A stretch of 64,000 nt of DNA from Thermoplasmatales archaeon (lineage in GTDB: Archaea; Thermoplasmatota; Thermoplasmata; Methanomassiliicoccales; Methanomethylophilaceae), in the NCBI GenBank assembly GCA_012520845.1, contig JAAYNL010000018.1, forward strand, positions 1 to 64,000, read 5' to 3'. This document shows positions 1 to 64,000 of the stretch, in pieces. A program made the translations under genes and the position numbers. Each line of letters opens with the position of its first letter. The first letter of the stretch is position 1. Under the pieces are notes generated by a model. That model had not been told where the DNA came from and ran no database searches. It saw nothing but the letters and a program-made list of their open reading frames with translations.

Positions 1-273
1 GAACACCGGCGGCAGCAACGGGCCTATGTCCACCTTGGGGTAGCCGTGCCTGCCGACGAACACGGCCGGCGGGCTGCATCCCTCCAGTTCCCTGGCGTCG
101 ATCATCGGCATCGTCTTGCTTTGGGAGTAGAACTTCACCATCAGCGGGCAACGGGGCTTGCCGCACAGCTTGCGCGACCCCTTGCACACTATGCAGAGCC
201 CGGACTTGGGCTCGGGGTCGTTGAGGTTGGCCATCCTGTCGAAGAACCCGACGGACGCACCCTGGCCGCTCAT
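1..273 (-). CDS. nreA: NreA-family DNA repair protein, N-terminal part (runs off window)
   Basis: The first 91 codons are visible, reading leftwards from an ATG at 273; the rest lies outside the window. Residues about 24-40 form a Cys-rich motif, CIVCKGSRKLCGKPRCPLM, followed by PPAVFVGRHGYPKVDIGPL. This is the typical N-terminus of archaeal Nre proteins, a zinc-binding-like four-Cys motif followed by a conserved GRxGYPKV segment. NreA is known in haloarchaea to act in repair of interstrand DNA damage and binds PCNA through its C-terminus, which cannot be seen here. Its ATG overlaps the TGA of larB (ATGA), so the two genes are translationally coupled. Confidence 0.88.
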   Translation of the reverse strand, partial: MSGQGASVGFFDRMANLNDPEPKSGLCIVCKGSRKLCGKPRCPLMVKFYSQSKTMPMIDARELEGCSPPAVFVGRHGYPKVDIGPLLPPVF

Positions 274-1016
274 CGCCGCCCCCTTCGCAACGCGATGGCG
301 GCAGCGGCCGCCCCGGCTCCGATGCCGTTGTCGACGTTGACGACGGTTAGGCCGGGGGAGCAGGTCTGCAGCATCGACAGCAAAGCGGCCGCGCCTCCGC
401 CGCCGATTCCGTAACCGGAGGAGACCGGTAGGCCGACGACAGGTATCTGGGTCAATGACGAGACGAGGGTCGGCAAGGTGCCTTCCATCCCCGCGGCGAC
501 GACGATGGCGTCGACATCCGCCCCGTCGAGCTCGGAAAGGGGCCCGGCGAGCCTGTGGACGCCGGCGACGCCCACGTCGTAGTAGGTCATGGCGCCGACG
601 CCCATCGACGCGGCCATGAGGCGGGCCTCCTCGGCGACGGGGATGTCGGAGGTGCCTGCGGCGAGGACGCCGATCGTCCCGCGGTCGGGATCCGGGAATC
701 TGCCTATGGAAATCACCTTCGACCTTTCGTCGTAAACGGCCTCGGGCCTCGCGGCGGAAACCGCGGAGAAATGTTCGGGGGACGCCTTGGAAAAGAGCAG
801 GAACCCCTTCGCGGCATCGGCCACGGCGGCGACCTGCGCCGGGGTCTTCGTCCTGGCGTACACCACCTCGGGGACGCCCTTCCTCATGGACCGGGCGCCG
901 TCGAAGGCGAAGGAGTCCCCGACCCGCTCGAGATAGTCCAGCCTAAGCGCCCTCTCCGCCTCCTCGGCGGAGATGCGCCCCTCGGCGAAGGATTCGAGCG
1001 TATCCCTTATTCCCAT
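270..1016 (-). CDS. larB: LarB-like, PurE-family carboxylase for nickel-pincer nucleotide cofactor
   Basis: A 248-residue protein with an N-terminal helical segment and a C-terminal PurE/AIR-carboxylase-like domain (about 115-240) containing AAGTSDIPVAEEA and VVAAGMEGTLPTLVSSL, hallmarks of the LarB family. LarB carboxylates and hydrolyses nicotinic acid adenine dinucleotide in the first step of the nickel-pincer cofactor pathway used by lactate racemase-type enzymes. The ATG at 1016 is chosen because the residues upstream are non-homologous and a TATA-like element lies near 1037-1047. It is coupled to nreA by a 4-nt overlap. A LarE homologue lies at 27751-28506, but LarA and LarC are not in the window. 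Confidence 0.88.
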   Translation of the reverse strand: MGIRDTLESFAEGRISAEEAERALRLDYLERVGDSFAFDGARSMRKGVPEVVYARTKTPAQVAAVADAAKGFLLFSKASPEHFSAVSAARPEAVYDERSKVISIGRFPDPDRGTIGVLAAGTSDIPVAEEARLMAASMGVGAMTYYDVGVAGVHRLAGPLSELDGADVDAIVVAAGMEGTLPTLVSSLTQIPVVGLPVSSGYGIGGGGAAALLSMLQTCSPGLTVVNVDNGIGAGAAAAAIALRRGRR

Positions 1017-1100
1017 GGCACCGCCATGGCATGGGCCGTAAAAATCAATTGCCCCGTTCTGGGACCTCCCGACGCTGAATCCGCCCCTCTGCGGAATCCG

Positions 1101-1110
1101 TTTATATCCT
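1101..1110 (+). promoter_or_regulatory. TATA-like box of the ubiD-family gene
   Basis: TTTATATC lies about 24 nt (centre to start) before the ATG at 1128, leaving essentially no leader. It supports the ATG at 1128 over the much longer open frame that begins upstream at 555. Confidence 0.6.
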
Positions 1111-1127
1111 TGCGCCAATCGGACGGC

Positions 1128-2384
1128 ATGACCGTCAAGAGCCTCCTGCCCAAGGACCTGCATGTGGTTAAGGGCGAAATAGACCCGGACTCCCAGGATG
1201 CCAGCAGGGCAATGGCGGAGGACCAGGGCCGCACCGTCTTCTTCGAGAGCCTGAACGGGCGCAAGGCCGTAGGGAACCTGTTCTCCACCAGGGAGAAGAT
1301 AGCCGCCGCCCTCGGCGTGGAACCGAGCGATTTCATGGCGATGTTCTCCGATGCCATCGACAACCCCGTACCGACGAAGGTGGCCAAGGACGCCCCGTTC
1401 AGGAAAAACGTCCTGGAGAAGGACCTTACGAAACTGCCCATCTGCAAATACTACCCCGGCGACAGGGGGCGCTACATCGCGTCCGGCGTCGTCGTCGCCG
1501 AACGCGACGGCAAGAGGAACGTTTCTTTCCACAGGATGCTGATCGCCGGCAAGGACAGGATCGCCATTCGCCTGGTGCCGCGCCACCTCTTCACGATGCA
1601 CAAGGCCGCCCTGGAGGCGGGGGAGGATCTAAAGGTCTCCATCTGCATAGGCGCCCGGCCCGAGGTCCTTCTGTCGGCGGCCGTTTCCACCGATTACGGG
1701 AAGGACGAGCTGGAGATCGCCTCGGCGATGCACAAGGCCGCCTTCGGGAAACCACTACCGGTCGGGCGGACCGACAACGGGCTCCTGGTGCCGATGGCCG
1801 ACTACGTGATCGAGGGGAGGATTACCGCGGAGACGATGGACGAGGGCCCTTTCGTCGACATCACGGGCACGTACGACGAGGTCAGGAAGCAGCCCGTCAT
1901 CGAAGTGGACAAGATATGGTCCTGCGACGACCCCGTCATGCACCTGCTCCTGCCCGGCGGCAACGAGCACTTCCTCTTCATGGGGATGCCCCGGGAACCG
2001 ATGATTTTCAAGACCGTGAGGCAGGCCGTGCCCAGGGTCCACGGCGTCAGGCTCACGGAGGGCGGGTGCTGCTGGCTCAACGGCGTCGTATCCATCACGA
2101 AGAACAAGGAGGGGGACGGCGTCAACGCGATAATGGCGGCGTTCACAGGCCACCCGTCCATGAAGAACGTCGTCGTGGTCGACGCGGACGTGGACATCCA
2201 CGACGACAGGGCGGTGGAGTGGGCGGTGGCGACGAGGTTCCAGGCCGACCGGCTGGTCGTCGTAAAGGACGCGGCCGGGTCCTCGCTAGACCCCTCCGCC
2301 GACGGGACCACCTGCAAGATGGGCATCGACGCCACGCTGCCGTTGGGCAGGGACCTCACCCTCTTCAAGAAGGCGACGCTCTGA
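1128..2384 (+). CDS. UbiD-family decarboxylase
   Basis: A 418-residue member of the UbiD family, which uses prenylated FMN to decarboxylate alpha,beta-unsaturated acids. The segment from about 250 to 300 (VIEVDKIWSCDDPVMHLLLP, then GGNEHFLFMG) and the RxxFHRM-like NVSFHRMLI near 130 are typical. In archaea a short UbiD of this size acts as anhydromevalonate phosphate decarboxylase in the modified mevalonate (isoprenoid) pathway; that role is plausible by length and by the single-copy archaeal context, but is inference. The partner flavin prenyltransferase UbiX is not in the window. The gene converges on purA with 3 nt between stops. Confidence 0.85.
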   Translation: MTVKSLLPKDLHVVKGEIDPDSQDASRAMAEDQGRTVFFESLNGRKAVGNLFSTREKIAAALGVEPSDFMAMFSDAIDNPVPTKVAKDAPFRKNVLEKDLTKLPICKYYPGDRGRYIASGVVVAERDGKRNVSFHRMLIAGKDRIAIRLVPRHLFTMHKAALEAGEDLKVSICIGARPEVLLSAAVSTDYGKDELEIASAMHKAAFGKPLPVGRTDNGLLVPMADYVIEGRITAETMDEGPFVDITGTYDEVRKQPVIEVDKIWSCDDPVMHLLLPGGNEHFLFMGMPREPMIFKTVRQAVPRVHGVRLTEGGCCWLNGVVSITKNKEGDGVNAIMAAFTGHPSMKNVVVVDADVDIHDDRAVEWAVATRFQADRLVVVKDAAGSSLDPSADGTTCKMGIDATLPLGRDLTLFKKATL

Positions 2385-2387
2385 AGC

Positions 2388-3695
<1,308 letters not shown>

Positions 3696-3923
3696 TTATC
3701 CCGTCATGATGGTCCCACGGGTATAATAACTGGGGCACGCGCGCATTCGCAACCGCGCCGAAGGAAGCCGCCGTCGGCCGTCCTGCCCTTGTCAAACCAC
3801 CCTTTTCGATACGATTGGCCCCTGTTTTTTTTCTGTCGGCGGTTTTTAAATCAATTTATATACTTTATATAGAAAAACTATTTCACGCATCGGAACGATT
3901 CACACCCAGGAGAGAAAAACATC

Positions 3924-4967
3924 ATGGCAAAAATGACACCGAAGGAAAGGGAACAAGCTATGAGGGACGGCGTCAGGCCGGACAGGATGCCCGTTTGGCA
4001 GATCAACGGCATAGTGGCCTCGCACCACTACGGCCACCTGTGGGACGACATCCGGAAAGACAACAAACTCCTCGTGGAGGTCACGAGGAAGTTCGCGAGG
4101 GAGGTGGGCGTGGACATCCTGAACCAGGGCGGGGAACCTAACTCCGTCGTCATGGACCTCCCGGGCGTCGAGGTGACCTTCCCCAAGGACAACTACAGCA
4201 ATGTAATGAACCACTATTTCGTTGAGCCTGAGGACGTCGAGAAAAAGGAGCTCTACGACCCCTGGGACAGGAAGCAGGCCCCAAAACTCTGGGACGGGCA
4301 CCTTTCTGCCGTGATCGATCTCGCCAAAGTGGAGAAGGACTATTTCGTGCCCAACGGCACCTGGGGCGTCATCACCATGGCTGGGTTCCTGAGGAACGTC
4401 GAGACCCTCCTGATGGACTTCATGCTCGAGCCCGACCTGGCCCACAAGGCCATCGAGAGGGCCGCGAAGCTTTCCACCGAGGTGGTGAAGGTCGGTCTGG
4501 ACGGTGGTTGCCAGACCGCGATGTACGGCGACCCGACGAGCTCCGGGTCCCTGATCTCCGAGGACGACTACAACGAATTCGTGTTCCCACACATGAAGAA
4601 GGCCATAAAGGAGTTCAAGAAGTACGGGGCCCCGACCTATCTGCACGTCTGCGGCGACGTCCTCCCCGTGATAAACGCGATAAAGAACCTGAAACTCACC
4701 ATGTTCTCGTTCGACTACATGAACGACGTTTCCAAAATGGTGGAAATCGTCGACGACCGTTTCACCCTGGCGGGGAACCTGAATCCGATGGATGTCATCT
4801 GGATGGGCACCCCGGAAAAGGTGGACAAGGCCGCCAAGGAGGTCATCGAAAAGGTCGGGGACGCCCGCTTCGTCCTCGCCACCGGTTGCGAGACGCCGAG
4901 GGACACCCCCATCGCGAACCTGCAGGCCATGAAGACAGCGGTTGAGAAATACGCCGTATACAAGTGA
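3924..4967 (+). CDS. URO-D/MtaA-family protein, probable corrinoid:thiol methyltransferase
   Basis: A 347-residue protein of the uroporphyrinogen decarboxylase superfamily, which includes the methylcobamide:CoM methyltransferases MtaA, MtbA and MtsA. It has the zinc-ligand pattern His-x-Cys (LHVCGD, about residue 240) and a distal Cys (ATGCETP, about 320), typical of the methyltransferases and not of true heme-pathway URO-D. No corrinoid protein or substrate methyltransferase is adjacent, so the substrate is unknown. Unlike most genes here it has a leader: AT-rich TATA-like sequence at about 3858-3872, then a good ribosome binding site (GGAGAG at about 3909) 8-10 nt before ATG. A strong constitutive promoter is likely. 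Confidence 0.82.
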   Translation: MAKMTPKEREQAMRDGVRPDRMPVWQINGIVASHHYGHLWDDIRKDNKLLVEVTRKFAREVGVDILNQGGEPNSVVMDLPGVEVTFPKDNYSNVMNHYFVEPEDVEKKELYDPWDRKQAPKLWDGHLSAVIDLAKVEKDYFVPNGTWGVITMAGFLRNVETLLMDFMLEPDLAHKAIERAAKLSTEVVKVGLDGGCQTAMYGDPTSSGSLISEDDYNEFVFPHMKKAIKEFKKYGAPTYLHVCGDVLPVINAIKNLKLTMFSFDYMNDVSKMVEIVDDRFTLAGNLNPMDVIWMGTPEKVDKAAKEVIEKVGDARFVLATGCETPRDTPIANLQAMKTAVEKYAVYK

Positions 4968-4994
4968 GCACGGGGTAAAACGCATTATTTCCCG

Positions 4995-5018
4995 CCCCCG
5001 CCCGTTTTCGGGCGGGGG
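4995..5018. terminator. Perfect GC hairpin between convergent genes
   Basis: CCCCCGCCCG (4995-5004), a TTTT loop, and CGGGCGGGGG (5009-5018) form a perfect 10-bp stem. It sits in the 76-nt gap between the convergent ends of the MtaA-like gene and trm1, so it could end transcription, or protect 3' ends, in both directions. There is no long T tract of the kind that classical archaeal termination uses, so RNA stabilisation is equally possible. Confidence 0.6.
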
Positions 5019-5043
5019 TGACCATTGACTTGCTTCCGTACGA

Positions 5044-6129
5044 TTACATCGAACGAAGCACGGCAACTATCTCCGTCGCCGGGATTTCGGTCCTGAAGGA
5101 CGTCGGGGAAATATGGGTTGGGGACACGGGCCCGATTTCGGACAGCCTGTCCAAAAGGTCGGCGAAACGGGGCGAGCCGACCCCGGCGTGTGAAGACATC
5201 TCGTCGGCGCAGTAGACGTAGGGGATGCGATCCAATTCCGATTTCCACAGGGCGATGGATTTCTCGCACCTCCTCCCCTCCTCGACGCCCTTCGGGTCCA
5301 GGCGTCCGAGGATGCTGTCGTCGAAGAGCCTGCCGCCCCAGAACGGCCCATGCGGCGTTTCCTTGGAAAGCGCGTTGGAAACCAATCTTTGCCTGGTGTC
5401 CGGGTCCACTCCCATGTAAATCAGTTTGGAAAGGGTCTCGTCGGCGTGCGACGCGGTGTCGGTTACCCTGACGTAGACCCTGTAGTAATGGTCGGAGCTG
5501 TGGCACAGCAAAGGCATCATCCCCCTGTCGAACTTGGCAAGCTCCCTCGCCAGGGACGACAGCAGGATCCTCAGGCCGCCCTCGTGGCACATGGCGCCCC
5601 TGATCGGCCTGGATCCGTAGCGGCGCTCGCATTTTTTCCTGTGCGCGCCGGCGAGCGGGGCGGTGTCCGTGGCAGTGACGGCGAGGACGCCACCCTTGGC
5701 GCACCCGCCGATGGCCGCGTGCAGGAACGGCATCGGGGACCCGAAGGGGTCGATGTCTACGTAACCGAAGGATTCCTCCGCCAGCAGCACCCTGAGGTCT
5801 TTATTCGAAGCCCTGCAGTTCGTCAGGGAATTCAGTTCGATGTTGCGCGAGATGAAACCGTGCGCCAATCGCGAGGAATCGTTCGCGACGACTTCGCATC
5901 CCGGCACCTCGTTCGCCAAACGCACGGCCCTCGCCCCGGTGGCGGACATGGCGTCGACGGCCGACACGCCGCCGAGCGCCCTTAGGAACATGACGCTGAC
6001 GTCCCTGTTGAAAGCCATCTTCCCGTTGAAGAAAACCCCGCCGGTAATCTTGCCGGGGCCGCCGTCGGAATGCTCGGCGGGCACGACGAGAGGCGTGGAA
6101 CCCTCGACGATTTCCACCGTCTGGATCAA
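5044..6129 (-). CDS. trm1: tRNA (guanine26-N2)-dimethyltransferase
   Basis: A 361-residue Trm1, which dimethylates G26 of tRNA with S-adenosylmethionine. VFFNGKMAFNRDVSVMFL (about 25-43) is the classic N-terminal Trm1 motif, DAMSATGARAVRLA is the SAM-binding motif I, and DIDPFGSP is the catalytic/substrate motif. No ATG exists near the N-terminus. The best start is the TTG at 6129, which overlaps the TGA of the upstream THEP1 gene (TTGA) and follows GGGGAGG by 4 nt; a GTG 12 nt downstream is the alternative. Confidence 0.93.
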   Translation of the reverse strand: MIQTVEIVEGSTPLVVPAEHSDGGPGKITGGVFFNGKMAFNRDVSVMFLRALGGVSAVDAMSATGARAVRLANEVPGCEVVANDSSRLAHGFISRNIELNSLTNCRASNKDLRVLLAEESFGYVDIDPFGSPMPFLHAAIGGCAKGGVLAVTATDTAPLAGAHRKKCERRYGSRPIRGAMCHEGGLRILLSSLARELAKFDRGMMPLLCHSSDHYYRVYVRVTDTASHADETLSKLIYMGVDPDTRQRLVSNALSKETPHGPFWGGRLFDDSILGRLDPKGVEEGRRCEKSIALWKSELDRIPYVYCADEMSSHAGVGSPRFADLLDRLSEIGPVSPTHISPTSFRTEIPATEIVAVLRSM

Positions 6130-6680
6130 TGGGCCTCCCCTTGGATGAGGCGGAAAATCTTGTACGGCAACAGGGTCCTGTTCGGCGGCGTCACCTCTAG
6201 GATGCGCACGTCGTCCCTCCTCCTTATTTCCTGCAGGAGCGGGTTCCTGGACTTCTTGTGCAGCGTGAGAATCATGGGCTTGGACAGCTTCATCGCCTCG
6301 GTTACGGTGTCGACGAAAAGCTTGCTCTCGACCTCCATCCTGCCGATCTCGTCGATGACGACCACGTCGCAATTTGCGGCGGCGTGCTCGATGGCCTTGA
6401 CGCCCACGTCCTCCAGTTTCGAGGTGTCGATGCCGTATTTGCCTATGACGGTCCTGCTCTCGATGTCCACGTGGGCGAAGACTCCGAGTTCGCCGGTCTC
6501 GATGTTCCTAACGGCGACGCCCTTCTTCTGCCTGCCATCAAGGACGCTCTCGTTCATCATGCCGCCGACGGTGTAGCCTTCCTTCCTCAGCATGTCGATG
6601 ACGGTGGAGAGGGCATAGGTCTTCCCGGCGCCAGGGAGCCCCGTTATTCCAATCTTGATATCCGCAAGCAAAAGTACCAA
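6126..6680 (-). CDS. THEP1-type nucleoside-triphosphatase
   Basis: About 184 residues. Walker A is GLPGAGKT near residue 14 and Walker B is VVVIDEIGRMEVES near 100, the signature of the THEP1/DUF265 nucleoside-triphosphatases. These hydrolyse several NTPs, and their cell role is unresolved. No ATG is available. TTG at 6680 is the longest start, and TTG at 6671, giving MLADIKIGITG, matches family N-termini equally well. It is translationally coupled to trm1 downstream. Confidence 0.9.
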   Translation of the reverse strand: MVLLLADIKIGITGLPGAGKTYALSTVIDMLRKEGYTVGGMMNESVLDGRQKKGVAVRNIETGELGVFAHVDIESRTVIGKYGIDTSKLEDVGVKAIEHAAANCDVVVIDEIGRMEVESKLFVDTVTEAMKLSKPMILTLHKKSRNPLLQEIRRRDDVRILEVTPPNRTLLPYKIFRLIQGEAH

Positions 6681-6734
6681 CTCTAGCGCAAGGTGATGGC
6701 AATCGGGATATTAGTATTATCCTCTTATTTTTCC

Positions 6735-7115
6735 TTATTCCGTGACGTGGGATATATACATTAACGGATATTTCAGACCCTCGTCGTACCTCATTTCCGC
6801 GGTGACGACGACGTCGTCGATCTGCACCTGCAGCACCACGTCGAGCATGTTGCCGGTCAGCGAGACGTAGCTGTACTCGTCGGCCTTCTTTCGGAACTGG
6901 GACCTGTCTATGGCTACCTTTACGCTCTTTACGTAGGGCTGCACCAGTATCCCCTTCTCGATGGATTTCTCCAGGATGTCGACGTTTGAGCCGTCGACCG
7001 GAACGCCGACGAACTGGTGGTAGATCGTCCCCATTTTGACCCCGGCCTCGAACATCGCACGCTCCCTCACGGTGCATTTGAACTTCCCGGCGGCGTCCTT
7101 TTCCCTTTGGCTCAT
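6735..7115 (-). CDS. mptD: Archaeal dihydroneopterin aldolase
   Basis: A 126-residue protein with TVRERAMFEAGVKMGTIYHQ followed by FVGVPV (about 15-40), characteristic of the archaeal MptD (DUF372) family. MptD cleaves 7,8-dihydroneopterin to 6-hydroxymethyl-dihydropterin in tetrahydromethanopterin/folate-type cofactor synthesis. Length is that of the family. A TATA-like GTTAATTA at 7136-7145 lies about 26 nt before the ATG, so the mRNA is probably leaderless. It is separate from the glycosylase gene upstream, which ends at 7141. Confidence 0.87.
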   Translation of the reverse strand: MSQREKDAAGKFKCTVRERAMFEAGVKMGTIYHQFVGVPVDGSNVDILEKSIEKGILVQPYVKSVKVAIDRSQFRKKADEYSYVSLTGNMLDVVLQVQIDDVVVTAEMRYDEGLKYPLMYISHVTE

Positions 7116-7140
7116 CGCCTTACGTATGCGTCGGACGTAA

Positions 7141-7662
7141 TTAACGGTTGGGCATTTGGGACAGGCACTTTTTGATTATTTTCCATTCGTCGTAAAGGTT
7201 GTCCATGGAATATCCAGCGTTGGCGGGGCTGGTGGACGGCAGTTTGATGGCCTCGAACCCCGTTTTCCGCTCCTGGTATTTCCGATAATAGCGGTAAGCC
7301 GCCGCGCCGTTGCAAAATACCTGCCTTATGTCCGCCCCTTTGAAGATCGGGCTCAGGTCCGATGGGACCGCGTTTTGGATGCTTGCGTCGCTGGATCCGA
7401 CGATGTCGCATCGGTAGATCACGTCGTAGACGGCGAGGCCGTGCCGCAAAAGAAAGGTTTTCCTTTCCTCGATGTCCGTGCCCAGCGCCACGCCGAAAAT
7501 CCGCCCGAGCAAAGGCCAGAAACGATTCTGCGGGTGTCCGTAAAAAAAACCGTATTCCCTGGTCTTGACGGATGGGAAGGAACCCAGTATCAATATTTTC
7601 GAATCGGCTCGGAACAGGGGCCTCAGCGGGTGGGTGACGGTTTGGCCATCGGTCGTTTTCAA
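7141..7662 (-). CDS. Hypoxanthine-DNA glycosylase (UDG family 6)
   Basis: A 173-residue uracil-DNA glycosylase superfamily protein. KILILGSFPSVKTREYGFFY (about 23-42), then GHPQNRFWPLL, and the C-terminal LPSTSPAN (about 143-150), match DNA-deoxyinosine glycosylases, which excise hypoxanthine formed by adenine deamination. The only plausible start is the TTG at 7662, which follows AAGGAGG with unusually tight spacing. It diverges from nadA, and the 64-nt intergenic region must hold both promoters. Confidence 0.88.
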   Translation of the reverse strand: MKTTDGQTVTHPLRPLFRADSKILILGSFPSVKTREYGFFYGHPQNRFWPLLGRIFGVALGTDIEERKTFLLRHGLAVYDVIYRCDIVGSSDASIQNAVPSDLSPIFKGADIRQVFCNGAAAYRYYRKYQERKTGFEAIKLPSTSPANAGYSMDNLYDEWKIIKKCLSQMPNR

Positions 7663-7726
7663 CCCTCCTTTCCGTTGTAAGGCAAATCAGTAACAGATTT
7701 AACCTTGTTCCATAATCAGCGGCCAA

Positions 7727-8638
7727 ATGGAGGGAACGGTCGGGCGCATCCGCGCGCTCAAGGAGAAGAGGAACGCCGTCATACTGGCGCACAACTACGT
7801 CGCCGGGGACGTGCAGGACATCGCCGACCACGTCGGGGATTCCCTCGGCCTCTCCGTCGCGGCTTCCGAGACCGACGCCGACGTCATCGTCTTCTGCGGC
7901 GTGACCTTCATGGGCGAGACGGCGAAGATCCTCAACCCGGGGAAGACCGTGCTCATGCCGGAACCCGAGGCCCGGTGCCCGATGGCCGACATGTGCTCCG
8001 CCGAGAGCATCCGGGCGGCCAAACTGGAACATCCGGGCGCCGCGGTAATCGGGTACGTGAACACCAACGCCGAGTCGAAGACCGAGATGGACGTTTGCTG
8101 CACCTCCTCCAACGCCGTGGGGGTGGCTTCCGCCACCGAGGCCGGGAAGATAATCTTCTTACCCGACGCGAACCTGGGGAGATACGTTTCCGAGAACGTC
8201 CCAGATAAGGAAATCGTGCTCTGGGAGGGGTATTGCCCTGTACACCAGTCCATCTCCCCGGACGACGTTTCGCGGTTGGCCGCGTCCAACCCCGGGGCCG
8301 TGGTCATGGCCCACCCCGAGTGCACGGCCGGGGTGCTCGCGCTCGCGGATTACATCGGCTCCACCGAGGGCATGGTCGGTTTCGCAAAAGCCTCCGATGC
8401 CAAAACCTTCGTCGTCGCCACCGAAGTGGGCATGGGACACCGTCTCGAGTTGGAATGTCCCGGGAAAGACTTCGTTTTCCCGCCGAACTCGGTTTGCGAA
8501 GCGATGAAAATCACAACGTTGGAATCCGTCGAGAAATGCCTGGAGGGTATGACCGGCGAAATCCGCCTGCCAAAGGACGTGATGGACAGAGCCAGGGTGC
8601 CGTTGGAAAGGATGCTCGGCACCCCCAATCCGGTTTAA
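7727..8638 (+). CDS. nadA: Quinolinate synthase
   Basis: A 303-residue NadA, which condenses iminoaspartate with dihydroxyacetone phosphate to quinolinate in NAD synthesis. The three 4Fe-4S ligands are visible as C90 (MADMCS), C170 (EGYCPVH) and C257 (SVCEAMK). Other family motifs are AHNYVAGDVQDIADHVGDS, VMAHPECT and ATEVGMGHRL. A TATA-like ATTTAACC at 7697-7704 lies 22-30 nt before the ATG, suggesting a leaderless mRNA. NadB/aspartate dehydrogenase and NadC are not adjacent. Confidence 0.97.
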   Translation: MEGTVGRIRALKEKRNAVILAHNYVAGDVQDIADHVGDSLGLSVAASETDADVIVFCGVTFMGETAKILNPGKTVLMPEPEARCPMADMCSAESIRAAKLEHPGAAVIGYVNTNAESKTEMDVCCTSSNAVGVASATEAGKIIFLPDANLGRYVSENVPDKEIVLWEGYCPVHQSISPDDVSRLAASNPGAVVMAHPECTAGVLALADYIGSTEGMVGFAKASDAKTFVVATEVGMGHRLELECPGKDFVFPPNSVCEAMKITTLESVEKCLEGMTGEIRLPKDVMDRARVPLERMLGTPNPV

Positions 8639-8665
8639 TACCCCTTAGCCGATTGGCCGACGGGG

Positions 8666-8717
8666 GTCGGATGACGATTCACTTCTCTGACCGGTGATGA
8701 GCCCTATGAGTGCCGAC
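8666..8717 (+). ncRNA. Possible box C/D guide sRNA (weak candidate)
   Basis: In the gap between convergent nadA and the Hjc-like gene lie, in order, ATGACGA (box C with one mismatch, 8671-8677), a 9-nt spacer, CTGA (perfect D', 8687-8690), 3 nt, GTGATGA (perfect C', 8694-8700), a 12-nt spacer and CCGA (box D with one mismatch, 8713-8716). The order and spacings are those of archaeal box C/D RNAs. Two imperfect boxes and no confirmed target keep confidence low. Confidence 0.25.
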
Positions 8718-8722
8718 GGCCC

Positions 8723-9250
8723 TCACTCCCCGCAGAACTCCATGAACCCGAGGAGCTCGCTCAGCTTGATGCCCGACTCCCACCTCATGATGTAGTTGCC
8801 GTTGCCGCTGACGTCCATCGGCGGCACCCTCCTCTGCAGGAGACCCAGCGCCCCTTTCAGTTCCTCATCGATCGGTATGGAGAAGATCCTCCATGGATCG
8901 CCCCTGACCCGTTTGAGCCTGTAGGCGTACAGCGGGAGCAATCCCGAGCGCCTGCATTCCTCCCTGAGGGCATCGGCCTGTTCAGTCATCCTCGCGGACC
9001 TGCTGAAGTGTATCGTGTCCTCGGATGAGCTTTTGACCTCTATCGGGAAGGAGAAATCGCCCCTGAGCGCCACGAGGTCTATGCCGAGCGACCCCGCCGC
9101 CCTGACAACCACGAACGGCCTGCCGATCACGGATTCGTAGGAAGCCCTCTCGGACTCGCTGCAGGTCTTAACCATCTTCACGATCGTCTTCTCCTCGCCG
9201 GACAGCAGGGACTTCAGTTCCCTTTCGTAGATATCCCCGGGGGGCGCCAT
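8723..9250 (-). CDS. Hjc-like Holliday junction resolvase / PD-(D/E)XK endonuclease
   Basis: A 175-residue protein. YERELKSLLSGEEKTI at the N-terminus gives a first acidic residue, and RAAGSLGIDLVALRGDFSFP followed by IEVKSSSED (about 50-76) supplies the D...E-x-K catalytic core. Archaeal Hjc has the same G-x-G-x-x-D-L...EVK arrangement. Hjc proteins are usually about 120-140 residues; this one has an insert before the core and a C-terminal extension of about 40 residues. A TATA-like box at 9278-9287 lies about 32 nt before the ATG. The gene is monocistronic. Confidence 0.75.
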   Translation of the reverse strand: MAPPGDIYERELKSLLSGEEKTIVKMVKTCSESERASYESVIGRPFVVVRAAGSLGIDLVALRGDFSFPIEVKSSSEDTIHFSRSARMTEQADALREECRRSGLLPLYAYRLKRVRGDPWRIFSIPIDEELKGALGLLQRRVPPMDVSGNGNYIMRWESGIKLSELLGFMEFCGE

Positions 9251-9305
9251 TTCTATCGTTTATCCATTCGGCGCACCCCTATATAAACGATGGAGGGGGG
9301 AGGTG

Positions 9306-9334
9306 GCCGAAAGTGGCCCTTACGCCGAAAGTGG
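9306..9334. repeat. Two direct copies of an 11-bp sequence downstream of aspS
   Basis: GCCGAAAGTGG occurs at 9306-9316 and 9324-9334 with an 18-bp period, in the short gap between the Hjc-like gene and the end of aspS. The function is unknown. Confidence 0.5.
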
Positions 9335-9336
9335 GT

Positions 9337-10644
9337 TCACGGGGTGAGCCGGGTGAGGTCCCTCGGGAACAGTATCGCCTCGCGGACGTTGGGGAGACCC
9401 AGCATCTTCGTCACGAGCCTTTCGACGCCGATGCCCCAACCGCCGTGGGGGGGCATGCCGAAGCGGAACGCCTCCAGGTAGAAGTCGAACTCTGCGGGGT
9501 CGAGGCCCTTGTCCCTCATCCTGCCCTCGAGGACGTCTATCCTGTGCTCCCTCTGGCCGCCGGACGAGATTTCCTGGCCCTTGTAGTCTAGGTCGAAGGA
9601 GTACGAGTAGGGGGTGCCTTCCTTGGCCATGATGTAGAACGGCTTCGCCTCCTCGGGATATTCCACGATCCAATACATGTCCACGCCCTTGGACGCCATG
9701 TGGTCGCCGATGATTTTCTCGCCCTCGGTCCCGAGGTCGTCCCCGTCGGCCAGGTCCAACCCGGCCTCGCGGACGAGGGAGAGGCACTCCTCATAGGTGA
9801 GCTTCGGGTACGGGCGGGAGGGGATCCCCAACTCGACGCCGAGGGCCCCCAGGTGCTCGGCGCCCCTCTCGGAGACGCCCCTGAAGACGTGGTCCATGAT
9901 TTCCTCGATGGCGTCCATCACGTCGTCCTGGCTCTCTATCCATGACATTTCCCCGTCGAAGGAGATGAACTCGGTGACGTGCCTGTTGGTGTTGGAGGGC
10001 TCGGCCCTGAAAGCCGGCCCAATCTCGTACACCCGCTCAAGGCCGGTGGCCATGAGCATTTGCTTGTACAGCTGGGGGCTCTGGGCGAGGTACGCCGGCC
10101 TGCCGAAGTAATCGACCCCAAAAAGCGTGGCGCCGCCCTCGGCGCCGGAGGAGACGAGCTTGGGGGTGTTGACGTTGACGAAGCCCAGGGATTGGCAGGC
10201 CTCCGACAGGAGCTCGAAGACCAGCCCCTTGATCTGGAACACGGCGCGGGCCTCGGGTTTCCTGAGGTCCAGCGTGCGGTGGTTGAGCCTGGTGTCCATC
10301 TCGGCGTTGACCTTGTCCACCACGCCCAGCGGGAGGGGGGCCCCTGCTTCGGAATGTATCTTGAACGAAGAGGGTATTATCTCAAGACCCAGCGCAGTCT
10401 GTTTGCTCTCCTTGACCTCGCCGGTTACCTCGATTGCGGATTCCCTGTGAAGCGTGGTGAGCGCCTCGAACAGCCCCGGCTCGATTTTCTTCTTGGGCAA
10501 CGTCAGCTGGATCTCCCCGGCGCCGTCCCTGAGGACGATGAAAGATATGCCGCCGAGGTTCCTGACCTCCTGAACCCAGCCCGCCACGGTGACGGTGCCG
10601 TCCCCTACGCGGACGCTCCCGGAATCCTTCCTTTTCCCGGCCAT
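9337..10644 (-). CDS. aspS: Aspartyl-tRNA synthetase, archaeal type
   Basis: A 435-residue class II synthetase. An N-terminal OB-fold anticodon-binding domain (about 1-100) is followed by motif 2 (FRAEPSNTNRHVTEFISFDG) and motif 3 (GGWGIGVERLVTKMLG). The length and absence of the GAD insertion show the archaeal/eukaryotic form. Archaeal AspRS is often non-discriminating and can also charge tRNA-Asn; that cannot be judged here. The ATG at 10644 is supported by a TATA-like CTTTATAATC at 10671-10680 and by loss of homology further upstream. Confidence 0.96.
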   Translation of the reverse strand: MAGKRKDSGSVRVGDGTVTVAGWVQEVRNLGGISFIVLRDGAGEIQLTLPKKKIEPGLFEALTTLHRESAIEVTGEVKESKQTALGLEIIPSSFKIHSEAGAPLPLGVVDKVNAEMDTRLNHRTLDLRKPEARAVFQIKGLVFELLSEACQSLGFVNVNTPKLVSSGAEGGATLFGVDYFGRPAYLAQSPQLYKQMLMATGLERVYEIGPAFRAEPSNTNRHVTEFISFDGEMSWIESQDDVMDAIEEIMDHVFRGVSERGAEHLGALGVELGIPSRPYPKLTYEECLSLVREAGLDLADGDDLGTEGEKIIGDHMASKGVDMYWIVEYPEEAKPFYIMAKEGTPYSYSFDLDYKGQEISSGGQREHRIDVLEGRMRDKGLDPAEFDFYLEAFRFGMPPHGGWGIGVERLVTKMLGLPNVREAILFPRDLTRLTP

Positions 10645-10726
10645 GTTAACGGCCGCGGAGATGGGATGGGGATTATAAAGATGACGTGGCGTAAAAATAG
10701 ACGGGGGGATGCGACCGTTGGGGAAG

Positions 10727-10744
10727 GATGGGTCCGCACCCATC
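10727..10744. repeat. 7-bp perfect inverted repeat in the aspS-fbp intergenic region
   Basis: GATGGGT and ACCCATC are separated by CCGC. It lies between the divergent promoters of aspS and fbp and is a possible regulator site or hairpin. Confidence 0.4.
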
Positions 10745-10757
10745 GCTGGGTCCGACC

Positions 10758-10787
10758 GCGAGTGGGCAAACGTATTATATCACTCGC
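10758..10787 (+). promoter_or_regulatory. fbp promoter: TATA box between inverted repeat arms
   Basis: The TATA-like ATTATAT (10774-10780) is enclosed by GCGAGTG (10758-10764) and CACTCGC (10781-10787), a perfect 7-bp dyad with a 16-bp spacer. The start codon is at 10819, so a leader of about 15 nt is expected. The dyad is placed where a repressor would block TBP/TFB. Confidence 0.45.
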
Positions 10788-10818
10788 CCGATTTGCGAGC
10801 AATTCCGTTGGTGAATCA

Positions 10819-11958
10819 ATGGCAGGCAAGATAACGGTTTCAGTGATAAAGGCGGACGTCGGGTCCGTCTGCGGCCACACCAGGCCCCACCCCTCGATGA
10901 TGGAGAAATGCGGCGAGTTCCTCGCCGACGGCGTCAAGAAGAAAACGCTGGTCGACTATTACGTCACCCGCGTCGGGGACGACATAAACCTCCTCATGAC
11001 CCACCGCAACGGCGAGGACGCCAAGGAAGTGCACAAACTCGCCTGGGACGCCTTCATGGCCGCCGCGGACCTCGCCAAGGAGATGCATCTCTACGGCGCC
11101 GGGCAGGACCTGCTCTCGGACGCATTCTCCGGCAACATCCGCGGCGCAGGCCCCGGTTCCGCGGAGATGGAGTTCGAGGAGAGGCCCACCGAGCCGATCA
11201 TGTTCTTCATGGCGGACAAGACCGAACCCTCCGCCTATTCCCTGCCCCTGAGCAGGATTTACCTGGACCCGTTCACCACCACCGGCCTGGTCATCGACGC
11301 CAGGGCAAAGAAGGGGTTCGACTTCGAGATACACGACGTGATGGACAACAAGAAGGTCGTCATGTCCTCCCCCGAGGAGACCCTGAGCATACTGAGCCTC
11401 CTCGGCGACACCACCAGATACGCCGTCAAGAGGGTGTTCAGCCGCTCCGGCATAGGCACCGCCGCCGTCGTGTCCACCGACAAGCTTAACCTCACCGCCG
11501 GCAAATACGTGGGCAAGGACGACCCGGTCTGCGTCGTCAGGGCGCAGAGCGGCCTCCCCTCCGTCGGCGAGTACCTGCAGCCCTTCATGGACACCATGCT
11601 CGTCGCGGGCTGGATGAGGGGCTCCCACTACGGCGCCTTCTACCCATGCGCCGTGGACGATTCCGATCCCACTTACTTCGATGGCCCGCCAAGGGTCTGC
11701 TGCCTAGGCTTCCAGCTGCGCGACGGGCGCTTCCAGGGCCTCGAGCCCAGGGACGCTAAACCCGGCGACCACCGGCCCATGGACTTCTTCAAGGGCTCGG
11801 AATGGGATTTGGTCCGCCGGAACTCCGTGAAGGCAAGCAAGATGGTCAGGGGGCACGGCCCGTTCATGCCGGCCATCCTCGGCCCCGGGGAAATGGAGTA
11901 CACCTCCAGGCCCGCTGTGCTGAAGGAATTGGTAAGGAGGTTTGAGAAACTTGACTGA
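10819..11958 (+). CDS. fbp: Fructose 1,6-bisphosphate aldolase/phosphatase
   Basis: A 379-residue bifunctional archaeal FBPase (type V), which makes fructose 6-phosphate from triose phosphates in gluconeogenesis. The N-terminus KITVSVIKADVGSVCGHTRP supplies the Mg-binding residues seen at the start of this family, and SGNIRGAGPGSAEMEF, ADKTEPSAYSLPL and FDGPPRVCCLGFQL are family motifs. Length is typical. The chosen ATG lies 39 nt after a TATA-like box; the open frame extends far upstream without homology. It forms an operon with tpiA, overlapping by 8 nt. Confidence 0.97.
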   Translation: MAGKITVSVIKADVGSVCGHTRPHPSMMEKCGEFLADGVKKKTLVDYYVTRVGDDINLLMTHRNGEDAKEVHKLAWDAFMAAADLAKEMHLYGAGQDLLSDAFSGNIRGAGPGSAEMEFEERPTEPIMFFMADKTEPSAYSLPLSRIYLDPFTTTGLVIDARAKKGFDFEIHDVMDNKKVVMSSPEETLSILSLLGDTTRYAVKRVFSRSGIGTAAVVSTDKLNLTAGKYVGKDDPVCVVRAQSGLPSVGEYLQPFMDTMLVAGWMRGSHYGAFYPCAVDDSDPTYFDGPPRVCCLGFQLRDGRFQGLEPRDAKPGDHRPMDFFKGSEWDLVRRNSVKASKMVRGHGPFMPAILGPGEMEYTSRPAVLKELVRRFEKLD

Positions 11959-12625
11959 ATTGGAGAATCCCACAATCATCATAAACCTGAAAGGCTACGA
12001 GGAGTCCCTCGGGGCCAACGCCCTCGTCATGGCGAGGGATTGCCAGGAGATAACCGAGGAAAGCGGCGTCCTGTTCGCCGTCTGCCCGCCGACCGTCGAG
12101 TTGGGCGTCATCGCCAGGTCCGTGGACATACCCGTGATCGCCCAGAACGCCGACCCGAAACACTTCGGCCCTACCACGGGGTGGGTCACCCCCGCCTCCA
12201 TCAAGACCGCCGGCGGCGTAGCCACGCTGATCAACCACGCCGAGCACAGGGTCTCCAACGCCGTCGTCGGCAAGACCGTCGGCGTCTGCAACTCCGTGCC
12301 CCTCGAAAGCATCGTTTGCGCCGAGACCCCCGAGATGGCCCGGGCCTTCGCCTCCTTCGAGCCCACGTTCGTCGCGGTTGAGCCGCCCGAGCTTATCGGC
12401 GGCGACGTTTCCGTCACCAGGAACCCCCAGGTCATCGAGAGGACCGTCGAGGGCGTCCACGCCGTCGACCCCAACATCGGCGTCATTTGCGGCGCCGGGA
12501 TAAAGACCGGGCTGGACGTGGCCAACGCCCTGGAACTGGGCACCTGCGGCGTCCTCGTCGCCTCCGGCTTCGTCAAGGCCGAGGACCGCAAGGCGGCGCT
12601 CAGGGAACTCATAAAGCACATCTGA
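11951..12625 (+). CDS. tpiA: Triosephosphate isomerase, archaeal short form
   Basis: A 224-residue TIM-barrel enzyme interconverting DHAP and glyceraldehyde 3-phosphate, the substrates of the neighbouring FBP aldolase/phosphatase. PTIIINLKGYEES, VAVEPPELIGG (catalytic Glu) and VICGAGIKTGLDVANALELG are archaeal TpiA motifs. A strong ribosome binding site, AAGGAGG (11934-11940), lies 10 nt before the TTG at 11951 and only 1 nt before another TTG at 11942, so 11951 is preferred. Overlap with fbp indicates coupled translation. Confidence 0.95.
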   Translation: MTELENPTIIINLKGYEESLGANALVMARDCQEITEESGVLFAVCPPTVELGVIARSVDIPVIAQNADPKHFGPTTGWVTPASIKTAGGVATLINHAEHRVSNAVVGKTVGVCNSVPLESIVCAETPEMARAFASFEPTFVAVEPPELIGGDVSVTRNPQVIERTVEGVHAVDPNIGVICGAGIKTGLDVANALELGTCGVLVASGFVKAEDRKAALRELIKHI

Positions 12626-12674
12626 GTTCTGCTAACCGTAGCGTCCGTGGTTAATCAACGCAGCGGCCGTAGGC

Positions 12675-14603
12675 ATGGCCATGTGCCGTGCCAAGTTGGC
12701 CGTCCCGCCCGTGCTGCTGGCGTTGCTGCTGCTCGCCACCCCGATTGGGTGTTGCGGGGCGGAAACTCCCGAGGGCCCGTTGCTGATCCACGGGGTGCAG
12801 CCCAACGGCGGCTGCGAATGGATTACCCTGTTCAATCATGGCAGGACCGAGATTTCCCTGTCCGACTATTCCCTGTCCGACGGGGAAGGGACGGTGACCT
12901 TCGGAACGAAGGTTACCGTGCCCGCGAAGACCCAGATAACGGTTTTCAGCTCCAAACCGCCTGAATGGGCACCCACCGGACCGTCCGTCGTCGACGGAAA
13001 GGGGGCCAGGTTCTCCAATTTCAGACTTGCCGACGCCGGCGACCAGGCGATGCTCCTCCGCGGCGGTTCCGTCGTGGATTCCTTCGTATACGGTAACGCG
13101 GAAACGTGCGAGGGATGGGTAGGCGAACCCTTCGGGAAGATACCGGGGAACGGTTACGCCCACCGGCATTCGCCCTTCGACACCGATTCCGCGGCGGATT
13201 GGCGCATCGTCGTCCCGGGCCGGGGCGAGTTCGACTTGGGAGGAACGTACGACGCGGACGTCGCCCCCTTCTCCCTCCCCGAATCCGGCGGCGAACCCAT
13301 TGCCCAGGCGATTTCCTGGGCCGAGGAGGAGATTCTGGTTTCGACGTACGTTTTCACGCACCCCGGCATGGCCTCGCTGTTGGATGACGCGCTGTATCGC
13401 GGCGTGGCCGTTTCCATACTTGTGGAGGGTTCCCCGGCGGGCGGCATGCCCGAGAAATCTCTGTCGGTGCTCAAAACCCTCGAGGATTCCGGGGCTGAGG
13501 TCCTGGTGATGGACAGGGACGACGGGTTCAGGAGATTCCAGTACCTCCATTGCAAATACGCGGTAATAGACGGGAGATACGTTGTGATGTCGTCGGAAAA
13601 CTGGACGGAATCGTCCTTTTCGAGGAACAGGGGTTGGGGCCTGATCGTCGATTCAGCCGGATACGCCGGGCTCATGAGGGAGGTCCACCTTTCGGATTCC
13701 TCGCTTGGAAACCCCGACGTTTCCAGGTTCGGAACTGTGTATCCAAAGGCGGAACCCATCGCCTTGGTGCCTTGGCAACCGTTCGCTATCGAGTTGGATT
13801 GGCACGTGGCTTCAATCGAACCGGTGCTTTCGCCAAATAACTCGTATGAGGCGATGGAGGCCTTCATCGCGTCCGCGGAAACGAGGGCGTATTCCCAGCA
13901 ACTCAGTTTCTCCCAATGGTGGATGGAATCTTCGGAATCCCCGGCGAGATGGATGTCCCAGGCATCCGGTTCCGACGCCGACGTCAGATTGATTGTGGAT
14001 GATTCGTTCGACGGCGGCGACCGTTTCAAGCTCAGGGATTCCGCAGAGGCCATGGCCCGCATCGGCATCGAAACGAGGTTTGCCCCCAGGTTCGGGGACG
14101 GGGGGATAACGCACAACAAGGGCATCGTCGTGGACGATTCCGTTTGGATAGGTTCGATTAATTGGACGTGGAATTCCCTTCACAACAACAGGGAAGCGGC
14201 CGTGATAGTCCGCTCCCCCTCCGTTTCCGACTATTTCGCCGACCTGTTCGAAAAGGATTGGGCCCGTGCCGTCGGCCCCGAGGGATTGGTCAGGGTGGAA
14301 TACTCCGGGAAATTGGAGGCGGGTTCGGGGTTCTCCCTCAGGCTCGCGGGCGCCGGTGACTCGGAATGCCTTTGGGACATCGGCGGGGAGGTGTACGTCG
14401 GCAACCCGATAATACTGAGGCTCGGTGCCGGCGAGCACGAATGTTCAGTCATCACAGGGGACTCGGAACGGATCGATTTCGCGCTTTCGGTGAAAGAATC
14501 CGGTGACAGTTTTGCATTTGACCCAATCTGGGTCTTCTTGCCCATCGCTGGCGCGGCCCTGACCGCGCTATTGTTTAAAAGGAAGGGAAGGATTGCGGGG
14601 TGA
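12675..14603 (+). CDS. Secreted, membrane-anchored phospholipase D-like protein
   Basis: A 642-residue exported protein. Residues 1-30 form a signal peptide ending at CCGAE. About 35-185 resembles a lamin-tail (LTD)-like beta domain (LFNHGRTEISLSDYSLSDGE). Two PLD half-domains follow, with HxK motifs at H292/K294 (LHCKYAVID...SSENWT) and H480/K482 (THNKGIVVDD...GSINWT). The C-terminus has one membrane helix and a KRKGR tail, so the catalytic part faces outside. The substrate may be phospholipid or nucleic acid; PLD folds act on either. A TATA-like GGTTAATC near 12648 is about 24 nt upstream. The GNAT gene overlaps its stop. Confidence 0.85.
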   Translation: MAMCRAKLAVPPVLLALLLLATPIGCCGAETPEGPLLIHGVQPNGGCEWITLFNHGRTEISLSDYSLSDGEGTVTFGTKVTVPAKTQITVFSSKPPEWAPTGPSVVDGKGARFSNFRLADAGDQAMLLRGGSVVDSFVYGNAETCEGWVGEPFGKIPGNGYAHRHSPFDTDSAADWRIVVPGRGEFDLGGTYDADVAPFSLPESGGEPIAQAISWAEEEILVSTYVFTHPGMASLLDDALYRGVAVSILVEGSPAGGMPEKSLSVLKTLEDSGAEVLVMDRDDGFRRFQYLHCKYAVIDGRYVVMSSENWTESSFSRNRGWGLIVDSAGYAGLMREVHLSDSSLGNPDVSRFGTVYPKAEPIALVPWQPFAIELDWHVASIEPVLSPNNSYEAMEAFIASAETRAYSQQLSFSQWWMESSESPARWMSQASGSDADVRLIVDDSFDGGDRFKLRDSAEAMARIGIETRFAPRFGDGGITHNKGIVVDDSVWIGSINWTWNSLHNNREAAVIVRSPSVSDYFADLFEKDWARAVGPEGLVRVEYSGKLEAGSGFSLRLAGAGDSECLWDIGGEVYVGNPIILRLGAGEHECSVITGDSERIDFALSVKESGDSFAFDPIWVFLPIAGAALTALLFKRKGRIAG

Positions 14604-15052
14604 TGGCATACGTCCGCTATTTCGCCGCATCCGATCTGGGGGAGGTTATGCGAATCTTCCTCGCCGGGTTGGACGAGGCGATACCCCCGTCGGACCTGTT
14701 GTCGTTCTCCGCGCTGTGGCCGAACGGCCAGATCGTCGCCTGCGACCCGACCGGCAGCGTAGTCGGCGCGGTCTTCGGCACGGTCCACGGCAATAAATCC
14801 AGGGTGATGGCCATCGCCGTGGACGGGAATCGCAGGGGCGGCGGCATAGCCACCCGTCTCCTGTTGCGCTTCATGGCCGAGTCCGTCGCCAGGGGCGCCG
14901 GCACGGTTACCCTCGAGTTGAGGCCTGCCAACCAAGCCGCCCACGCATTCTATAAAAAAATGGGTTTCGTGGAGACGGCGTACCTGGAGAACCACTACAG
15001 CGACGGCGGGCCGTGCATCGTGATGTCGGCACCGGCGGCCAGGCTCAGTTGA
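14603..15052 (+). CDS. GNAT-family N-acetyltransferase
   Basis: A 149-residue single-domain acetyltransferase. The acetyl-CoA loop is RRGGGIATRLL (about 72-82), and the C-terminal LRPANQAAHAFYKKMGF is typical of RimI/Ard1-like protein N-terminal acetyltransferases. The substrate is not evident. The ATG at 14603 overlaps the stop of the PLD gene (TGATG), although a GTG one codon earlier is possible. Its 3' end overlaps the convergent Lon-like gene by 8 nt. Confidence 0.8.
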   Translation: MAYVRYFAASDLGEVMRIFLAGLDEAIPPSDLLSFSALWPNGQIVACDPTGSVVGAVFGTVHGNKSRVMAIAVDGNRRGGGIATRLLLRFMAESVARGAGTVTLELRPANQAAHAFYKKMGFVETAYLENHYSDGGPCIVMSAPAARLS

Positions 15053-16565
15053 ACATCTGGTCGTCGACGATATGCTCGTTCTGCATGTAGTACGGCGACT
15101 TCTCCTTCTGGGATTCCGAGATGTCCTTGGACAGGCCCTTGGTGTACGACCCGTACCTTTCCCTTATCTGGGTCTCGGCGGGCCTCGCCCTGCGCAGCGC
15201 CCTGGAGATGTGGTCCTCGGTGATCAGCTCGGCGCCCTCGGTCACGGCGATGTCGCCGGCGGCCCTTATCAGGCCGCCCATCTCCCTCAGCCTGAGGGTT
15301 AGCGAGGCCACCTGCCCCTCGGCCCTCGCCCGGGACCTGCCCTCGGCGATCACGGCCTCGACGGCGCCGATGGTCGCGTGGGGTATCCTGCCGTCCATGT
15401 TTATCTCCTGGGCCACGAACTGGGCGTACTTGCCCCTGTTCTCCGGGGTGTCGGGCATGGCGATGTCCACGAGTATCTCGTACCCGCCGCCGACAATCCT
15501 GGAACGGAGCGGCGAGAGAATGTTCTCCAGGTCCTGGATGTTGCACGCGGCAACCAGTATGAAGTCGCAGGGCACGCCTTCGACCTTGACGCTGGCCCCG
15601 GCGCTCTGGGGGTTCCTGCCGGCGATGGGGAACTTCTTGTCCTGCATCGCGGTGAGTATGAACCTCTGCAGGTTGCCCAGGTGGGAGATCTCGTCAATGA
15701 ACAGCACGCCCTCGTGCGCCTCGTGGATCGAGCCGGGCACGACCCTGTCGTACGCCGGCGTCCCAAGCCCCTTGTGGCCGCCGTAGGGGTCGTGCCTGAC
15801 GTCCCCGAGCAACTCGGTCTCCGAGGCGCCGGTGGCCAGGACGAAGGGGTTCCTCTCCAACGGGATGAGCGTCTTCTGGTTCGACTTGAGGTCGATCTTC
15901 CGGCGCTTCTCCAGGGCCTTCTGGTCCAGTACCCGTATGAGTTCGCCCGCCCTCTCGAACACGACGGTCTCCTCCGAGCCGTTGGGGAGGACGCGGGTCG
16001 TGTTGACCCTCTCGGGCCCCATCTGCCCCATGTTCGGTATTGACTGGAACATAGAGCCTATGATGTCGCTGAAAGGGTTGTTCCCGCCCAGCTCCATCTT
16101 GGATTTGCCGCAGTCCGGGCAGTTGAAGTCCGTCGGCAGGGAATAGGCGCCGCAGTGCTTGCACAGGTAGCCGAGCTTCTCGGCCACGTTCCTCGGGGCG
16201 TCCTCCGGGTCGATGAGCTTGCCCATGGCGCCGGCCTTCGAGGAAGTCTCGCTCTGGATCTCCCCCTCCGTGAGCACCTCGAGGAACGGCCTCTCCGGGT
16301 TCTCCGGGTTGTGGGCCACCCTGACCTCGGTCTTCGGCTTGCCGAGGTGCATCGAGATGGCCTGGGCTATCATCGACTTGCCGGTGCCCGGCGGGCCAAC
16401 GAGGAGGAGGTGCCTCCTCTGCCTGGCGGCCACCTTCGCCAGCTCGATGGCCTCGTCCTGGCCCAGGACCCTGTCGAGGGGATCCTGCGGTATCGCGATG
16501 TCGGCGGTGCTGCGAAGGCCCTCGACGTCGGACCAGGTGCTTATAATCTTTTTTTCGTCTGACAT
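15045..16565 (-). CDS. Lon-like AAA+ ATPase with zinc ribbon and no protease domain
   Basis: A 506-residue protein. The N-terminus resembles archaeal LonB: DPLDRVLGQDEAIELAKVAA, then the Walker A GPPGTGKSM (about 57-65). Instead of the two membrane helices of LonB there is a four-Cys zinc ribbon (CKHCGAYSLPTDFNCPDCGK, about 135-154). Walker B is VLFIDEISHLG, followed by sensor/arginine-finger segments to about 470. The Ser-Lys protease domain is absent; the protein ends in a polar tail. It is therefore likely an ATP-driven unfoldase or remodeller. The ATG overlaps the dnaG stop by 1 nt (TGATG), so it is co-translated with primase. Confidence 0.8.
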   Translation of the reverse strand: MSDEKKIISTWSDVEGLRSTADIAIPQDPLDRVLGQDEAIELAKVAARQRRHLLLVGPPGTGKSMIAQAISMHLGKPKTEVRVAHNPENPERPFLEVLTEGEIQSETSSKAGAMGKLIDPEDAPRNVAEKLGYLCKHCGAYSLPTDFNCPDCGKSKMELGGNNPFSDIIGSMFQSIPNMGQMGPERVNTTRVLPNGSEETVVFERAGELIRVLDQKALEKRRKIDLKSNQKTLIPLERNPFVLATGASETELLGDVRHDPYGGHKGLGTPAYDRVVPGSIHEAHEGVLFIDEISHLGNLQRFILTAMQDKKFPIAGRNPQSAGASVKVEGVPCDFILVAACNIQDLENILSPLRSRIVGGGYEILVDIAMPDTPENRGKYAQFVAQEINMDGRIPHATIGAVEAVIAEGRSRARAEGQVASLTLRLREMGGLIRAAGDIAVTEGAELITEDHISRALRRARPAETQIRERYGSYTKGLSKDISESQKEKSPYYMQNEHIVDDQMFN

Positions 16566-18046
16566 CAGAGCAGGTCGTCCTTGGTGTAGATTTCTATGCC
16601 CTCGGGCATCTTCGTGACCTTGCCCTTCCTGGCGCCCACCAGCAGGGTGACGCCGCTCTTGGAGGACTGGTCCAGCATCCTTTGGGATATGGCGCCGTCG
16701 AACACTATCGCGGAGATTCCCTCGGAATCCTCCTTCAGGGAATTGACCACGTCCTTCACGGCGACCTTCCTGACGAGCTCCATGGACGAGTCGAGGAGGT
16801 TGGCGTTGCGGGTGCCGATGACCTCGCTGAGCATGGCTTTGTAGGTTTCCTGCTCCTCGGAAAGGACGCGCTTGGAGCCCCTGCCGCGGGATTCCTTCCT
16901 GGGCTCCTCCCTCTTGGGTTCCTCCTTGGCGGGTTCCTCCGTCTTGGCCTCTTCCTTCCTGGGCTCCTCCCTCTTGGGTTCTTCCTTCCTAGCGGGTTCG
17001 GCTTCCGCCGGCTTCCTCAGTTCCCTGGTCTCGACGGATTTCCTGTACTTGTCGGCGGCGGACTCGTTGAAACGGGCCTTCCGGGTCTCGGGCTTCGGCC
17101 TGTCGCTGCGCCTTTCCTCCTTCCTCTCCTCGGGTTCGTCCCTGCGCCTGTCGCCGCGGCCGTTGCGGTCGTTGCGCCTGTCGCGCTTGCCGTTGTCCTT
17201 GGCCGTCTCGCCCAGATTGTGGGCCTCCATGTACTGGTCGGCGGGGACCTTGTTCCTGAGGCACTTGGCTATGAGCTTGGGCGTGATCTCCTCGACCTCC
17301 TGTCCCCTGGGGGCCCTGGCCACGAAATCGATGTCGGCAACCTGGAACAGTTCCCTGAGGATGAGCTCGCCGCCCCTGTCGCCGTCGACGAAGGCGGTGG
17401 TGACCCTCTCCTCGGAAAGCCTCTGGACGCTCTCGGGGACGTTGGTGCCGTCCACGGCGATGGCGTTCTTGATGCCGGCCCTGAGGAGGTTGATCACGTC
17501 GGACCTGCCCTCGACGATGATTATGGACTCGGAGGTCCTGACGTTCGGGCCGGCGGAAAGCTTCTCCGGGCCGTAGGTGGTCACCTCCTCCACCTGGACG
17601 CTCACCTTGATCTTCTCGGCGAGGAGGTCGGAGGTGTCCTTGCCCTGCTCGATCATCTCGTTCAGGATTTCCTTCGCCCTCTCGACGATGCCCTCCCTCT
17701 TCTTGACGCGGACGTCCTCGATCGCGGAAATCTTGAAGGTGGACCTGCTCGGGCCCACCCTGTCCACCGTCTCGAGGGCGGCGGCGATGATGGCCGTCTC
17801 GACCTGGTCGAGGCTGGAGGACATGGAAAGCTCGCCGAAGGTCTTGCCGCCCTTCGACGTGATGTCCACCTCAATCCTGCCGATCCTGCCGGTCCTCTGG
17901 AGGTCCCTGAGGTTGAGGTCCTCGCCCAGGAGGCCCTCGGTCTGGCCGAACACTGCGCCGACGACATCGGGTTTGTCCACGATGCCGTCGGTGTTGATTT
18001 TGACTTTTATGAGGTATTTTGCGGTTGTCGGATCTATGTTGTTCAT
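16565..18046 (-). CDS. dnaG: Archaeal DnaG primase
   Basis: A 493-residue archaeal DnaG. The N-terminal domain starts MNNIDPTTAKYLIKVKI. The TOPRIM core (about 165-250) has IIVEGRSDVINLL, AVDGTNV and FVDGDRGGE. Residues about 295-410 form a charged linker with two near-identical KEEPKREEPRKE blocks, followed by a conserved C-terminal helical domain. Archaeal DnaG makes RNA primers and also associates with the exosome. The true ATG is 18046, since the extension to 18118 has no homology. A perfect palindrome CCTCTTAAGAGG (18054-18065) contains the Shine-Dalgarno-like sequence. Confidence 0.95.
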   Translation of the reverse strand: MNNIDPTTAKYLIKVKINTDGIVDKPDVVGAVFGQTEGLLGEDLNLRDLQRTGRIGRIEVDITSKGGKTFGELSMSSSLDQVETAIIAAALETVDRVGPSRSTFKISAIEDVRVKKREGIVERAKEILNEMIEQGKDTSDLLAEKIKVSVQVEEVTTYGPEKLSAGPNVRTSESIIIVEGRSDVINLLRAGIKNAIAVDGTNVPESVQRLSEERVTTAFVDGDRGGELILRELFQVADIDFVARAPRGQEVEEITPKLIAKCLRNKVPADQYMEAHNLGETAKDNGKRDRRNDRNGRGDRRRDEPEERKEERRSDRPKPETRKARFNESAADKYRKSVETRELRKPAEAEPARKEEPKREEPRKEEAKTEEPAKEEPKREEPRKESRGRGSKRVLSEEQETYKAMLSEVIGTRNANLLDSSMELVRKVAVKDVVNSLKEDSEGISAIVFDGAISQRMLDQSSKSGVTLLVGARKGKVTKMPEGIEIYTKDDLL

Positions 18047-18162
18047 TTTGAATCCTCTTAAGAGGGTTCCCAACTCCTGCTCCCTAACGTATGCCCGCAC
18101 CCGGGCCATGCATCCCATTCATTCGGACGGGCGCCCCCGTGGCGGCGCGGGTCCGTTTATTT

Positions 18163-18177
18163 GGCCACATCGTGGCC
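18163..18177. repeat. Short perfect inverted repeat in the dnaG upstream region
   Basis: GGCCAC-ATC-GTGGCC lies in the 229-bp gap between dnaG and the yhaN-like gene. The gap also holds the palindromic TATA-like TTTATAAA at 18250-18257, which could start a dnaG transcript with a long leader. No convincing gene was found in the gap. Confidence 0.4.
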
Positions 18178-18275
18178 GGTGACAGTGATATGTGATTCGT
18201 GGGGAGGGTGTCGGTGACGTCCCTCTTGGCACCCCATCCATGGCCTCCTTTATAAATGTATGTCGCGGGACGCCG

Positions 18276-20669
18276 TCAGGAGAGTTCCACCAGGGATGCC
18301 TTCCCCTCCAGCGCGAACAGGGGGTAGAGCTGCCTGTCGCACGTCAGGATGATGACCTGGCGGCCCTTGGCGTACTCCAGGATGGCCTTTGCCGCGCCCT
18401 GCTTCCTCCCCTTGTCGAAACGGACGAGGACGTCGTCGAGGATCATGGGCATGGACTCCCTGGTCATCGACCCGGCGATGGCCATCTTCACCGAGAGATA
18501 CACCTGGTCCCCGAGGCCGCTGCTCCATTGCGACGGGTATTTCTTGGTGTAGCCGTCCCAGATGCACAGCTCCGTTTCCCTGGGGTCGCTGTCCAGGGAA
18601 TACCTCCCGCCCGTCATCGCCCCGAGGTAGACATTGGCCAGTTTCACCACGTCGGGCTGCAGGTCCTTGTAGAAATGGGACGTGGCGCTCGAGATCAGGT
18701 GGTCGGCCAGGGACAGGACGGCCCATTTCCTGCTCTCCGTCAGAAGCTTCGCCTCCGCGGCGGCCTTCCTCGCCCTGGCGGCGTTTAGGTCCCCGTCGTC
18801 CAATATGGCGTCGAGCTTGGCCGTGAGTTCCCCGATCGATTTGTTGACCGCATCAAGTTCCGACGAGGTTTCCGCCTCCGCATGCCGTTCGCCGCCGTCG
18901 TTGGAGACGAGTTCCCTGAGCTCGGCCACGGGGATTCCCGAGGACGACACGATGCTGGACTCCAGCGCCGTGGCTTCCTTCCTCGCCTCGGCCAGCCTGG
19001 CGGTGGCCCCGAGGGCCTCCGCGAACCTCTCGGCGCCGCCCCTGGCGACGAGGAAACCGTCGAGTTCGTCAACGGCGGCGGCGGCCTCCTTCTTTAGATA
19101 CGGGAGGTTGGTCTCGCCGGAATACCTCCTGGCCGCGTTGAGCAGGGAATACATCCTGCCGACGGCCTCCCCGAAGGGCAGGCCCCCCAACCCAAGGGCG
19201 GCGGCGGGCCGCTTGGAGGGGCTCATAGCCGTCGCCATGTCGGCCGCGATTCCCTCGGCTTCCTCCGCAAGATTGTCGCGCCTGGCGGCGCATTCCCTCA
19301 TCTCCCTGAGCTTCGGCGCGATCAGCAGGACCTGGCGGGGGGTGGTCCCGTTGGGATATCCTTTCGACGTTATCCACGAATTCCAGTCGCCGTCGGCCGG
19401 CGGCGCCCTGAGGAAAAACGCGCCGAGGATGATTGAGACGGCGCCGGCAATGGAAAACACGATGCCGGCCAAAGGCGGGGCCGGCGCGAGACCGAGCAGG
19501 GCGGCGACGCCAAGGACGGACAGCACTGCGCCAAAGGCGAGCGCCGCCGCGGGAACGGGCCCGCGGCCGCGCGGCGTCCTCCCGGCGTCCTCCCTCTCCG
19601 CCCTCCATACCACCTCCCTGCCCGAATCGGCTGCGCGGGCGGCCTCCTCGGTCCAGCCCATCGCGGAGGCGTTGCCGGCGATGGTGCGGTTGGCCGCCTC
19701 GATCTCCCCCTCGATGTCCGCCAACCTGTGTTCGAGCACCTCCACCCTCGATTTCGATTGCCAGGCCGCTTCAATGTCGTCGGCCAAGGCCAGCACCTCC
19801 TCGGCCGTCCTGCCTTCCAGCTCCGGCGGCGGGACCTTCCCCTCGGCGACCGCCAACCTTTCCATGGCGCCTTCGGCCTTGGTTTTCAGCGATTGATGCC
19901 TCGCGACGTCCCCGCCCGACACCTCGAGCGTCGATAGGATTTCGATTTCGACCCCGAGGGCGTCCAGCCTTTCCAGGTTGCCGGCCTGGGAGTCAATGAT
20001 TCCCCGGCGCATGCCCTCGTCCCTGGAAAGCGCGTCCCTGCGCCTCAGTTCCTCCGCCTTCCCCTCGAGCCTCGCCCTTTCGGCGAAAAGGCCGTCGAAG
20101 GCGTCGTCGTCGGCTTTGGCGCTGGCGATGCCTTCCTCCGCCGCCCGAATCTCCGCCAGGGACTTCCCGATGCCCTTGTTGGAGGTGAGCCTCTCCCTGT
20201 TCATCAGGTCCAGCATCCCGTTCCGTATGTCCTCGGAAACGGCAGGAATGTTCTCCCCGCCCGGCACGGTGAGGAAACGACTACGGAACTCCCCGCCGGA
20301 AATCAGCTTGGCGTTGGTAAGTTGCTCCAGGCCCATGGCATAGAGCGAGGAGTACGTGTCCGCGTCCAGGTTGGATTCCTCGCCGGGCAGCGGCTTCCCG
20401 CCCTGTTCCGTCGTCCTCCTGCCCTTCCTCTCGTACACGCGGCGCTCGCCGTCGTCCATCTCAACCACGATCGTGCCGGAGTCGGTCTTCTCGTAGGCGG
20501 GGTATTTCTGCCCCCTGGACGGGAAAAGGGTGCCCCGGACGAACTCCGTGATGGTCGTTTTGCCGGCCTCGTTGTCCCCGTAGACGATGGTGACACCGTC
20601 CCCCAGGTCGCCGGAGTGCCAATTGGTCATGTTCCCGAAGGATTTGATGTGTATGCGCCGGATCCTCAT
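18276..20669 (-). CDS. YhaN/SbcC-like SMC-type ATPase
   Basis: A 797-residue ABC/SMC-like ATPase. RIRRIHIKSFGNM and Walker A GDNEAGKT (31-38) are at the N-terminus, and the signature (SSGLGDQVYLSVKMA) and Walker B (MPMILDDVLVRFD) are near the C-terminus, with coiled-coil-like segments between. Two hydrophobic helices at about 375-420 interrupt the coiled coil, as in bacterial YhaN and unlike Rad50. No Rad50 zinc hook (CxxC) is seen. It is coupled by ATGA overlap to the YhaO-like nuclease, so the pair likely forms a membrane-associated SbcCD-like complex for double-strand ends. Confidence 0.83.
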   Translation of the reverse strand: MRIRRIHIKSFGNMTNWHSGDLGDGVTIVYGDNEAGKTTITEFVRGTLFPSRGQKYPAYEKTDSGTIVVEMDDGERRVYERKGRRTTEQGGKPLPGEESNLDADTYSSLYAMGLEQLTNAKLISGGEFRSRFLTVPGGENIPAVSEDIRNGMLDLMNRERLTSNKGIGKSLAEIRAAEEGIASAKADDDAFDGLFAERARLEGKAEELRRRDALSRDEGMRRGIIDSQAGNLERLDALGVEIEILSTLEVSGGDVARHQSLKTKAEGAMERLAVAEGKVPPPELEGRTAEEVLALADDIEAAWQSKSRVEVLEHRLADIEGEIEAANRTIAGNASAMGWTEEAARAADSGREVVWRAEREDAGRTPRGRGPVPAAALAFGAVLSVLGVAALLGLAPAPPLAGIVFSIAGAVSIILGAFFLRAPPADGDWNSWITSKGYPNGTTPRQVLLIAPKLREMRECAARRDNLAEEAEGIAADMATAMSPSKRPAAALGLGGLPFGEAVGRMYSLLNAARRYSGETNLPYLKKEAAAAVDELDGFLVARGGAERFAEALGATARLAEARKEATALESSIVSSSGIPVAELRELVSNDGGERHAEAETSSELDAVNKSIGELTAKLDAILDDGDLNAARARKAAAEAKLLTESRKWAVLSLADHLISSATSHFYKDLQPDVVKLANVYLGAMTGGRYSLDSDPRETELCIWDGYTKKYPSQWSSGLGDQVYLSVKMAIAGSMTRESMPMILDDVLVRFDKGRKQGAAKAILEYAKGRQVIILTCDRQLYPLFALEGKASLVELS

Positions 20670-21862
20670 CGCCCCGCCCCCGCGGATTTGTCCAGCACGA
20701 GCAGGGCGGCGGCGTCGACCAGATCGGCCAGCTCCCCGTCGCCCATGCCCTCGAACAGGTGGCGGACGGACTGGGAGGCGGCGGTGGAGCAGATGGCGTC
20801 CAGGATGTCCTGCCTTCCCGACCTCGAAAGCGTGTCCGCGTAGTCAAGGACGGCGGAGATGAAGTCCCCGGATTTCCTCCTGGCCCCGATGTCAACCTCT
20901 GGGTAGGTCCCCAACGACAACCCGGAGCAGCGGCACCCGGTCCTGGCCTCGAACAACTCCACGAACCCCTCGGGGTCCAGCCTGAGCAGCGGGTCCAGCG
21001 GGCCGCTGCCCCGGAGCCTGACGTTGACCAGGGACCCAGGCTCAAGGCCCTTGGCGTTGGAGTCGACGAACCCCGTCAGGTCGTCGTGGTCGGAGATGTC
21101 CCAGTCGGCGTCCAGCCAAAGGATGTCGGACGTCCGGACGAAGCTGAGGGCGACGGTCCTGCCGCCCCTCACGGTGACGACGTACGCGCCGCGCTCCCCC
21201 GTCTCCTTGGGGCTCAGGCCCTGGGTGTTGCCCGGGTACACCACGTAGGGGTCCTTGGATGTAACGGCCCTTTTGTGTATGTGGCCCAACGCCCAGTAAT
21301 CTATGTCCTTGCCGACCAGCGATGCGGACGGGCACGGGGAGTAGAGGCCACCCTTGGGCCCGTCGAGGTCGCAGTGCACCGCGCCGATACAGTAGACGCC
21401 CCGCTCGCCGCGGATGCCCTCGGCCAGGTTCTTCGACACGGCCTTCGCGGAATGGCTGACGCCGTAGATCCTCGCGATCTCGACGCCGTCCCTCTCGAAG
21501 CTGAAGTGGTGGGGCTTGGGGCCGAAGACGTGGGCGTTAGGCGGCAACGGGATGGAGGATTCCCAACGCCTCCTGTAGTCGTGGTTGCCGTAGGCTACGT
21601 AGCAGGGCACGCCGATTTCCGCCAGGGCGTCGGCGAACCTGCTGCGGGTCAACGGGGTCTCGGCCTCGCCGTCGAACACGTCGCCGGAAATCACGACGAA
21701 GTCGACGTTTTCCCTGACGGCGGCGGAGACCAGGTTGCCGAGGGCGGCGAAGGTGGACCCGACCATCCTCGCGCCCAGTTCGGCGTCCACGGAGGACAGG
21801 CCGGTGAACCCGGCCCCAAGGTGAAGGTCGGCGCAATGCAGGAACCTGAAGGATTCGCCCAT
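20666..21862 (-). CDS. YhaO/SbcD-like Mre11-type nuclease
   Basis: A 398-residue calcineurin-like phosphoesterase. The metal-binding motifs CADLHLG, VISGDVFDG, YGNHDYR, GAVHCDL and ALGHIHK appear in order (about 10-200) with all ligands present, followed by a cap region. Architecture and partner point to the YhaO branch and not archaeal Mre11. The ATG at 21862 is supported by a TATA-like ATTTATAC at about 21885-21892, giving a near-leaderless mRNA. It is the first gene of a two-gene operon with the yhaN-like gene. Confidence 0.85.
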   Translation of the reverse strand: MGESFRFLHCADLHLGAGFTGLSSVDAELGARMVGSTFAALGNLVSAAVRENVDFVVISGDVFDGEAETPLTRSRFADALAEIGVPCYVAYGNHDYRRRWESSIPLPPNAHVFGPKPHHFSFERDGVEIARIYGVSHSAKAVSKNLAEGIRGERGVYCIGAVHCDLDGPKGGLYSPCPSASLVGKDIDYWALGHIHKRAVTSKDPYVVYPGNTQGLSPKETGERGAYVVTVRGGRTVALSFVRTSDILWLDADWDISDHDDLTGFVDSNAKGLEPGSLVNVRLRGSGPLDPLLRLDPEGFVELFEARTGCRCSGLSLGTYPEVDIGARRKSGDFISAVLDYADTLSRSGRQDILDAICSTAASQSVRHLFEGMGDGELADLVDAAALLVLDKSAGAGR

Positions 21863-21910
21863 CCATTGCAAAACGGCCCCTGTCGTATAAATCAACGACC
21901 TTCCCGGGGG

Positions 21911-23032
21911 TCACCAAGTGCCGTAGGAACCGAAATCCTTTGCCGCCCTGACCAGGGTGTGGATGCTGGCGGGGTACGAAAGGGGCGGGACCTCGCAGGC
22001 CGTCCCGAGGATGAAGCCGTTTTTGCTGTCCCGGCCGCCGAGGATCTGGTCCCGGGCCTGCTCGTAAATCGCCTTGAGGTTGCCGAGGGCGAACAGCTTC
22101 GTGTCGACCGAGGGCATGATGGTGCACATGTCGCCGAAGGTTTCCCTCATCACCGACGAGGGAAACGGCACCCTGTCCCAATAACCCATCTGCATTATCG
22201 TCAGCGGCGTGAACAGGATCGTGTCCCTGTACAGCATGTAGTCGTCCTTGTGGTTGCCGCAGAAATGATAGAATATCTGGGGCCCGGCGCCCTTCTTCAG
22301 GCACCCCTTCACCAGGCGGTCCAGGGCCGGCGGCGAGATTTCCGCGATGGTCTCCGGGGACATCGTGTCGCTGTTCTCGAAGACGGCACCGGTGTTGATG
22401 ACGGCCATGCCGAACCTGTCGGCTATGGCCCCGGCGGCGGTCACGGCCGTGTCGATGTACACGGAAATCAGCTTCTTCACCAAATCCATGTCCGTGACCG
22501 TCCACATGAGGAACTGCTCCAAGCCGCAGAGCTGGGCGGCGGAACCGACGGGCTCCGGGCAGTACGCCAGGGGGACGAACATCTCCGGGATGTGTTCCTT
22601 GGTGTAGTCCATCGTGCCGACCAGCTTCCTGTAGGAGAATCCGTTCTTGATCTCCTCCAGGCTGGGGGCCTCGAGGGCTTCCACGGCCTCGGCGTCCGGG
22701 ACCGGGACGTTCACCGGGACCGGGGCGGTCAGGTCCATGGGCTTGAGCTCGAGGCCGAGCTCCGTCAGCCATGGGTGGGCGAAATGGTACTTGGTGACCG
22801 GGAGGAGGTCGTATAGCTCCTGGGCGTAGGCCATGCAGCGAACGCCCAGCTCCGGCTTGGTGTAGAAGTCCCTTATGGTGTAGCCGCAGGAGACTGTGGC
22901 GTGGCCGAGCATCATCGGGTCCACCGGTATGCGGTCGGCGTTCCGGGCGCCGACGACGGCGGAGGCGTACCTGAGCCTCGCCTTGCCCAGCCAATCCATG
23001 TCCACCGGCGGGAACATGTCCTCCAGATGCAT
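21911..23032 (-). CDS. URO-D/MtaA-family protein, possible corrinoid-dependent methyltransferase
   Basis: A 373-residue URO-D superfamily protein, divergent from the one at 3924. The putative zinc ligands are in YHFCGNHKDD (His-x-Cys, about 265) and GTACEVPPLSYP (about 350), so it belongs with the MtaA/CmuA methyltransferases and not the heme enzyme. It starts with a helical N-terminal segment also seen in that group. Natural partners (corrinoid protein, methyltransferase B component) are absent. It shares a divergent promoter region with the Cys-rich protein at 23108. Confidence 0.78.
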   Translation of the reverse strand: MHLEDMFPPVDMDWLGKARLRYASAVVGARNADRIPVDPMMLGHATVSCGYTIRDFYTKPELGVRCMAYAQELYDLLPVTKYHFAHPWLTELGLELKPMDLTAPVPVNVPVPDAEAVEALEAPSLEEIKNGFSYRKLVGTMDYTKEHIPEMFVPLAYCPEPVGSAAQLCGLEQFLMWTVTDMDLVKKLISVYIDTAVTAAGAIADRFGMAVINTGAVFENSDTMSPETIAEISPPALDRLVKGCLKKGAGPQIFYHFCGNHKDDYMLYRDTILFTPLTIMQMGYWDRVPFPSSVMRETFGDMCTIMPSVDTKLFALGNLKAIYEQARDQILGGRDSKNGFILGTACEVPPLSYPASIHTLVRAAKDFGSYGTW

Positions 23033-23077
23033 GCGTCCAGAATGCCCCCTGGGCGTGATAACGCTTTTCGTCCAACC

Positions 23078-23090
23078 GATTAATACTTCC
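23078..23090. promoter_or_regulatory. Shared AT-rich promoter of divergent MtaA-like and Cys-rich genes
   Basis: ATTAATACTT lies 21-30 nt before the ATG at 23108 on the plus strand and reads as AAGTATTAAT about 50 nt before the minus-strand start at 23032. It is the only TATA-like element in the 75-nt gap. Confidence 0.45.
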
Positions 23091-23107
23091 TGGCTGATAC
23101 CTTAGGC

Positions 23108-23440
23108 ATGAGGGCGATCCTGTCCAAAATCAGGGAGGAGATGGAAAGGGGGCACCTCGGCCCCAACGAATCCTGCGAATACTACCCATGTCACTACGAA
23201 GGGCAGGACTGCTCGTTCTGCTACTGCCCCTTCTACCCCTGCGCCGACGAACGCCTGGGGCTATACGTCACGAACAGGAGGGGGAAAAAGGTCTGGGACT
23301 GCAGCCCCTGCCTGATGATCCACGACACGGGCGTCGCCAAACGCATCTACCGGCGCATCGGCGAACTCGGGATTACGGAACCCGACGACCCGCGGTTCAG
23401 GGACGTTTTCGACGAAATCGTCGCAGGATACCTGGAATGA
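23108..23440 (+). CDS. Cysteine-rich small-domain protein
   Basis: A 110-residue protein with nine Cys in two clusters: CEYYPCHYEGQDCSFCYCPF followed by YPC (about 23-45) and WDCSPCLMIHDTG (about 63-75). This matches the Cys-rich small domain found alone or fused to cobamide-related enzymes such as threonine-phosphate decarboxylase in archaea; metal binding is likely. Its divergent neighbour is an MtaA-like protein, which would act on a corrinoid, so a cobamide link is reasonable inference. Leaderless transcription is likely. Confidence 0.7.
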   Translation: MRAILSKIREEMERGHLGPNESCEYYPCHYEGQDCSFCYCPFYPCADERLGLYVTNRRGKKVWDCSPCLMIHDTGVAKRIYRRIGELGITEPDDPRFRDVFDEIVAGYLE

Positions 23441-23626
23441 TCATCCGCCGGAGGCGACCCTGAAGGCGACGACGACCGCGTCGGGCAGCGGGACGGAGTC
23501 CGAGGGGACGGGCCTCCCGCCGACGAGGTACACGTAGGCGTCGACGTGGCGGCCCGAGGCCCTGACGGCCTCGTCGATGCGACCGGAGAAATCGATTACC
23601 GAATCCCCAAAATCCAATTTCGCCAC
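23441..23626 (-). CDS. Small ubiquitin-like / MoaD-ThiS-like protein with C-terminal Gly-Gly
   Basis: A 61-residue protein ending AFRVASGG. VYLVGGRPVPSDSVPLPDAV matches the second half of the beta-grasp fold in MoaD, ThiS and archaeal SAMPs, and the terminal GG is the residue pair activated by E1-like enzymes. It could be a sulfur carrier (molybdopterin, tRNA thiolation) or a protein modifier. The GTG at 23626 is supported by a TATA-like CGATATAAC at 23645-23653. Its stop abuts the stop of the convergent Cys-rich gene. It is short for the family (about 70-90). Confidence 0.68.
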   Translation of the reverse strand: MAKLDFGDSVIDFSGRIDEAVRASGRHVDAYVYLVGGRPVPSDSVPLPDAVVVAFRVASGG

Positions 23627-23703
23627 GAAGGCGAATCCGGCGCTCGATATAACACGTTTTCTACATCGGGTTTTATAAACAACCGAGTAAATGGCTCACA
23701 TCC

Positions 23704-25113
23704 ATGCGGAAACAGGTAAGGAATTCCTTCCTGTTCCTCGCGATAGCCGCCGCGACGGCGGTTTGCTGCGTCGCCACCTGCGCCGGTGACGGGATGGGAG
23801 AGGCGGCGGGAAGTTCAAACGGATTATTGTATAATCCAGATTTTATTGATACAAATCCAAAGATAATAATTAATTCGAATCTATACGATGCTTCATATCC
23901 TCTCGAGGAGACCTTCTATTTCATCATAGATTGTGATGGTTATGAAAACGAACATTTTGTTACATATGAAACGAGTGAAATTTGCGTGGAATATACTTAT
24001 GATGGAACTGTATTCTTATTTAGCAATTTGGTACCCGATGAAAACATACTAATCACAATACATTACACGCCACTTTGGTATGAGATTTCCTTCGATACTG
24101 TCGGAGGGTCGGAGTTAAGTCCAATTTTACGTGAATTTGGTAAAGCCTTACCTGATTTTGAAATCCCCACAAAAGAAGGATTTGTTTTTGAATATTGGAT
24201 TTTTAGAAATAAAAAACTTGTTAATAAGGAATTGATTAAACATCCAGGAAATGCAGTGTTAAAAGCGAAATGGATACAAGAAGAATATCCTTCCGACCCT
24301 GCTGAACCACCCGCTGATACGACTGATCCCTCGGGAGAAGCGGAAACCCCGTCCGGCACCGAAGGAACGCCGACCGATCCCGTGGAAGAACCTCCGGCGG
24401 ATGCAGAAGGAACGCCGACCGATCCCGTGGAAGACCCCCCTGTCAATCCCGTTGAAGACCCCGCGGTCGATCCCGTGGAAGAATCTCCGGCGGATGCAGA
24501 AGGAACGCCGACTGATCCCTCGGGAGAAGCGGAAACCCCGTCCGGCACCGAAGGAGCCCCGACCGATCCCGTGGAGGATCCCCCGGCGGATGCAGAAGGA
24601 ACGCCGACCGATCCCGTTGAAGACCCCGCGGTCGATCCCGTGGAGGATCCCCCGGTCGATCCCGTGGAAGAACCTCCGACGGATGCCGAAGGAACGCCGA
24701 CCGATCCCGTTGAAGACCTCCCGGCGGATGCCGAAAGAACGCCGACTGACCCTGTGAACGAATCTCTGGCGGAGCCAGTTGATTCCCCCACAAATCATAT
24801 TAGACCCCCTGCAGACACAGAAATTTATCCAACGGAACCTGTTGGTTCTACTTCCGATACAGTTAATCCGCATATAATTCTTACAAATCCTGAGAAATCG
24901 TTTACCGAGATTGAAGATTTTACTATAATTTTAAATGATGATGGAAATACAAATTTTTTCAATGAATCGGCTCAAATAATTCCACAGGAAGTTGAAAAAG
25001 AAATAGTAGGAATTGTCATTTTTATAGAACCAGAGGGCGTGTCCTTCACATCCGCCATGTTTGGCGCCCTCGCGTCCCTGGCCGGCGGGATCTGGGCCTA
25101 CCGCAGGTATTAA
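23704..25113 (+). CDS. Mosaic surface adhesin-like protein with InlB-type repeat and acidic Pro-rich stalk
   Basis: A 469-residue exported protein. Residues 1-30 form a signal peptide. About 115-190 contains one InlB/Listeria-Bacteroides-type beta repeat (YEISFDTVGGSELSPI...YWIFRNKKL...AVLKAKW). About 195-360 is a Pro/Asp/Glu stalk built from imperfect units such as TDPVEEPPADAEG. The C-terminus has a membrane helix and an RRY tail. Base composition is mosaic: the flanking parts (about 23820-24300 and 24790-25030) are AT-rich with codons unlike the window, while the stalk is GC-rich. This suggests recombination or transfer. A TATAAA-type box lies at 23670-23677. No sortase signal was seen. 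Confidence 0.78.
   Translation: MRKQVRNSFLFLAIAAATAVCCVATCAGDGMGEAAGSSNGLLYNPDFIDTNPKIIINSNLYDASYPLEETFYFIIDCDGYENEHFVTYETSEICVEYTYDGTVFLFSNLVPDENILITIHYTPLWYEISFDTVGGSELSPILREFGKALPDFEIPTKEGFVFEYWIFRNKKLVNKELIKHPGNAVLKAKWIQEEYPSDPAEPPADTTDPSGEAETPSGTEGTPTDPVEEPPADAEGTPTDPVEDPPVNPVEDPAVDPVEESPADAEGTPTDPSGEAETPSGTEGAPTDPVEDPPADAEGTPTDPVEDPAVDPVEDPPVDPVEEPPTDAEGTPTDPVEDLPADAERTPTDPVNESLAEPVDSPTNHIRPPADTEIYPTEPVGSTSDTVNPHIILTNPEKSFTEIEDFTIILNDDGNTNFFNESAQIIPQEVEKEIVGIVIFIEPEGVSFTSAMFGALASLAGGIWAYRRY
24301..24780 (+). repeat. Imperfect coding repeats of the adhesin stalk
   Basis: Repeats of 24 bp and multiples encode DPVE(E/D)(P/S)P(A/V)D- and EGTPTDP-type units; one larger block (GEAETPSGTEG...) occurs twice. 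Such arrays change copy number by slippage or recombination. Confidence 0.8.
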
Positions 25114-27662
25114 CGGCCGCCGTAGGTCCGCTCGAAACGGTAGGCGTACCACCTCTGGGTCAAATCGCTCAACCCCTTCAGGGAACCGCGGCGCAGCACG
25201 TACCTCGAGACGGCGAACCAGACGGCGAGTGCGACGGCGACGCCAGCCAACATGGCGTCGGTGGGCGGCAGCAGCTTGATGATCTCCGCGGCGGCCGGCA
25301 CGTTGTACGCCGCGGCGACGAGGGCGAAGAGCAGGACGGCGAGGATGGTCGGCCTCGGGTCGTCGGAGACCCTGCCGTCGATGGAGGTCTGCTCCACGAC
25401 CGGGGAGACGAAGAGCACCTGCAGTATGCCGGCGGACACGACGAACAGGAGCATCATGTTCTGGGCCACGACCCCGGCCGTCATCGTCCTTATCTCCCCG
25501 TCGGGGAGCAGGGCGACCTCGGCGGCGCTGCCGTAGGTCGGCCAGCCGAGGTTCGCGAGCTGGTCGAACGAAAGCGTGACCTCCACGAGGCCGTTGTCTA
25601 TAGAAAGGAACACGGCGGCGTAAAGTACGAAGGCCACGGCGGATATCACGACGGACATGGGCACGGCGTATTGCAGCACGCCCGGGAGCACAACGTCGTC
25701 CACCTTCCGCGGCTTCGCCCAGATGACCATGAAAAAGGCCATCACGGAGGTGGCGGTGAAGGCGTAGAACGCCACCTGAGTCGGGTGGAGCGGAATCGTC
25801 TTGAACACCACGAGGATCAACGCTATTATGGCAAGGAGCACGAAATTCCTTGACAGGTAGATTTTGAGGATGTCGCCCATGCCCGAGAGGGTCCTGCGGC
25901 CCTCCTGCAGAGCCCTGGGCAGCGCGGAGAAATCGTCGTTGACCAGCACCATGTCGGAAACTCCCCGGGCCGCGGCGGCGCCGCTGTACATGGAAACGCT
26001 CACGTGGGCGCTCTTGAGGGCCTGGACGTCGTTCACGCCGTCGCCGACCATGGCGACGTACCGGCCGTTTTCCTTCAGCGTGTCTACGACCTCGACCTTC
26101 TGCTCCGGCCTCATCCTGCCGAATATGTTGCAGTCGAGGATGGCCCTCGTCCTCTCCTCCCCCTCCAGGTAGCCGAGTTCCTCCCCGGAGATTATCTTCC
26201 TCTCGCCGGGGATGCCGGCGATGGTGAATAGGGAATTGACGGCGTTGGGGTCGTCCCCGGAAATGACCTTGAGGTCCATGCCGTTGTCCGTGAAGAGGGC
26301 GATCGTCTCCCTGCAGTCCTGCCTGATTTCGTCCTCCAGGGCTATCACGGCCAAGGGGGACAGCCGGGGAATGTTGGTTTCCCCGCCCGGCCCGACGGAC
26401 CACATCTGCTCGCACTCCGCGAGGACGACGGTGCGGAGACCTTTGTCGGAGTATGCCCTGATGGCGTCGCCCAGGGGCGACGGGTCGTCAAAATGGGCGG
26501 AGAGGGCGCTGAGGGCGCCCAGGAACAGCGTTTTGTCCGTGCCGTCGAACTCGATCCTGACGGCGCTGTACTTGCGTTGGGACGAAAAGTAAATCTGGTC
26601 GACGAGGACGCTTTCCTCGGCGCCGAACTCCCTCTCCATGGCCTCTATCGTGGCGTTCCTGCCGCCGGTGGCGCCGCAGTAGAGGGAGGCCAGCCGCCCG
26701 ACCCTCTGGGGGTCGGCGAAGGGGACGTGGGAATGGTAAAGGAGCCTGTTCGTGGTGATGGTGCCGGTCTTGTCCATGCACACGGTGTCCACGTGGCTCA
26801 TCGACTCAACGGAATTGGACCTCTGCAGCAGGACGCCCGTGTCCGCCAGGCGGACGGCGGCCACCATGTACGCTATCACTATCAGCAGGGGCAGGGCGAT
26901 TGGGACGATGTCCATTATCACGACGGCCAGCTTGGCCACGTCACCTCCCCTCAGCTCGCCGGAACTTATGAAGGCGGAAATCATGGCGACGGCCAGGTAG
27001 ACGAACGCCAGGGACATCAGCAGCTTGGTTATCGATGTGGTCTCCATCTGCAGCGGCGTCTGTTTTACGTCGTATTTCCTCGCCGTCTCCAGCATCTTGG
27101 AGGCGTAGGTGTCCTTGCCGAGGGCCTCGACGACGTAATGACCCCTGCCGGTGACGCAGAACGACCCCGAGTGTATTTCCGTGCCCGCGGCCTTGCCGAC
27201 GGTGCTCGTCTCCCCGGTCAGGAGGGACTCGTCCATTTCCAGATGGTCGGAGGAAAGCACGGTGCCGTCTACGAGGGCCTGGGCGCCGGGGCCGAGGACG
27301 ACGACGTCGCCCATGACTATCTCGTCCTGGTCTATCTCCCTCTCGACGCCGTCCCTGACGACGGTCGCCTTCGGCCTGAGCAGCAGGGCGATTTTGTCCA
27401 GGCGCCTCTTGGCCTTGATTTCCTGGAACGTGGCGATGAGGATGTTCAGGGTGATTATCCCAGTGGCCGCGATGGCGTCGACGGGCTCTCCTACGAAGAC
27501 CAGGATTGCGCCCAGGGTGAAAAGTATCATGTTGAACGTCGTGAAGACGTTCTTCACGACGATGTCGAGATATGACCTGCTGACGCCGTCCTCGGTGACG
27601 TTGACCTCCCCACGTCGGACCCTCTCGCGGACCTCGGCCTCCGTCAGCCCGTGAATATCCAT
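25110..27662 (-). CDS. P-type cation-transporting ATPase
   Basis: An 850-residue P-type ATPase. The actuator motif is LLTGETSTV, the phosphorylation motif is CMDKTGTITT and the hinge motif is MVGDGVNDVQALK. About eight to ten membrane helices are visible. The membrane motif ahead of the phosphorylation domain is VPIALP, in place of PEGLP (Ca/Na,K type) or CPC (heavy metal type), so the ion cannot be read off; the closest type is the poorly characterised HAD-IC group seen in Firmicutes and Actinobacteria. It starts at ATG 27662 with a TATA-like element about 25 nt upstream. Its end overlaps the adhesin stop by 4 nt. Confidence 0.9.
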   Translation of the reverse strand: MDIHGLTEAEVRERVRRGEVNVTEDGVSRSYLDIVVKNVFTTFNMILFTLGAILVFVGEPVDAIAATGIITLNILIATFQEIKAKRRLDKIALLLRPKATVVRDGVEREIDQDEIVMGDVVVLGPGAQALVDGTVLSSDHLEMDESLLTGETSTVGKAAGTEIHSGSFCVTGRGHYVVEALGKDTYASKMLETARKYDVKQTPLQMETTSITKLLMSLAFVYLAVAMISAFISSGELRGGDVAKLAVVIMDIVPIALPLLIVIAYMVAAVRLADTGVLLQRSNSVESMSHVDTVCMDKTGTITTNRLLYHSHVPFADPQRVGRLASLYCGATGGRNATIEAMEREFGAEESVLVDQIYFSSQRKYSAVRIEFDGTDKTLFLGALSALSAHFDDPSPLGDAIRAYSDKGLRTVVLAECEQMWSVGPGGETNIPRLSPLAVIALEDEIRQDCRETIALFTDNGMDLKVISGDDPNAVNSLFTIAGIPGERKIISGEELGYLEGEERTRAILDCNIFGRMRPEQKVEVVDTLKENGRYVAMVGDGVNDVQALKSAHVSVSMYSGAAAARGVSDMVLVNDDFSALPRALQEGRRTLSGMGDILKIYLSRNFVLLAIIALILVVFKTIPLHPTQVAFYAFTATSVMAFFMVIWAKPRKVDDVVLPGVLQYAVPMSVVISAVAFVLYAAVFLSIDNGLVEVTLSFDQLANLGWPTYGSAAEVALLPDGEIRTMTAGVVAQNMMLLFVVSAGILQVLFVSPVVEQTSIDGRVSDDPRPTILAVLLFALVAAAYNVPAAAEIIKLLPPTDAMLAGVAVALAVWFAVSRYVLRRGSLKGLSDLTQRWYAYRFERTYGGR

Positions 27663-27750
27663 GGGCCAGAATAAGCCCCCTTTTATTTTAATGCGTACGC
27701 CCGCGTGACGTTAAACGACAGTATTTATCGTCAGAAAGCGATTTGTGGAC

Positions 27751-28506
27751 ATGTCAAAAACGGGGGTCCTGGGCAAGCGCTTGCGGGAGTTGGGTTCTGT
27801 GGCCGTCTGCTTCTCCGGCGGGAGAGACAGCTCCGTGCTGGCCGCCGTCGCCGCGGAATGCCTGCCCGATTCCCACGTGGCCGTTTTCGTGGACGTGCCC
27901 GTGCTTTCCAGGGGACACGCGGCCGGAGCGGAGGCCGTCGCCGAGAAAATAGGGTGCAGGTTCGCATACGTGCGGCTCGGTTGGGAGGACGTGCCGGGGA
28001 TGCGCTACAACGGGCCCCGCAGGTGCTACCACTGCAAACGGGCGATATACGAGACCGCCTGGGAGGTCGCCCGGGATTTCGGCTTCGAACACGTCGTCGC
28101 CGGGGAGAACGCCGACGACGAACCGGCGACCAGGCCAGGCAGGGCGGCAGGCGAGGAGCTCGGAATCGGGTACCCGTTGGCTGACGTCGGTTTCGGGGAC
28201 TCGGACGTCCGCGATCTCATGGGGGAACTGGGGCTCGACGGCCTTGTGGAAAACACGTGCATGGCCACCCGCTACCCCGCCGGCATGCAGCTGGACAACG
28301 GCTGCGTGGAATTCGCCGGCGAGTGCGAGCGGGCGATACTCGGGGTCGTGGACGCCCCCACCCTGAGGGTCAGGATCCACGGCAGGGGCGCCGTCATTGA
28401 GGCATACCCGCGGGACCTGGAGAAAATCAGGGGCCGCATCGACGAGGTGGAGCGGGCGCTGGCGAGGAGGGGCTTCGCCGCCGTCTCCCTGTCCGTGAGG
28501 AAATGA
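27751..28506 (+). CDS. larE: LarE-like ATP-dependent sulfur transferase
   Basis: A 251-residue PP-loop protein. CFSGGRDSSVLAA is the ATP pyrophosphatase loop, RRCYHCKRAIYE and AGENADD are LarE motifs, and NTCMATRYPAGM carries the Cys region used in sulfur donation. LarE installs the sulfurs of the nickel-pincer nucleotide; with larB at 270-1016 this suggests the host makes that cofactor. A TATA-like GTATTTATC at 27721-27729 favours ATG 27751 over the GTG two codons upstream. Confidence 0.85.
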   Translation: MSKTGVLGKRLRELGSVAVCFSGGRDSSVLAAVAAECLPDSHVAVFVDVPVLSRGHAAGAEAVAEKIGCRFAYVRLGWEDVPGMRYNGPRRCYHCKRAIYETAWEVARDFGFEHVVAGENADDEPATRPGRAAGEELGIGYPLADVGFGDSDVRDLMGELGLDGLVENTCMATRYPAGMQLDNGCVEFAGECERAILGVVDAPTLRVRIHGRGAVIEAYPRDLEKIRGRIDEVERALARRGFAAVSLSVRK

Positions 28507-28609
28507 GGTGGGAGGGGACTCCGGACCTCTCGATCCGTATGCAAGGGGACGCCCCCACCCGCTCAAATATGGCGAAACGGTGTATTAATCGGTAACGATT
28601 CGACCGCCG

Positions 28610-29860
28610 TCAATCCCGCAGCCTCACGCCGACCGAGTCGCGGTGGGCGCAGAGGCCCTCGGCGGAGGAGATCGCCTCGATCGTCGGGGCGAGGTCCTCC
28701 AGGCCCTCCCTGGTAATCATCTGCACCGTGGAGGATTTCATGAAGTGGGCGACCGTCAGGCCGGAATGCACGACGGCGTTCCCGGCGGTGGGGAGCACGT
28801 GGTTGGTTCCCGAGGCGTAATCGCCGGCCGCGACGGGGGTGAACGGCCCCAGGAATATCGAGCCGGCGTTGTTTACCATGGAAAGGACGGACATCGGGTC
28901 CGCCGTCTGAATGGACAGGTGCTCCGGGGCCATGCCGTCCATGACGGCCGCCGCTTCCTCGATGGACCCCACGACCATGTACCCCGAATTGGCCAGGGCG
29001 GCCTCTATTATCCCCTTTCTCCTTTGGCCCTTCAGCATCCTCTTGATTTCGGCGCCGACCTTCCCGGGGAGATCCGGGTCGTCCGTGACGAGGACGGCTG
29101 CGGCCGACGGGTCGTGCTCGGCCTGGGCGAGGACGTCCGCCGCCACATAGGCCGGGACGGCGGTGGAATCGGCTATTATGCCGATTTCGCTGGGCCCGGC
29201 GGGGAAATCGATCTCGACGACGCCGCGGAGCATCTCCTTCGCGGCGGTGACGTAGGCGTTGCCCGGCCCGACTATCTTGAGGACCGGTTCTATGGATTCG
29301 GTGCCCAAGGCCATAGCGGCGACCGCCTGGGCGCCGCCGACCTTGTAGATTTCGTCCGCGCCGGCGATGTCCATCGCCACAAGCGTCAATGGGTCGGCGG
29401 GGGGAGGGGTGCAGCACACGACCTCCTCAACGCCGGCGACCTTCGCCGCGATGACGCACATGAGCGCCGTTGACGGGTAGGACGCCCTGCCGCCCGGGAC
29501 GTAGCAGCCGACGCGGGCGAGGGGCGTGTTTTTCACACCCAGCGTCACGCCGGGGGAAACCTCGCTCAGCCAAAGGCCGGGCGGTCTCTGCATCTCGTGG
29601 AACCGTTCGATCCTGAAGGCGGCGTTCTCCAATTCCTCGATGAGCTCGGGGTCGACGGCGTCGTAGGCCTCCTCGATCTCGTCGATGGTCACGGCCAGCG
29701 ATCCCAGGTCGACGCGGTCGAACTCCTTGGCCAACGCTATGAGCGCGGCGTCGCCCTCCTCGTCGACCCTGTCGATTATGGCCGCGGCCGCTTCCCGGGC
29801 GCCGTCGGTCTTGGAAACCCTGTTGCCGAGCCAGGCCCCCTCCTCGATCCTTTTCCACAT
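28610..29860 (-). CDS. hisD: Histidinol dehydrogenase
   Basis: A 416-residue HisD, which oxidises histidinol to histidine in two NAD-dependent steps. GCYVPGGRASYPSTALMCVI, VGGAQAVAAMALGT, the IVGPGNAYVTAAK motif, DFPAGPSEIGIIAD and MAPEHLSI are all present. The open frame reaches a GTG at 29899, but a TATA-like TTTAAA at 29885-29890 lies inside that extension and about 27 nt before ATG 29860, so the shorter start (MWKRIEEG) is preferred. No other his gene is nearby. Confidence 0.96.
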   Translation of the reverse strand: MWKRIEEGAWLGNRVSKTDGAREAAAAIIDRVDEEGDAALIALAKEFDRVDLGSLAVTIDEIEEAYDAVDPELIEELENAAFRIERFHEMQRPPGLWLSEVSPGVTLGVKNTPLARVGCYVPGGRASYPSTALMCVIAAKVAGVEEVVCCTPPPADPLTLVAMDIAGADEIYKVGGAQAVAAMALGTESIEPVLKIVGPGNAYVTAAKEMLRGVVEIDFPAGPSEIGIIADSTAVPAYVAADVLAQAEHDPSAAAVLVTDDPDLPGKVGAEIKRMLKGQRRKGIIEAALANSGYMVVGSIEEAAAVMDGMAPEHLSIQTADPMSVLSMVNNAGSIFLGPFTPVAAGDYASGTNHVLPTAGNAVVHSGLTVAHFMKSSTVQMITREGLEDLAPTIEAISSAEGLCAHRDSVGVRLRD

Positions 29861-29884
29861 GCCCGGTCGATTGGCGATGTACGA

Positions 29885-29890
29885 TTTAAA
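29885..29890 (-). promoter_or_regulatory. TATA-like box that decides the hisD start
   Basis: TTTAAA on the minus strand is centred about 27 nt before ATG 29860, the spacing seen at many genes of this window. It argues against the upstream GTG at 29899. Confidence 0.5.
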
Positions 29891-29942
29891 GAAATGCACG
29901 CCGCAAGCGTATTAAATACCCGCCCCGTGATTGCATGGCGGT

Positions 29943-30317
29943 ATGCGCATGAAAACCACGCACGTGCTAACCCTGGCGGTGCTGTGCCTCGCGGCCGTCG
30001 CCCTTTTCGCGTCGGGCGATGCCGAGGCCGCCGCGCCGACCATCGACGAAGTGTTCTCCACCGTCAATTTCCCCGACTACGGCGTGGCGGACTTCTTCGA
30101 GGACCTTTTCGGCCTCGGCTCCGCGCTGGCCGACACGGGTTCCGCCCTGAGCAGCTACACCGATTTCATTATGAACGAGACCTTCTTCAACCCGGACATC
30201 GGGCTCTCCACCCTCGCCAGCAAGTTCTTCCTCGTCTGCTTCGTGGTGATGATCGTCTGCATCCTCATGGCGGTGGTCTCCCTGCTCTGGTACAAGAGGG
30301 AGTACGTCGACCAATGA
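29943..30317 (+). CDS. Small exported membrane protein coupled to trkA
   Basis: A 124-residue protein of no recognised family. It has a signal peptide (about 1-30, ending AEAAAP), an extracytoplasmic segment rich in Phe, Asp and Ser (about 31-88), and one membrane helix (about 90-113, FFLVCFVVMIVCILMAVVSLLW) with a short cytoplasmic YKREYVDQ tail. Its stop overlaps the trkA ATG (ATGA) and trkH follows, so the three form an operon. A role as an accessory or sensory subunit of the Trk potassium system is inferred from position alone. A TATA-like ATTAAATA lies about 30 nt upstream. Confidence 0.75.
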   Translation: MRMKTTHVLTLAVLCLAAVALFASGDAEAAAPTIDEVFSTVNFPDYGVADFFEDLFGLGSALADTGSALSSYTDFIMNETFFNPDIGLSTLASKFFLVCFVVMIVCILMAVVSLLWYKREYVDQ

Positions 30318-31663
30318 ACATAATCGTCGTCGGCGCCGGGCGCGTCGGGTACACAGTCGCCGAGGTCCTCTCATCGAGCCACGACATAATGATGGTGGAG
30401 AGGGACGCCGCCAAGGCGGAAGTCGTAAAGAACCAGCTCAACATCTCCGTGCTCCACGACGACGGCGCCAACCCGAAGGTGCTGAGGAACGCCATCTCCA
30501 GGCACAAGGCGGACACCGTCATAGCAACGACGGCGGCCGACGACGAGAACCTCTTCATCTGCATGATGTGCAAGCGCATCGACCCCGGCATCAAGACGAT
30601 CGCCAGGGTCAGGAACCCGGACTATTACATCGAGACGTCCGCCGACGGGAAGGAGGGCGTCGACCAACTGATCAAACCCGAGCTGACGTCCGCCGACAAA
30701 ATCGCCACGCTGGCGCTGCTGGAGAACGCCATCGACTACGAATCCATCGAGTCGCTCAACCTTTCCATAGCCATATTCGAGGTGACGAAGCACAACCCGG
30801 GCGTGGAGAACAGGGTCCCGCTCACGTTGGACATCCCGGCGAACACGGGCATCGTCGCCATCTACCGTGGCGACCAGGTGATAACCGACGTGGAGACCAC
30901 CGAACTGCACCTCGGGGACCGCATCTTCGTCCTTGGGGACTACGGCGGCCTGGAGGCCTTCAACGAGATGATGGGCGTCCGGCGCAGGGCAAAGGAGTTC
31001 GTCATCCTCGGCGGCGGGATTACCGGCGCCCACGTCGCGGGCATCCTTGAATCGAAGAAGAGGTACGTCAAGCTCATTGAGCCGGACCCGGAAAGGTGCA
31101 AGAAGCTCGTCCGCGACTTCAGCAGCGTGATAGTGGTCAACGGCGACATAGTCGACCCGCACCTGCTCAAGAACGAGAACATAGGCAGGGCCGACGCGGT
31201 CATCGCGCTTTCGCACAAGGACGAGACTAACCTCCTGGCGTGCCACATGGCCATCAAGCTCGGCTCGCCGAAGATCATCGCCAGGTATTCCCTGATGGAT
31301 TACGAGGACATATTCGAGTTCACCGGCATCAGGACCGTCATAGGATACCACAGGGTGGTCGCCAACGAAATCACCAAGACCATGGTGTCGGACGAGGAGT
31401 CCGTCCTGAGGATGAAGAACCCGGAGGAGGTTTTCTTCACCAGCGACGTTGGCATGAGGTCGAAACTCCTCGGTGCCCGCCTCGGCGACGTCGGGTTGCC
31501 CCCGGGGGTGCGCATCGCCTGCATCGTCAGGGACGGGAGCCCCGTCTTCCCGAAGCTGGACACCCAGTTCCTGGACGGCGACAAGTTGTTGGTGTACGCC
31601 CACGGCGCGAACATGGCCAAGCTGGGCAAAATCCTCGGGAACAAAATGGATCTGGGCGTGTGA
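30314..31663 (+). CDS. trkA: Trk potassium uptake regulatory subunit TrkA
   Basis: A 449-residue peripheral protein with two RCK repeats. Each starts with a Rossmann nucleotide motif: MNIIVVGAGRVGYTVAEVL at residue 1 and FVILGGGITGAHVAGIL at about 229. TrkA_C domains occur at about 140-220 and at the C-terminus. It gates the TrkH channel in response to NAD(H) or ATP/ADP. Start ATG overlaps the stop of the small membrane protein; trkH follows after 3 nt. Confidence 0.95.
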   Translation: MNIIVVGAGRVGYTVAEVLSSSHDIMMVERDAAKAEVVKNQLNISVLHDDGANPKVLRNAISRHKADTVIATTAADDENLFICMMCKRIDPGIKTIARVRNPDYYIETSADGKEGVDQLIKPELTSADKIATLALLENAIDYESIESLNLSIAIFEVTKHNPGVENRVPLTLDIPANTGIVAIYRGDQVITDVETTELHLGDRIFVLGDYGGLEAFNEMMGVRRRAKEFVILGGGITGAHVAGILESKKRYVKLIEPDPERCKKLVRDFSSVIVVNGDIVDPHLLKNENIGRADAVIALSHKDETNLLACHMAIKLGSPKIIARYSLMDYEDIFEFTGIRTVIGYHRVVANEITKTMVSDEESVLRMKNPEEVFFTSDVGMRSKLLGARLGDVGLPPGVRIACIVRDGSPVFPKLDTQFLDGDKLLVYAHGANMAKLGKILGNKMDLGV

Positions 31664-31666
31664 GCC

Positions 31667-33166
31667 ATGGTCGGGCTGGCTAATCTTTTCGGCCTGGAGA
31701 GGAAGGAGGGCAGCACCCTCAACGTCGTCGGCATCGTCCTCCTCGGCGTCAGCATGCTCATGTTCGCCGCCGCGGCCGCCAACGCCGTTTCCGGCGAATC
31801 CCTCCGCCCCTTCCTCGTGCCCGGCGCCCCCGGGTTCGTCGCCGGCGTCCTGCTCGTTTCCCTGTTCAGGATCTCCGACACGGTCAGGCCCGTGAACGGC
31901 CTGTTCATGCTCGGCGCCGTCTGGTTCGTCGCCATATTCTTCGGCACCACCCCTTACCTCCTTTCGGGATTCTCCTTCCCGGACGCCGTATTCGAGTCCA
32001 CCAGCGGGTTCACCACGTGCGGCGCCACCGTATGGGACGGCTCCGCAGAGCTGTCCGCCGGCATCCTCCTGTGGAGGTCCCTCACCCAATGGATCGGCGG
32101 CATAGCCATCATCCTGATCTTCCTGTTCATCATGCCCCTCATCGGCTTCGGCGGCAGGACCATGTTCGGCAACGAGATCCACGGGTCCGGATCGCCCAAC
32201 TTCACCGCGCGCATGAAGGACGCGGGAAAACAGTTCGTCGTGATTTACGCCGGCCTCACCACGGTCATGCTCGCGATAATGCTGGCCCTGGGAAACGACG
32301 CCATGGATTCCCTGTGCATCACCCTGTCCACCGTCTCCACCGGCGGTTTCCTGAACAGTGGCGGCAGCATGCAGGGTTGCCGCATGGTCGTCAAATGGGT
32401 CGTCGTCGTCTTCATGTTCCTCGGGGGCACCAACTTTTACCTGCACTACAAGGCCGTCACGGCCAAGGACCCCAGGACGTACTTCAAAAACACCGAGTTC
32501 AGGACCATGTTCCTCTGGTTCGGCTTCTTGGTATGCTTCATACTCTACCTGCTCTACGACGCCGGCGTCGACCCCAGCGGCAAAGGGAGTTTCGTGGAGA
32601 ACTTCACCGACGTTTCGTTCAACGTCGTCTCCATGGCCACCTCGACCGGGTACGGCAGCAGCGACTACACCACCTGGACCCACGGCGCCGTCGTGCTGCT
32701 TTTCGTAGCCGTCTTCGTCGGCAGCTCCGCCGGCTCGACGGGCGGCGGCGTGAAAATTTCCAGGATAATCATCGTTGCGACGTACGTCAGGAACGGGCTC
32801 AGGAAGCTCGTCCACCCCCACGGCGTGTTCGACGTCAAATACAGCGGCAGCAGCCTGGACGAGGGCACCGTCAACGCCACCGTGACAATATTCATAATGT
32901 TCATGGTCACGGCCGTGGTGGGCACCATGGTGGTGATGCTGCACGGCATCCCGATAAACGAGGCGATCACCACGACCGTGGCCTGCCTTGCGGACACGGG
33001 CCCGGCCACCGGGTCCTTCGGTCCCCTGTCCGGCTACGGCGGGGCCCCGGCCAGCCTGAAGTTCTTCTACTCGCTGCTGATGTGGGTCGGCCGTCTCGAG
33101 GTAATGGCAGCCATCGCGCTGCTCACCCCGGGTTTCTGGAAGGAACTGATAACCAGGGGCCGGTGA
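31667..33166 (+). CDS. trkH: Trk potassium transporter, membrane subunit TrkH
   Basis: A 499-residue integral membrane protein with about ten to twelve hydrophobic helices and the four pore-loop repeats of the Trk/Ktr/HKT family; ESTSGFTTCGAT (about 110-121), TVSTGGF, ATSTGYGSSDY and DTGPATGSFGPL mark the selectivity-filter glycines. SSAGSTGGGVKISRI is the conserved segment after pore 3. It works with TrkA encoded just upstream. The gene ends 1 nt before the convergent TPR gene. Confidence 0.95.
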   Translation: MVGLANLFGLERKEGSTLNVVGIVLLGVSMLMFAAAAANAVSGESLRPFLVPGAPGFVAGVLLVSLFRISDTVRPVNGLFMLGAVWFVAIFFGTTPYLLSGFSFPDAVFESTSGFTTCGATVWDGSAELSAGILLWRSLTQWIGGIAIILIFLFIMPLIGFGGRTMFGNEIHGSGSPNFTARMKDAGKQFVVIYAGLTTVMLAIMLALGNDAMDSLCITLSTVSTGGFLNSGGSMQGCRMVVKWVVVVFMFLGGTNFYLHYKAVTAKDPRTYFKNTEFRTMFLWFGFLVCFILYLLYDAGVDPSGKGSFVENFTDVSFNVVSMATSTGYGSSDYTTWTHGAVVLLFVAVFVGSSAGSTGGGVKISRIIIVATYVRNGLRKLVHPHGVFDVKYSGSSLDEGTVNATVTIFIMFMVTAVVGTMVVMLHGIPINEAITTTVACLADTGPATGSFGPLSGYGGAPASLKFFYSLLMWVGRLEVMAAIALLTPGFWKELITRGR

Positions 33167-33167
33167 C

Positions 33168-33995
33168 TCACCTGGGCAGGCAGGCATCCAGTATGCGCAT
33201 GGCCGCCGGGTGCCCCGGGGAGGCTTCGTTTATGGCCCCGGCGAAATACCTCGCCCTGTCCACCTCGCCCTTCTCCAGAAGGCACATGGCCATCTCCTCA
33301 AGCGCCCCGACGTGGTGCGGGTCCGCCTTGAGCGCCCTCGCGGCGTAGGCCGCGGCGGCGGGTACCCTGCCGTTGATCCTCATCACGTAGGCCGCCAGGG
33401 CGTTGGAGTCGGCGGCGCCCGCCCCCTTCGCCGCTTTCCTGGCGTATTTGAAGGCGCCCCTGTTGTCGCCCTTGTGCATCATCGCCCCGCAGTACGCCCT
33501 CATGGCAGGCCAACCGCCCTCGGCGATCAACGACTCGGCCAGGGATATCGCCTCGTCGTGCCTCCCGACGGCGCAAAGGGCCTCGGACAGGGTTATGGAG
33601 CCTTCCAAGCCCAACCCGCCGTCGGAGGAAAGGACCTCCACGGCCTCGCCCGCCCTGCCCGCCTCCAACAAAGCGGTGGCGTAAAGGGTCGGAATGGCGG
33701 CGGGGTCTTCGGTGCCCTCGAGTACCGTGAGCGCCTCCGCGTAAAGACCCAGGCCGGACAGCGAACTGGCCGTTTCATACGGGTCGGGGCCGCCCTCGGA
33801 CGCATCCATGACCAAGGCGACTACCCTGTCGAACCCGTCCGCCTCGCCGATCGCCTTCAGGATCGAGGCGCAGGAGAGGAGGGTGCCGACGTCCGGGGAG
33901 GATTCGGCGATCGTCAGTATCTCGGCCACGGCGGCGTCGATGTTGCCCTTGGCTATGTTCGCGCCGACGTTTGAGAACGTTTCATTCCCGCCCAT
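33168..33995 (-). CDS. TPR-like helical repeat protein
   Basis: A 275-residue soluble, Ala-rich helical protein. Several 34-residue TPR-like units are visible, for example AVEVLSSDGGLGLEGSITLS, then EALCAVGRHDEAISLAESLI and ALEEMAMCLLEKGEVDRARY. No catalytic motif, signal or membrane segment is present; a protein-interaction scaffold is likely. The ATG at 33995 follows a TATA-like element at about 34022-34030 and diverges from the ATPase gene at 34077. Confidence 0.75.
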   Translation of the reverse strand: MGGNETFSNVGANIAKGNIDAAVAEILTIAESSPDVGTLLSCASILKAIGEADGFDRVVALVMDASEGGPDPYETASSLSGLGLYAEALTVLEGTEDPAAIPTLYATALLEAGRAGEAVEVLSSDGGLGLEGSITLSEALCAVGRHDEAISLAESLIAEGGWPAMRAYCGAMMHKGDNRGAFKYARKAAKGAGAADSNALAAYVMRINGRVPAAAAYAARALKADPHHVGALEEMAMCLLEKGEVDRARYFAGAINEASPGHPAAMRILDACLPR

Positions 33996-34076
33996 GGGCT
34001 ACGTCAAAGGCGGGCGCCCTTAAACTTTTATGTACAACCTGGGCGATTGGAGTTTGCGTCTTGCGGGCCCGGTGCA

Positions 34077-35123
34077 ATGAAACTGAAATCCATCCTCATC
34101 AACGGCATGTTCGGCCAATACGACAGCCAGTTGGACCTTTCGAAGGGTGGCCTGACGTTCATACACTCGCCCAACGGCACGGGAAAAAGCGCCTTCCTCA
34201 GGATCGTATCCCTGGCCTTCAGCGGCGACGAGGAAGGGTTAGCCGACATGAACTTCCAAAGGATGGTCGCCACCTTCGAGGACGGTTTCGTCCTTTTCCT
34301 GGAAAAGGAATCCGACGGGGGCTTCACCGCCGCGATGCGGAAGAACGAGATTTCCGAGGAGATCCCCCTGGACGAGCTGCCGGGGGTGCTGGGCGTGCTC
34401 CACATGCCCCCGGACAGGAACATAATCACGATGTCCGACGGCCACATGGCCCCCGCCGTCGAGGTTTACACCATGGAATTCGCCGACCGCTTCGCCTCCT
34501 GGGAGGGCGCCGGGGACATACACGCCGCGCCGATGGAGACGGACATGACCGACGGCGAGCTGATCGAGCTTTGCAAGGACCTGAAGGCCAGGGTGGATTT
34601 CATCCGCGGTGCGGGCATGGAGGTCAACCTACCCTCGGACCTGAAGTTCCCTCCCAACCGATTCGACGTCTCGAAAAACCGCCTCGAATATGCCGGGCTG
34701 GCACATGCCGTCGGGAAGTTCACCGACGGCGCTTACGGCTTCGCGGAATCCGTGTCCACCTACCTGGACATAGTCAACGGGCTGTTCGTCGGCAAGAGGC
34801 TGACCGTCGGCGACGGCCGCGTCAGGGTGATCACCGACGACGGCGAGGTCCTCAAACTGAGCAAACTCTCCTCCGGCGAGAAACAGGTCATCGTTGTGTT
34901 TTATCGCCTGCTTTTCCACACCAAGCCCGGCGACCTGGTCATCATCGACGAGCCGGAGATTTCCCTTCACATAGTATGGCAGCACAGGGTGTCCGACCTC
35001 CTCGTGGAGATCGGGAAGCTGAAGGACCTTCAGATCATCGCCGCCACGCATTCACCCCAGATGATCCACGACAAGTGGGATCTGGCAAAAGAAATGAGGA
35101 TGGAACGTGTACAGGTACGTTGA
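34077..35123 (+). CDS. AAA/ABC-type ATPase of a PARIS-like (AriA-like) pair
   Basis: A 348-residue OLD/AAA_15-type ATPase. Walker A is SPNGTGKSAF (about 31-40), the ABC signature is LSSGEKQ (264-270), Walker B is LVIIDEPEISLH (about 287-298) and the switch His is in AATHSPQM (H325). There is no coiled-coil hook, and the middle region lacks known domains. It overlaps by 17 nt the next gene, which carries a DUF4435/TOPRIM domain; this pairing is that of the PARIS anti-phage system (AriA plus AriB). It is shorter than typical AriA. The ATG at 34077 is preferred over TTG 34047, because a TATA-like box at 34024-34034 is too close to the latter. Confidence 0.8.
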   Translation: MKLKSILINGMFGQYDSQLDLSKGGLTFIHSPNGTGKSAFLRIVSLAFSGDEEGLADMNFQRMVATFEDGFVLFLEKESDGGFTAAMRKNEISEEIPLDELPGVLGVLHMPPDRNIITMSDGHMAPAVEVYTMEFADRFASWEGAGDIHAAPMETDMTDGELIELCKDLKARVDFIRGAGMEVNLPSDLKFPPNRFDVSKNRLEYAGLAHAVGKFTDGAYGFAESVSTYLDIVNGLFVGKRLTVGDGRVRVITDDGEVLKLSKLSSGEKQVIVVFYRLLFHTKPGDLVIIDEPEISLHIVWQHRVSDLLVEIGKLKDLQIIAATHSPQMIHDKWDLAKEMRMERVQVR

Positions 35124-35964
35124 CTCGAACGACATCTCTAATTCGATATCCATGGCCAGGGCCGGCTTCGACGGCACGGTCCTGCTGGTGGAGGGCGTGA
35201 CCGACTACAGGCTCTACGGCAAATTCTCCGACAAGGAGGACTGCATGATTGTCGTCGCCCATTCCAAGGACAACGCCCTCGCCTCCGTAAGGAAATCGTA
35301 CCACGAGCGCGGCGACCGAGGGGTCATGGCCATCGTGGATTCCGATCTGGACACCATGCTCGGCGTCTCACGGAAGCCCCCGGCGTTCGCCACGGACACC
35401 AGGGACCTGGAGACGATGCTCATAAAAAGCGAATCCCTGGACGAGGTCCTCCAGGAATACTGCGACCCGGTCAAGAGGCACGCCTTCGAGGCCAAATACG
35501 GCAAGATAAGGGATGCGGTGGGCAACGCCGCCTACCCCATCGGCCTGCTGATGTACATCTCCGAGCGCGACTGCCTGGAACTCAGCTTCAGGGACCTGGA
35601 CTTCAACGCCTTCATCAACCCCATCGACCTGTCCTGCGACGTCGACATGATGATCGACGAGGTCCTCTATTCCTCCGGCAAGCCGCCGAGCGTCGCCAAG
35701 AAAATAAGGAGGCTGCTGGATAAGGAGATGTCCAAGGGCGTGAAGGACCCTTGGGTCGTCTGCAGGGGCCACGACGCCGTGGAGGTGCTGCTCATTGGCC
35801 TGAGGAAGACCTTCGGCGGGTTCAACGCCAAGCAGCTGGAGCACGGCAGTCTCGGCGGCGCCCTGAGGATAGCCTTCGACACCCACGATTTCAAGAAGCA
35901 CCGCCTCTACGAGGACACGGACAGATGGAGCCGGGAAAGGGGCCTCGCCCTGTGGGCGTTCTGA
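35107..35964 (+). CDS. DUF4435/TOPRIM-like effector of a PARIS-like (AriB-like) pair
   Basis: A 285-residue protein. The TOPRIM-type acidic residues are E29 (VLLVEGVTDYRLY) and D78/D80/D82 (MAIVDSDLD), followed by a conserved RDLETMLIKS segment (about 98-107), as in DUF4435 proteins. In PARIS, AriB is the nuclease released from the AriA scaffold when a phage trigger is sensed. The start is GTG 35107, inside the end of the ATPase gene, so the two are translationally coupled and likely made in fixed ratio. Whether it is a nuclease here is inference. Confidence 0.78.
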   Translation: MYRYVDSNDISNSISMARAGFDGTVLLVEGVTDYRLYGKFSDKEDCMIVVAHSKDNALASVRKSYHERGDRGVMAIVDSDLDTMLGVSRKPPAFATDTRDLETMLIKSESLDEVLQEYCDPVKRHAFEAKYGKIRDAVGNAAYPIGLLMYISERDCLELSFRDLDFNAFINPIDLSCDVDMMIDEVLYSSGKPPSVAKKIRRLLDKEMSKGVKDPWVVCRGHDAVEVLLIGLRKTFGGFNAKQLEHGSLGGALRIAFDTHDFKKHRLYEDTDRWSRERGLALWAF

Positions 35965-35965
35965 C

Positions 35966-36184
35966 TCAGAGGTCCTTGACCCCGTTCCCCTCGATGAGTT
36001 TCTGGACCTTCCGTTCGCTTTCCTCGAGTATCTCCCTGCACCGGTCCCTGAGCTCGACGGCCCGGGCGTAGACCTCCAGGACCTTGTCCAGGTCCAGGCC
36101 GCCCGCCTCCAGTTCCCCGACCAAGCCCTCGAGGGCAGTGAGGCTCTCCTCGAAATTCATTTCCTTGACGTCTCTCTCAACCAT
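35966..36184 (-). CDS. xseB: Exodeoxyribonuclease VII small subunit
   Basis: A 72-residue helical protein. MNFEESLTALEGLVGELEAG followed by GLDLDKVLEVYARAVELRDRC is the XseB signature. Several copies bind one XseA. It is encoded after xseA with an 8-nt overlap. ExoVII is a bacterial enzyme degrading single-stranded DNA from both ends and occurs patchily in archaea. Confidence 0.93.
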   Translation of the reverse strand: MVERDVKEMNFEESLTALEGLVGELEAGGLDLDKVLEVYARAVELRDRCREILEESERKVQKLIEGNGVKDL

Positions 36185-37520
36185 CTCTCTTCACCTTTTC
36201 CTTGATTCCCGCCAGGGCGTTGCCGTCCTTAAGCACTATCGACACGTCCCGGCCGATTTCCAGCCCGTCCACGGACGTGACCGCCTTACCTAAGGAATCC
36301 TCCAGATAGCAATAACCCCTGCCTATCACGCCCATCGGGTCGAGGTTCGACAAACGGGCGGAGGCGTCGGAAACGGACGACCGAAACGCGTCCATCGCCT
36401 TGGCCGCCGCCGCGTCCGACCTGGCGGCCAACGAATCGACGGCGATCATGTGGCCGTGCACCGTCCTGGCGGCGGCATTGGGATCCAGCTTCCTGTCTAT
36501 GGCGGCGAACCCGTCCCGCGCCCTTGCGACGCTGCGGGTCAGGGCGGCATCCAACCTGCCCGTGAGCAATGCCAGGCCATCCCCCTTCATTTCCAGGTTC
36601 TGGGACATGCGTTTCGGGCTGAGCGCCACGTCGCAGACCCTGATTCTCTGCGCCGTGGATTCGAGCGTCGAACGGACGGACCTGAAGGCCCTGCCCCCAA
36701 GATCCCTCAGCGCGGATACCGTCTCCTCCAGGCCGGCCGTGGCCATCGCCGCGGCCGCAGTCGGCGTCTCGGCGTATGCGTCGGCCGCCCTGTCTACGAG
36801 GGATTTGTCCGTGGCGTGCCCGACGGCGGAGATGACGGGCGCCCTGGATCCGGCGACCGCCCTCACGACGTCCTCGTCGTTGAAAGCGGAAAGGTCGTCG
36901 GCGGAACCGCCGCCGCGGCCGACGATCATGACGTCCACGCCGCGGGCGTTCAGCGCCGCGATCCCCCGCACGATGGACTCGGGGGCGGCGTCGCCCTGGA
37001 CCGTGGCCGGGGCGAGCAGGATGTCCGCGGGGAACCTTTTCGCCATCGTGTCGATTATGTCCCTGATGGCCGCGCCGGATTCCGACGTTACGACGCCCAC
37101 GACCCTTGGGTATTTCGGCAACCGCCTCTTGCGTTCCGGGTCGAAGAGGCCCTCCGCGAGCAGCCTTGCCGCCAGCTCCTCCAAGGCCTTCTTAAGGCTG
37201 CCCTCGCCGTAAGGGGCCATGCTCTCTATGTTGAAGCTCAGGCTACCGCCCTTTTCATAATAGTTGGCACTGCCGAAGACGACCACTTTCATGCCGGGTT
37301 CGGGCTTGAAAGCAAGATACCTGAGTCTGCCGCGGAAGAAGGTGCACCTCAGCAGGGAACCGTCCTTTTCGTCCTTCAGCTCCGGGTACGCATGGCCGGA
37401 GGAGTATTCCTTGAACGATGCCAGCTCCCCGACGACGTGGACGTTCCTGAGGGACGGGTCGCCGTTGATCGCGCCGCTTATGCGCTTGCCAAACTCGGAA
37501 ACGGTCAACGGCGCGTCCAT
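36177..37520 (-). CDS. xseA: Exodeoxyribonuclease VII large subunit
   Basis: A 447-residue XseA. An N-terminal OB-fold (about 1-100; VHVVGELASFKEYSSGHAYP) precedes the catalytic region (about 125-330) with VGVVTSESGAAIRDIIDT, VGRGGGSADDLSAFNDEDVV and ISAVGHATDKSLVDRAADAY, all family hallmarks, then a coiled-coil that binds XseB and a C-terminal GYCYLED segment. The ATG at 37520 is supported by a TATA-like GATATAAC at about 37541-37548. The bacterial-type gene in an archaeon suggests old transfer. Confidence 0.95.
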   Translation of the reverse strand: MDAPLTVSEFGKRISGAINGDPSLRNVHVVGELASFKEYSSGHAYPELKDEKDGSLLRCTFFRGRLRYLAFKPEPGMKVVVFGSANYYEKGGSLSFNIESMAPYGEGSLKKALEELAARLLAEGLFDPERKRRLPKYPRVVGVVTSESGAAIRDIIDTMAKRFPADILLAPATVQGDAAPESIVRGIAALNARGVDVMIVGRGGGSADDLSAFNDEDVVRAVAGSRAPVISAVGHATDKSLVDRAADAYAETPTAAAAMATAGLEETVSALRDLGGRAFRSVRSTLESTAQRIRVCDVALSPKRMSQNLEMKGDGLALLTGRLDAALTRSVARARDGFAAIDRKLDPNAAARTVHGHMIAVDSLAARSDAAAAKAMDAFRSSVSDASARLSNLDPMGVIGRGYCYLEDSLGKAVTSVDGLEIGRDVSIVLKDGNALAGIKEKVKRDG

Positions 37521-37608
37521 GGTTCCGGAAGAACGGGGCCCGTTATATCCCTGTCGGGAATGAATACGACCGGTTAACATTATTACCGTCCGCCACAATC
37601 CGCGATGG

Positions 37609-38010
37609 ATGAGATGCAAGAACTGCGGCAACGAGGTGCCCGAGAACAGCCTCAACTGCCCCAACTGCTACCGGGAGATAAGCAACAGGGACATAGGCAC
37701 CGTCAGCAACAAGACCGTCAGGCACGCCGACCGCATCCTGGCCCTCTTGCTCGCGATGGTGCCCGCGGCCTTCGGGTTCCTTGGCATGGGCCAGTTCTAC
37801 CAGGGTAGGCACTCCCGGGGCCTGGGGTTCCTCGTCGCCGGCCTGCCGCTATACGTCTGCATCGCATTCTTCATAAGCATGTACGGCACCCTAACCGTCG
37901 GCGCGACGTTCCTCGCCTTCGGCCTGACGGTCGCCCTGGGCATAGTCTACTTCGCGATATTCCTGATACAGCTGGCCGATACCCTGGCGGGCACGTTGAT
38001 GCCCCTTTAA
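37609..38010 (+). CDS. Zinc-ribbon membrane protein (TM2-like)
   Basis: A 133-residue protein. An N-terminal zinc ribbon CKNCGNEVPENSLNCPNC (about 3-20) is followed by three hydrophobic helices (about 43-125). GFLGMGQFYQGRHSRGLGFL resembles the TM2-domain motif (G-x-G-x-x-x-FY-G). The function is unknown. It overlaps the end of the convergent gene at 38007 by 4 nt. Confidence 0.75.
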   Translation: MRCKNCGNEVPENSLNCPNCYREISNRDIGTVSNKTVRHADRILALLLAMVPAAFGFLGMGQFYQGRHSRGLGFLVAGLPLYVCIAFFISMYGTLTVGATFLAFGLTVALGIVYFAIFLIQLADTLAGTLMPL

Positions 38011-38555
38011 AAGAGGCCCTTCGCCCGGTACGCCACGGCGACCTCCGCCGCCATCACCGCGTAGTCGAGGGCGTTACCCACATCGACGGGTCCGGCCCCG
38101 GCGACGGCGGCGTGGGCCCTTGCGATCGCCCGCGGTTCGGACGCCATGTCCCTCGGCTTCAGCCCCGGGGGCCCGCGGACGCAGATCGAGGGACGTATCT
38201 CCACGATCTTAGTAATGTCCCAGGGTTCGTAAATCAGGAACTTCCCGATGGCGTTCGACACGTCGTAGGACGTGACCTCCCCTCCGCCTATCAGCCCGAT
38301 CAGCCGTTCCCTGACCTCGTCGGGATGGGGTTGCGCCTGGAGCGAGTCGATGTCGCCTCCGTGGACCCCACGGTAGTAGGCGATCTGGTTGTCCGACCAA
38401 TCCCATACGTCCGACCGGACCTTGGTGTGCATCTCCGAAAGCACGATGCCGGAACCAAGGTCGGCGGAGGCCACCCCGATTTCCACGACGGAATCGATCG
38501 GGAAGCCGGATTCCCCGTTGGTGAAGACCTGCACGACGTACACCTTCCCGGGCAT
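38007..38555 (-). CDS. Uncharacterised protein, possibly a degenerate DEDD-exonuclease fold
   Basis: A 182-residue soluble protein. VVQVFTNGESGFPIDSVVEI followed by GVASADLGSG resembles the first strand pair of RNase T/DnaQ exonucleases, but the D-x-E pair is replaced by FTNGE. SYDVSNAIGKFLIYEPWD could correspond to the ExoII region and the C-terminal GNALDYAVMAAEVA to ExoIII. If so it is probably inactive; this is a tentative structural guess. A TATA-like box about 24 nt upstream lies between it and the divergent addB-like gene. Confidence 0.6.
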   Translation of the reverse strand: MPGKVYVVQVFTNGESGFPIDSVVEIGVASADLGSGIVLSEMHTKVRSDVWDWSDNQIAYYRGVHGGDIDSLQAQPHPDEVRERLIGLIGGGEVTSYDVSNAIGKFLIYEPWDITKIVEIRPSICVRGPPGLKPRDMASEPRAIARAHAAVAGAGPVDVGNALDYAVMAAEVAVAYRAKGLF

Positions 38556-38579
38556 GGCACCGAATCCGCACCGCCTATA

Positions 38580-38587
38580 TTTTTATA
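38580..38587 (+). promoter_or_regulatory. TATA-like box of the addB-like gene
   Basis: TTTTATAA is centred about 26 nt before TTG 38608, suggesting a leaderless TTG start. Its reverse complement also serves the divergent gene starting at 38555. Confidence 0.5.
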
Positions 38588-38607
38588 ACACCCATAACCG
38601 CCATAGG

Positions 38608-41271
38608 TTGATATCCCCCGGCGACGTTGGGCTGGCCATGAGGCTGGCGAAGACCATCGACGAGCTTTACTCGGAGGTCAGGGATTTCGACCTGGTGCTG
38701 TGCAACGACGCGCCGCTGGCACTTGCCCTGAACAACAGGATTGACAAACCGTTCGTCGGCACCTTCGCCGTCACCGCCCGGCAATTGGCCGGCGAACTTG
38801 CCCCCGCCATACTCGGGGAGGTCCCGCTGGGTGACGTCCGCACCACGAAGCTGCTGTCGGAATACACGGACCGGGACCTAAGATTCGTCCACGGCGAGCT
38901 GGAAAACATCAAGGAAATCCGAAGGTACACGAGGGAGGTGGGCAGGCACCTCGGCAAAAAAGGCAAGAAAATCCTCGCCGAATACGCCAGGATGCCCACC
39001 CTGGAACGGGCCATGGCGTCCTTCGACCCGGAGGGCGGGTTCTACGAAGGGAAGAAGGTTGCCGTGATCGGGGTGGAGCTCTTCGACGAGCTGGACAAGC
39101 ACATGAATCCCAAATTCGGCACCTTCGAGGAAATATCGCCTTTCAAAAGGGGCGAGTACCGCGTCGAAACCATATACGAGGTGGGCAACGACAGGCAGCT
39201 CGCCGAGAACGCCGCTGCCCTCATCACCCGGGAAACCGCGAGGGACTTCGCGATAGTGATGGATCCCTCCGGGCCTATGGGGGACGCCGTGCGTTCCGCC
39301 CTCTACAGGAAGGGGCTGCCGTTCAAGAACTCCCTGTCCGTGAGGGACCTGAACCACGTCAGGGAATACCTGTCTTTCCTTTCCCTGGCGCTTTCGTACG
39401 ACACCCTCAGGTTCGGCCAGGTCCGGGAGCAATTGTCGTCCTACGGGGGGTTCGTGCCGTCCAGGTACGACAGGTACTTGGTAAGCGAACACGGCAGGCT
39501 AAGGAACGTGTCGGAAAAGACCCGGGCGTTGCTCGGCATCATGGAATCCATCGGGGAGATGACTTTCCTCGAGGCCTGCGAGGGGGCCGTGCCGGCCAAG
39601 AGGAGGGCGCAAATCAAGATTATGCTCGGGGAACTCGACATGTCGAACGCCCGGGTCAACGCGAACGACCTGAACACCATCGGCTACGCCGTCGACAACC
39701 TGGGCGATCTGAAGCACAACGAGCAGATCCCGGAAGACGAGAAGGACGGCGTCCTTCTTGTGGATTGCAAGAACTCCGCCTACGTCGACAGGCCAGTGGT
39801 AATATTCCTGGGCATGGGCTCCGACTGGGAAAGGGACCTGTCCTCCCTGGACTTCCTAAAGTTGGGCGAAAAGAAGGACGAAAGGGAAAGGGACGTGACC
39901 CGCTTCGAGATATTGATGCAACAGGGCGGCACCCGCATCTACATGGCCAACCAGATAAAGGACGGCAAAAAGCCGAAACCGTGCCCGATGTTCGACCTTT
40001 CCGAAGGTTCCGGCACCGAATCCGAGACGTTCGCCGACGTCTGCGACAACCTCTCCAAAGGCATGTGGTCCGCCCCGGGCGAGTCCGCGGATTTCCCGTT
40101 CGGCGAGACGGGGATCGATGCGGAGGGATACGAGGTGCCGCCGCTGTCGAAGTCCTCCTACAACAGCTTCAAGGAATGTCCCAGGCGGTATCTTTTCGAC
40201 TCGTTGGTCCCCGGCGAGGATTCGGACAGCACCGTGATAGGCACCGCGATGCACGACTACGCCGAGCTCAGGGCGAGCCATCCGGGGGTTGTCGAGGCGA
40301 AAGGCGTCGATTATTTCGTCGACGCCATCTCCGACGCGTTCGCCGGTCTCGTCTCCAGGCAGCTCACGAACGTGGAGAGGACGAACGTGCGGAACGGCAT
40401 CGCCACCTTGGATTCCCTGTTCTCCTCCATGGACCTTTCCGGCGCTGAGATGGTCGAGTCGGACGGCGACAACATGTTTTACGGTGACCTCGGCCTGACG
40501 ACGAAATCGGCGAACTGCGAGTTCAAGGTGTCGTCGGAGGACAGGCACATGATGGGTTACGTGGACTTCCTGCACGACGGCGCCATCTACGACTACAAGA
40601 CCGGCAGGCCCAAGAAGATGAAGGACGTCGTCGACCAGATGCTCGACAACGGCACCTTCGTCGAGTTCCAACCGCTCTTCTACCTTTCCCTGCTCGACGG
40701 CAGGGAGGATTTCGGCGGCAGGTTCTCCTTCGTGTTCACCAAGGAGGATTCCATGAGGGCGTTCGCCGGCGAGCGCGTAAGCCACCTGTCTGGCATGAGG
40801 ACCGTCGCCCTGTACGACAGCAAGCTCGAGTTCCTCCGGGACCACTACGTGGACGACGTCATGGCCGGCTACGACGAAATCTCCCACAAACGGGACGCCG
40901 TCGTGTCGTGCATCGAGAGGCACGGGATGGAGAACGTGTCGAAGGACAACAAGGGTTTCGTCAAGGATCTGCACGAGGCGGTGGATAAGGGGGTCACCCG
41001 GAGCAAATGCGAGACCATGGCCAACAGGGTCTCCAGGATGGTGGAGGGGAATATGCCGTTCTCAAGCGTGAACAACGTGGCCTGCGTGACCAGGGAATTC
41101 CTCGACGGGTTCGTCGCCGCCGTGGAGGAAGCGAGGATGGACATCGGAAGGATGAGCGCCGCCGCCGACGGTTTCCCCGCGGCCCCGAGGAAGGGCTGCA
41201 AATGGTGCCAGCACAGGCACCTCTGCACCCGGGAGCCCGCCGAGGGCGGGGAGGCGGGGGTGTCCGAATGA
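38608..41271 (+). CDS. AddB-like nuclease with C-terminal iron-sulfur PD-(D/E)XK domain
   Basis: About 887 residues. The N-terminal two thirds are helicase-like but have no Walker A, as in AddB where this part recognises DNA. The C-terminal RecB-type nuclease has GYVDFLHDGAIYDYKTGRPK with catalytic D653, D662 and K664. Four Cys positioned as an AddB iron-sulfur cluster enclose it: C524 (FKECPRRY) and C864, C867, C873 (CKWCQHRHLC). It overlaps the AddA-like helicase by 4 nt. The start is TTG 38608 (MISPGDVGL) by TATA spacing; ATG 38638 is the alternative. The pair would resect double-strand breaks. Confidence 0.82.
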   Translation: MISPGDVGLAMRLAKTIDELYSEVRDFDLVLCNDAPLALALNNRIDKPFVGTFAVTARQLAGELAPAILGEVPLGDVRTTKLLSEYTDRDLRFVHGELENIKEIRRYTREVGRHLGKKGKKILAEYARMPTLERAMASFDPEGGFYEGKKVAVIGVELFDELDKHMNPKFGTFEEISPFKRGEYRVETIYEVGNDRQLAENAAALITRETARDFAIVMDPSGPMGDAVRSALYRKGLPFKNSLSVRDLNHVREYLSFLSLALSYDTLRFGQVREQLSSYGGFVPSRYDRYLVSEHGRLRNVSEKTRALLGIMESIGEMTFLEACEGAVPAKRRAQIKIMLGELDMSNARVNANDLNTIGYAVDNLGDLKHNEQIPEDEKDGVLLVDCKNSAYVDRPVVIFLGMGSDWERDLSSLDFLKLGEKKDERERDVTRFEILMQQGGTRIYMANQIKDGKKPKPCPMFDLSEGSGTESETFADVCDNLSKGMWSAPGESADFPFGETGIDAEGYEVPPLSKSSYNSFKECPRRYLFDSLVPGEDSDSTVIGTAMHDYAELRASHPGVVEAKGVDYFVDAISDAFAGLVSRQLTNVERTNVRNGIATLDSLFSSMDLSGAEMVESDGDNMFYGDLGLTTKSANCEFKVSSEDRHMMGYVDFLHDGAIYDYKTGRPKKMKDVVDQMLDNGTFVEFQPLFYLSLLDGREDFGGRFSFVFTKEDSMRAFAGERVSHLSGMRTVALYDSKLEFLRDHYVDDVMAGYDEISHKRDAVVSCIERHGMENVSKDNKGFVKDLHEAVDKGVTRSKCETMANRVSRMVEGNMPFSSVNNVACVTREFLDGFVAAVEEARMDIGRMSAAADGFPAAPRKGCKWCQHRHLCTREPAEGGEAGVSE

Positions 41272-44132
41272 CCGGGCTCAACGAGCAGCAGGCCAAGATC
41301 GCGGGGCACCGCGACGGCTTCCTCGTGGTGGACGCCGGCCCCGGCACCGGGAAGACCCACACGATAGTGGAGCGCTACGTCAGCATGGTAAGGAACGGCA
41401 TCGACCCCATGGATATCCTGATGGTGACGTTCACCAGGAACGCCGCGACGGAGATGGGCGACAGGATCAAGGCGAGGCTCATGGAGGAAATGCCCGAAAG
41501 GGCGGCGGACGTCCGCACCACCACCTTCGATTCCTACTGCCTCAGCGTCGTCCTCAACTACCCGGATTCCGTGAGCGATTTCTTCGGCCTGGACCCGGTC
41601 CTGTCGAGGAAGGCGGTCCTCATAGAGAACGAGACGTTGAACAGGGACCATTTCGGCAAATTCTTCGACCGCTTCATGCTGGAGCACGGCCACAGGTACA
41701 ACAGGGGCGGCTCCAACTACTCCGCGCTGGCGTCGAAACACCCCGCGGAATACTACAAACTGATAACCAGGCTGATGTCCCGCGGGATAATCCCCCTCAG
41801 GTACGAGTGGTTCTCCGACGGCGAGGAAAAGCTCTGGGGCGAGGCGGGCGCGGTGGAGGAGGCCATACTCTCCAACGTGGACGCGGCCAAGTTCGAGGGC
41901 GAGCTGCAAAGGGACGACTACCACGCGGACTACCCGCGGGACGCCGACGGCGGCATCGACCTTGCCGCCGCGGCCTCCGTCGCGGCAAAGGACGAAAGCA
42001 GGTTCATGCACATCGAGTTGATTAGGGACCTCTACTTCGCGTACATAGAGAGGTCCATCCTGGACAACAGGCTGACCTTCGCCCTCAACTCCATCTTCGC
42101 CTTCGCCGCCCTGCACGTTGACGGGAGGGCGAGGGAAACCCACTCGGTCAGGTACATGATGGTGGACGAGTTCCAGGACACGAACGAGCTGCAGCTGATG
42201 ATGTGCCTGCTGCTGCTGAGCGAACCGAACCTTTGCGTCGTGGGCGACTGGAAGCAGGGCATCTACGGCTTCAGGTTCGTATCCATCGAGAACATCACCA
42301 ACTTCGGGGAGAGGGTATCCGGCTTCATCCGGGCGCTGAACTCCGACGGCACGGAAAGGGTGCCCTTCCCCGCGCCAAAGAAGGTGGACAACATACCGCT
42401 GACGGTGAACTACAGGAGTTCCCCCCGGGTCCTGGAATGCGCGTTCCAGGCCCTCGACGCCAAGGGGAGCGAGAAGGACGACCCCTCCAAGGGCAGGGGG
42501 GAGATCGTCAAACTGTCCAGTTCCAGGGACGGGGAGATAGGGGGGTACACCGGCGTGGACAAGATCTCCGCCGGCTCCACGGAGGAGGAATACTCCGCGG
42601 TCATCGCCCGCATCGACGATTACGTCAACTCCGGGAAATACAAGATCGTGGAGAAGGGCGTGCCCAGGGACCCCAACTACGGCGACGTGGCTGTCCTCTG
42701 CAGGACGACGGCGAAATGCCGGGAAATCAGGGATTACGCCGAGTTGCACGGCATCCCCGCGTTCCTGCAAGGCGACCTCTCGGTGATGGATTCCAGGGAG
42801 GGGAAGCTCGCCCTCGCGTGGCTCCGCTACGTCAACAACCCCGCCGACCCCAACGGCCGCGCGGCGATACTCGCGGACGCCAGCCTCCCGCTGGCGGCGA
42901 TGAAGCCCATGGTACGGGACGGCGAGATGCCCGAGGCCTTCGAGAGGCAGAGGGAGAGCCTGTTGGGCAAAAGGAGGAGGCCGACGGACCTCCTGACGTC
43001 GATATTCTCCTTCTACGGCCTGGACAACGACATGACCCAGTCTGTGGTTTCGATACTCTCTTCCGCCTACGGCGGCTCCCTCCTGACCATCCCGGACCTG
43101 ATAAGGATAATCGAGGACGACATCGAGGAAGGCACCAACTACGGCGTGGACCTGCCGTTGGGTTCCAACGCCATCACCGTCCAGACGATACACAAATCGA
43201 AGGGCCTGGAATACCCGATTGTGATCGTCTCCGGCATCAACGCGCGGAGCTTCCCGTCCATCGACAGGAAGGGCGACCTTTGGTACACAGACCGGGCAGG
43301 CGTGAGGGCCGTCCACAGGCACGTCTCCAACGACCAAGGCATGGAAATGATCCTCAGGGACTGGAAGACGAAACTGGTCGCGAGTTCCGACGATACCGAC
43401 TATTCCGAGGAAAGGAGGCTGTTCTTCGTGGCGCTGTCCAGGGCGAAGCAGTACATCACCCTCACAGCCACCGAACGCCAGGCGTCCAGGTTCTTCAAGG
43501 ACGTCGACGGCGATCCCTGGGCGCCGGACCCCGACTGGGAATTGGGAGGCGACGCCGCCGAGGCCGAGGCCCTGATAAGACCGCCCGAGATCGGGGCGTA
43601 CGAACCGGCGATAACGTCCCTCGCGGCCCACGACCTGATGCCGTTCATCGAACCCGACGAGGCCTTCGAGAAGGGGAAGGGCGTCGACTACGGGGTCGCC
43701 GTTCACGACGCCGCGATGCTTCTGGCCATGGGTTTGGAACCCGGGGCGGAGTTCCCGGAATTGGCCAGGGTCAGGAAGATCCTCTCCCCCCTGGCCGGGG
43801 CGAAGAACTCCGTCGAGATAAGCTGCGTCCTGCCCGTGGGCGGCGCCAGGGTCAGGGGCGTCATGGATCTGCTGTCGGAATTCGACGACAGGGTCGAGAT
43901 CCGCGACTGGAAGACCGATTCCCACAAGGGCTATCTGCCGAACTACCGGATGCAGCTGAGCGTCTACGCCCATGCCGCCTCCTGCCTGGGCAAGCCCGTA
44001 AGGTGCTTCGTCGAATACCTGTCCCTCGGGGAAACGGTCGAGGTCGACCCGATGCCGATCGAGGCCGTCGCCGACGCCGTCGGGGAATGGGCCTCCGGGC
44101 TACGCGTGGAGACGGGCGACGTGGAATTTTAA
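41268..44132 (+). CDS. AddA/UvrD-like helicase-nuclease
   Basis: A 954-residue superfamily 1A helicase. Walker A is DAGPGTGKT (about 22-30), Walker B is MMVDEFQDTN (D300/E301), QGIYGFR (motif III), TVNYRSSP (motif IV), TIHKSKGLEYPIVIVSGI (motif V) and VALSRAK (motif VI). A C-terminal RecB-type nuclease has RGVMDLLSEF (D867) and VEIRDWKTD (D880, K882). This is the AddA arrangement. Coupled to the AddB-like gene by ATGA overlap. Such complexes are standard in bacteria and unusual in archaea, where HerA-NurA with Rad50-Mre11 is normally used. Confidence 0.85.
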   Translation: MTGLNEQQAKIAGHRDGFLVVDAGPGTGKTHTIVERYVSMVRNGIDPMDILMVTFTRNAATEMGDRIKARLMEEMPERAADVRTTTFDSYCLSVVLNYPDSVSDFFGLDPVLSRKAVLIENETLNRDHFGKFFDRFMLEHGHRYNRGGSNYSALASKHPAEYYKLITRLMSRGIIPLRYEWFSDGEEKLWGEAGAVEEAILSNVDAAKFEGELQRDDYHADYPRDADGGIDLAAAASVAAKDESRFMHIELIRDLYFAYIERSILDNRLTFALNSIFAFAALHVDGRARETHSVRYMMVDEFQDTNELQLMMCLLLLSEPNLCVVGDWKQGIYGFRFVSIENITNFGERVSGFIRALNSDGTERVPFPAPKKVDNIPLTVNYRSSPRVLECAFQALDAKGSEKDDPSKGRGEIVKLSSSRDGEIGGYTGVDKISAGSTEEEYSAVIARIDDYVNSGKYKIVEKGVPRDPNYGDVAVLCRTTAKCREIRDYAELHGIPAFLQGDLSVMDSREGKLALAWLRYVNNPADPNGRAAILADASLPLAAMKPMVRDGEMPEAFERQRESLLGKRRRPTDLLTSIFSFYGLDNDMTQSVVSILSSAYGGSLLTIPDLIRIIEDDIEEGTNYGVDLPLGSNAITVQTIHKSKGLEYPIVIVSGINARSFPSIDRKGDLWYTDRAGVRAVHRHVSNDQGMEMILRDWKTKLVASSDDTDYSEERRLFFVALSRAKQYITLTATERQASRFFKDVDGDPWAPDPDWELGGDAAEAEALIRPPEIGAYEPAITSLAAHDLMPFIEPDEAFEKGKGVDYGVAVHDAAMLLAMGLEPGAEFPELARVRKILSPLAGAKNSVEISCVLPVGGARVRGVMDLLSEFDDRVEIRDWKTDSHKGYLPNYRMQLSVYAHAASCLGKPVRCFVEYLSLGETVEVDPMPIEAVADAVGEWASGLRVETGDVEF

Positions 44133-44157
44133 AATAAGGGCGGCCGATACCGAAGGC

Positions 44158-45843
44158 ATGACCGACGACGGATTGCGATCCCTGGCCAGGAAATACGCCC
44201 TTCAAAACGCGGTGTTCTTCGACGGCAAGGCCAACCCCAAGGCCGTCGTCGGCAAGATACTGGGCGAATGCCCCGAATACAGGAGCAGGGCAAAGGAGGT
44301 CGCCGAGGTCGCAGGTTCCGTGGTCGCCGAGGTCAACGCCATCGGCCTTGACGCGCAGAGGGCGGAACTGGAGGCATCGGACCCCTCGCTGCTTGTAAGG
44401 GAGAAGAAGGAGAAAACCCACGACCTTCCCGACCTCGACGGCGCCGAGGGCGGCGTCGTCATGAGGATCGCCCCCGGCCCGTCCGGGCCGCTGCACATAG
44501 GCCACACCAGGGTCTCCATACTGAACGACGAATACGTCAAAAGGTACGGTGGCAGGCTCATCTGCAGATACGAGGACACGGACCCGGACAGGGTGGACCC
44601 GGACGCTTACGAGATGATCAGGGAGGACATGGAATGGCTCGGCGTCGACGTCACCGACGAGTACATCCAGTCGGACCGTTTCCAGGAATACTACGACGTC
44701 ACCCGCAGGCTCATCTCGGACGGCAACGCCTACGTCTGCCTGTGCGACGCCGACGACTGGCGCGCCCTGAAAGAAGAGAAGAAGGCGTGCCCCTGCAGGG
44801 ACCGCCCCGTCGAGGAGAATCTGGAACTGTACGAAAGGTTCCTCGGCGGCGAATTCGCCGACGGCAAGGCCGTCGCCGTCGTGAAGACGGACGTGGCCCA
44901 CCCCAACCCCGCGGTCAGGGATTTCGTGGCGCTCCGCCTGGTCAGGACTCCCCATCCGCGCACCGGCACGAAGTACGTGGCGTACCCGATGATGAACCTA
45001 TCGGTCGCCGTCGACGACCACCTTATGGGGATGACGCACGTCATACGCGGCAAGGACCACCTCAACAACACCCACAGGCAGGAATACGTCTACGACTACA
45101 TGGGTTGGGAAAAACCAAGGTTCTACCATTACGGGCTGGTGAACATCCCCGACACCTTGCTGAAGACGTCCCTCATCAGGAAGGGTATCGCCGACGGCGA
45201 GTATTCCGGATGGGACGACGTCCGCACCGGCACCGTGAGGGCACTCAGGAAAAGGGGTTTCAGGCCCGAGGCGATCCGCAGGTATTGGGTGGAGGGCGGC
45301 ATGAAGCAAATCGACGTGCAGTTCTCCTGGGACACCCTCTACTCGATGAACAGGGACATCATCGACGACGTTTCCAACAGGTATTTCTTCGTGCGTGACC
45401 CGGTGCGCTACGACATCGACGGCGTCGATTCGCTGGCGGGCGAGGCCCCGCTGCACCTGGACCACCCCGAAAGGGGCGTCAGGGAATACGCCATCGGCGG
45501 CAGGGGGAAAACGATATTCATCTCGGCGGAGGACTCGGCCGTTTTCGCCGAGGACGGCGCTATAAGGCTGAAGGACCTCTGCAACCTCGAGTACGGTACG
45601 CCCGCGAAATACGCCGGCAACGACCTCTCGGTGATAAAGGGGGGCATGCGCGTGGTCCAATGGGTCTCGCGGGACTCCGTCGAGGCCGAGGTGCTCATGC
45701 CCGACGGGACCGTCGCCCGCGGCCTCGTCGAGAACGCCATCCTGCGGGAGACGGGCGAGACTGTGCAGTTCGAAAGATTCGGCTTCGCCAGGATAGAGAG
45801 CATGGGCGACGGCCCCGTCAGGGCCGTGTTCACCCACCGGTGA
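44158..45843 (+). CDS. gltX: Glutamyl-tRNA synthetase, archaeal type
   Basis: A 561-residue class I synthetase. An N-terminal archaeal extension (about 1-95) precedes the HIGH motif GPLHIGHTRVS (about 114) and the KMSKS counterpart is TLLKTSLIRKG (about 340). The C-terminus is the beta-barrel anticodon domain shared with GlnRS, as in archaeal GluRS. A TATA-like TTTTAAAATAAG at about 44127-44138 overlaps the end of the addA-like gene and lies about 26 nt before the ATG. Its stop abuts the feoB stop. Confidence 0.95.
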   Translation: MTDDGLRSLARKYALQNAVFFDGKANPKAVVGKILGECPEYRSRAKEVAEVAGSVVAEVNAIGLDAQRAELEASDPSLLVREKKEKTHDLPDLDGAEGGVVMRIAPGPSGPLHIGHTRVSILNDEYVKRYGGRLICRYEDTDPDRVDPDAYEMIREDMEWLGVDVTDEYIQSDRFQEYYDVTRRLISDGNAYVCLCDADDWRALKEEKKACPCRDRPVEENLELYERFLGGEFADGKAVAVVKTDVAHPNPAVRDFVALRLVRTPHPRTGTKYVAYPMMNLSVAVDDHLMGMTHVIRGKDHLNNTHRQEYVYDYMGWEKPRFYHYGLVNIPDTLLKTSLIRKGIADGEYSGWDDVRTGTVRALRKRGFRPEAIRRYWVEGGMKQIDVQFSWDTLYSMNRDIIDDVSNRYFFVRDPVRYDIDGVDSLAGEAPLHLDHPERGVREYAIGGRGKTIFISAEDSAVFAEDGAIRLKDLCNLEYGTPAKYAGNDLSVIKGGMRVVQWVSRDSVEAEVLMPDGTVARGLVENAILRETGETVQFERFGFARIESMGDGPVRAVFTHR

Positions 45844-47763
45844 TCAGAAAAGGCCCAGCGCCAGGTTCATAGCCGCGCCGGCGGCTATCGCCACGATTAT
45901 CGACAGGGTAGACACGGCGAGGGTCTCCTTCCATCCGATTTCGCGCCACATGGCCGCGATCGTCGCCAGGCACGGGATGTATATGGCCATGACCAGGCCG
46001 AATACCGCGAACTGGTCCGGGGTCATGAACGTCGCCAGCGTGAGCCCCTGGGCGGCCGCCAGCGTGATAAGCATCCCCGCGGCCATCTCCTTCCTGATGA
46101 TGCCGACGATGAACGCGACTATCGTGGCCGCGGGCAGGCCTAGGATGCCGACCGTCAGGAACGACATCGGGTCGATCAGTTTGTCGAGCAGGCCGTAGCT
46201 GAGCAGCAATTCGATGGCGATGCTTCCCACCACAAGGAGCGGCGCGGCGATGACGAAGAAATCCTTTACCCTGTACCACATCTTCAGCAGGACGTTTCTC
46301 GGCATAGGCATCGAGAGCGGCGGCAGCTCGAGGGCGAGGTTGGTCGGCTCGAAGCGCATGACCCTGTCCATGACGGCGCCCGCGACGACCGCGAGCGCGA
46401 GCAGTATGGCGAATATGGCGAAGGACATGCCGAGGCCGGCGTACCTCCCCGTGATGCCGATGATGATGGCGAGCTGCGCGGAGCAGGGGACCGCCATGGC
46501 GATAATCGTCGAAAGGATGATCTTCTCCCTGCGGGACTTGATGGTCCTGACGCCCATGATCGCGGGGACGTTGCACCCAAGGCCCATCAGCATCGGGATG
46601 AAGGCGCCCCCGTGGAGCCCCATCCGGTGCATGGCATTGTCCAAAAGGACGACGGCCCTGGGGAGGTAGCCCGTATCCTCCAGGATGCCCAGGAGGATGT
46701 AGAAGACCATGATGTACGGCACCACCAGACCCAGAAGGGTCACTATGCTGGTGTCGATACCCTCGAAAACCGCCGCTCCGAACGTGCCGAAGTTGGCCTG
46801 CCCGTAGTCGATTATCGCCGTCCCGACGTAGGCGTCGTAGGCATCGGCGATCAACTCGTCGAGGAACGTGCCCACGGCCACGAAGGTGAGGAAAGTGAGC
46901 GCCAGGACGCCTATTAGGATTGGTATGCCGGTCATGACGTCCGTGGTCAGGTCGGATATTTTCTCGGAAAGGGTCCTTTGCCTGGTTGTCTTGGCAAATG
47001 CCTTGGACGCCACGATGTGGGCGTCCCCGAACCTGTCCCTGGCTATGTGGACGTCGATCGATTCCCCGTGGCTCTCCTCGAATATGCGGGAGTAGGCCTC
47101 CGCGAGGGACACGGTTTCACTGGGCGCCAGTCCGGAGAAGGGTTTGGAAGCCTCCAGCGTCTTGACGGCGATGCCCCTGGCGCTGAACTCGGTGCGCCCG
47201 AGGGTGGCCTCGAGGCCCAACAGGTATTCCTCGATATGGCTGTCGTATCTGATCCTGTGGCCGGACACGGCGGCCGAACCGGCGACGATGGCGTCGGCCA
47301 GGGCGTCGATGCCCTCGCCCGTCTTGGCCGAAACGGGGACGACGGGTACGCCGAGGGTCTCGGAAAGCGCGTCATGATCTATGTCGAACAGTTTGTTGCC
47401 GACGTCGATTTTGTTGAGCGCGATTATGGCGGGCACTCCAAGCTCGAGCGTTTCCATGGCCAGGACGAGACTGGGTTCCGGGTTGGTGGAATCCACCACC
47501 AGGAGAAACGCGTCCGCGTCCCGGGAAAGGATGTCCTTGGTGACGACCAGTTCGTCGTCGCTGTTGCCCGTTATGGAATAGGTGCCAGGGAGGTCCCTGA
47601 ACGTTATCCTGGTGCCGCCCCTGGTTATGGCCGATTCCTCGAACTCGACGGTGGTGCCCGGGTAATTGGAGGTGATGACCCCCACCCCGGTCAGCCTGGT
47701 GAACAGGGACGATTTCCCGACGTTTGGTTGGCCGATTATCGATATTTTCAATGGACGGCTCAA
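45844..47763 (-). CDS. feoB: Ferrous iron transporter FeoB
   Basis: A 639-residue protein with an N-terminal GTPase domain: G1 GQPNVGKSS (about 10-18), G3 DLPGT, G4 NKID and G5 VSAKT. A membrane domain with about eight helices carries the Gate motifs, including GLGCNVPAIMGVRTI and AVPCSAQLAI. It imports Fe(II). The start is TTG 47763, overlapping the TGA of dtxR; a TTG four codons later (MKISIIGQ) is also plausible. FeoA is not separate; a FeoA-like domain is fused to the DtxR regulator upstream. Confidence 0.95.
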   Translation of the reverse strand: MSRPLKISIIGQPNVGKSSLFTRLTGVGVITSNYPGTTVEFEESAITRGGTRITFRDLPGTYSITGNSDDELVVTKDILSRDADAFLLVVDSTNPEPSLVLAMETLELGVPAIIALNKIDVGNKLFDIDHDALSETLGVPVVPVSAKTGEGIDALADAIVAGSAAVSGHRIRYDSHIEEYLLGLEATLGRTEFSARGIAVKTLEASKPFSGLAPSETVSLAEAYSRIFEESHGESIDVHIARDRFGDAHIVASKAFAKTTRQRTLSEKISDLTTDVMTGIPILIGVLALTFLTFVAVGTFLDELIADAYDAYVGTAIIDYGQANFGTFGAAVFEGIDTSIVTLLGLVVPYIMVFYILLGILEDTGYLPRAVVLLDNAMHRMGLHGGAFIPMLMGLGCNVPAIMGVRTIKSRREKIILSTIIAMAVPCSAQLAIIIGITGRYAGLGMSFAIFAILLALAVVAGAVMDRVMRFEPTNLALELPPLSMPMPRNVLLKMWYRVKDFFVIAAPLLVVGSIAIELLLSYGLLDKLIDPMSFLTVGILGLPAATIVAFIVGIIRKEMAAGMLITLAAAQGLTLATFMTPDQFAVFGLVMAIYIPCLATIAAMWREIGWKETLAVSTLSIIVAIAAGAAMNLALGLF

Positions 47764-48422
47764 TTGGCTGATTCGATATAAATAAGAGACGACAGTTCCT
47801 TATCCAGCGCGATCGCCGAGTCTCCGACCTTCACGATCCTGGGGCCGTTGCCGGACACGGCGGACACCATGGACACGTCCCTGCCGGGGACGAAGCCCAT
47901 GGATATCAGTTTCTTGATTTTCTCCGCATCCTCGCATTTGAGATACGATATCCTGCCGCAGCCGCCCTTCTCGAGTTCGGACAGCGGCGTGTCGCCGATC
48001 ATCGCGCCGGCGTCGTGGCACGGGTCGGTGCAATACGCGCAATCGTCGTCGATTTTCGGGCCGATCATCCTGCAAAGTTTATCCGCGGACTCGTCGGACA
48101 TGTGATGCTCGAACCTGCACGCCTCCTGATGGGCATCTTCCATGTCCATGTCCATGACGTCCGTGAGGAACCTCTCGGCGATGTGGTGCTTGCGCCTAAT
48201 CTTCATGGCCAGTTCCCTGCCCCTCTCGGTGAGAGTCGCGCCCTTGTACCTCACGTAATCCACCAACCCCTCCTCGGAAAGGGTCTTGACCATCTCGCTG
48301 ACGCTGGCGGGCGAGACGCCCATCAGGTCGGACAGCTCGGACGTCCTCACGACGCCGTCCCCGTCCCCGGATAGCCGGAGGATGTTTATCAGATAATCTT
48401 CCCGGTTGTCCGTAGTTGCCAT
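47760..48422 (-). CDS. DtxR-family metal-dependent repressor with FeoA-like domain
   Basis: A 220-residue regulator. The N-terminal winged helix (about 1-65) has VVRTSELSDLMGVSPASVSE; the dimerisation/metal-binding domain (about 66-135) has the Glu, Cys and His ligands in HQEACRFEHHMSDE; the C-terminal FeoA/SH3-like domain (about 145-220) follows. It should bind Fe(II) or Mn(II) and repress. It is the first gene of the operon with feoB, and a good dyad lies between its TATA box and start codon, so autoregulation is likely. Confidence 0.92.
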   Translation of the reverse strand: MATTDNREDYLINILRLSGDGDGVVRTSELSDLMGVSPASVSEMVKTLSEEGLVDYVRYKGATLTERGRELAMKIRRKHHIAERFLTDVMDMDMEDAHQEACRFEHHMSDESADKLCRMIGPKIDDDCAYCTDPCHDAGAMIGDTPLSELEKGGCGRISYLKCEDAEKIKKLISMGFVPGRDVSMVSAVSGNGPRIVKVGDSAIALDKELSSLIYIESAN

Positions 48423-48425
48423 TAA

Positions 48426-48456
48426 AGTTTAGGAGTGCCCCCAAACTATATTAAAG
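48426..48456 (-). promoter_or_regulatory. dtxR-feoB promoter and candidate DtxR operator
   Basis: On the plus strand AGTTTAGG (48426-48433), six bases, and CCCAAACT (48440-48447) form an 8-bp dyad with one mismatch. On the minus strand CTTTAATATAG (48446-48456) is the TATA-like box, about 28 nt before ATG 48422. The dyad covers the expected transcription start, the right place for repression by the encoded DtxR protein. Confidence 0.6.
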
Positions 48457-48489
48457 ATTCTTAGGCAGACCGAACTCCGTAACGGGGCC

Positions 48490-48936
48490 TCATTCCCCGC
48501 CGCCCTCACCGGGGGGTTCGGCGGCGTCCCTCGCCCGGGCCTTTTCCTCGGCCTGGCGCTGGCGCTCCTCCTCCCTCTTCCTCGCCCTCTCCTCGGCCTG
48601 GCGTTTCCGTTCCTCGTCCTCGCGGGCGATGTCCTCCTCGATGGTCACCCTCTCGGCGTCGCCCTCGGCCTGGCGGGCGGCGATCTCCGCGTTGATTTCC
48701 TCGAGGCGCACCAGGCTCCTCTCTATCGAATCGAAAAAGGGTTGGGACTCGGGCGACGGGGCGAACTTCCCGTCGGCGTACAGGTTCCAATAATATTCCC
48801 CGATGGCCACGGTCGCCTCGTCGATCGCCCTGCCCTCTTTCTTGATTTCCTCCTGGAGGCCCTTGACGTCGGCCTTCTCGCTCCTCTTGGAGCCCATCTT
48901 CTTCAAATCGCCCTTGATCTTGCCGAAAAATCCCAT
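48490..48936 (-). CDS. Charged coiled-coil protein downstream of glyA
   Basis: A 148-residue soluble protein of no recognised family. MGFFGKIKGDLKKMGSKRSE may be an amphipathic N-terminus. About 85-140 is a highly charged Glu/Arg/Gln coiled coil. The ATG at 48936 is supported by GAGGTG (about 48944-48949) overlapping the end of glyA, giving a glyA-linked operon; the open frame extends further upstream without such a signal. Confidence 0.65.
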   Translation of the reverse strand: MGFFGKIKGDLKKMGSKRSEKADVKGLQEEIKKEGRAIDEATVAIGEYYWNLYADGKFAPSPESQPFFDSIERSLVRLEEINAEIAARQAEGDAERVTIEEDIAREDEERKRQAEERARKREEERQRQAEEKARARDAAEPPGEGGGE

Positions 48937-48946
48937 GTCCGACACC

Positions 48947-50224
48947 TCATTCAACGAGTTTTTTGTAGGCGTAGGCGGGCTCACCCTCGTGGAAGCAGTA
49001 TCTCACGGTCGTGAATCCCTTCTTGAACGCCTTGACGTCTTTCTTCACCTTGGCGGGGTCCTCGCCCTTGCACACCCTCGCTATGAAGGAGGCAACCTCC
49101 TTCATTTCGCTCTCCCTCATCCCGACCCTGGTCATCTCCTGGGCGCCCAGCCTGATCCCGGACGGGCGGACGGCGCTCTCGTCCCATGGAAGCATGTTCT
49201 TGTTGCAGATGATGTTCGCGTCCTCCAGCCTCTGTGCCACGTCCATGCCGCCGCCGAACTCGGAGACGTCGACCGCTATGGCGTGGGACTCCGTGAAACC
49301 GATGTCGGGGCAAAGGACGGGGACGCCGAGCCCGTATAGCTCCGACGCCAACGCCTTGGCGTTCTTACAGACCTGGGCGGCATATTCCTTGGCGAAGACC
49401 TTCATCTCCGCCAGGGTGACCGCCAGGGCGGCCATGGCGTGCAAGTGGTGGCTCGAGGTGACGCCGGGGAACACCGCCCTCCTTAGGGCGGCTTCCTGTT
49501 TCTCCGTCAGGTTGGCGCCGAGCAGCATTCCATGGTTGGGGCCGGGGAACGTCTTGTGCGTGCTTGAGGACATGATGTTGACGCCTTCCCTCAAGGGATC
49601 CTGGAATTTCCCGCCGGCTATGAGGCCGAGGACGTGGGCCGCGTCGTACCAGACGGTGCAACCGATTTCCTGGAACACGTCGTTGAGCTCCTTGAGCGGC
49701 GGCGGGAACAGGAACACCGAGAGGCCGAACTGGGCCACCTTGGGTTTCACCTCCCTGAGCAGCTTGATCGTGCCGTCGACGTCGAGGTTCATGTCGTCGA
49801 CGTTGAACGGGTAGTTGACGGACTCGACGCCCCTCTGGCCGAAGGCGCCGAACTTCTGCGTGGAGATGTGGGCGCCCTGGGCGAGGGCGCAAGTGGTGAT
49901 TGTGTCGCCCGGCTTGGCGAAGGCGAAGAGGACGGCCATGTTGGCGACGGTCCCGGATATGGGGCGCACGTCGGCGAACTCCGCCTTGAAAAGCTTCTCG
50001 GCCAACTCCGTGGCCCTGGTCTCGACCTTGTCGACGTAGACGTTGCCCTGGTAGTACCTCTTGCCGGGCATCCCCTCGGCATACCTGTCGGCCAGGTCGG
50101 AAATGAGCATCTCCTTGGCAAGGGGGCTCATGAGGTTCTCCGAGGCGATCATGGGGATGCATTCCTCGAACCATTTGTTGTGGGCAATGACGTTTTTCCG
50201 GATGTACTGGGCGTCCTCGTTCAT
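48947..50224 (-). CDS. glyA: Serine hydroxymethyltransferase
   Basis: A 425-residue PLP enzyme interconverting serine and glycine with a (methano)pterin/folate one-carbon carrier. SSTHKTFPGPNHGML contains the PLP lysine. MIASENLMSPLAKEML, followed by the GKRYYQGNVYVDKVE region, and DAAHVLGLIAGG are SHMT motifs. A TATA-like TTTTTATCC at about 50252-50260 precedes the ATG. The small coiled-coil gene follows 10 nt downstream. Confidence 0.95.
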   Translation of the reverse strand: MNEDAQYIRKNVIAHNKWFEECIPMIASENLMSPLAKEMLISDLADRYAEGMPGKRYYQGNVYVDKVETRATELAEKLFKAEFADVRPISGTVANMAVLFAFAKPGDTITTCALAQGAHISTQKFGAFGQRGVESVNYPFNVDDMNLDVDGTIKLLREVKPKVAQFGLSVFLFPPPLKELNDVFQEIGCTVWYDAAHVLGLIAGGKFQDPLREGVNIMSSSTHKTFPGPNHGMLLGANLTEKQEAALRRAVFPGVTSSHHLHAMAALAVTLAEMKVFAKEYAAQVCKNAKALASELYGLGVPVLCPDIGFTESHAIAVDVSEFGGGMDVAQRLEDANIICNKNMLPWDESAVRPSGIRLGAQEMTRVGMRESEMKEVASFIARVCKGEDPAKVKKDVKAFKKGFTTVRYCFHEGEPAYAYKKLVE

Positions 50225-50279
50225 CTAGCTCGCCAAGTGCATGTGCGCAACGGATAAAAACAATGCCGTCCGCCGGCGG

Positions 50280-51302
50280 TCATTCCGCCGTTTCGTCCAG
50301 CAGGGTCCCCTCGATGACGGTGGAAAGCACCGTGTCTGGGTTGGGATCCACGTCCCTGCGGTCGGCGAGCCTGAGGGAAACGTAGTCCCCCAGGAGGACG
50401 CATATGAGGCTTTTCTCCAGGTTGTTGTCGCCGTCGATATAATAAACGTAGAGGTCGAGGTCGCTGTCCCTCAACACCCCCAGGGTGGTGTCGGTCATCC
50501 CCCTTATGAGCTCCGAGGCGCCGGTATCATAGATGATTATCGGAAGGAAATGGTCGGAGAGGCCGTCCTCCGTCCACCCGATTATCTCGTTGTGGTTGAA
50601 CCCGGGGATGGTGCCGCAGAACGCGATCGTACTGGAATTCTCGTTGATCTGGGACTTCCACCGGAGGGATACGGGCCTCATGTTGGACAGGCTGTACACC
50701 ACGGGTATCTTGAAACCGATCCTGTCGACGATCTCCGTGGCGGCGTTCTCCTCGGTCTCCAGCTCGTCCCTGACCCTCTTGAGCCTCGGGAGCATTGCCT
50801 CGGCGTGGGACCTGAACTCGCAGACCCCGATTTTCTCGAAAATCATGCCCAGGGCGCCGACCAGATAGCCCATGGCGGCCCTCGGCGGCATCCCGCCGGG
50901 CAGTTGGACGAGGGTGCACCTGCCGTTCTCCCTGCACAGATCCATCAGGGCGCCGCCGGAGGTCACGCAGACGACGGCGCACTTCCTGCGCACGGCGGTC
51001 TTGAACATGTTCCTGACCTCCCGGGTGTTGCCGGAATAGCTGACGAGGATCACCATGGTGTCCTGGCCCGCCCATTTCGGGATTTCCATGTTCCTGACGA
51101 CGACCACCTGGGTCTTGGAATACTGATTGACGAAATCGGAAACAATGTCCCCGGCCGTCGCGGAATTGCCCAGGCCGCAAACGCAGATTTTCGTCTTCTT
51201 CGGCAGCTTCGGCAATTCCATCGAGAGGGCTTCCTCCAACTGTTCGGGCATGCTCCTCAGGCGCCTGCCCAACTCGCCGTCGAAATTGCGTGTGGTCCGC
51301 AT
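50280..51302 (-). CDS. Bifunctional phosphoglucose/phosphomannose isomerase (SIS family)
   Basis: A 340-residue two-SIS-domain protein. ICVCGLGNSATAGDIVSDFV and VILVSYSGNTREVRNMF in the first domain, and FNHNEIIGWTEDG in the second, match the archaeal PGI/PMI group that isomerises glucose 6-phosphate or mannose 6-phosphate to fructose 6-phosphate. It would take up the product of the FBP phosphatase encoded at 10819. A TATA-like ATTTATATGC (about 51322-51332) lies about 25 nt upstream. Confidence 0.85.
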   Translation of the reverse strand: MRTTRNFDGELGRRLRSMPEQLEEALSMELPKLPKKTKICVCGLGNSATAGDIVSDFVNQYSKTQVVVVRNMEIPKWAGQDTMVILVSYSGNTREVRNMFKTAVRRKCAVVCVTSGGALMDLCRENGRCTLVQLPGGMPPRAAMGYLVGALGMIFEKIGVCEFRSHAEAMLPRLKRVRDELETEENAATEIVDRIGFKIPVVYSLSNMRPVSLRWKSQINENSSTIAFCGTIPGFNHNEIIGWTEDGLSDHFLPIIIYDTGASELIRGMTDTTLGVLRDSDLDLYVYYIDGDNNLEKSLICVLLGDYVSLRLADRRDVDPNPDTVLSTVIEGTLLDETAE

Positions 51303-51312
51303 GTCCCCCGTC

Positions 51313-51329
51313 TATATGCAACGCATATA
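51313..51329. promoter_or_regulatory. Perfect 7-bp dyad at the promoter of the sugar isomerase
   Basis: TATATGC-AAC-GCATATA lies 11 nt before the ATG at 51302 and overlaps the TATA-like box on the minus strand. It could be an operator or a fortuitous AT-rich palindrome. Confidence 0.4.
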
Positions 51330-51380
51330 AATAGAATTATTGCGGGAATTGCCCTGTTACAAGGTTTATTGTACTTGGGC

Positions 51381-51406
51381 AACCCGTTTATTATATCCAA
51401 CGGGTT
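51381..51406 (+). promoter_or_regulatory. Riboflavin operon promoter: TATA box inside a perfect 8-bp dyad
   Basis: AACCCGTT (51381-51388) and AACGGGTT (51399-51406) enclose TATTATATCC. The TATA-like element lies about 30-35 nt before the ribB ATG at 51426. A protein bound to this dyad would block TBP, so it is a candidate operator for flavin control, for example by an RbkR-type regulator; no such regulator gene is in the window. Confidence 0.6.
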
Positions 51407-51425
51407 CCACCCACCGGTAGACATA

Positions 51426-52124
51426 ATGGCCGTTAAAGACGCCTTGGAGGCTATAAAGAGGGGCGAAATCGTGTTGGTTTTCGATTTCGACGACAGGGAA
51501 GGGGAGACCGACATGACCATCGCCTCGGAATTCATCACCCCTGGGCACATAACCCGGATGAGGAAGGACGCCGGGGGCCTGCTATGCACCACCACACCCT
51601 TCGCCGCCGCCAAGGAGATTGGGCTGCCCTTCATGTCCGACGTCTTCTGGGACGGTTCCGGCAAATACCCCCTCCTGGCCGCCATGGCCCCCACGGACAT
51701 ACCCTACGACAGGACGAAGTCGTCCTTCGGCGTCACCATCAACCACAGGAAAACGTTTACCGGCATCACCGACAGGGACAGGGCGCTGACCATCACCGAG
51801 TACGCCGAGACCCTGTTCTCCGGGAAGCCCGCGGAGGAAATCAGGAGGGAGATGGGCGAACGCTTCCGGGCGCCCGGCCACGTCCACCTGCTGAACACCA
51901 GCGAGAGGATCCTCGACGGCAGGAAGGGGCACACCGAGCTCTGCACCGCGCTTATGATAATGGCCGGCGTGAAGCCGTCCGCGACCATCTGCGAGATGAT
52001 GGCGGACGACGGCAACGCCCTTAAGAAGGACGAGGCCATGGAGTACGCCAAGGAACACGGCCTGGTCTTCGTCGAGGGGAAGGACGTCGTCGACGCCTGG
52101 GCCGCCTGGAAAAAGAAAGGGTGA
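51426..52124 (+). CDS. ribB: 3,4-dihydroxy-2-butanone 4-phosphate synthase
   Basis: A 232-residue RibB that converts ribulose 5-phosphate to the four-carbon precursor of riboflavin. VFDFDDREGETDMTIASEFI carries the catalytic acidic residues (DDREGE), and APGHVHLL and GHTELCTALM are family motifs. It is the first gene of a four-gene riboflavin/FAD operon. The ATG at 51426 is chosen by homology; the upstream open frame is non-homologous. Confidence 0.96.
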   Translation: MAVKDALEAIKRGEIVLVFDFDDREGETDMTIASEFITPGHITRMRKDAGGLLCTTTPFAAAKEIGLPFMSDVFWDGSGKYPLLAAMAPTDIPYDRTKSSFGVTINHRKTFTGITDRDRALTITEYAETLFSGKPAEEIRREMGERFRAPGHVHLLNTSERILDGRKGHTELCTALMIMAGVKPSATICEMMADDGNALKKDEAMEYAKEHGLVFVEGKDVVDAWAAWKKKG

Positions 52125-52128
52125 ACCG

Positions 52129-53021
<893 letters not shown>

Positions 53022-53025
53022 AAAC

Positions 53026-53439
53026 ATGACAAAGAAATACAATCTGGCGATAGTGGCCGCGGAATTCAACTACGACATCACGTCCATGATGATCGAGAGG
53101 GCCAGGGCCCAGGCGGAATTCCTTGAGGTCAACATAGCGGAGACCGTGATGGTCCCGGGCGTCTTCGACATGCCCCTGGCGATCAAGAAGATGCTGAAGA
53201 GGAAGGACATAGACGGCGTCGTCACCCTCGGCGCCGTCATCGAGGGCAGCACCGAGCACGACGAGGTCGTCATCGCGCACGCCGCGAGGAAAATCGCGGA
53301 CCTTTCGCTGGAATTCGAGAAACCCGTCTCCCTCGGGATAACCGGGCCGGGCATGACCCAGCTCGAGGCCGTCGAGAGGATAGAGAAGGGCAGGGACGCC
53401 GTCGACGTCGTCGTGAAGATGCTGAAGCGCCTGGCCTAA
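53026..53439 (+). CDS. ribH: 6,7-dimethyl-8-ribityllumazine synthase
   Basis: A 137-residue lumazine synthase. IVAAEFNYDITSMMIERA, VPGVFDMPLAIKKML and LGAVIEGSTEHDEVV are the substrate-binding motifs (E-F-N, PG-x-x-E/D, G-x-V-I-x-G-x-T-x-H). It condenses the RibB product with the ribitylaminopyrimidine. It starts 5 nt after ribC and is the last gene of the operon, overlapping the convergent aminotransferase by 4 nt. Confidence 0.95.
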   Translation: MTKKYNLAIVAAEFNYDITSMMIERARAQAEFLEVNIAETVMVPGVFDMPLAIKKMLKRKDIDGVVTLGAVIEGSTEHDEVVIAHAARKIADLSLEFEKPVSLGITGPGMTQLEAVERIEKGRDAVDVVVKMLKRLA

Positions 53440-54644
53440 GCCCGGCGTTTCCGCATGAACGACTCCAACCTGTCGTAGGCCCTTTCCAGGGTCTCGACCG
53501 GCGGCAGGAGTATGGTCCTGAAGTGGCCGCCGCCGTATTCCTCGCAGAATCCGGAACCGTGCACCAGGACCACCCCCTCCTCCCGCATGAGGTCCAGGAC
53601 GAAGTCCTTGTCCGACTTCCACGAGGTCAGTTCCACCCTTGGGAACATGTACATCGCGCCCATCGCCCGCTGCGTCGAGATGCCGGGGATCTCGTTCAAC
53701 CGTTTATACGAGAAATCGGCCCTTTCCTTCAGCTTCCTGTTCATGTCCCTGACGTAGTCCTGGGGCCCCTGCAACGAAGACTTCGCGGCCCATTGGCACG
53801 GGACGTTGGGGCAGATGCGGGCCCGCATCTGCTTCATCATCCCCTCGAACACGTCGTCGAGGACGCCGTCGGAATCCATGTAGTAGCAGTAGCCGATGCG
53901 CCAGCCGGGCATCAGGTTGACCTTCGAGAAACCGTTGAATATTATGCGGGGCACGTCGCTGGGAAGCCGGGAGGCGGAGTAGAACCTGGTGCCGAACGTG
54001 ATCAGGTCGTAGATTTCGTCGGATATGAGCGGTATGCCGTGTTCGGCGGCGATGTCCCCGATCTCCCTGATCGATTTCTCGGGGTAGACGGCGCCGGTCG
54101 GGTTGTTCGGGTTTATCACGACGATCGCCTTGGTTTTCTCCGTGATACGTTCACGGATCATGTCAATGTCCGGGCGCCAAGCCTCATCCTCGATCTGCCT
54201 GTACGGGACGGCCTTCCCCTCGTAGTAGCCTATGTACTGGGCATACGAAGGGTAGCCGGGGCCGGGGACGAGCACCTCGTCGCCCCTGTCCAACAGGGTG
54301 CCAAGGACGACGTTGATTGCCTCGCCCACGCCGCTGGTGACGCACACCCTGTCCGGGGAGACGTCGGCGCCGTGCTTTTCCTTCTCGCGTTCGGCGATCG
54401 CCACGCGGAAACCGATGTCCCCCTGAGAGTCGCCGTAGCCATTGTCGACGTTGTCCACGGCCTCCCTCAGGGCGGCCTTGAAATACTCGGGCGTCTCGAA
54501 ATCCCATTTGTTGGGGTCGCCGATGTTCAGGCGTATCATGTCCATGCCGGCGGCGGCCAACTCGTCCGCCGGGACGGATACCTCCCGGATGGCGTAGTAC
54601 ATCGCCTTGGAACGCTCGGACGGTTTGATTCTGCGACGGGACAT
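53436..54644 (-). CDS. Class I/II aminotransferase, probable alanine/aspartate type
   Basis: A 402-residue PLP aminotransferase. MIRLNIGDPNKWDFETPEYF, INPNNPTGAVYPEKSI, LISDEIYDLITF and NGFSKVNLMPGWRIGY (PLP lysine in FSK) are fold-type I motifs, close to AlaT/AspC-like enzymes of archaea. The substrate cannot be fixed from sequence. ATG 54644 is chosen; a TATA-like GTTATATAC at about 54674-54682 fits a short leader. Confidence 0.88.
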   Translation of the reverse strand: MSRRRIKPSERSKAMYYAIREVSVPADELAAAGMDMIRLNIGDPNKWDFETPEYFKAALREAVDNVDNGYGDSQGDIGFRVAIAEREKEKHGADVSPDRVCVTSGVGEAINVVLGTLLDRGDEVLVPGPGYPSYAQYIGYYEGKAVPYRQIEDEAWRPDIDMIRERITEKTKAIVVINPNNPTGAVYPEKSIREIGDIAAEHGIPLISDEIYDLITFGTRFYSASRLPSDVPRIIFNGFSKVNLMPGWRIGYCYYMDSDGVLDDVFEGMMKQMRARICPNVPCQWAAKSSLQGPQDYVRDMNRKLKERADFSYKRLNEIPGISTQRAMGAMYMFPRVELTSWKSDKDFVLDLMREEGVVLVHGSGFCEEYGGGHFRTILLPPVETLERAYDRLESFMRKRRA

Positions 54645-54773
54645 TGGAATCGTCAATGGGTAGCCACCGGTGAGTATATAACCAGGACGTTTAGGCCTTT
54701 ACCCGCGCCGGCCGTCAAAAACCTTCGTCCACGACGGGGCAACCGTTTAAACGCCAATGGGGCATGGGGGCTC

Positions 54774-56696
54774 GTGGCCAGAATCCGCCTGGGGAAGAAC
54801 CACCTGCGTTGGTGCTACGATTGCAACCTTCCCATTTTGGAATCGAGGGAATGCCCGAGTTGCGGCGGGAAAACCTCCGAGGTCACAGTCACCCCGCCGG
54901 GGGACCTGCGTCCGGCCTTCCCCTTCGACCTGGATTTGATCCGTTCCGTCGCCGACGGGCAGTTCGGCCCCGGCACGGGGGACGCCCTGTTGCCCAGGGG
55001 GAACGCCGTCGTACTCAACAAATCCCCGTCCCTGGACAGGATGGACGAGATTATCGTCGACGGGGTCGCGGTCGCGTCCCTGCGTTTCGATCTGAACGGC
55101 GAATGGACCCTCGTCGCCAGGATGCAGGGCGCCATGCGGATGGGGCCGGTCGCGACGAAGAATTGCGTCGTGGCCCACCCGAACGCCGTCAGGTTCGTCG
55201 AGGACGGCATGAACCTTATGGCACCGGGCGTCGAGGACGCCGACCCGGGGATATCCGAGGGGGAGGAAGTGCTTGTCGTCACCCGCGACCGGCGCGCGAT
55301 CGCCACCGGCGTCGCCAGGATGTCCGGCCCGGACATGGTCGCCCGGGACAAAGGCATGGCCGTCAAGACGAAATGGACGAAGCCCGAGGACCCCGTCGGC
55401 CCCGGCAGGGCGTGGGACTGGGACTCCATCGCGGAAGCCAATTCCGGCGTCATCGGAAGAAGGGCGGACGAGGCCGTGACGTTCATACACCGCACCATGG
55501 AAAAATACGGTCTGCCAACGGTCGTCTCGTTTTCCGGGGGCAAGGACAGCCTCGCCACCCTCCTCCTCGCGTTGCGCGCCGGCCTCAAACCGCGGGTGTT
55601 CTTCGTCGACACGGGCCTTGAGTTCCCGGAGACCGTCGCCCACGTGAAGGAAACCGCGGAAAGGCACGGCCTGGAACTTGTCATGGAGTCCGTCCCCAAA
55701 GAGATTTTCTTCGACAACCTGCCCCACTTCGGCCCGCCCGCCAAGGATTACAGGTGGTGCTGCAAAACCAACAAGCTCGGGCCGATCGTCAGGGCGACGA
55801 ACTCCCACTTCCCCAACGGCGTGCTCTCGCTCATCGGCCAACGGAGATACGAGTCCGAGGCTCGCAAGAACAAACCCAGGGTCTGGAGGAACCCGTGGAC
55901 CCCGGGCCAGATCGGGGCGTCGCCGATACAGGAGTGGAACTCCCTGCACGTCTGGCTGTACATCTTCCTGGAAAAGGAGCCTTTCAACCCATGGTACGGG
56001 ATGGGTTTGGACCGGATTGGCTGCTTCCTCTGCCCGGCCTCGGACCTGGCGGAACTGGGGTTAGTTTCAAGGGGTTCCCCGATATACGGTGAATGGGACG
56101 CGTTCCTCACCGAATACATGGAATCGCGCGGCCTCCCGCGGGAATGGAAGGACTTCGCCCTGTGGAGATGGAAGGACGCCCCGGATTCGATAAGGCAGGA
56201 GGTATCCAGGTTGACGGGCAAGGACGTATCCGAATTGACGAGGCAGGCCACGCCCCCCAAGGGCGGCAGGTTGCGCCTCAGGGTGCAGGACGGCTACTCC
56301 CCATGCACGATCGGCTACAGCGTGGAGGCGGCCATATCGAGGCCCGTCGATTTGGTAAGGCTGGCGAGGTTCGCCCATGCCATGGCCTCGCTGGTGGAAC
56401 TGGGCGGGGACGGGGAATGGCTGGAGGCCGACTTCCTAACGGTCTACAGGGAGGGTTCCATCGTGTCCAAGGCCACTGTCGAGGACGACGCCAGGAGCCA
56501 AATCCGCCGCATGTGGTCCCTGATCATCCGTTCGGAGGAATGCGCCGGGTGCGGCCTGTGCGAGACCCGTTGCGAAGCCGGCGCCCTGAGGATGGAGAAC
56601 GGCATCGTGGAGATGCACGAGGACAACTGCATCAGGTGCGGCGACTGCTTCGGGCCCTGCCCGGCGGAGAAGTTCAGCGACGGTGACATGGATTGA
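54774..56696 (+). CDS. Multidomain PAPS-reductase-like protein with zinc ribbon, PUA-like and ferredoxin domains
   Basis: A 640-residue protein. An N-terminal zinc ribbon has C14, C17, C27 and C30. About 100-200 resembles a PUA RNA-binding domain (VVAHPNAVRFVEDGMNLMAP). About 240-430 is a PP-loop/PAPS-reductase domain (VVSFSGGKDSLATLLL, ...WCCKTNKLGPI, IGQRRYES). The C-terminus is a 2[4Fe-4S] ferredoxin (CAGCGLCETRCEAG and CIRCGDCFGPCPAEK). Similar archaeal fusions are annotated as PAPS reductases, but PUA plus PP-loop suggests RNA sulfuration or another nucleotide reaction. GTG 54774 is chosen, as a TATA-like GTTTAAAC at 54745-54752 gives leaderless spacing and no ATG is in frame. Confidence 0.85.
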   Translation: MARIRLGKNHLRWCYDCNLPILESRECPSCGGKTSEVTVTPPGDLRPAFPFDLDLIRSVADGQFGPGTGDALLPRGNAVVLNKSPSLDRMDEIIVDGVAVASLRFDLNGEWTLVARMQGAMRMGPVATKNCVVAHPNAVRFVEDGMNLMAPGVEDADPGISEGEEVLVVTRDRRAIATGVARMSGPDMVARDKGMAVKTKWTKPEDPVGPGRAWDWDSIAEANSGVIGRRADEAVTFIHRTMEKYGLPTVVSFSGGKDSLATLLLALRAGLKPRVFFVDTGLEFPETVAHVKETAERHGLELVMESVPKEIFFDNLPHFGPPAKDYRWCCKTNKLGPIVRATNSHFPNGVLSLIGQRRYESEARKNKPRVWRNPWTPGQIGASPIQEWNSLHVWLYIFLEKEPFNPWYGMGLDRIGCFLCPASDLAELGLVSRGSPIYGEWDAFLTEYMESRGLPREWKDFALWRWKDAPDSIRQEVSRLTGKDVSELTRQATPPKGGRLRLRVQDGYSPCTIGYSVEAAISRPVDLVRLARFAHAMASLVELGGDGEWLEADFLTVYREGSIVSKATVEDDARSQIRRMWSLIIRSEECAGCGLCETRCEAGALRMENGIVEMHEDNCIRCGDCFGPCPAEKFSDGDMD

Positions 56697-56732
56697 GTCC
56701 TTTGCCGGCGGGATGCCCCGTTTCCTACCTCA

Positions 56733-56847
56733 GTTCCGATATTGTCCGAAGTTTGGTTCCGACATTGTCCGAAGTTTGGTTCCGACATTGTCCGAAGTTT
56801 GGTTCCGACATTGTCCGAAGTTTGGTTCCGACATTGTCCGAAGTTTT
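56733..56847. repeat. Five tandem 23-bp palindromic repeats upstream of the DUF4143 ATPase
   Basis: Copies start at 56733, 56756, 56779, 56802 and 56825 with exact 23-bp spacing. Each contains TTCCGACATTGTCCGAA (first copy T for C at one position), a near-palindrome with arms TTC-GACA and TGTC-GAA, followed by GTTTG. No unique spacers separate them, so this is not CRISPR. The array ends in an AT-rich promoter region. Confidence 0.95.
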
Positions 56848-56848
56848 T

Positions 56849-56920
56849 TAAATTAAATCAAAAATTTTATATAACATAATAAGATATAAACAAATAAAAC
56901 ATAAATAAACATTTGATATT
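56849..56920 (+). promoter_or_regulatory. AT-rich promoter region of the DUF4143 ATPase
   Basis: A stretch of about 70 bp is nearly all A/T with a TATA-like TTTTATATAAC near 56864, in strong contrast to the GC-rich surroundings. Repeat copies lie on both sides, so transcription would start between them. Confidence 0.55.
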
Positions 56921-56931
56921 ATGGAACAGAA

Positions 56932-56977
56932 CTTCCGACATTGTCCGAAGTTTGGTTCCGACAAAGTCGGAAGCGAG
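56932..56977. repeat. Two further 23-bp palindromic units in the leader of the DUF4143 ATPase
   Basis: Unit six (56932-56954) repeats TTCCGACATTGTCCGAA. Unit seven (56955-56977) is TTCCGAC-AAA-GTCGGAA, a perfect dyad. Both keep the 23-bp period. They lie just before, or within the first codons of, the ATPase gene, depending on which start is used. Confidence 0.9.
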
Positions 56978-56980
56978 GTT

Positions 56981-58246
56981 ATGAAGAAATATATCCCGAG
57001 GATAATCGACAGCGTGTTGGAAACGAGACTGAGGAGGTCCGGAGCGGTCCTTATAAAGGGCCCGAAATGGTGTGGCAAAACAACAACCGCCTCGATGAGG
57101 TCGAAAAGCATACTGAACCTGCAAAATCCAAAAATGCGGGAAAAATACCTGGAAACGGCGGCTACGGATCCGCTGTCCCTCCTAGATGGCGACAAACCCA
57201 GATTATTGGACGAATGGCAAATCGCGCCCAATCTGTGGGACGCGGTGAGACAGGCCGTCGACTCCATCGGGAAGCCTGGTCAATTCATCCTAACGGGCTC
57301 TTCCGTCCCCCCGTTGGAGAAAGGGATGCACTCCGGCGCAGGAAGGATATCCGAACTGTTGATGAGGACGATGAGCCTTTATGAATCCGGGGATTCCAAC
57401 GGACGCGTTTCGCTCGGCAAACTATTCGAGGGACGTGGCGAACCGATCACGTCCCCTTCCGGCCTGGGTTTGGAGGACGTGGCGTTCTGCACCGTGAGAG
57501 GCGGTTGGCCCTTCGCCCTGACGCTGTCCGCGGATGACGCGACGAAAATCGCCGGGGACTACCTCGAGACCATAGTGAACCGCAACATTAGCGAAATAGA
57601 CGGGGTGACCAGGAGCCCCGCCAGGGTGTGGAAAGTAATCCGGTCCTTGGCCAGAAACACGTCCACCCCCGCGACGTTGGAAACCATCCGCAAAGACATG
57701 TCCGGAGACGGGATTCCGGTTTCGACGAAAACCATCTCTGAGTACCTGGGGGCGTTGGAACGGCTGTACGTCACTGAGAACCTCGAGGCATGGAGCCCCG
57801 CGCTTCGTTCGAGGACCGTGATGAGGGCTACGCCGAAAAGACACTTCACCGACCCGTCCATCGCTTGCGCAGCGCTCAGCGCGTCGCCCGAGGACCTGTT
57901 GCAGGACCGCAATACGTTCGGCTTTCTTTTCGAGTCCCTTTGCGTAAGGGACCTGAGGGTATACGCCGACGCACTCGAGGGCAACGTGTTTCATTACAGA
58001 GACAAGAACAACCTGGAGGTGGACGCCGTTGTTCACCTACGCAACGGCAAATGGGGCGCGGTCGAAATCAAACTGTCGCCCAGGGGCGTCGACGATGCGG
58101 CCGAGAACCTCAAGAGGTTTTCGGAGAAAATCAACCACGAGCGCATGAGGGAACCTTCCTTCCTCATGGTCCTCACGGTGGACGACTTGGCATACCGAAG
58201 GCAGGACGGGGTATACGTCGTTCCAATTGGCTGCCTTGGGCCATGA
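56981..58246 (+). CDS. AAA_14/DUF4143-type ATPase
   Basis: A 421-residue protein. Walker A is IKGPKWCGKTTTA (about 25-37), Walker B-like is RLLDEWQIAPNLWD (about 73-86) and a sensor is QFILTGSSVPP. A winged-helix-like middle (STPATLETIRKDMSGDGIPV) and the C-terminal DUF4143 nuclease-like region (HYRDKNNLEVDAVVHL...WGAVEIKLS) follow; D and ExK positions resemble a PD-(D/E)XK core. Such ATPases are common in gut microbes and their role is unknown. ATG 56981 (MKKYIPR) follows a GAGG ribosome binding site; ATG 56921 would encode repeat units as protein and is less likely. Confidence 0.82.
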   Translation: MKKYIPRIIDSVLETRLRRSGAVLIKGPKWCGKTTTASMRSKSILNLQNPKMREKYLETAATDPLSLLDGDKPRLLDEWQIAPNLWDAVRQAVDSIGKPGQFILTGSSVPPLEKGMHSGAGRISELLMRTMSLYESGDSNGRVSLGKLFEGRGEPITSPSGLGLEDVAFCTVRGGWPFALTLSADDATKIAGDYLETIVNRNISEIDGVTRSPARVWKVIRSLARNTSTPATLETIRKDMSGDGIPVSTKTISEYLGALERLYVTENLEAWSPALRSRTVMRATPKRHFTDPSIACAALSASPEDLLQDRNTFGFLFESLCVRDLRVYADALEGNVFHYRDKNNLEVDAVVHLRNGKWGAVEIKLSPRGVDDAAENLKRFSEKINHERMREPSFLMVLTVDDLAYRRQDGVYVVPIGCLGP

Positions 58247-58325
58247 TCTGCCGAGCGACACAAAGGACAGGCCTACCGGAATTTAGTCTTGTCAAATCGG
58301 ACCAAATCGATTCAGTCACGTAAAC

Positions 58326-58369
58326 GTTTCCCACAATATGAGAAACGTATTTCCCATATTGTGGGAAAT
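58326..58369. repeat. Tandem palindromes before the DUF4143 remnant
   Basis: TTTCCCACAATATG (58327-58340) and CATATTGTGGGAAA (58355-58368) form a perfect 14-bp inverted repeat with a 14-nt loop. The right half is itself a perfect palindrome, ATTTCCCA-TATTG-TGGGAAAT (58349-58369), and the left half is a weaker one (GTTTC...GAAAC). Form and placement parallel the 23-bp units upstream of the intact ATPase. Confidence 0.85.
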
Positions 58370-58411
58370 GCGATTCCTGTTTTGTGAAAAACACATCCGA
58401 CGTTATTCGTA

Positions 58412-58563
58412 AACCTTCTGTTGCTTTTTGAATCCCCTTACATCAGGGACCTCAGGGCATACACGAATGTATTGAAGGAAATGCGTTCCATTCTCATGGC
58501 CCTCACAGCCGGGGAATTGGCGTACGGAGGAGAGGATGGGTCTAAGTCGTTCCCCCAATCTCC
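58412..58563 (+). pseudogene. Remnant of a second DUF4143 ATPase gene
   Basis: The reading frame encodes LLFESPYIRDLRAYTNVLKE, which aligns with FLFESLCVRDLRVYADALEG of the intact gene at 56981, followed at once by MRSILMALTAGELAYGGEDG, which aligns with its C-terminal PSFLMVLTVDDLAYRRQDG. About 90 residues between the two blocks, including the putative catalytic residues, are missing, and everything N-terminal is gone. It is therefore a decayed paralogue with an internal deletion. Its sequence differs enough that it is not a recent duplicate. Confidence 0.75.
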
Positions 58564-58649
58564 CAGACAGCTTCGATACCGTCGAACACGTATCGTTATC
58601 ATAACCAGCGTGACCTGGCGACTGAAAAGTTCGGCGAGGATGATATGGA

Positions 58650-59300
58650 TTAGGTCCTTTTGAAACCGCGGAATATCCATTTACCGATGGAGTTCACGCC
58701 GTACTTCACGGTCATCTTCAACGTCCTGTGCTGGCACCAGATTTCCACGTTTTTGGATAGGACGGCCTCCATCACGTCCCGCCACGTCCCGCAGGTGTCT
58801 GGCAGCTCCACGAGACCCAGGCCTATGCTGGAAAGGCTGTGGGCGTCGCTCCCCGCGGAAACGGGCAGCCCCTTCCTCTCGGCGATCTTCATCGCCTTCC
58901 TGTTGGCGGCGGGGGAGGACCTGCGGTTCAACCCCTCGATGCCGTCGAACCCGTCGATTATGTCCTTTTCCTTGAGGCCCGACCATATCCGGTGGGGATG
59001 GGCGACGAAGGCGTACCCGCCGGCGGCGTGTATCGCGTCGACGGTGTCCTTGACGGACATCATGGACGGTATGTCCTCGGTCACGCCGTAGGCCAGGATG
59101 TGGCCCGCGTCGGAAGTTATCTCGATGCCCGGCACAATGATGATGCGGTCCTCGTCCTTGACGTCCAAATACCCTTGGATGGTGTTGTGGTCCATGATGG
59201 CGATGCACCCCAGGCCGAGCTCGATCGCCCTCTCGACGATCTCCCGCGGGGTGGCCTTGCCGTCGGAGCGGGTGCTGTGGATGTGCAGGTCGGCCTTCAT
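58650..59300 (-). CDS. PHP-domain metal-dependent phosphoesterase
   Basis: A 216-residue PHP protein. MKADLHIHSTRSDGKATP, AIMDHNTIQGY, FVAHPHRIWSG and SAGSDAHSLSSIG supply the metal ligands. The family includes phosphatases acting on small molecules or nucleotides; the substrate is not evident. ATG 59300 overlaps the metG stop (ATGA), so the two are co-translated. The open frame upstream is non-homologous. Confidence 0.88.
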   Translation of the reverse strand: MKADLHIHSTRSDGKATPREIVERAIELGLGCIAIMDHNTIQGYLDVKDEDRIIIVPGIEITSDAGHILAYGVTEDIPSMMSVKDTVDAIHAAGGYAFVAHPHRIWSGLKEKDIIDGFDGIEGLNRRSSPAANRKAMKIAERKGLPVSAGSDAHSLSSIGLGLVELPDTCGTWRDVMEAVLSKNVEIWCQHRTLKMTVKYGVNSIGKWIFRGFKRT

Positions 59301-61456
59301 CTTACCCGCGCGCCCTCTTTCATGTCGACGGTGACCACCGCTTTCGCATCGGCGCCGTCGGACAGGGGCATCGATCGGTCGCCGTCGACGACGAATGCGG
59401 CGAAATGGCCGCAGCCCTCGCAATGGCGCATCTCGATAACGACTTCCTGGAACTGTTTGAAATCGACCCGGGAATCGGAGGTCTTGAGGCCGCAGTCGAA
59501 CCTCGTCCCGTTGGGCAGGCCGCCTATCGGCTCCACGAGGGAAACCGTGGAGCCGCCGAGGGCCTCGTCGTCCGCGGCGAGCATCATGCCCTCGGATTTC
59601 ACGCCGCGGATCTTAGCCGGCTTCAGGTTGACGAGGACGAGCACCTTCCTGCCGAGCATGTCCTCCTTCGAATGGTATTCCTTCAGACCGGCGACGACGG
59701 TCCTCTCGGAACCCGTGTCGACGGTGACGACGTACAGTTTGTCGGCGTCGGGGTGGTCCTCCACCCTCTTAATCTCGCCTACCCTTATGTCGAGTTTCCT
59801 GAACGCTTCGTAACCTTCCGTTTCCATGGTATCTTCCTCAATCTCTATTTTCCCGAAGACCGGCGACGGTTCTGGCAACACGGTCCCCGAGGGCAACGGG
59901 GCGGTGGCGGCCCCGTACCCGGCGGACCCCAGCGGACCCGGGAGGCCGAGGTATCCCCAGACCTTCTCCGCCGAGGCGGGGATGAAGGGCCACGATGCGA
60001 CGGCGAGGGCCTTGGCTATCCTCAGCGCGGCGTTGAGGGAGGACCCGCAGACGTCCCTGTCCTCCTTTATCGTGGCCCAGGGTTTCACGGAATCGAAGAA
60101 CCTGTTTCCGTACCTCGAAAGGTCCATGACCGCCTTCAACGCCTTCTTGAAGTCGCAGGAATCCAGGTATCCCGTCAATTCGTCGAGGCGTTCCCTTATC
60201 TCCCCGTCGACGGCCCCGTTGTCGCCGAGGTCGGCGGGTATCGCGCCGAAATTCTTGTGCGTGAAACTAAGACACCTGTGCCAGTAGTTGCCCAGGTTCC
60301 CGACCAGCTCGGTGTTGACGCGGACGGCGAAGTCCTCCCACGTGAAATCCGAGTCGTGGGTGTCGGGCATCACAGCGGAAAGGTAGAAACGGATCAGGTC
60401 CGGGTCGTACTCCTCAAGGACGGAGGGGATGTCGATCGCCCCGCCGCGGCTCTTCGACAGCTTGCCGCCGCGGAACATCAGGTATTCGTTAGCGGGGATG
60501 TCGTGGGGCAGGTTCAGGCCGCCGTAGCCCATCAGCATCGACGGCCAGATTATCGAGTGGAACGGGATGTTGTCCTTCCCCAGGAAATAGTAGTGCTTGA
60601 CGCCCGGGTCCTTCCAATATTCCTCCCAAAGGTCGGGTTTGCCGACGTTCTTGGAATATTCCTTGGCGGCGCTCAGGTAGCCGATGACGGCGTCGAACCA
60701 GACGTAGATGACCTTGTCGCCCCACCCCTCCACCGGGACGGGGACGCCCCAGTCCATGTCCCTGGTGATCGCCCTGTCCACCAGGCCGCCCTTCAGCCAG
60801 TTCTCGGTGAACGCCCTGACGTTGGGCCTCCACCAATCCTTGTCCGCCATGTACTCCAGCAGGGGTTTCTCGAAGGAGCTCAGCTTGAGGAAGTAGTGCT
60901 CCGTGGGCGCGACGTCCGGAACACTTCCGCACGTGACGCACACCGGGCCGATCAGGTCGCCGGCCTCGAAGGTCGTGCCGCAATGCTCGCACTGGTCCCC
61001 GCGGACCCTTTCCGCGGAGCATTTCGGGCAGACGCCCTCCACGTACCTGTCGGGCAGGAAACGGTCGCAGTCGGGGCACCTGTACTGCATGGACTCCTTG
61101 GCGACGAGATGGCCGTTCCTCAGAAGGGTGAGGAAGACGTCCTGCGTTACCTCGATGTGGTTCTCCGTGTGCGTTTTGGTGAAAAGCGTGAAGCCTATCC
61201 CCATCCCCTCTATGGCCGCCTTGTTGATGGCGTGGTACCTCTCGGCCACCTCCAGCGGCGTTACGTTCTCCCGTTCGGCGGTGACGGTGATCGGCGTGCC
61301 GTGCTGGTCGGAGCCGGAGACCATCATGACCTCGTTCCCCTTGAGGAGGTTGTGCCTCCTGAATATGTCCGGGGGGAGGATCGAGCCGGCCAAATGCCCC
61401 AAATGTATGGGGCCGTTGGCATACGGCCACGAAACGCCGATGAATACCTTCGCCAT
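59297..61456 (-). CDS. metG: Methionyl-tRNA synthetase
   Basis: A 719-residue class I synthetase. The HIGH motif is PIHLGHLAGS, the zinc knuckles (about 125-180) have CPDCDRF...CPKCS and CEHCG...CVTCG, and the KMSKS loop is GKLSKSRGG (about 333). The C-terminus (about 580-680) is an EMAPII/Trbp111-type tRNA-binding domain (FRKLDIRVGEIKRVEDHPDA). A short extension of about 40 residues with CEGCGHFAAFVVDG follows, which is unusual. A TATA-like GTTAAAATAGG at about 61486-61496 precedes the ATG. Coupled to the PHP gene. Confidence 0.96.
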   Translation of the reverse strand: MAKVFIGVSWPYANGPIHLGHLAGSILPPDIFRRHNLLKGNEVMMVSGSDQHGTPITVTAERENVTPLEVAERYHAINKAAIEGMGIGFTLFTKTHTENHIEVTQDVFLTLLRNGHLVAKESMQYRCPDCDRFLPDRYVEGVCPKCSAERVRGDQCEHCGTTFEAGDLIGPVCVTCGSVPDVAPTEHYFLKLSSFEKPLLEYMADKDWWRPNVRAFTENWLKGGLVDRAITRDMDWGVPVPVEGWGDKVIYVWFDAVIGYLSAAKEYSKNVGKPDLWEEYWKDPGVKHYYFLGKDNIPFHSIIWPSMLMGYGGLNLPHDIPANEYLMFRGGKLSKSRGGAIDIPSVLEEYDPDLIRFYLSAVMPDTHDSDFTWEDFAVRVNTELVGNLGNYWHRCLSFTHKNFGAIPADLGDNGAVDGEIRERLDELTGYLDSCDFKKALKAVMDLSRYGNRFFDSVKPWATIKEDRDVCGSSLNAALRIAKALAVASWPFIPASAEKVWGYLGLPGPLGSAGYGAATAPLPSGTVLPEPSPVFGKIEIEEDTMETEGYEAFRKLDIRVGEIKRVEDHPDADKLYVVTVDTGSERTVVAGLKEYHSKEDMLGRKVLVLVNLKPAKIRGVKSEGMMLAADDEALGGSTVSLVEPIGGLPNGTRFDCGLKTSDSRVDFKQFQEVVIEMRHCEGCGHFAAFVVDGDRSMPLSDGADAKAVVTVDMKEGARVR

Positions 61457-61525
61457 ATTATCGCGCCTTCCAACACGGGCGGCCTATTTTAACTATGCGC
61501 GGAATGTCCTACCCATGGGTTTCGT

Positions 61526-61544
61526 GAACGGCGGGATGCCGTTC
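61526..61544. repeat. Small perfect hairpin between MATE and metG genes
   Basis: GAACGGC-GGGAT-GCCGTTC is a 7-bp stem in the 238-bp gap. It may be part of the 3' end of the MATE transcript. Confidence 0.4.
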
Positions 61545-61593
61545 CTACCGTTCAAAGATGGTGTAATTGGGACGGAAGTTGTCTCATTTATAT

Positions 61594-61637
61594 ATTAATC
61601 GAAATTATGCGTACAAATACGTAAAATTTCGATTAAT
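61594..61637. repeat. Long AT-rich inverted repeat between MATE and metG
   Basis: ATTAATCGAAATT (61594-61606) and AATTTCGATTAAT (61625-61637) are perfect 13-bp arms. The 18-nt loop contains a further CGTA-CAAA-TACG stem. It is strikingly AT-rich for this genome. Possible roles are terminator of the MATE gene, operator, or trace of a small mobile element. Confidence 0.8.
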
Positions 61638-61694
61638 GGCACGGATGTTGCCGAGCGACTTGCAGGCCCGGAACGACAGTCGCGCAGGGGTGTT

Positions 61695-63104
61695 TCACTC
61701 CGCCGCGCCGCCCCTCCTGAGGGGCACCAATCCCTTAACGACCGTCGCCAGCACGAAGACGCTCCAAAGCCCTGGGAACACCGCGCCGACGATTTCCGAG
61801 GCGGTCACGCCGATCCATATCGACTCCAGCGTGTGGAAGTGCTGCACCATCACGTAGCTCACGGGTATCTGCAGGACGTTCCTCACCGCCGTGGTGACCA
61901 TCGACTTGACGCCCATACCCAGGGACATGAACAGACCCTCGGCCATGAAGCCCCACGCGGCGAACGGGAGGAAAACGCTGAACCACCGGAGGGCGGACGC
62001 CATCTCGGGACGCAGGTGGGACGACGTGTCCGAATAGGTGAAGATCGTCACGATCTGCTCGGCGAACACCAACGACGCGACCGTGATGATGGACATGAGG
62101 ACGGCGCAGGACTTGACCGCGTACCAGTAGGCGGCGGTCAGCTTGTCCCTGTCCCTGGCGCCGTAGGCGGCGGCGCACACCGGCACCATGCCCCCGCTGA
62201 ACGCGAACAGCGGGACCATGAACATGTTGATTACCCTCCAGGTCGTGGAGAAGACGGCCACGCCCTCGAGGCCGCCCGCGTCCACCAGAATCAGGTTCAT
62301 TATCACGCTGGCGAGGGAAATCACCATGTAGCTGGCGCTGGCGGGTATGCCGACGGAGAGGATGTCCTTGGCCACGGAAAGGTTGAGCCTGCGCCCCCTG
62401 AGGCGAACGGCAAGGTAGGTGACCCTGTTCCTGGAATAGTAGAAATAGAGAAGGACGGCGAAGGACGCGAGCATGGAGATGACCATCGCCAGCGAGGCGC
62501 CGAGGACGCCGAGGCCCAGGCCGAACCCGTTGAAATCGTAGATGAAGAACGGGTCCAGGATGATGTGGATCACGGCCGACAGTATCTGCGTTTTCATCGA
62601 CAGCTTGGCGGCGCCCTCCGCCCTGAGGATCTGGCTGTAGACGACCGACGTCATTATCGGCGCGGAGAACAGGAACATGGGGGTGGTGTACTCCAGACAC
62701 AGGTCCAGGGAATCCCCGACCCCGATGAGGATGAGCATCGGTTTCTGCACCAGCAGCATCAGGACGGTGAACGCCGACGAGAAGATCAGCGTCAGGAACA
62801 CCGCCTGGGTCGCGGTCTCCTCGGCCGCTTCCTTGTCGCCGGCGCCTATCCTGCGGGAAACGAAGGACGCCGCGCCGACGCCAATGCCGTTGCCGATGCC
62901 CACCATGATGAAGAACAGCGGGAAAGTGAAACCGACCGCGGCCAGGGCGGCCTCGCCCAGGCCGGCGACCCACATGGCGTCGATGAGGTTGTTGGACATC
63001 TGGGCCGTGGTCGCTATGGCCATCGGTATGGCCATCGCGAGCACCGCCTTCTTAGGGTTGCCGAGCAAAGTCTCGACGCCCTCCGTCCTCCCCTCCCCGT
63101 CCAT
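61695..63104 (-). CDS. MATE-family multidrug/Na+ antiporter
   Basis: A 469-residue membrane protein with 12 hydrophobic helices. AIPMAIATTAQMSNNLIDAM and GIGNGIGVGAASFVSRRIGA mark the N-half, and SVGIPASASYMVISLA the C-half, of the MATE fold. It probably expels organic cations in exchange for Na+ or H+. The frame extends to 63320, but a TATA-like GTATATAATG (about 63127-63136) lies inside that extension, about 27 nt before ATG 63104 (MDGEGRTEG), which is therefore chosen. Confidence 0.92.
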   Translation of the reverse strand: MDGEGRTEGVETLLGNPKKAVLAMAIPMAIATTAQMSNNLIDAMWVAGLGEAALAAVGFTFPLFFIMVGIGNGIGVGAASFVSRRIGAGDKEAAEETATQAVFLTLIFSSAFTVLMLLVQKPMLILIGVGDSLDLCLEYTTPMFLFSAPIMTSVVYSQILRAEGAAKLSMKTQILSAVIHIILDPFFIYDFNGFGLGLGVLGASLAMVISMLASFAVLLYFYYSRNRVTYLAVRLRGRRLNLSVAKDILSVGIPASASYMVISLASVIMNLILVDAGGLEGVAVFSTTWRVINMFMVPLFAFSGGMVPVCAAAYGARDRDKLTAAYWYAVKSCAVLMSIITVASLVFAEQIVTIFTYSDTSSHLRPEMASALRWFSVFLPFAAWGFMAEGLFMSLGMGVKSMVTTAVRNVLQIPVSYVMVQHFHTLESIWIGVTASEIVGAVFPGLWSVFVLATVVKGLVPLRRGGAAE

Positions 63105-63274
63105 CGCCAACCCAGAAACGGCGTTCATTATATACCTTTGCGAAGGGGTGTTTTCCTTGGTTGCAAGGTGCCATACGGCGATGGGATAGCCCGACGCCCC
63201 CATGCTCGGATAAGGGCTGAGGACACGAAACGGCCGCGTTTTATAAGACGCGATGAAATAAGACATCCGACGGC

Positions 63275-63460
63275 TTACGCGGCGCGGGAAGGCTCCCTCC
63301 AATCCTTGATAACGTACCACTCCCGTTCAGTTTTGGACGAAAGTTGCCATACCGTATACGGACTGGCGTCGGCAAACATCACGAAACGGGTTTTGATTCT
63401 CTCGGAGTCCTCGCATCTCACGGAGGCGGACCAAATTTGAAGGTTCTCAACAATCTTCAT
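63275..63460 (-). CDS. Small hypothetical protein
   Basis: A possible 61-residue protein (MKIVENLQIWSAS... to KDWREPSRAA) rich in charged and aromatic residues. The chosen ATG overlaps the end of the preceding 49-codon ORF by 14 nt; a longer start at 63499 is possible. No family is recognised. Composition looks coding, but there is no independent support. Confidence 0.4.
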   Translation of the reverse strand: MKIVENLQIWSASVRCEDSERIKTRFVMFADASPYTVWQLSSKTEREWYVIKDWREPSRAA

Positions 63461-63596
63461 CGTCGTCTGCGGGGAGGACCAGCGCCCCTTTTTCATCATG
63501 GTGCCCGACGATGGGCACGTCCTTTAGCATTTCGGAGATTTTCGCCGCCACGGCATCGCGTTCCTGCTTAGAAACCCTCTTTTCCGCACCGGCCAT
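63447..63596 (-). CDS. Small acidic-tailed hypothetical protein
   Basis: A 49-residue ORF, MAGAEKRVSKQERDAVAAKI to VLPADDDEDC. It has an amphipathic N-terminal helix and an acidic tail ending in Cys. A TATA-like GTTTAAATA (63630-63637, minus strand) is about 37 nt upstream. It is followed by the overlapping 61-residue ORF, suggesting a two-gene transcript. No homologue is recognised. Confidence 0.45.
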   Translation of the reverse strand: MAGAEKRVSKQERDAVAAKISEMLKDVPIVGHHDEKGALVLPADDDEDC

Positions 63597-63723
63597 TTCC
63601 ACGCCTCCGATTGCAATAGACGTCAGGGTATTTAAACGGTCAATTTATGCCCCGGTTCCGCGTTTTTACGACCGCCCGCCGCCCTCGTTGGAAACCGAAG
63701 GGGGGTTTAGACCCGGGGCAAAC

Positions 63724-63730
63724 TTATATC
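63724..63730 (+). promoter_or_regulatory. TATA-like box of the ABCE1 gene
   Basis: TTATATC is centred about 25 nt before ATG 63752, giving a leaderless mRNA. Confidence 0.55.
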
Positions 63731-63751
63731 CGTTACGATTCATCGCCCGGC

Positions 63752-64000
63752 ATGGTGCGCATAGCCGCCGTCATACAGGACAGGTGCCAAAGCAGGAAGT
63801 GCAACAAGGAATGCATCAAGTTCTGCCCGCTTGTCAGGACGGGCGCCCAGGTCATCGTCCTCGGGGAGAGGGGCAAACCAGTCATCTCCGAGACCCTGTG
63901 CGTGGGGTGCGGCATATGCGTCAACAAGTGCCAGTTCGACGCGATCAGGATCCTGGGGCTGGCCGACGAGCTCGAGGGGGAGATGGTCCACCAATACGGG
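63752..64000 (+). CDS. Ribosome recycling factor ABCE1/RLI, N-terminal part (runs off window)
   Basis: The first 83 codons encode the iron-sulfur domain of ABCE1: MVRIAAVIQDRCQSRKCNKE, then CIKFCPLVRTG and CVGCGICVNKCQFDAIRIL, which supply the Cys ligands of two 4Fe-4S clusters. The two ATPase domains lie beyond the window. ABCE1 splits ribosomes after termination and is universal in archaea and eukaryotes. Confidence 0.95.
   Translation, partial: MVRIAAVIQDRCQSRKCNKECIKFCPLVRTGAQVIVLGERGKPVISETLCVGCGICVNKCQFDAIRILGLADELEGEMVHQYG

Follow-up and report, generated by a model that had tools for sequence, protein, structure and literature searches.

A repeat array on both sides of an ATPase promoter

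The 64,000-nucleotide stretch of Thermoplasmatales DNA analysed here (henceforth the window) contains an array of 23-bp repeats next to an ATPase gene; the whole of our analysis of this locus is comparative. The gene (56981..58246, forward strand) encodes a 421-aa protein that Pfam searches, alignments and an AlphaFold2 model (mean pLDDT 92) place in subfamily A of the AAA_14/DUF4143 ATPases. Specifically, the protein matches both PF13173 (AAA_14; 49.5 bits, gathering score 27) and PF13635 (DUF4143; 121.5 bits, gathering score 28.1). Its AAA_14 domain carries Walker A residue K33 and Walker B residues D77/E78, a winged helix follows with its recognition helix at residues 249-261, and the DUF4143 domain is PD-(D/E)XK-like, with E318, D348, E362 and K364 as the catalytic-type residues. 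Since the Walker A/B residues and these four are invariant across 53 aligned sequences, the protein probably uses ATP and acts as a nuclease. A sequence search of the PDB returned no relatives of the ATPase. The closest solved folds to the model are the archaeal AAA+ ATPases 2qen and 2fna (best TM 0.44-0.52, for 2qen), with a Cdc6/Orc1-DNA structure (2qby, TM 0.27) and the STAND ATPases and MalT (8bob, TM 0.28) far behind.

Upstream of the gene, five 23-bp units lie head to tail at 56733..56847 (forward strand; TRF score 221, 98% matches). When numbered by the family logo described below, the core (positions 1-15) of unit 1 falls at 56737-56751 and that of unit 5 at 56829-56843. This first block is followed by an AT-rich stretch (56848..56931, forward strand), which its sequence and the geometry of the family mark as the putative core promoter. 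Of two TATA-like candidates, TTTTAAAT (56846-56853) stands at the offset from the last core that is usual for the family, and TTTTATATAA lies at 56865-56874. Two further 23-bp units form a second block (56932..56977, forward strand) in the interval between promoter and start codon. Seven units, with one period in both blocks and an AT-rich TATA region in between, had already been described by an earlier reading made from the letters alone (henceforth the sequence-only reading), and this description is correct, the blocks lying at 56733-56847 and 56932-56977. The second block makes the array two-sided, and its position downstream of the promoter is unusual among family members. An in-frame ATG at 56921 would place this block inside the coding sequence; the start codon of relatives corresponds to the site at 56981.

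The sequence-only reading had also assigned a TTC.GACA-TGTC.GAA dyad to each unit and treated it as the key feature. This was borne out for the last unit, a near-perfect palindrome (TTCCGAC-AAA-GTCGGAA), but not for units 1-6: units 2-6 (TTCCGACATTGTCCGAA) are imperfect dyads with a single arm mismatch, and unit 1 has an additional C-to-T change relative to them. We rejected the palindromic dyad as a conserved feature of the family and regard it as incidental, given that only 4 of 165 subfamily-A units reached the dyad score of the window array, a rate like that of shuffled units (1.8%). The idea that all units face one side of the helix is likewise at odds with the geometry. As 23 bp corresponds to about 2.2 turns, neighbouring units are rotated by some 70 degrees, and strict phasing is not supported. 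The two blocks are moreover out of mutual register, the distance from unit 5 to unit 6 being 107 bp, which is no multiple of 23.

We considered and rejected a CRISPR array, as the units follow one another head to tail at a 23-bp period without spacers. A search of the array for structured RNA gave no Rfam match above the gathering score, only chance hits to microRNA models far below it. The array is probably not transcribed, since in most relatives it lies upstream of a TATA-like or -10 signal.

Downstream of the ATPase gene, at 58327..58395 (forward strand), there is a second, degenerate array of three units that are spaced by 23 bp and have another sequence (TTTCCCACAATATGAGAAA..., TTTCCCATATTGTGGGAAA... 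and ATTCCTGTTTTGTGAAAAA...). It is followed at 58421..58660 (forward strand) by the remnant of a decayed second ATPase paralog, detected by BLASTP between sequences as two collinear fragments that match ATPase residues 316-333 (E = 2e-4) and 393-415 (E = 0.002). Elsewhere in the window, a long imperfect tandem repeat with periods of 45, 93 and 189 bp (24320-24773) possibly encodes a repetitive protein region.

Array period follows the protein subfamily

The 1.38-Mb genome to which the window belongs has 29 DUF4143 genes on many contigs. Many of them have phased upstream repeats of their own, which differ in sequence from gene to gene and whose period tracks the subfamily of the protein: 23 bp in subfamily A, 32-34 bp in B and mostly 39-42 bp in C. 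With the relatives from other genomes included, the periods are 22-24 bp for A, 32-34 bp for B, and 39-42 or about 52 bp for C. Several genomes of the same taxonomic family are free of any DUF4143 gene, so the 29 copies represent a strong lineage-specific expansion.

We gathered subfamily-A genes from 100 genomes of that taxonomic family and retrieved their flanks. For the 71 A genes that had enough DNA upstream, the best self-match lag (searched between 12 and 70 bp) was 23 bp in 57, 24 bp in 8, 22 bp in 2 and 45 or 46 bp in 3. A best lag of 22-24 bp with a score of at least 14 was found in 90% of the subfamily-A 250-bp upstream regions, including that of the window gene; the same combination occurred in none of the 350 dinucleotide shuffles, in none of the 57 other open reading frames of the window, and in 2.7% of the regions downstream of the same genes. 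When strong signals were compared between subfamilies, 91 of 93 in A (109 genes examined) fell at 23, 24 or 46 bp, and all 35 in B at 32-34 or 64-66 bp; in C, all 15 signals with a score of at least 13 (37 genes) fell at 39-42 or 51-52 bp. Units of subfamilies B and C conserve the core only: their linkers differ, and the spacing stays constant.

Besides archaea, the window ATPase has relatives among the Firmicutes, Bacteroidota, Spirochaetota, Actinomycetota, Mycoplasmatota and Proteobacteria. Plasmids (those of Bacteroides, Collinsella and others) also carry relatives, as do viral contigs and a few phage records. In a set of mostly bacterial loci, in which the relatives from genome contigs were the best-scoring 80 rather than a random sample, 80 of 84 showed a strong array signal, at 22, 23 or 46 bp in 78 of these 80. 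Loci on viral contigs have 23-bp arrays (the best lag was 46 bp in one), and a homologue on a Bacteroides ovatus plasmid (NZ_CP041396.1) has the array unit AAGCCAAACTGCCGAATAATATT. The other subfamilies behave in the same way: 33 bp was within the top two lags for 6 of 7 B genes on bacterial plasmids, and 40 or 51 bp was found for 5 of 6 plasmid C genes, part of these signals being weak. Given that archaeal, bacterial, plasmid and viral members share the same periods, the period is a property of the protein subfamily and not of the organism. An array accompanying the ATPase is a general rule, of which the window array is one instance.

Copy number and array form vary within subfamily A. One archaeal gene (L133) is preceded by at least 13 nearly perfect 23-bp units, and two Treponema ATPases that are 99% identical (L254 and L255) have an identical unit in 3 and 4 copies, respectively. 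Many of the array-less A genes appear to form a sub-group with one long common palindrome: L025, L026, L027, L028, L029, L031 and L170 share a palindrome of approximately GTAAAATTTGnAGTnnAACTnCAAAATTTAC upstream of the ATG across genomes, and perhaps represent a lineage with a single operator.

Each tested array is private to its gene

The exact window unit does not occur again in its own 1.38-Mb genome, and a degenerate 17-bp pattern allowing two mismatches gave only single, scattered matches there, at about the rate of a reversed control. Its tandem form is absent among the 100 relatives, and a 19-bp stretch of it had no match in the viral contigs. The sequence-only reading had held that scattered copies with no link to DUF4143 genes would speak against it; the repeat was not found in the rest of the genome, in the 100 relatives or in the viral contigs. 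What regularly precedes DUF4143 genes is a gene-specific array and not, as had been suggested, the dyad itself. We also rejected a regulon scattered over the genome, as the units of three arrays of this genome were found only at their own genes. When array divergence was compared at equal protein identity, paralogs within a genome and genes from different genomes showed a small, inconsistent difference.

Residues of the ATPase covary with bases of the unit

We built a subfamily-A logo from 635 units of 165 genes at 23 bp, phased automatically; the phasing is wrong in a few genes (L213/L214 and L105/L109), which weakens the covariation signal. The unit has a skeleton of nnnCAAnnnnnnnA and then an A-rich linker, which surrounds gene-specific bases. 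Specifically, C4, A5, A6 and A14 are strongly conserved and positions 17-20 form the A-rich linker, with variable bases at positions 1-3 and 8-13. Bases 8-13 are 89-96% constant inside one gene, whereas two random genes agree at only about 25-34%, a pattern that looks like that of a specificity determinant.

The four protein-DNA pairs with the highest background-corrected mutual information were residue 342 with base 3, residue 250 with bases 12 and 13, and residue 342 with base 2. When 91 archaeal and 73 bacterial genes were analysed separately, both sets recovered 342-3, 250-12, 250-13 and 343-1 among the top pairs. The resulting code is chemically sensible, in that Lys and Arg go with G, and Asp and Glu with C. 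For example, G12 accompanied K250 in 41 of 44 cases and R250 in 5 of 5, C13 accompanied H248 in 12 of 12 and N250 in most, and G13 accompanied D248 in 26 of 31; K342 went with G2C3 in 55 of 68 cases, and D or E at this position with C2G3 in 8 of 12. The window pair obeys the code, with its specificity residues K250 and K342 going with G12 A13 and G2, respectively.

We then asked how well these residues pick the true unit of an ATPase from decoys. With close relatives left out, the AUC was 0.87 (permuted pairings gave 0.51, and variable residues drawn at random 0.54); as the residues behind this value were chosen on the same data set, the figures across domains are stricter, with an AUC of 0.75 when trained on archaea and tested on bacteria (0.50 after shuffling) and 0.79 in the opposite direction. 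Among the subfamily-A ATPases of the window's own genome, 4 of 5 (the window gene included) gave their own array the top score, L016 being the exception. The two disjoint sets, the random-residue controls and the permutations argue against shared ancestry as the source of the covariation, although they cannot fully exclude it.

In the model, residue 250 lies at the start of the recognition helix of the winged helix, and residues 342/343 form the tip of a beta-hairpin in the PD-(D/E)XK domain. This hairpin probably reads bases 1-3 and runs directly into the strand of D348. The two contact regions would lie about 10 bp, or one helical turn, apart on DNA. Because residues 250 and 342 covary with bases of the unit, the ATPase itself very probably binds its own array.

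Arrays mark the upstream edge of the promoter and suggest autoregulation

In archaeal members, TATA-like octamers peak 2 to 4 bp past the last core, with the ATG at a median distance of 34 bp. For 25 of the 73 bacterial genes, against 8.5 expected by shuffling, the best -35/-10 (sigma-70) pair begins 3-8 bp past the last core; the promoter geometry of bacterial members is variable, with -10-like sites at several offsets. In both domains, the array thus adjoins the core promoter on its upstream side.

We consider it likely, from these comparisons of sequence, that the window array is the cognate, gene-specific site of the downstream ATPase and that it most probably serves autoregulation, with repression more probable than activation. 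The case for autoregulation rests on the array lying at the promoter and on the three arrays of this genome each occurring only at its own gene. The lean towards repression comes from the variable promoter geometry in bacteria and from the window units downstream of the promoter, even though a position upstream of the core promoter would suit an activator as well as a repressor. The proposal of the sequence-only reading, that the units make up a cooperative operator array to which the ATPase itself may bind, is well supported by the family-wide arrays in two domains and by the residue-base covariation.

In the mechanism that we infer, each protomer would read a single 23-bp unit in two places, separated by about one turn of the helix. 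The recognition helix of the winged helix would read bases 8-13, with residues 248 and 250 taking bases 12-13, and the PD-(D/E)XK hairpin (residues 342/343) would read bases 1-3. Protomers may align cooperatively along the phased units, in an assembly that the AAA+ fold suggests is ATP-dependent. As the array extends with its last unit up to or into the core promoter, the ATPase gene would be autoregulated, presumably by repression, and the paralogs of one genome would keep separate addresses through joint changes of protein and array.

A tentative alternative is positive autoregulation by a switch of the MalT/STAND type, in which protomers would stack along the units up to a final one in contact with RNA polymerase or TFB, so that the response would be all-or-none. 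MalT and other STAND regulators are ATPase-type proteins that act on direct repeats beside promoters; MalT controls other genes and has no nuclease domain. The present arrays resemble such systems in that, in archaea and bacteria alike, direct repeats of one orientation run up to the upstream end of the promoter, and STAND/NLR-type ATPases and MalT are among the distant fold neighbours of the ATPase. On the other hand, promoters of the bacterial members lack a fixed geometry, as would be more in keeping with a repressor, two units lie 3' of the promoter of the window gene, the MalT fold match is weak (TM 0.28), and the tested units are found only at the ATPase's own gene.

Relation to anti-phage defence candidates

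The window ATPase matches, over residues 1-419, the PADLOC model PDLC04790 (E 4.5e-70) of PDC-S01, a single-gene phage-defence candidate with proteins of the same type (AAA_14 plus DUF4143, a COG1373-type ATPase). Models of PDC-S01 also cover subfamilies B (PDLC04786/04792) and C (PDLC04787). PMC12988326 ranks PDC-S01 fourth among the most common defence candidates of prokaryotes and describes an ATPase fused to a domain of the PD-(D/E)XK superfamily; in a global survey of the rumen, no other individual locus was reported to be as frequent (PMC13356809). We found no account of its mechanism. In PMC12988326, our searches for promoter, autoregulation and winged helix were negative, and repeats are mentioned there in unrelated contexts. 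A wider search on DUF4143, COG1373, AAA_14 and PDC-S01 returned one paper that mentions DUF4143 and no upstream repeats in open-access papers, the source paper of the PDCs lying outside that search. The cis arrays, their subfamily-specific period and the recognition code therefore appear to be unreported in the open-access papers searched.

These matches raise the further, rather unlikely possibility that the array serves as a self-address or restraint of a nuclease: the ATPase would be held on it in an inactive or licensed form and set free when infection disturbs the complex. This would fit the match of all three subfamilies to PDC-S01 models, the invariance of the PD-(D/E)XK catalytic-type residues, and the closeness in sequence of the residue that reads bases 2-3 to the putative catalytic Asp348. 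It would also fit the patchy, multi-paralog and cross-domain occurrence of the family, including plasmids and viruses, and the confinement of every tested unit to its own gene. However, the defence activity of PDC-S01 has candidate status, validation being pending for most PDCs (PMC12988326), and the genes adjoining the window ATPase do not resemble defence genes. We regard as similarly doubtful a selfish or defensive module of two parts, in which an ATPase-nuclease would be locked to a private address that acts as a restraint or self-mark beyond its role as an operator, with paralogs diversifying address and reader jointly.

Relation to repeat-binding systems of mobile elements

It is improbable that the array belongs to a former mobile element as an iteron-type site for replication or partition, its initiator (of the Rep/iteron or Orc1/Cdc6-like kind) being the ATPase. 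In the iteron-Rep systems of plasmids, the gene of the binding protein stands next to its tandem units, which each span some two helical turns and have private specificity, and the present arrays share this unit size, placement and private specificity. Phased repeats and AT-rich DNA beside an AAA+ winged-helix gene, and the many plasmids that carry the family, would agree with such a role. By contrast, the present arrays are chromosomal, lie at the core promoter and accompany up to dozens of paralogs per genome (here 29 DUF4143 genes spread over many contigs of a 1.38-Mb genome), and the spacing of their cores from promoter and start codon is conserved. Orc1/Cdc6 on origin DNA (2qby), which is among the fold neighbours, is alike in combining AAA+ and a winged helix that reads DNA repeats; the window protein differs in its PD-(D/E)XK-like domain, and the overall fold similarity is weak (TM 0.27). 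In partition operators of the ParR/parC type, repeat clusters flank the promoter on both sides, as they do in the window, but ParM and ParR genes are missing here and the two-sided layout is atypical for the present family.

Since binding by the ATPase is a prediction from sequence, another protein (a host regulator or partner) could instead occupy the array, which we consider very unlikely: a single factor could not read the differing arrays of one genome, seven annotated class-A neighbourhoods have no partner gene in common, and residues of the ATPase covary with the DNA bases. Neutral tandem duplication through replication slippage is scarcely credible as an explanation, for although copy number varies and the 3 and 4 units of L254 and L255 indicate that slippage does occur, the B and C units conserve the core and the spacing but not the linkers, the period tracks the protein subfamily, and unit bases covary with protein residues.

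A predicted DNA ligand for a widespread protein family

Returning to the reading that we prefer, a gene-specific and probably autoregulatory site of the ATPase, the arrays supply a predicted DNA ligand for nearly every PDC-S01-type gene, and the table of residue-base pairs makes this ligand partly predictable from the protein sequence. Binding, control and nuclease action thereby become directly testable. The family would provide DNA-binding proteins that differ naturally in specificity and follow a simple code common to archaea and bacteria.
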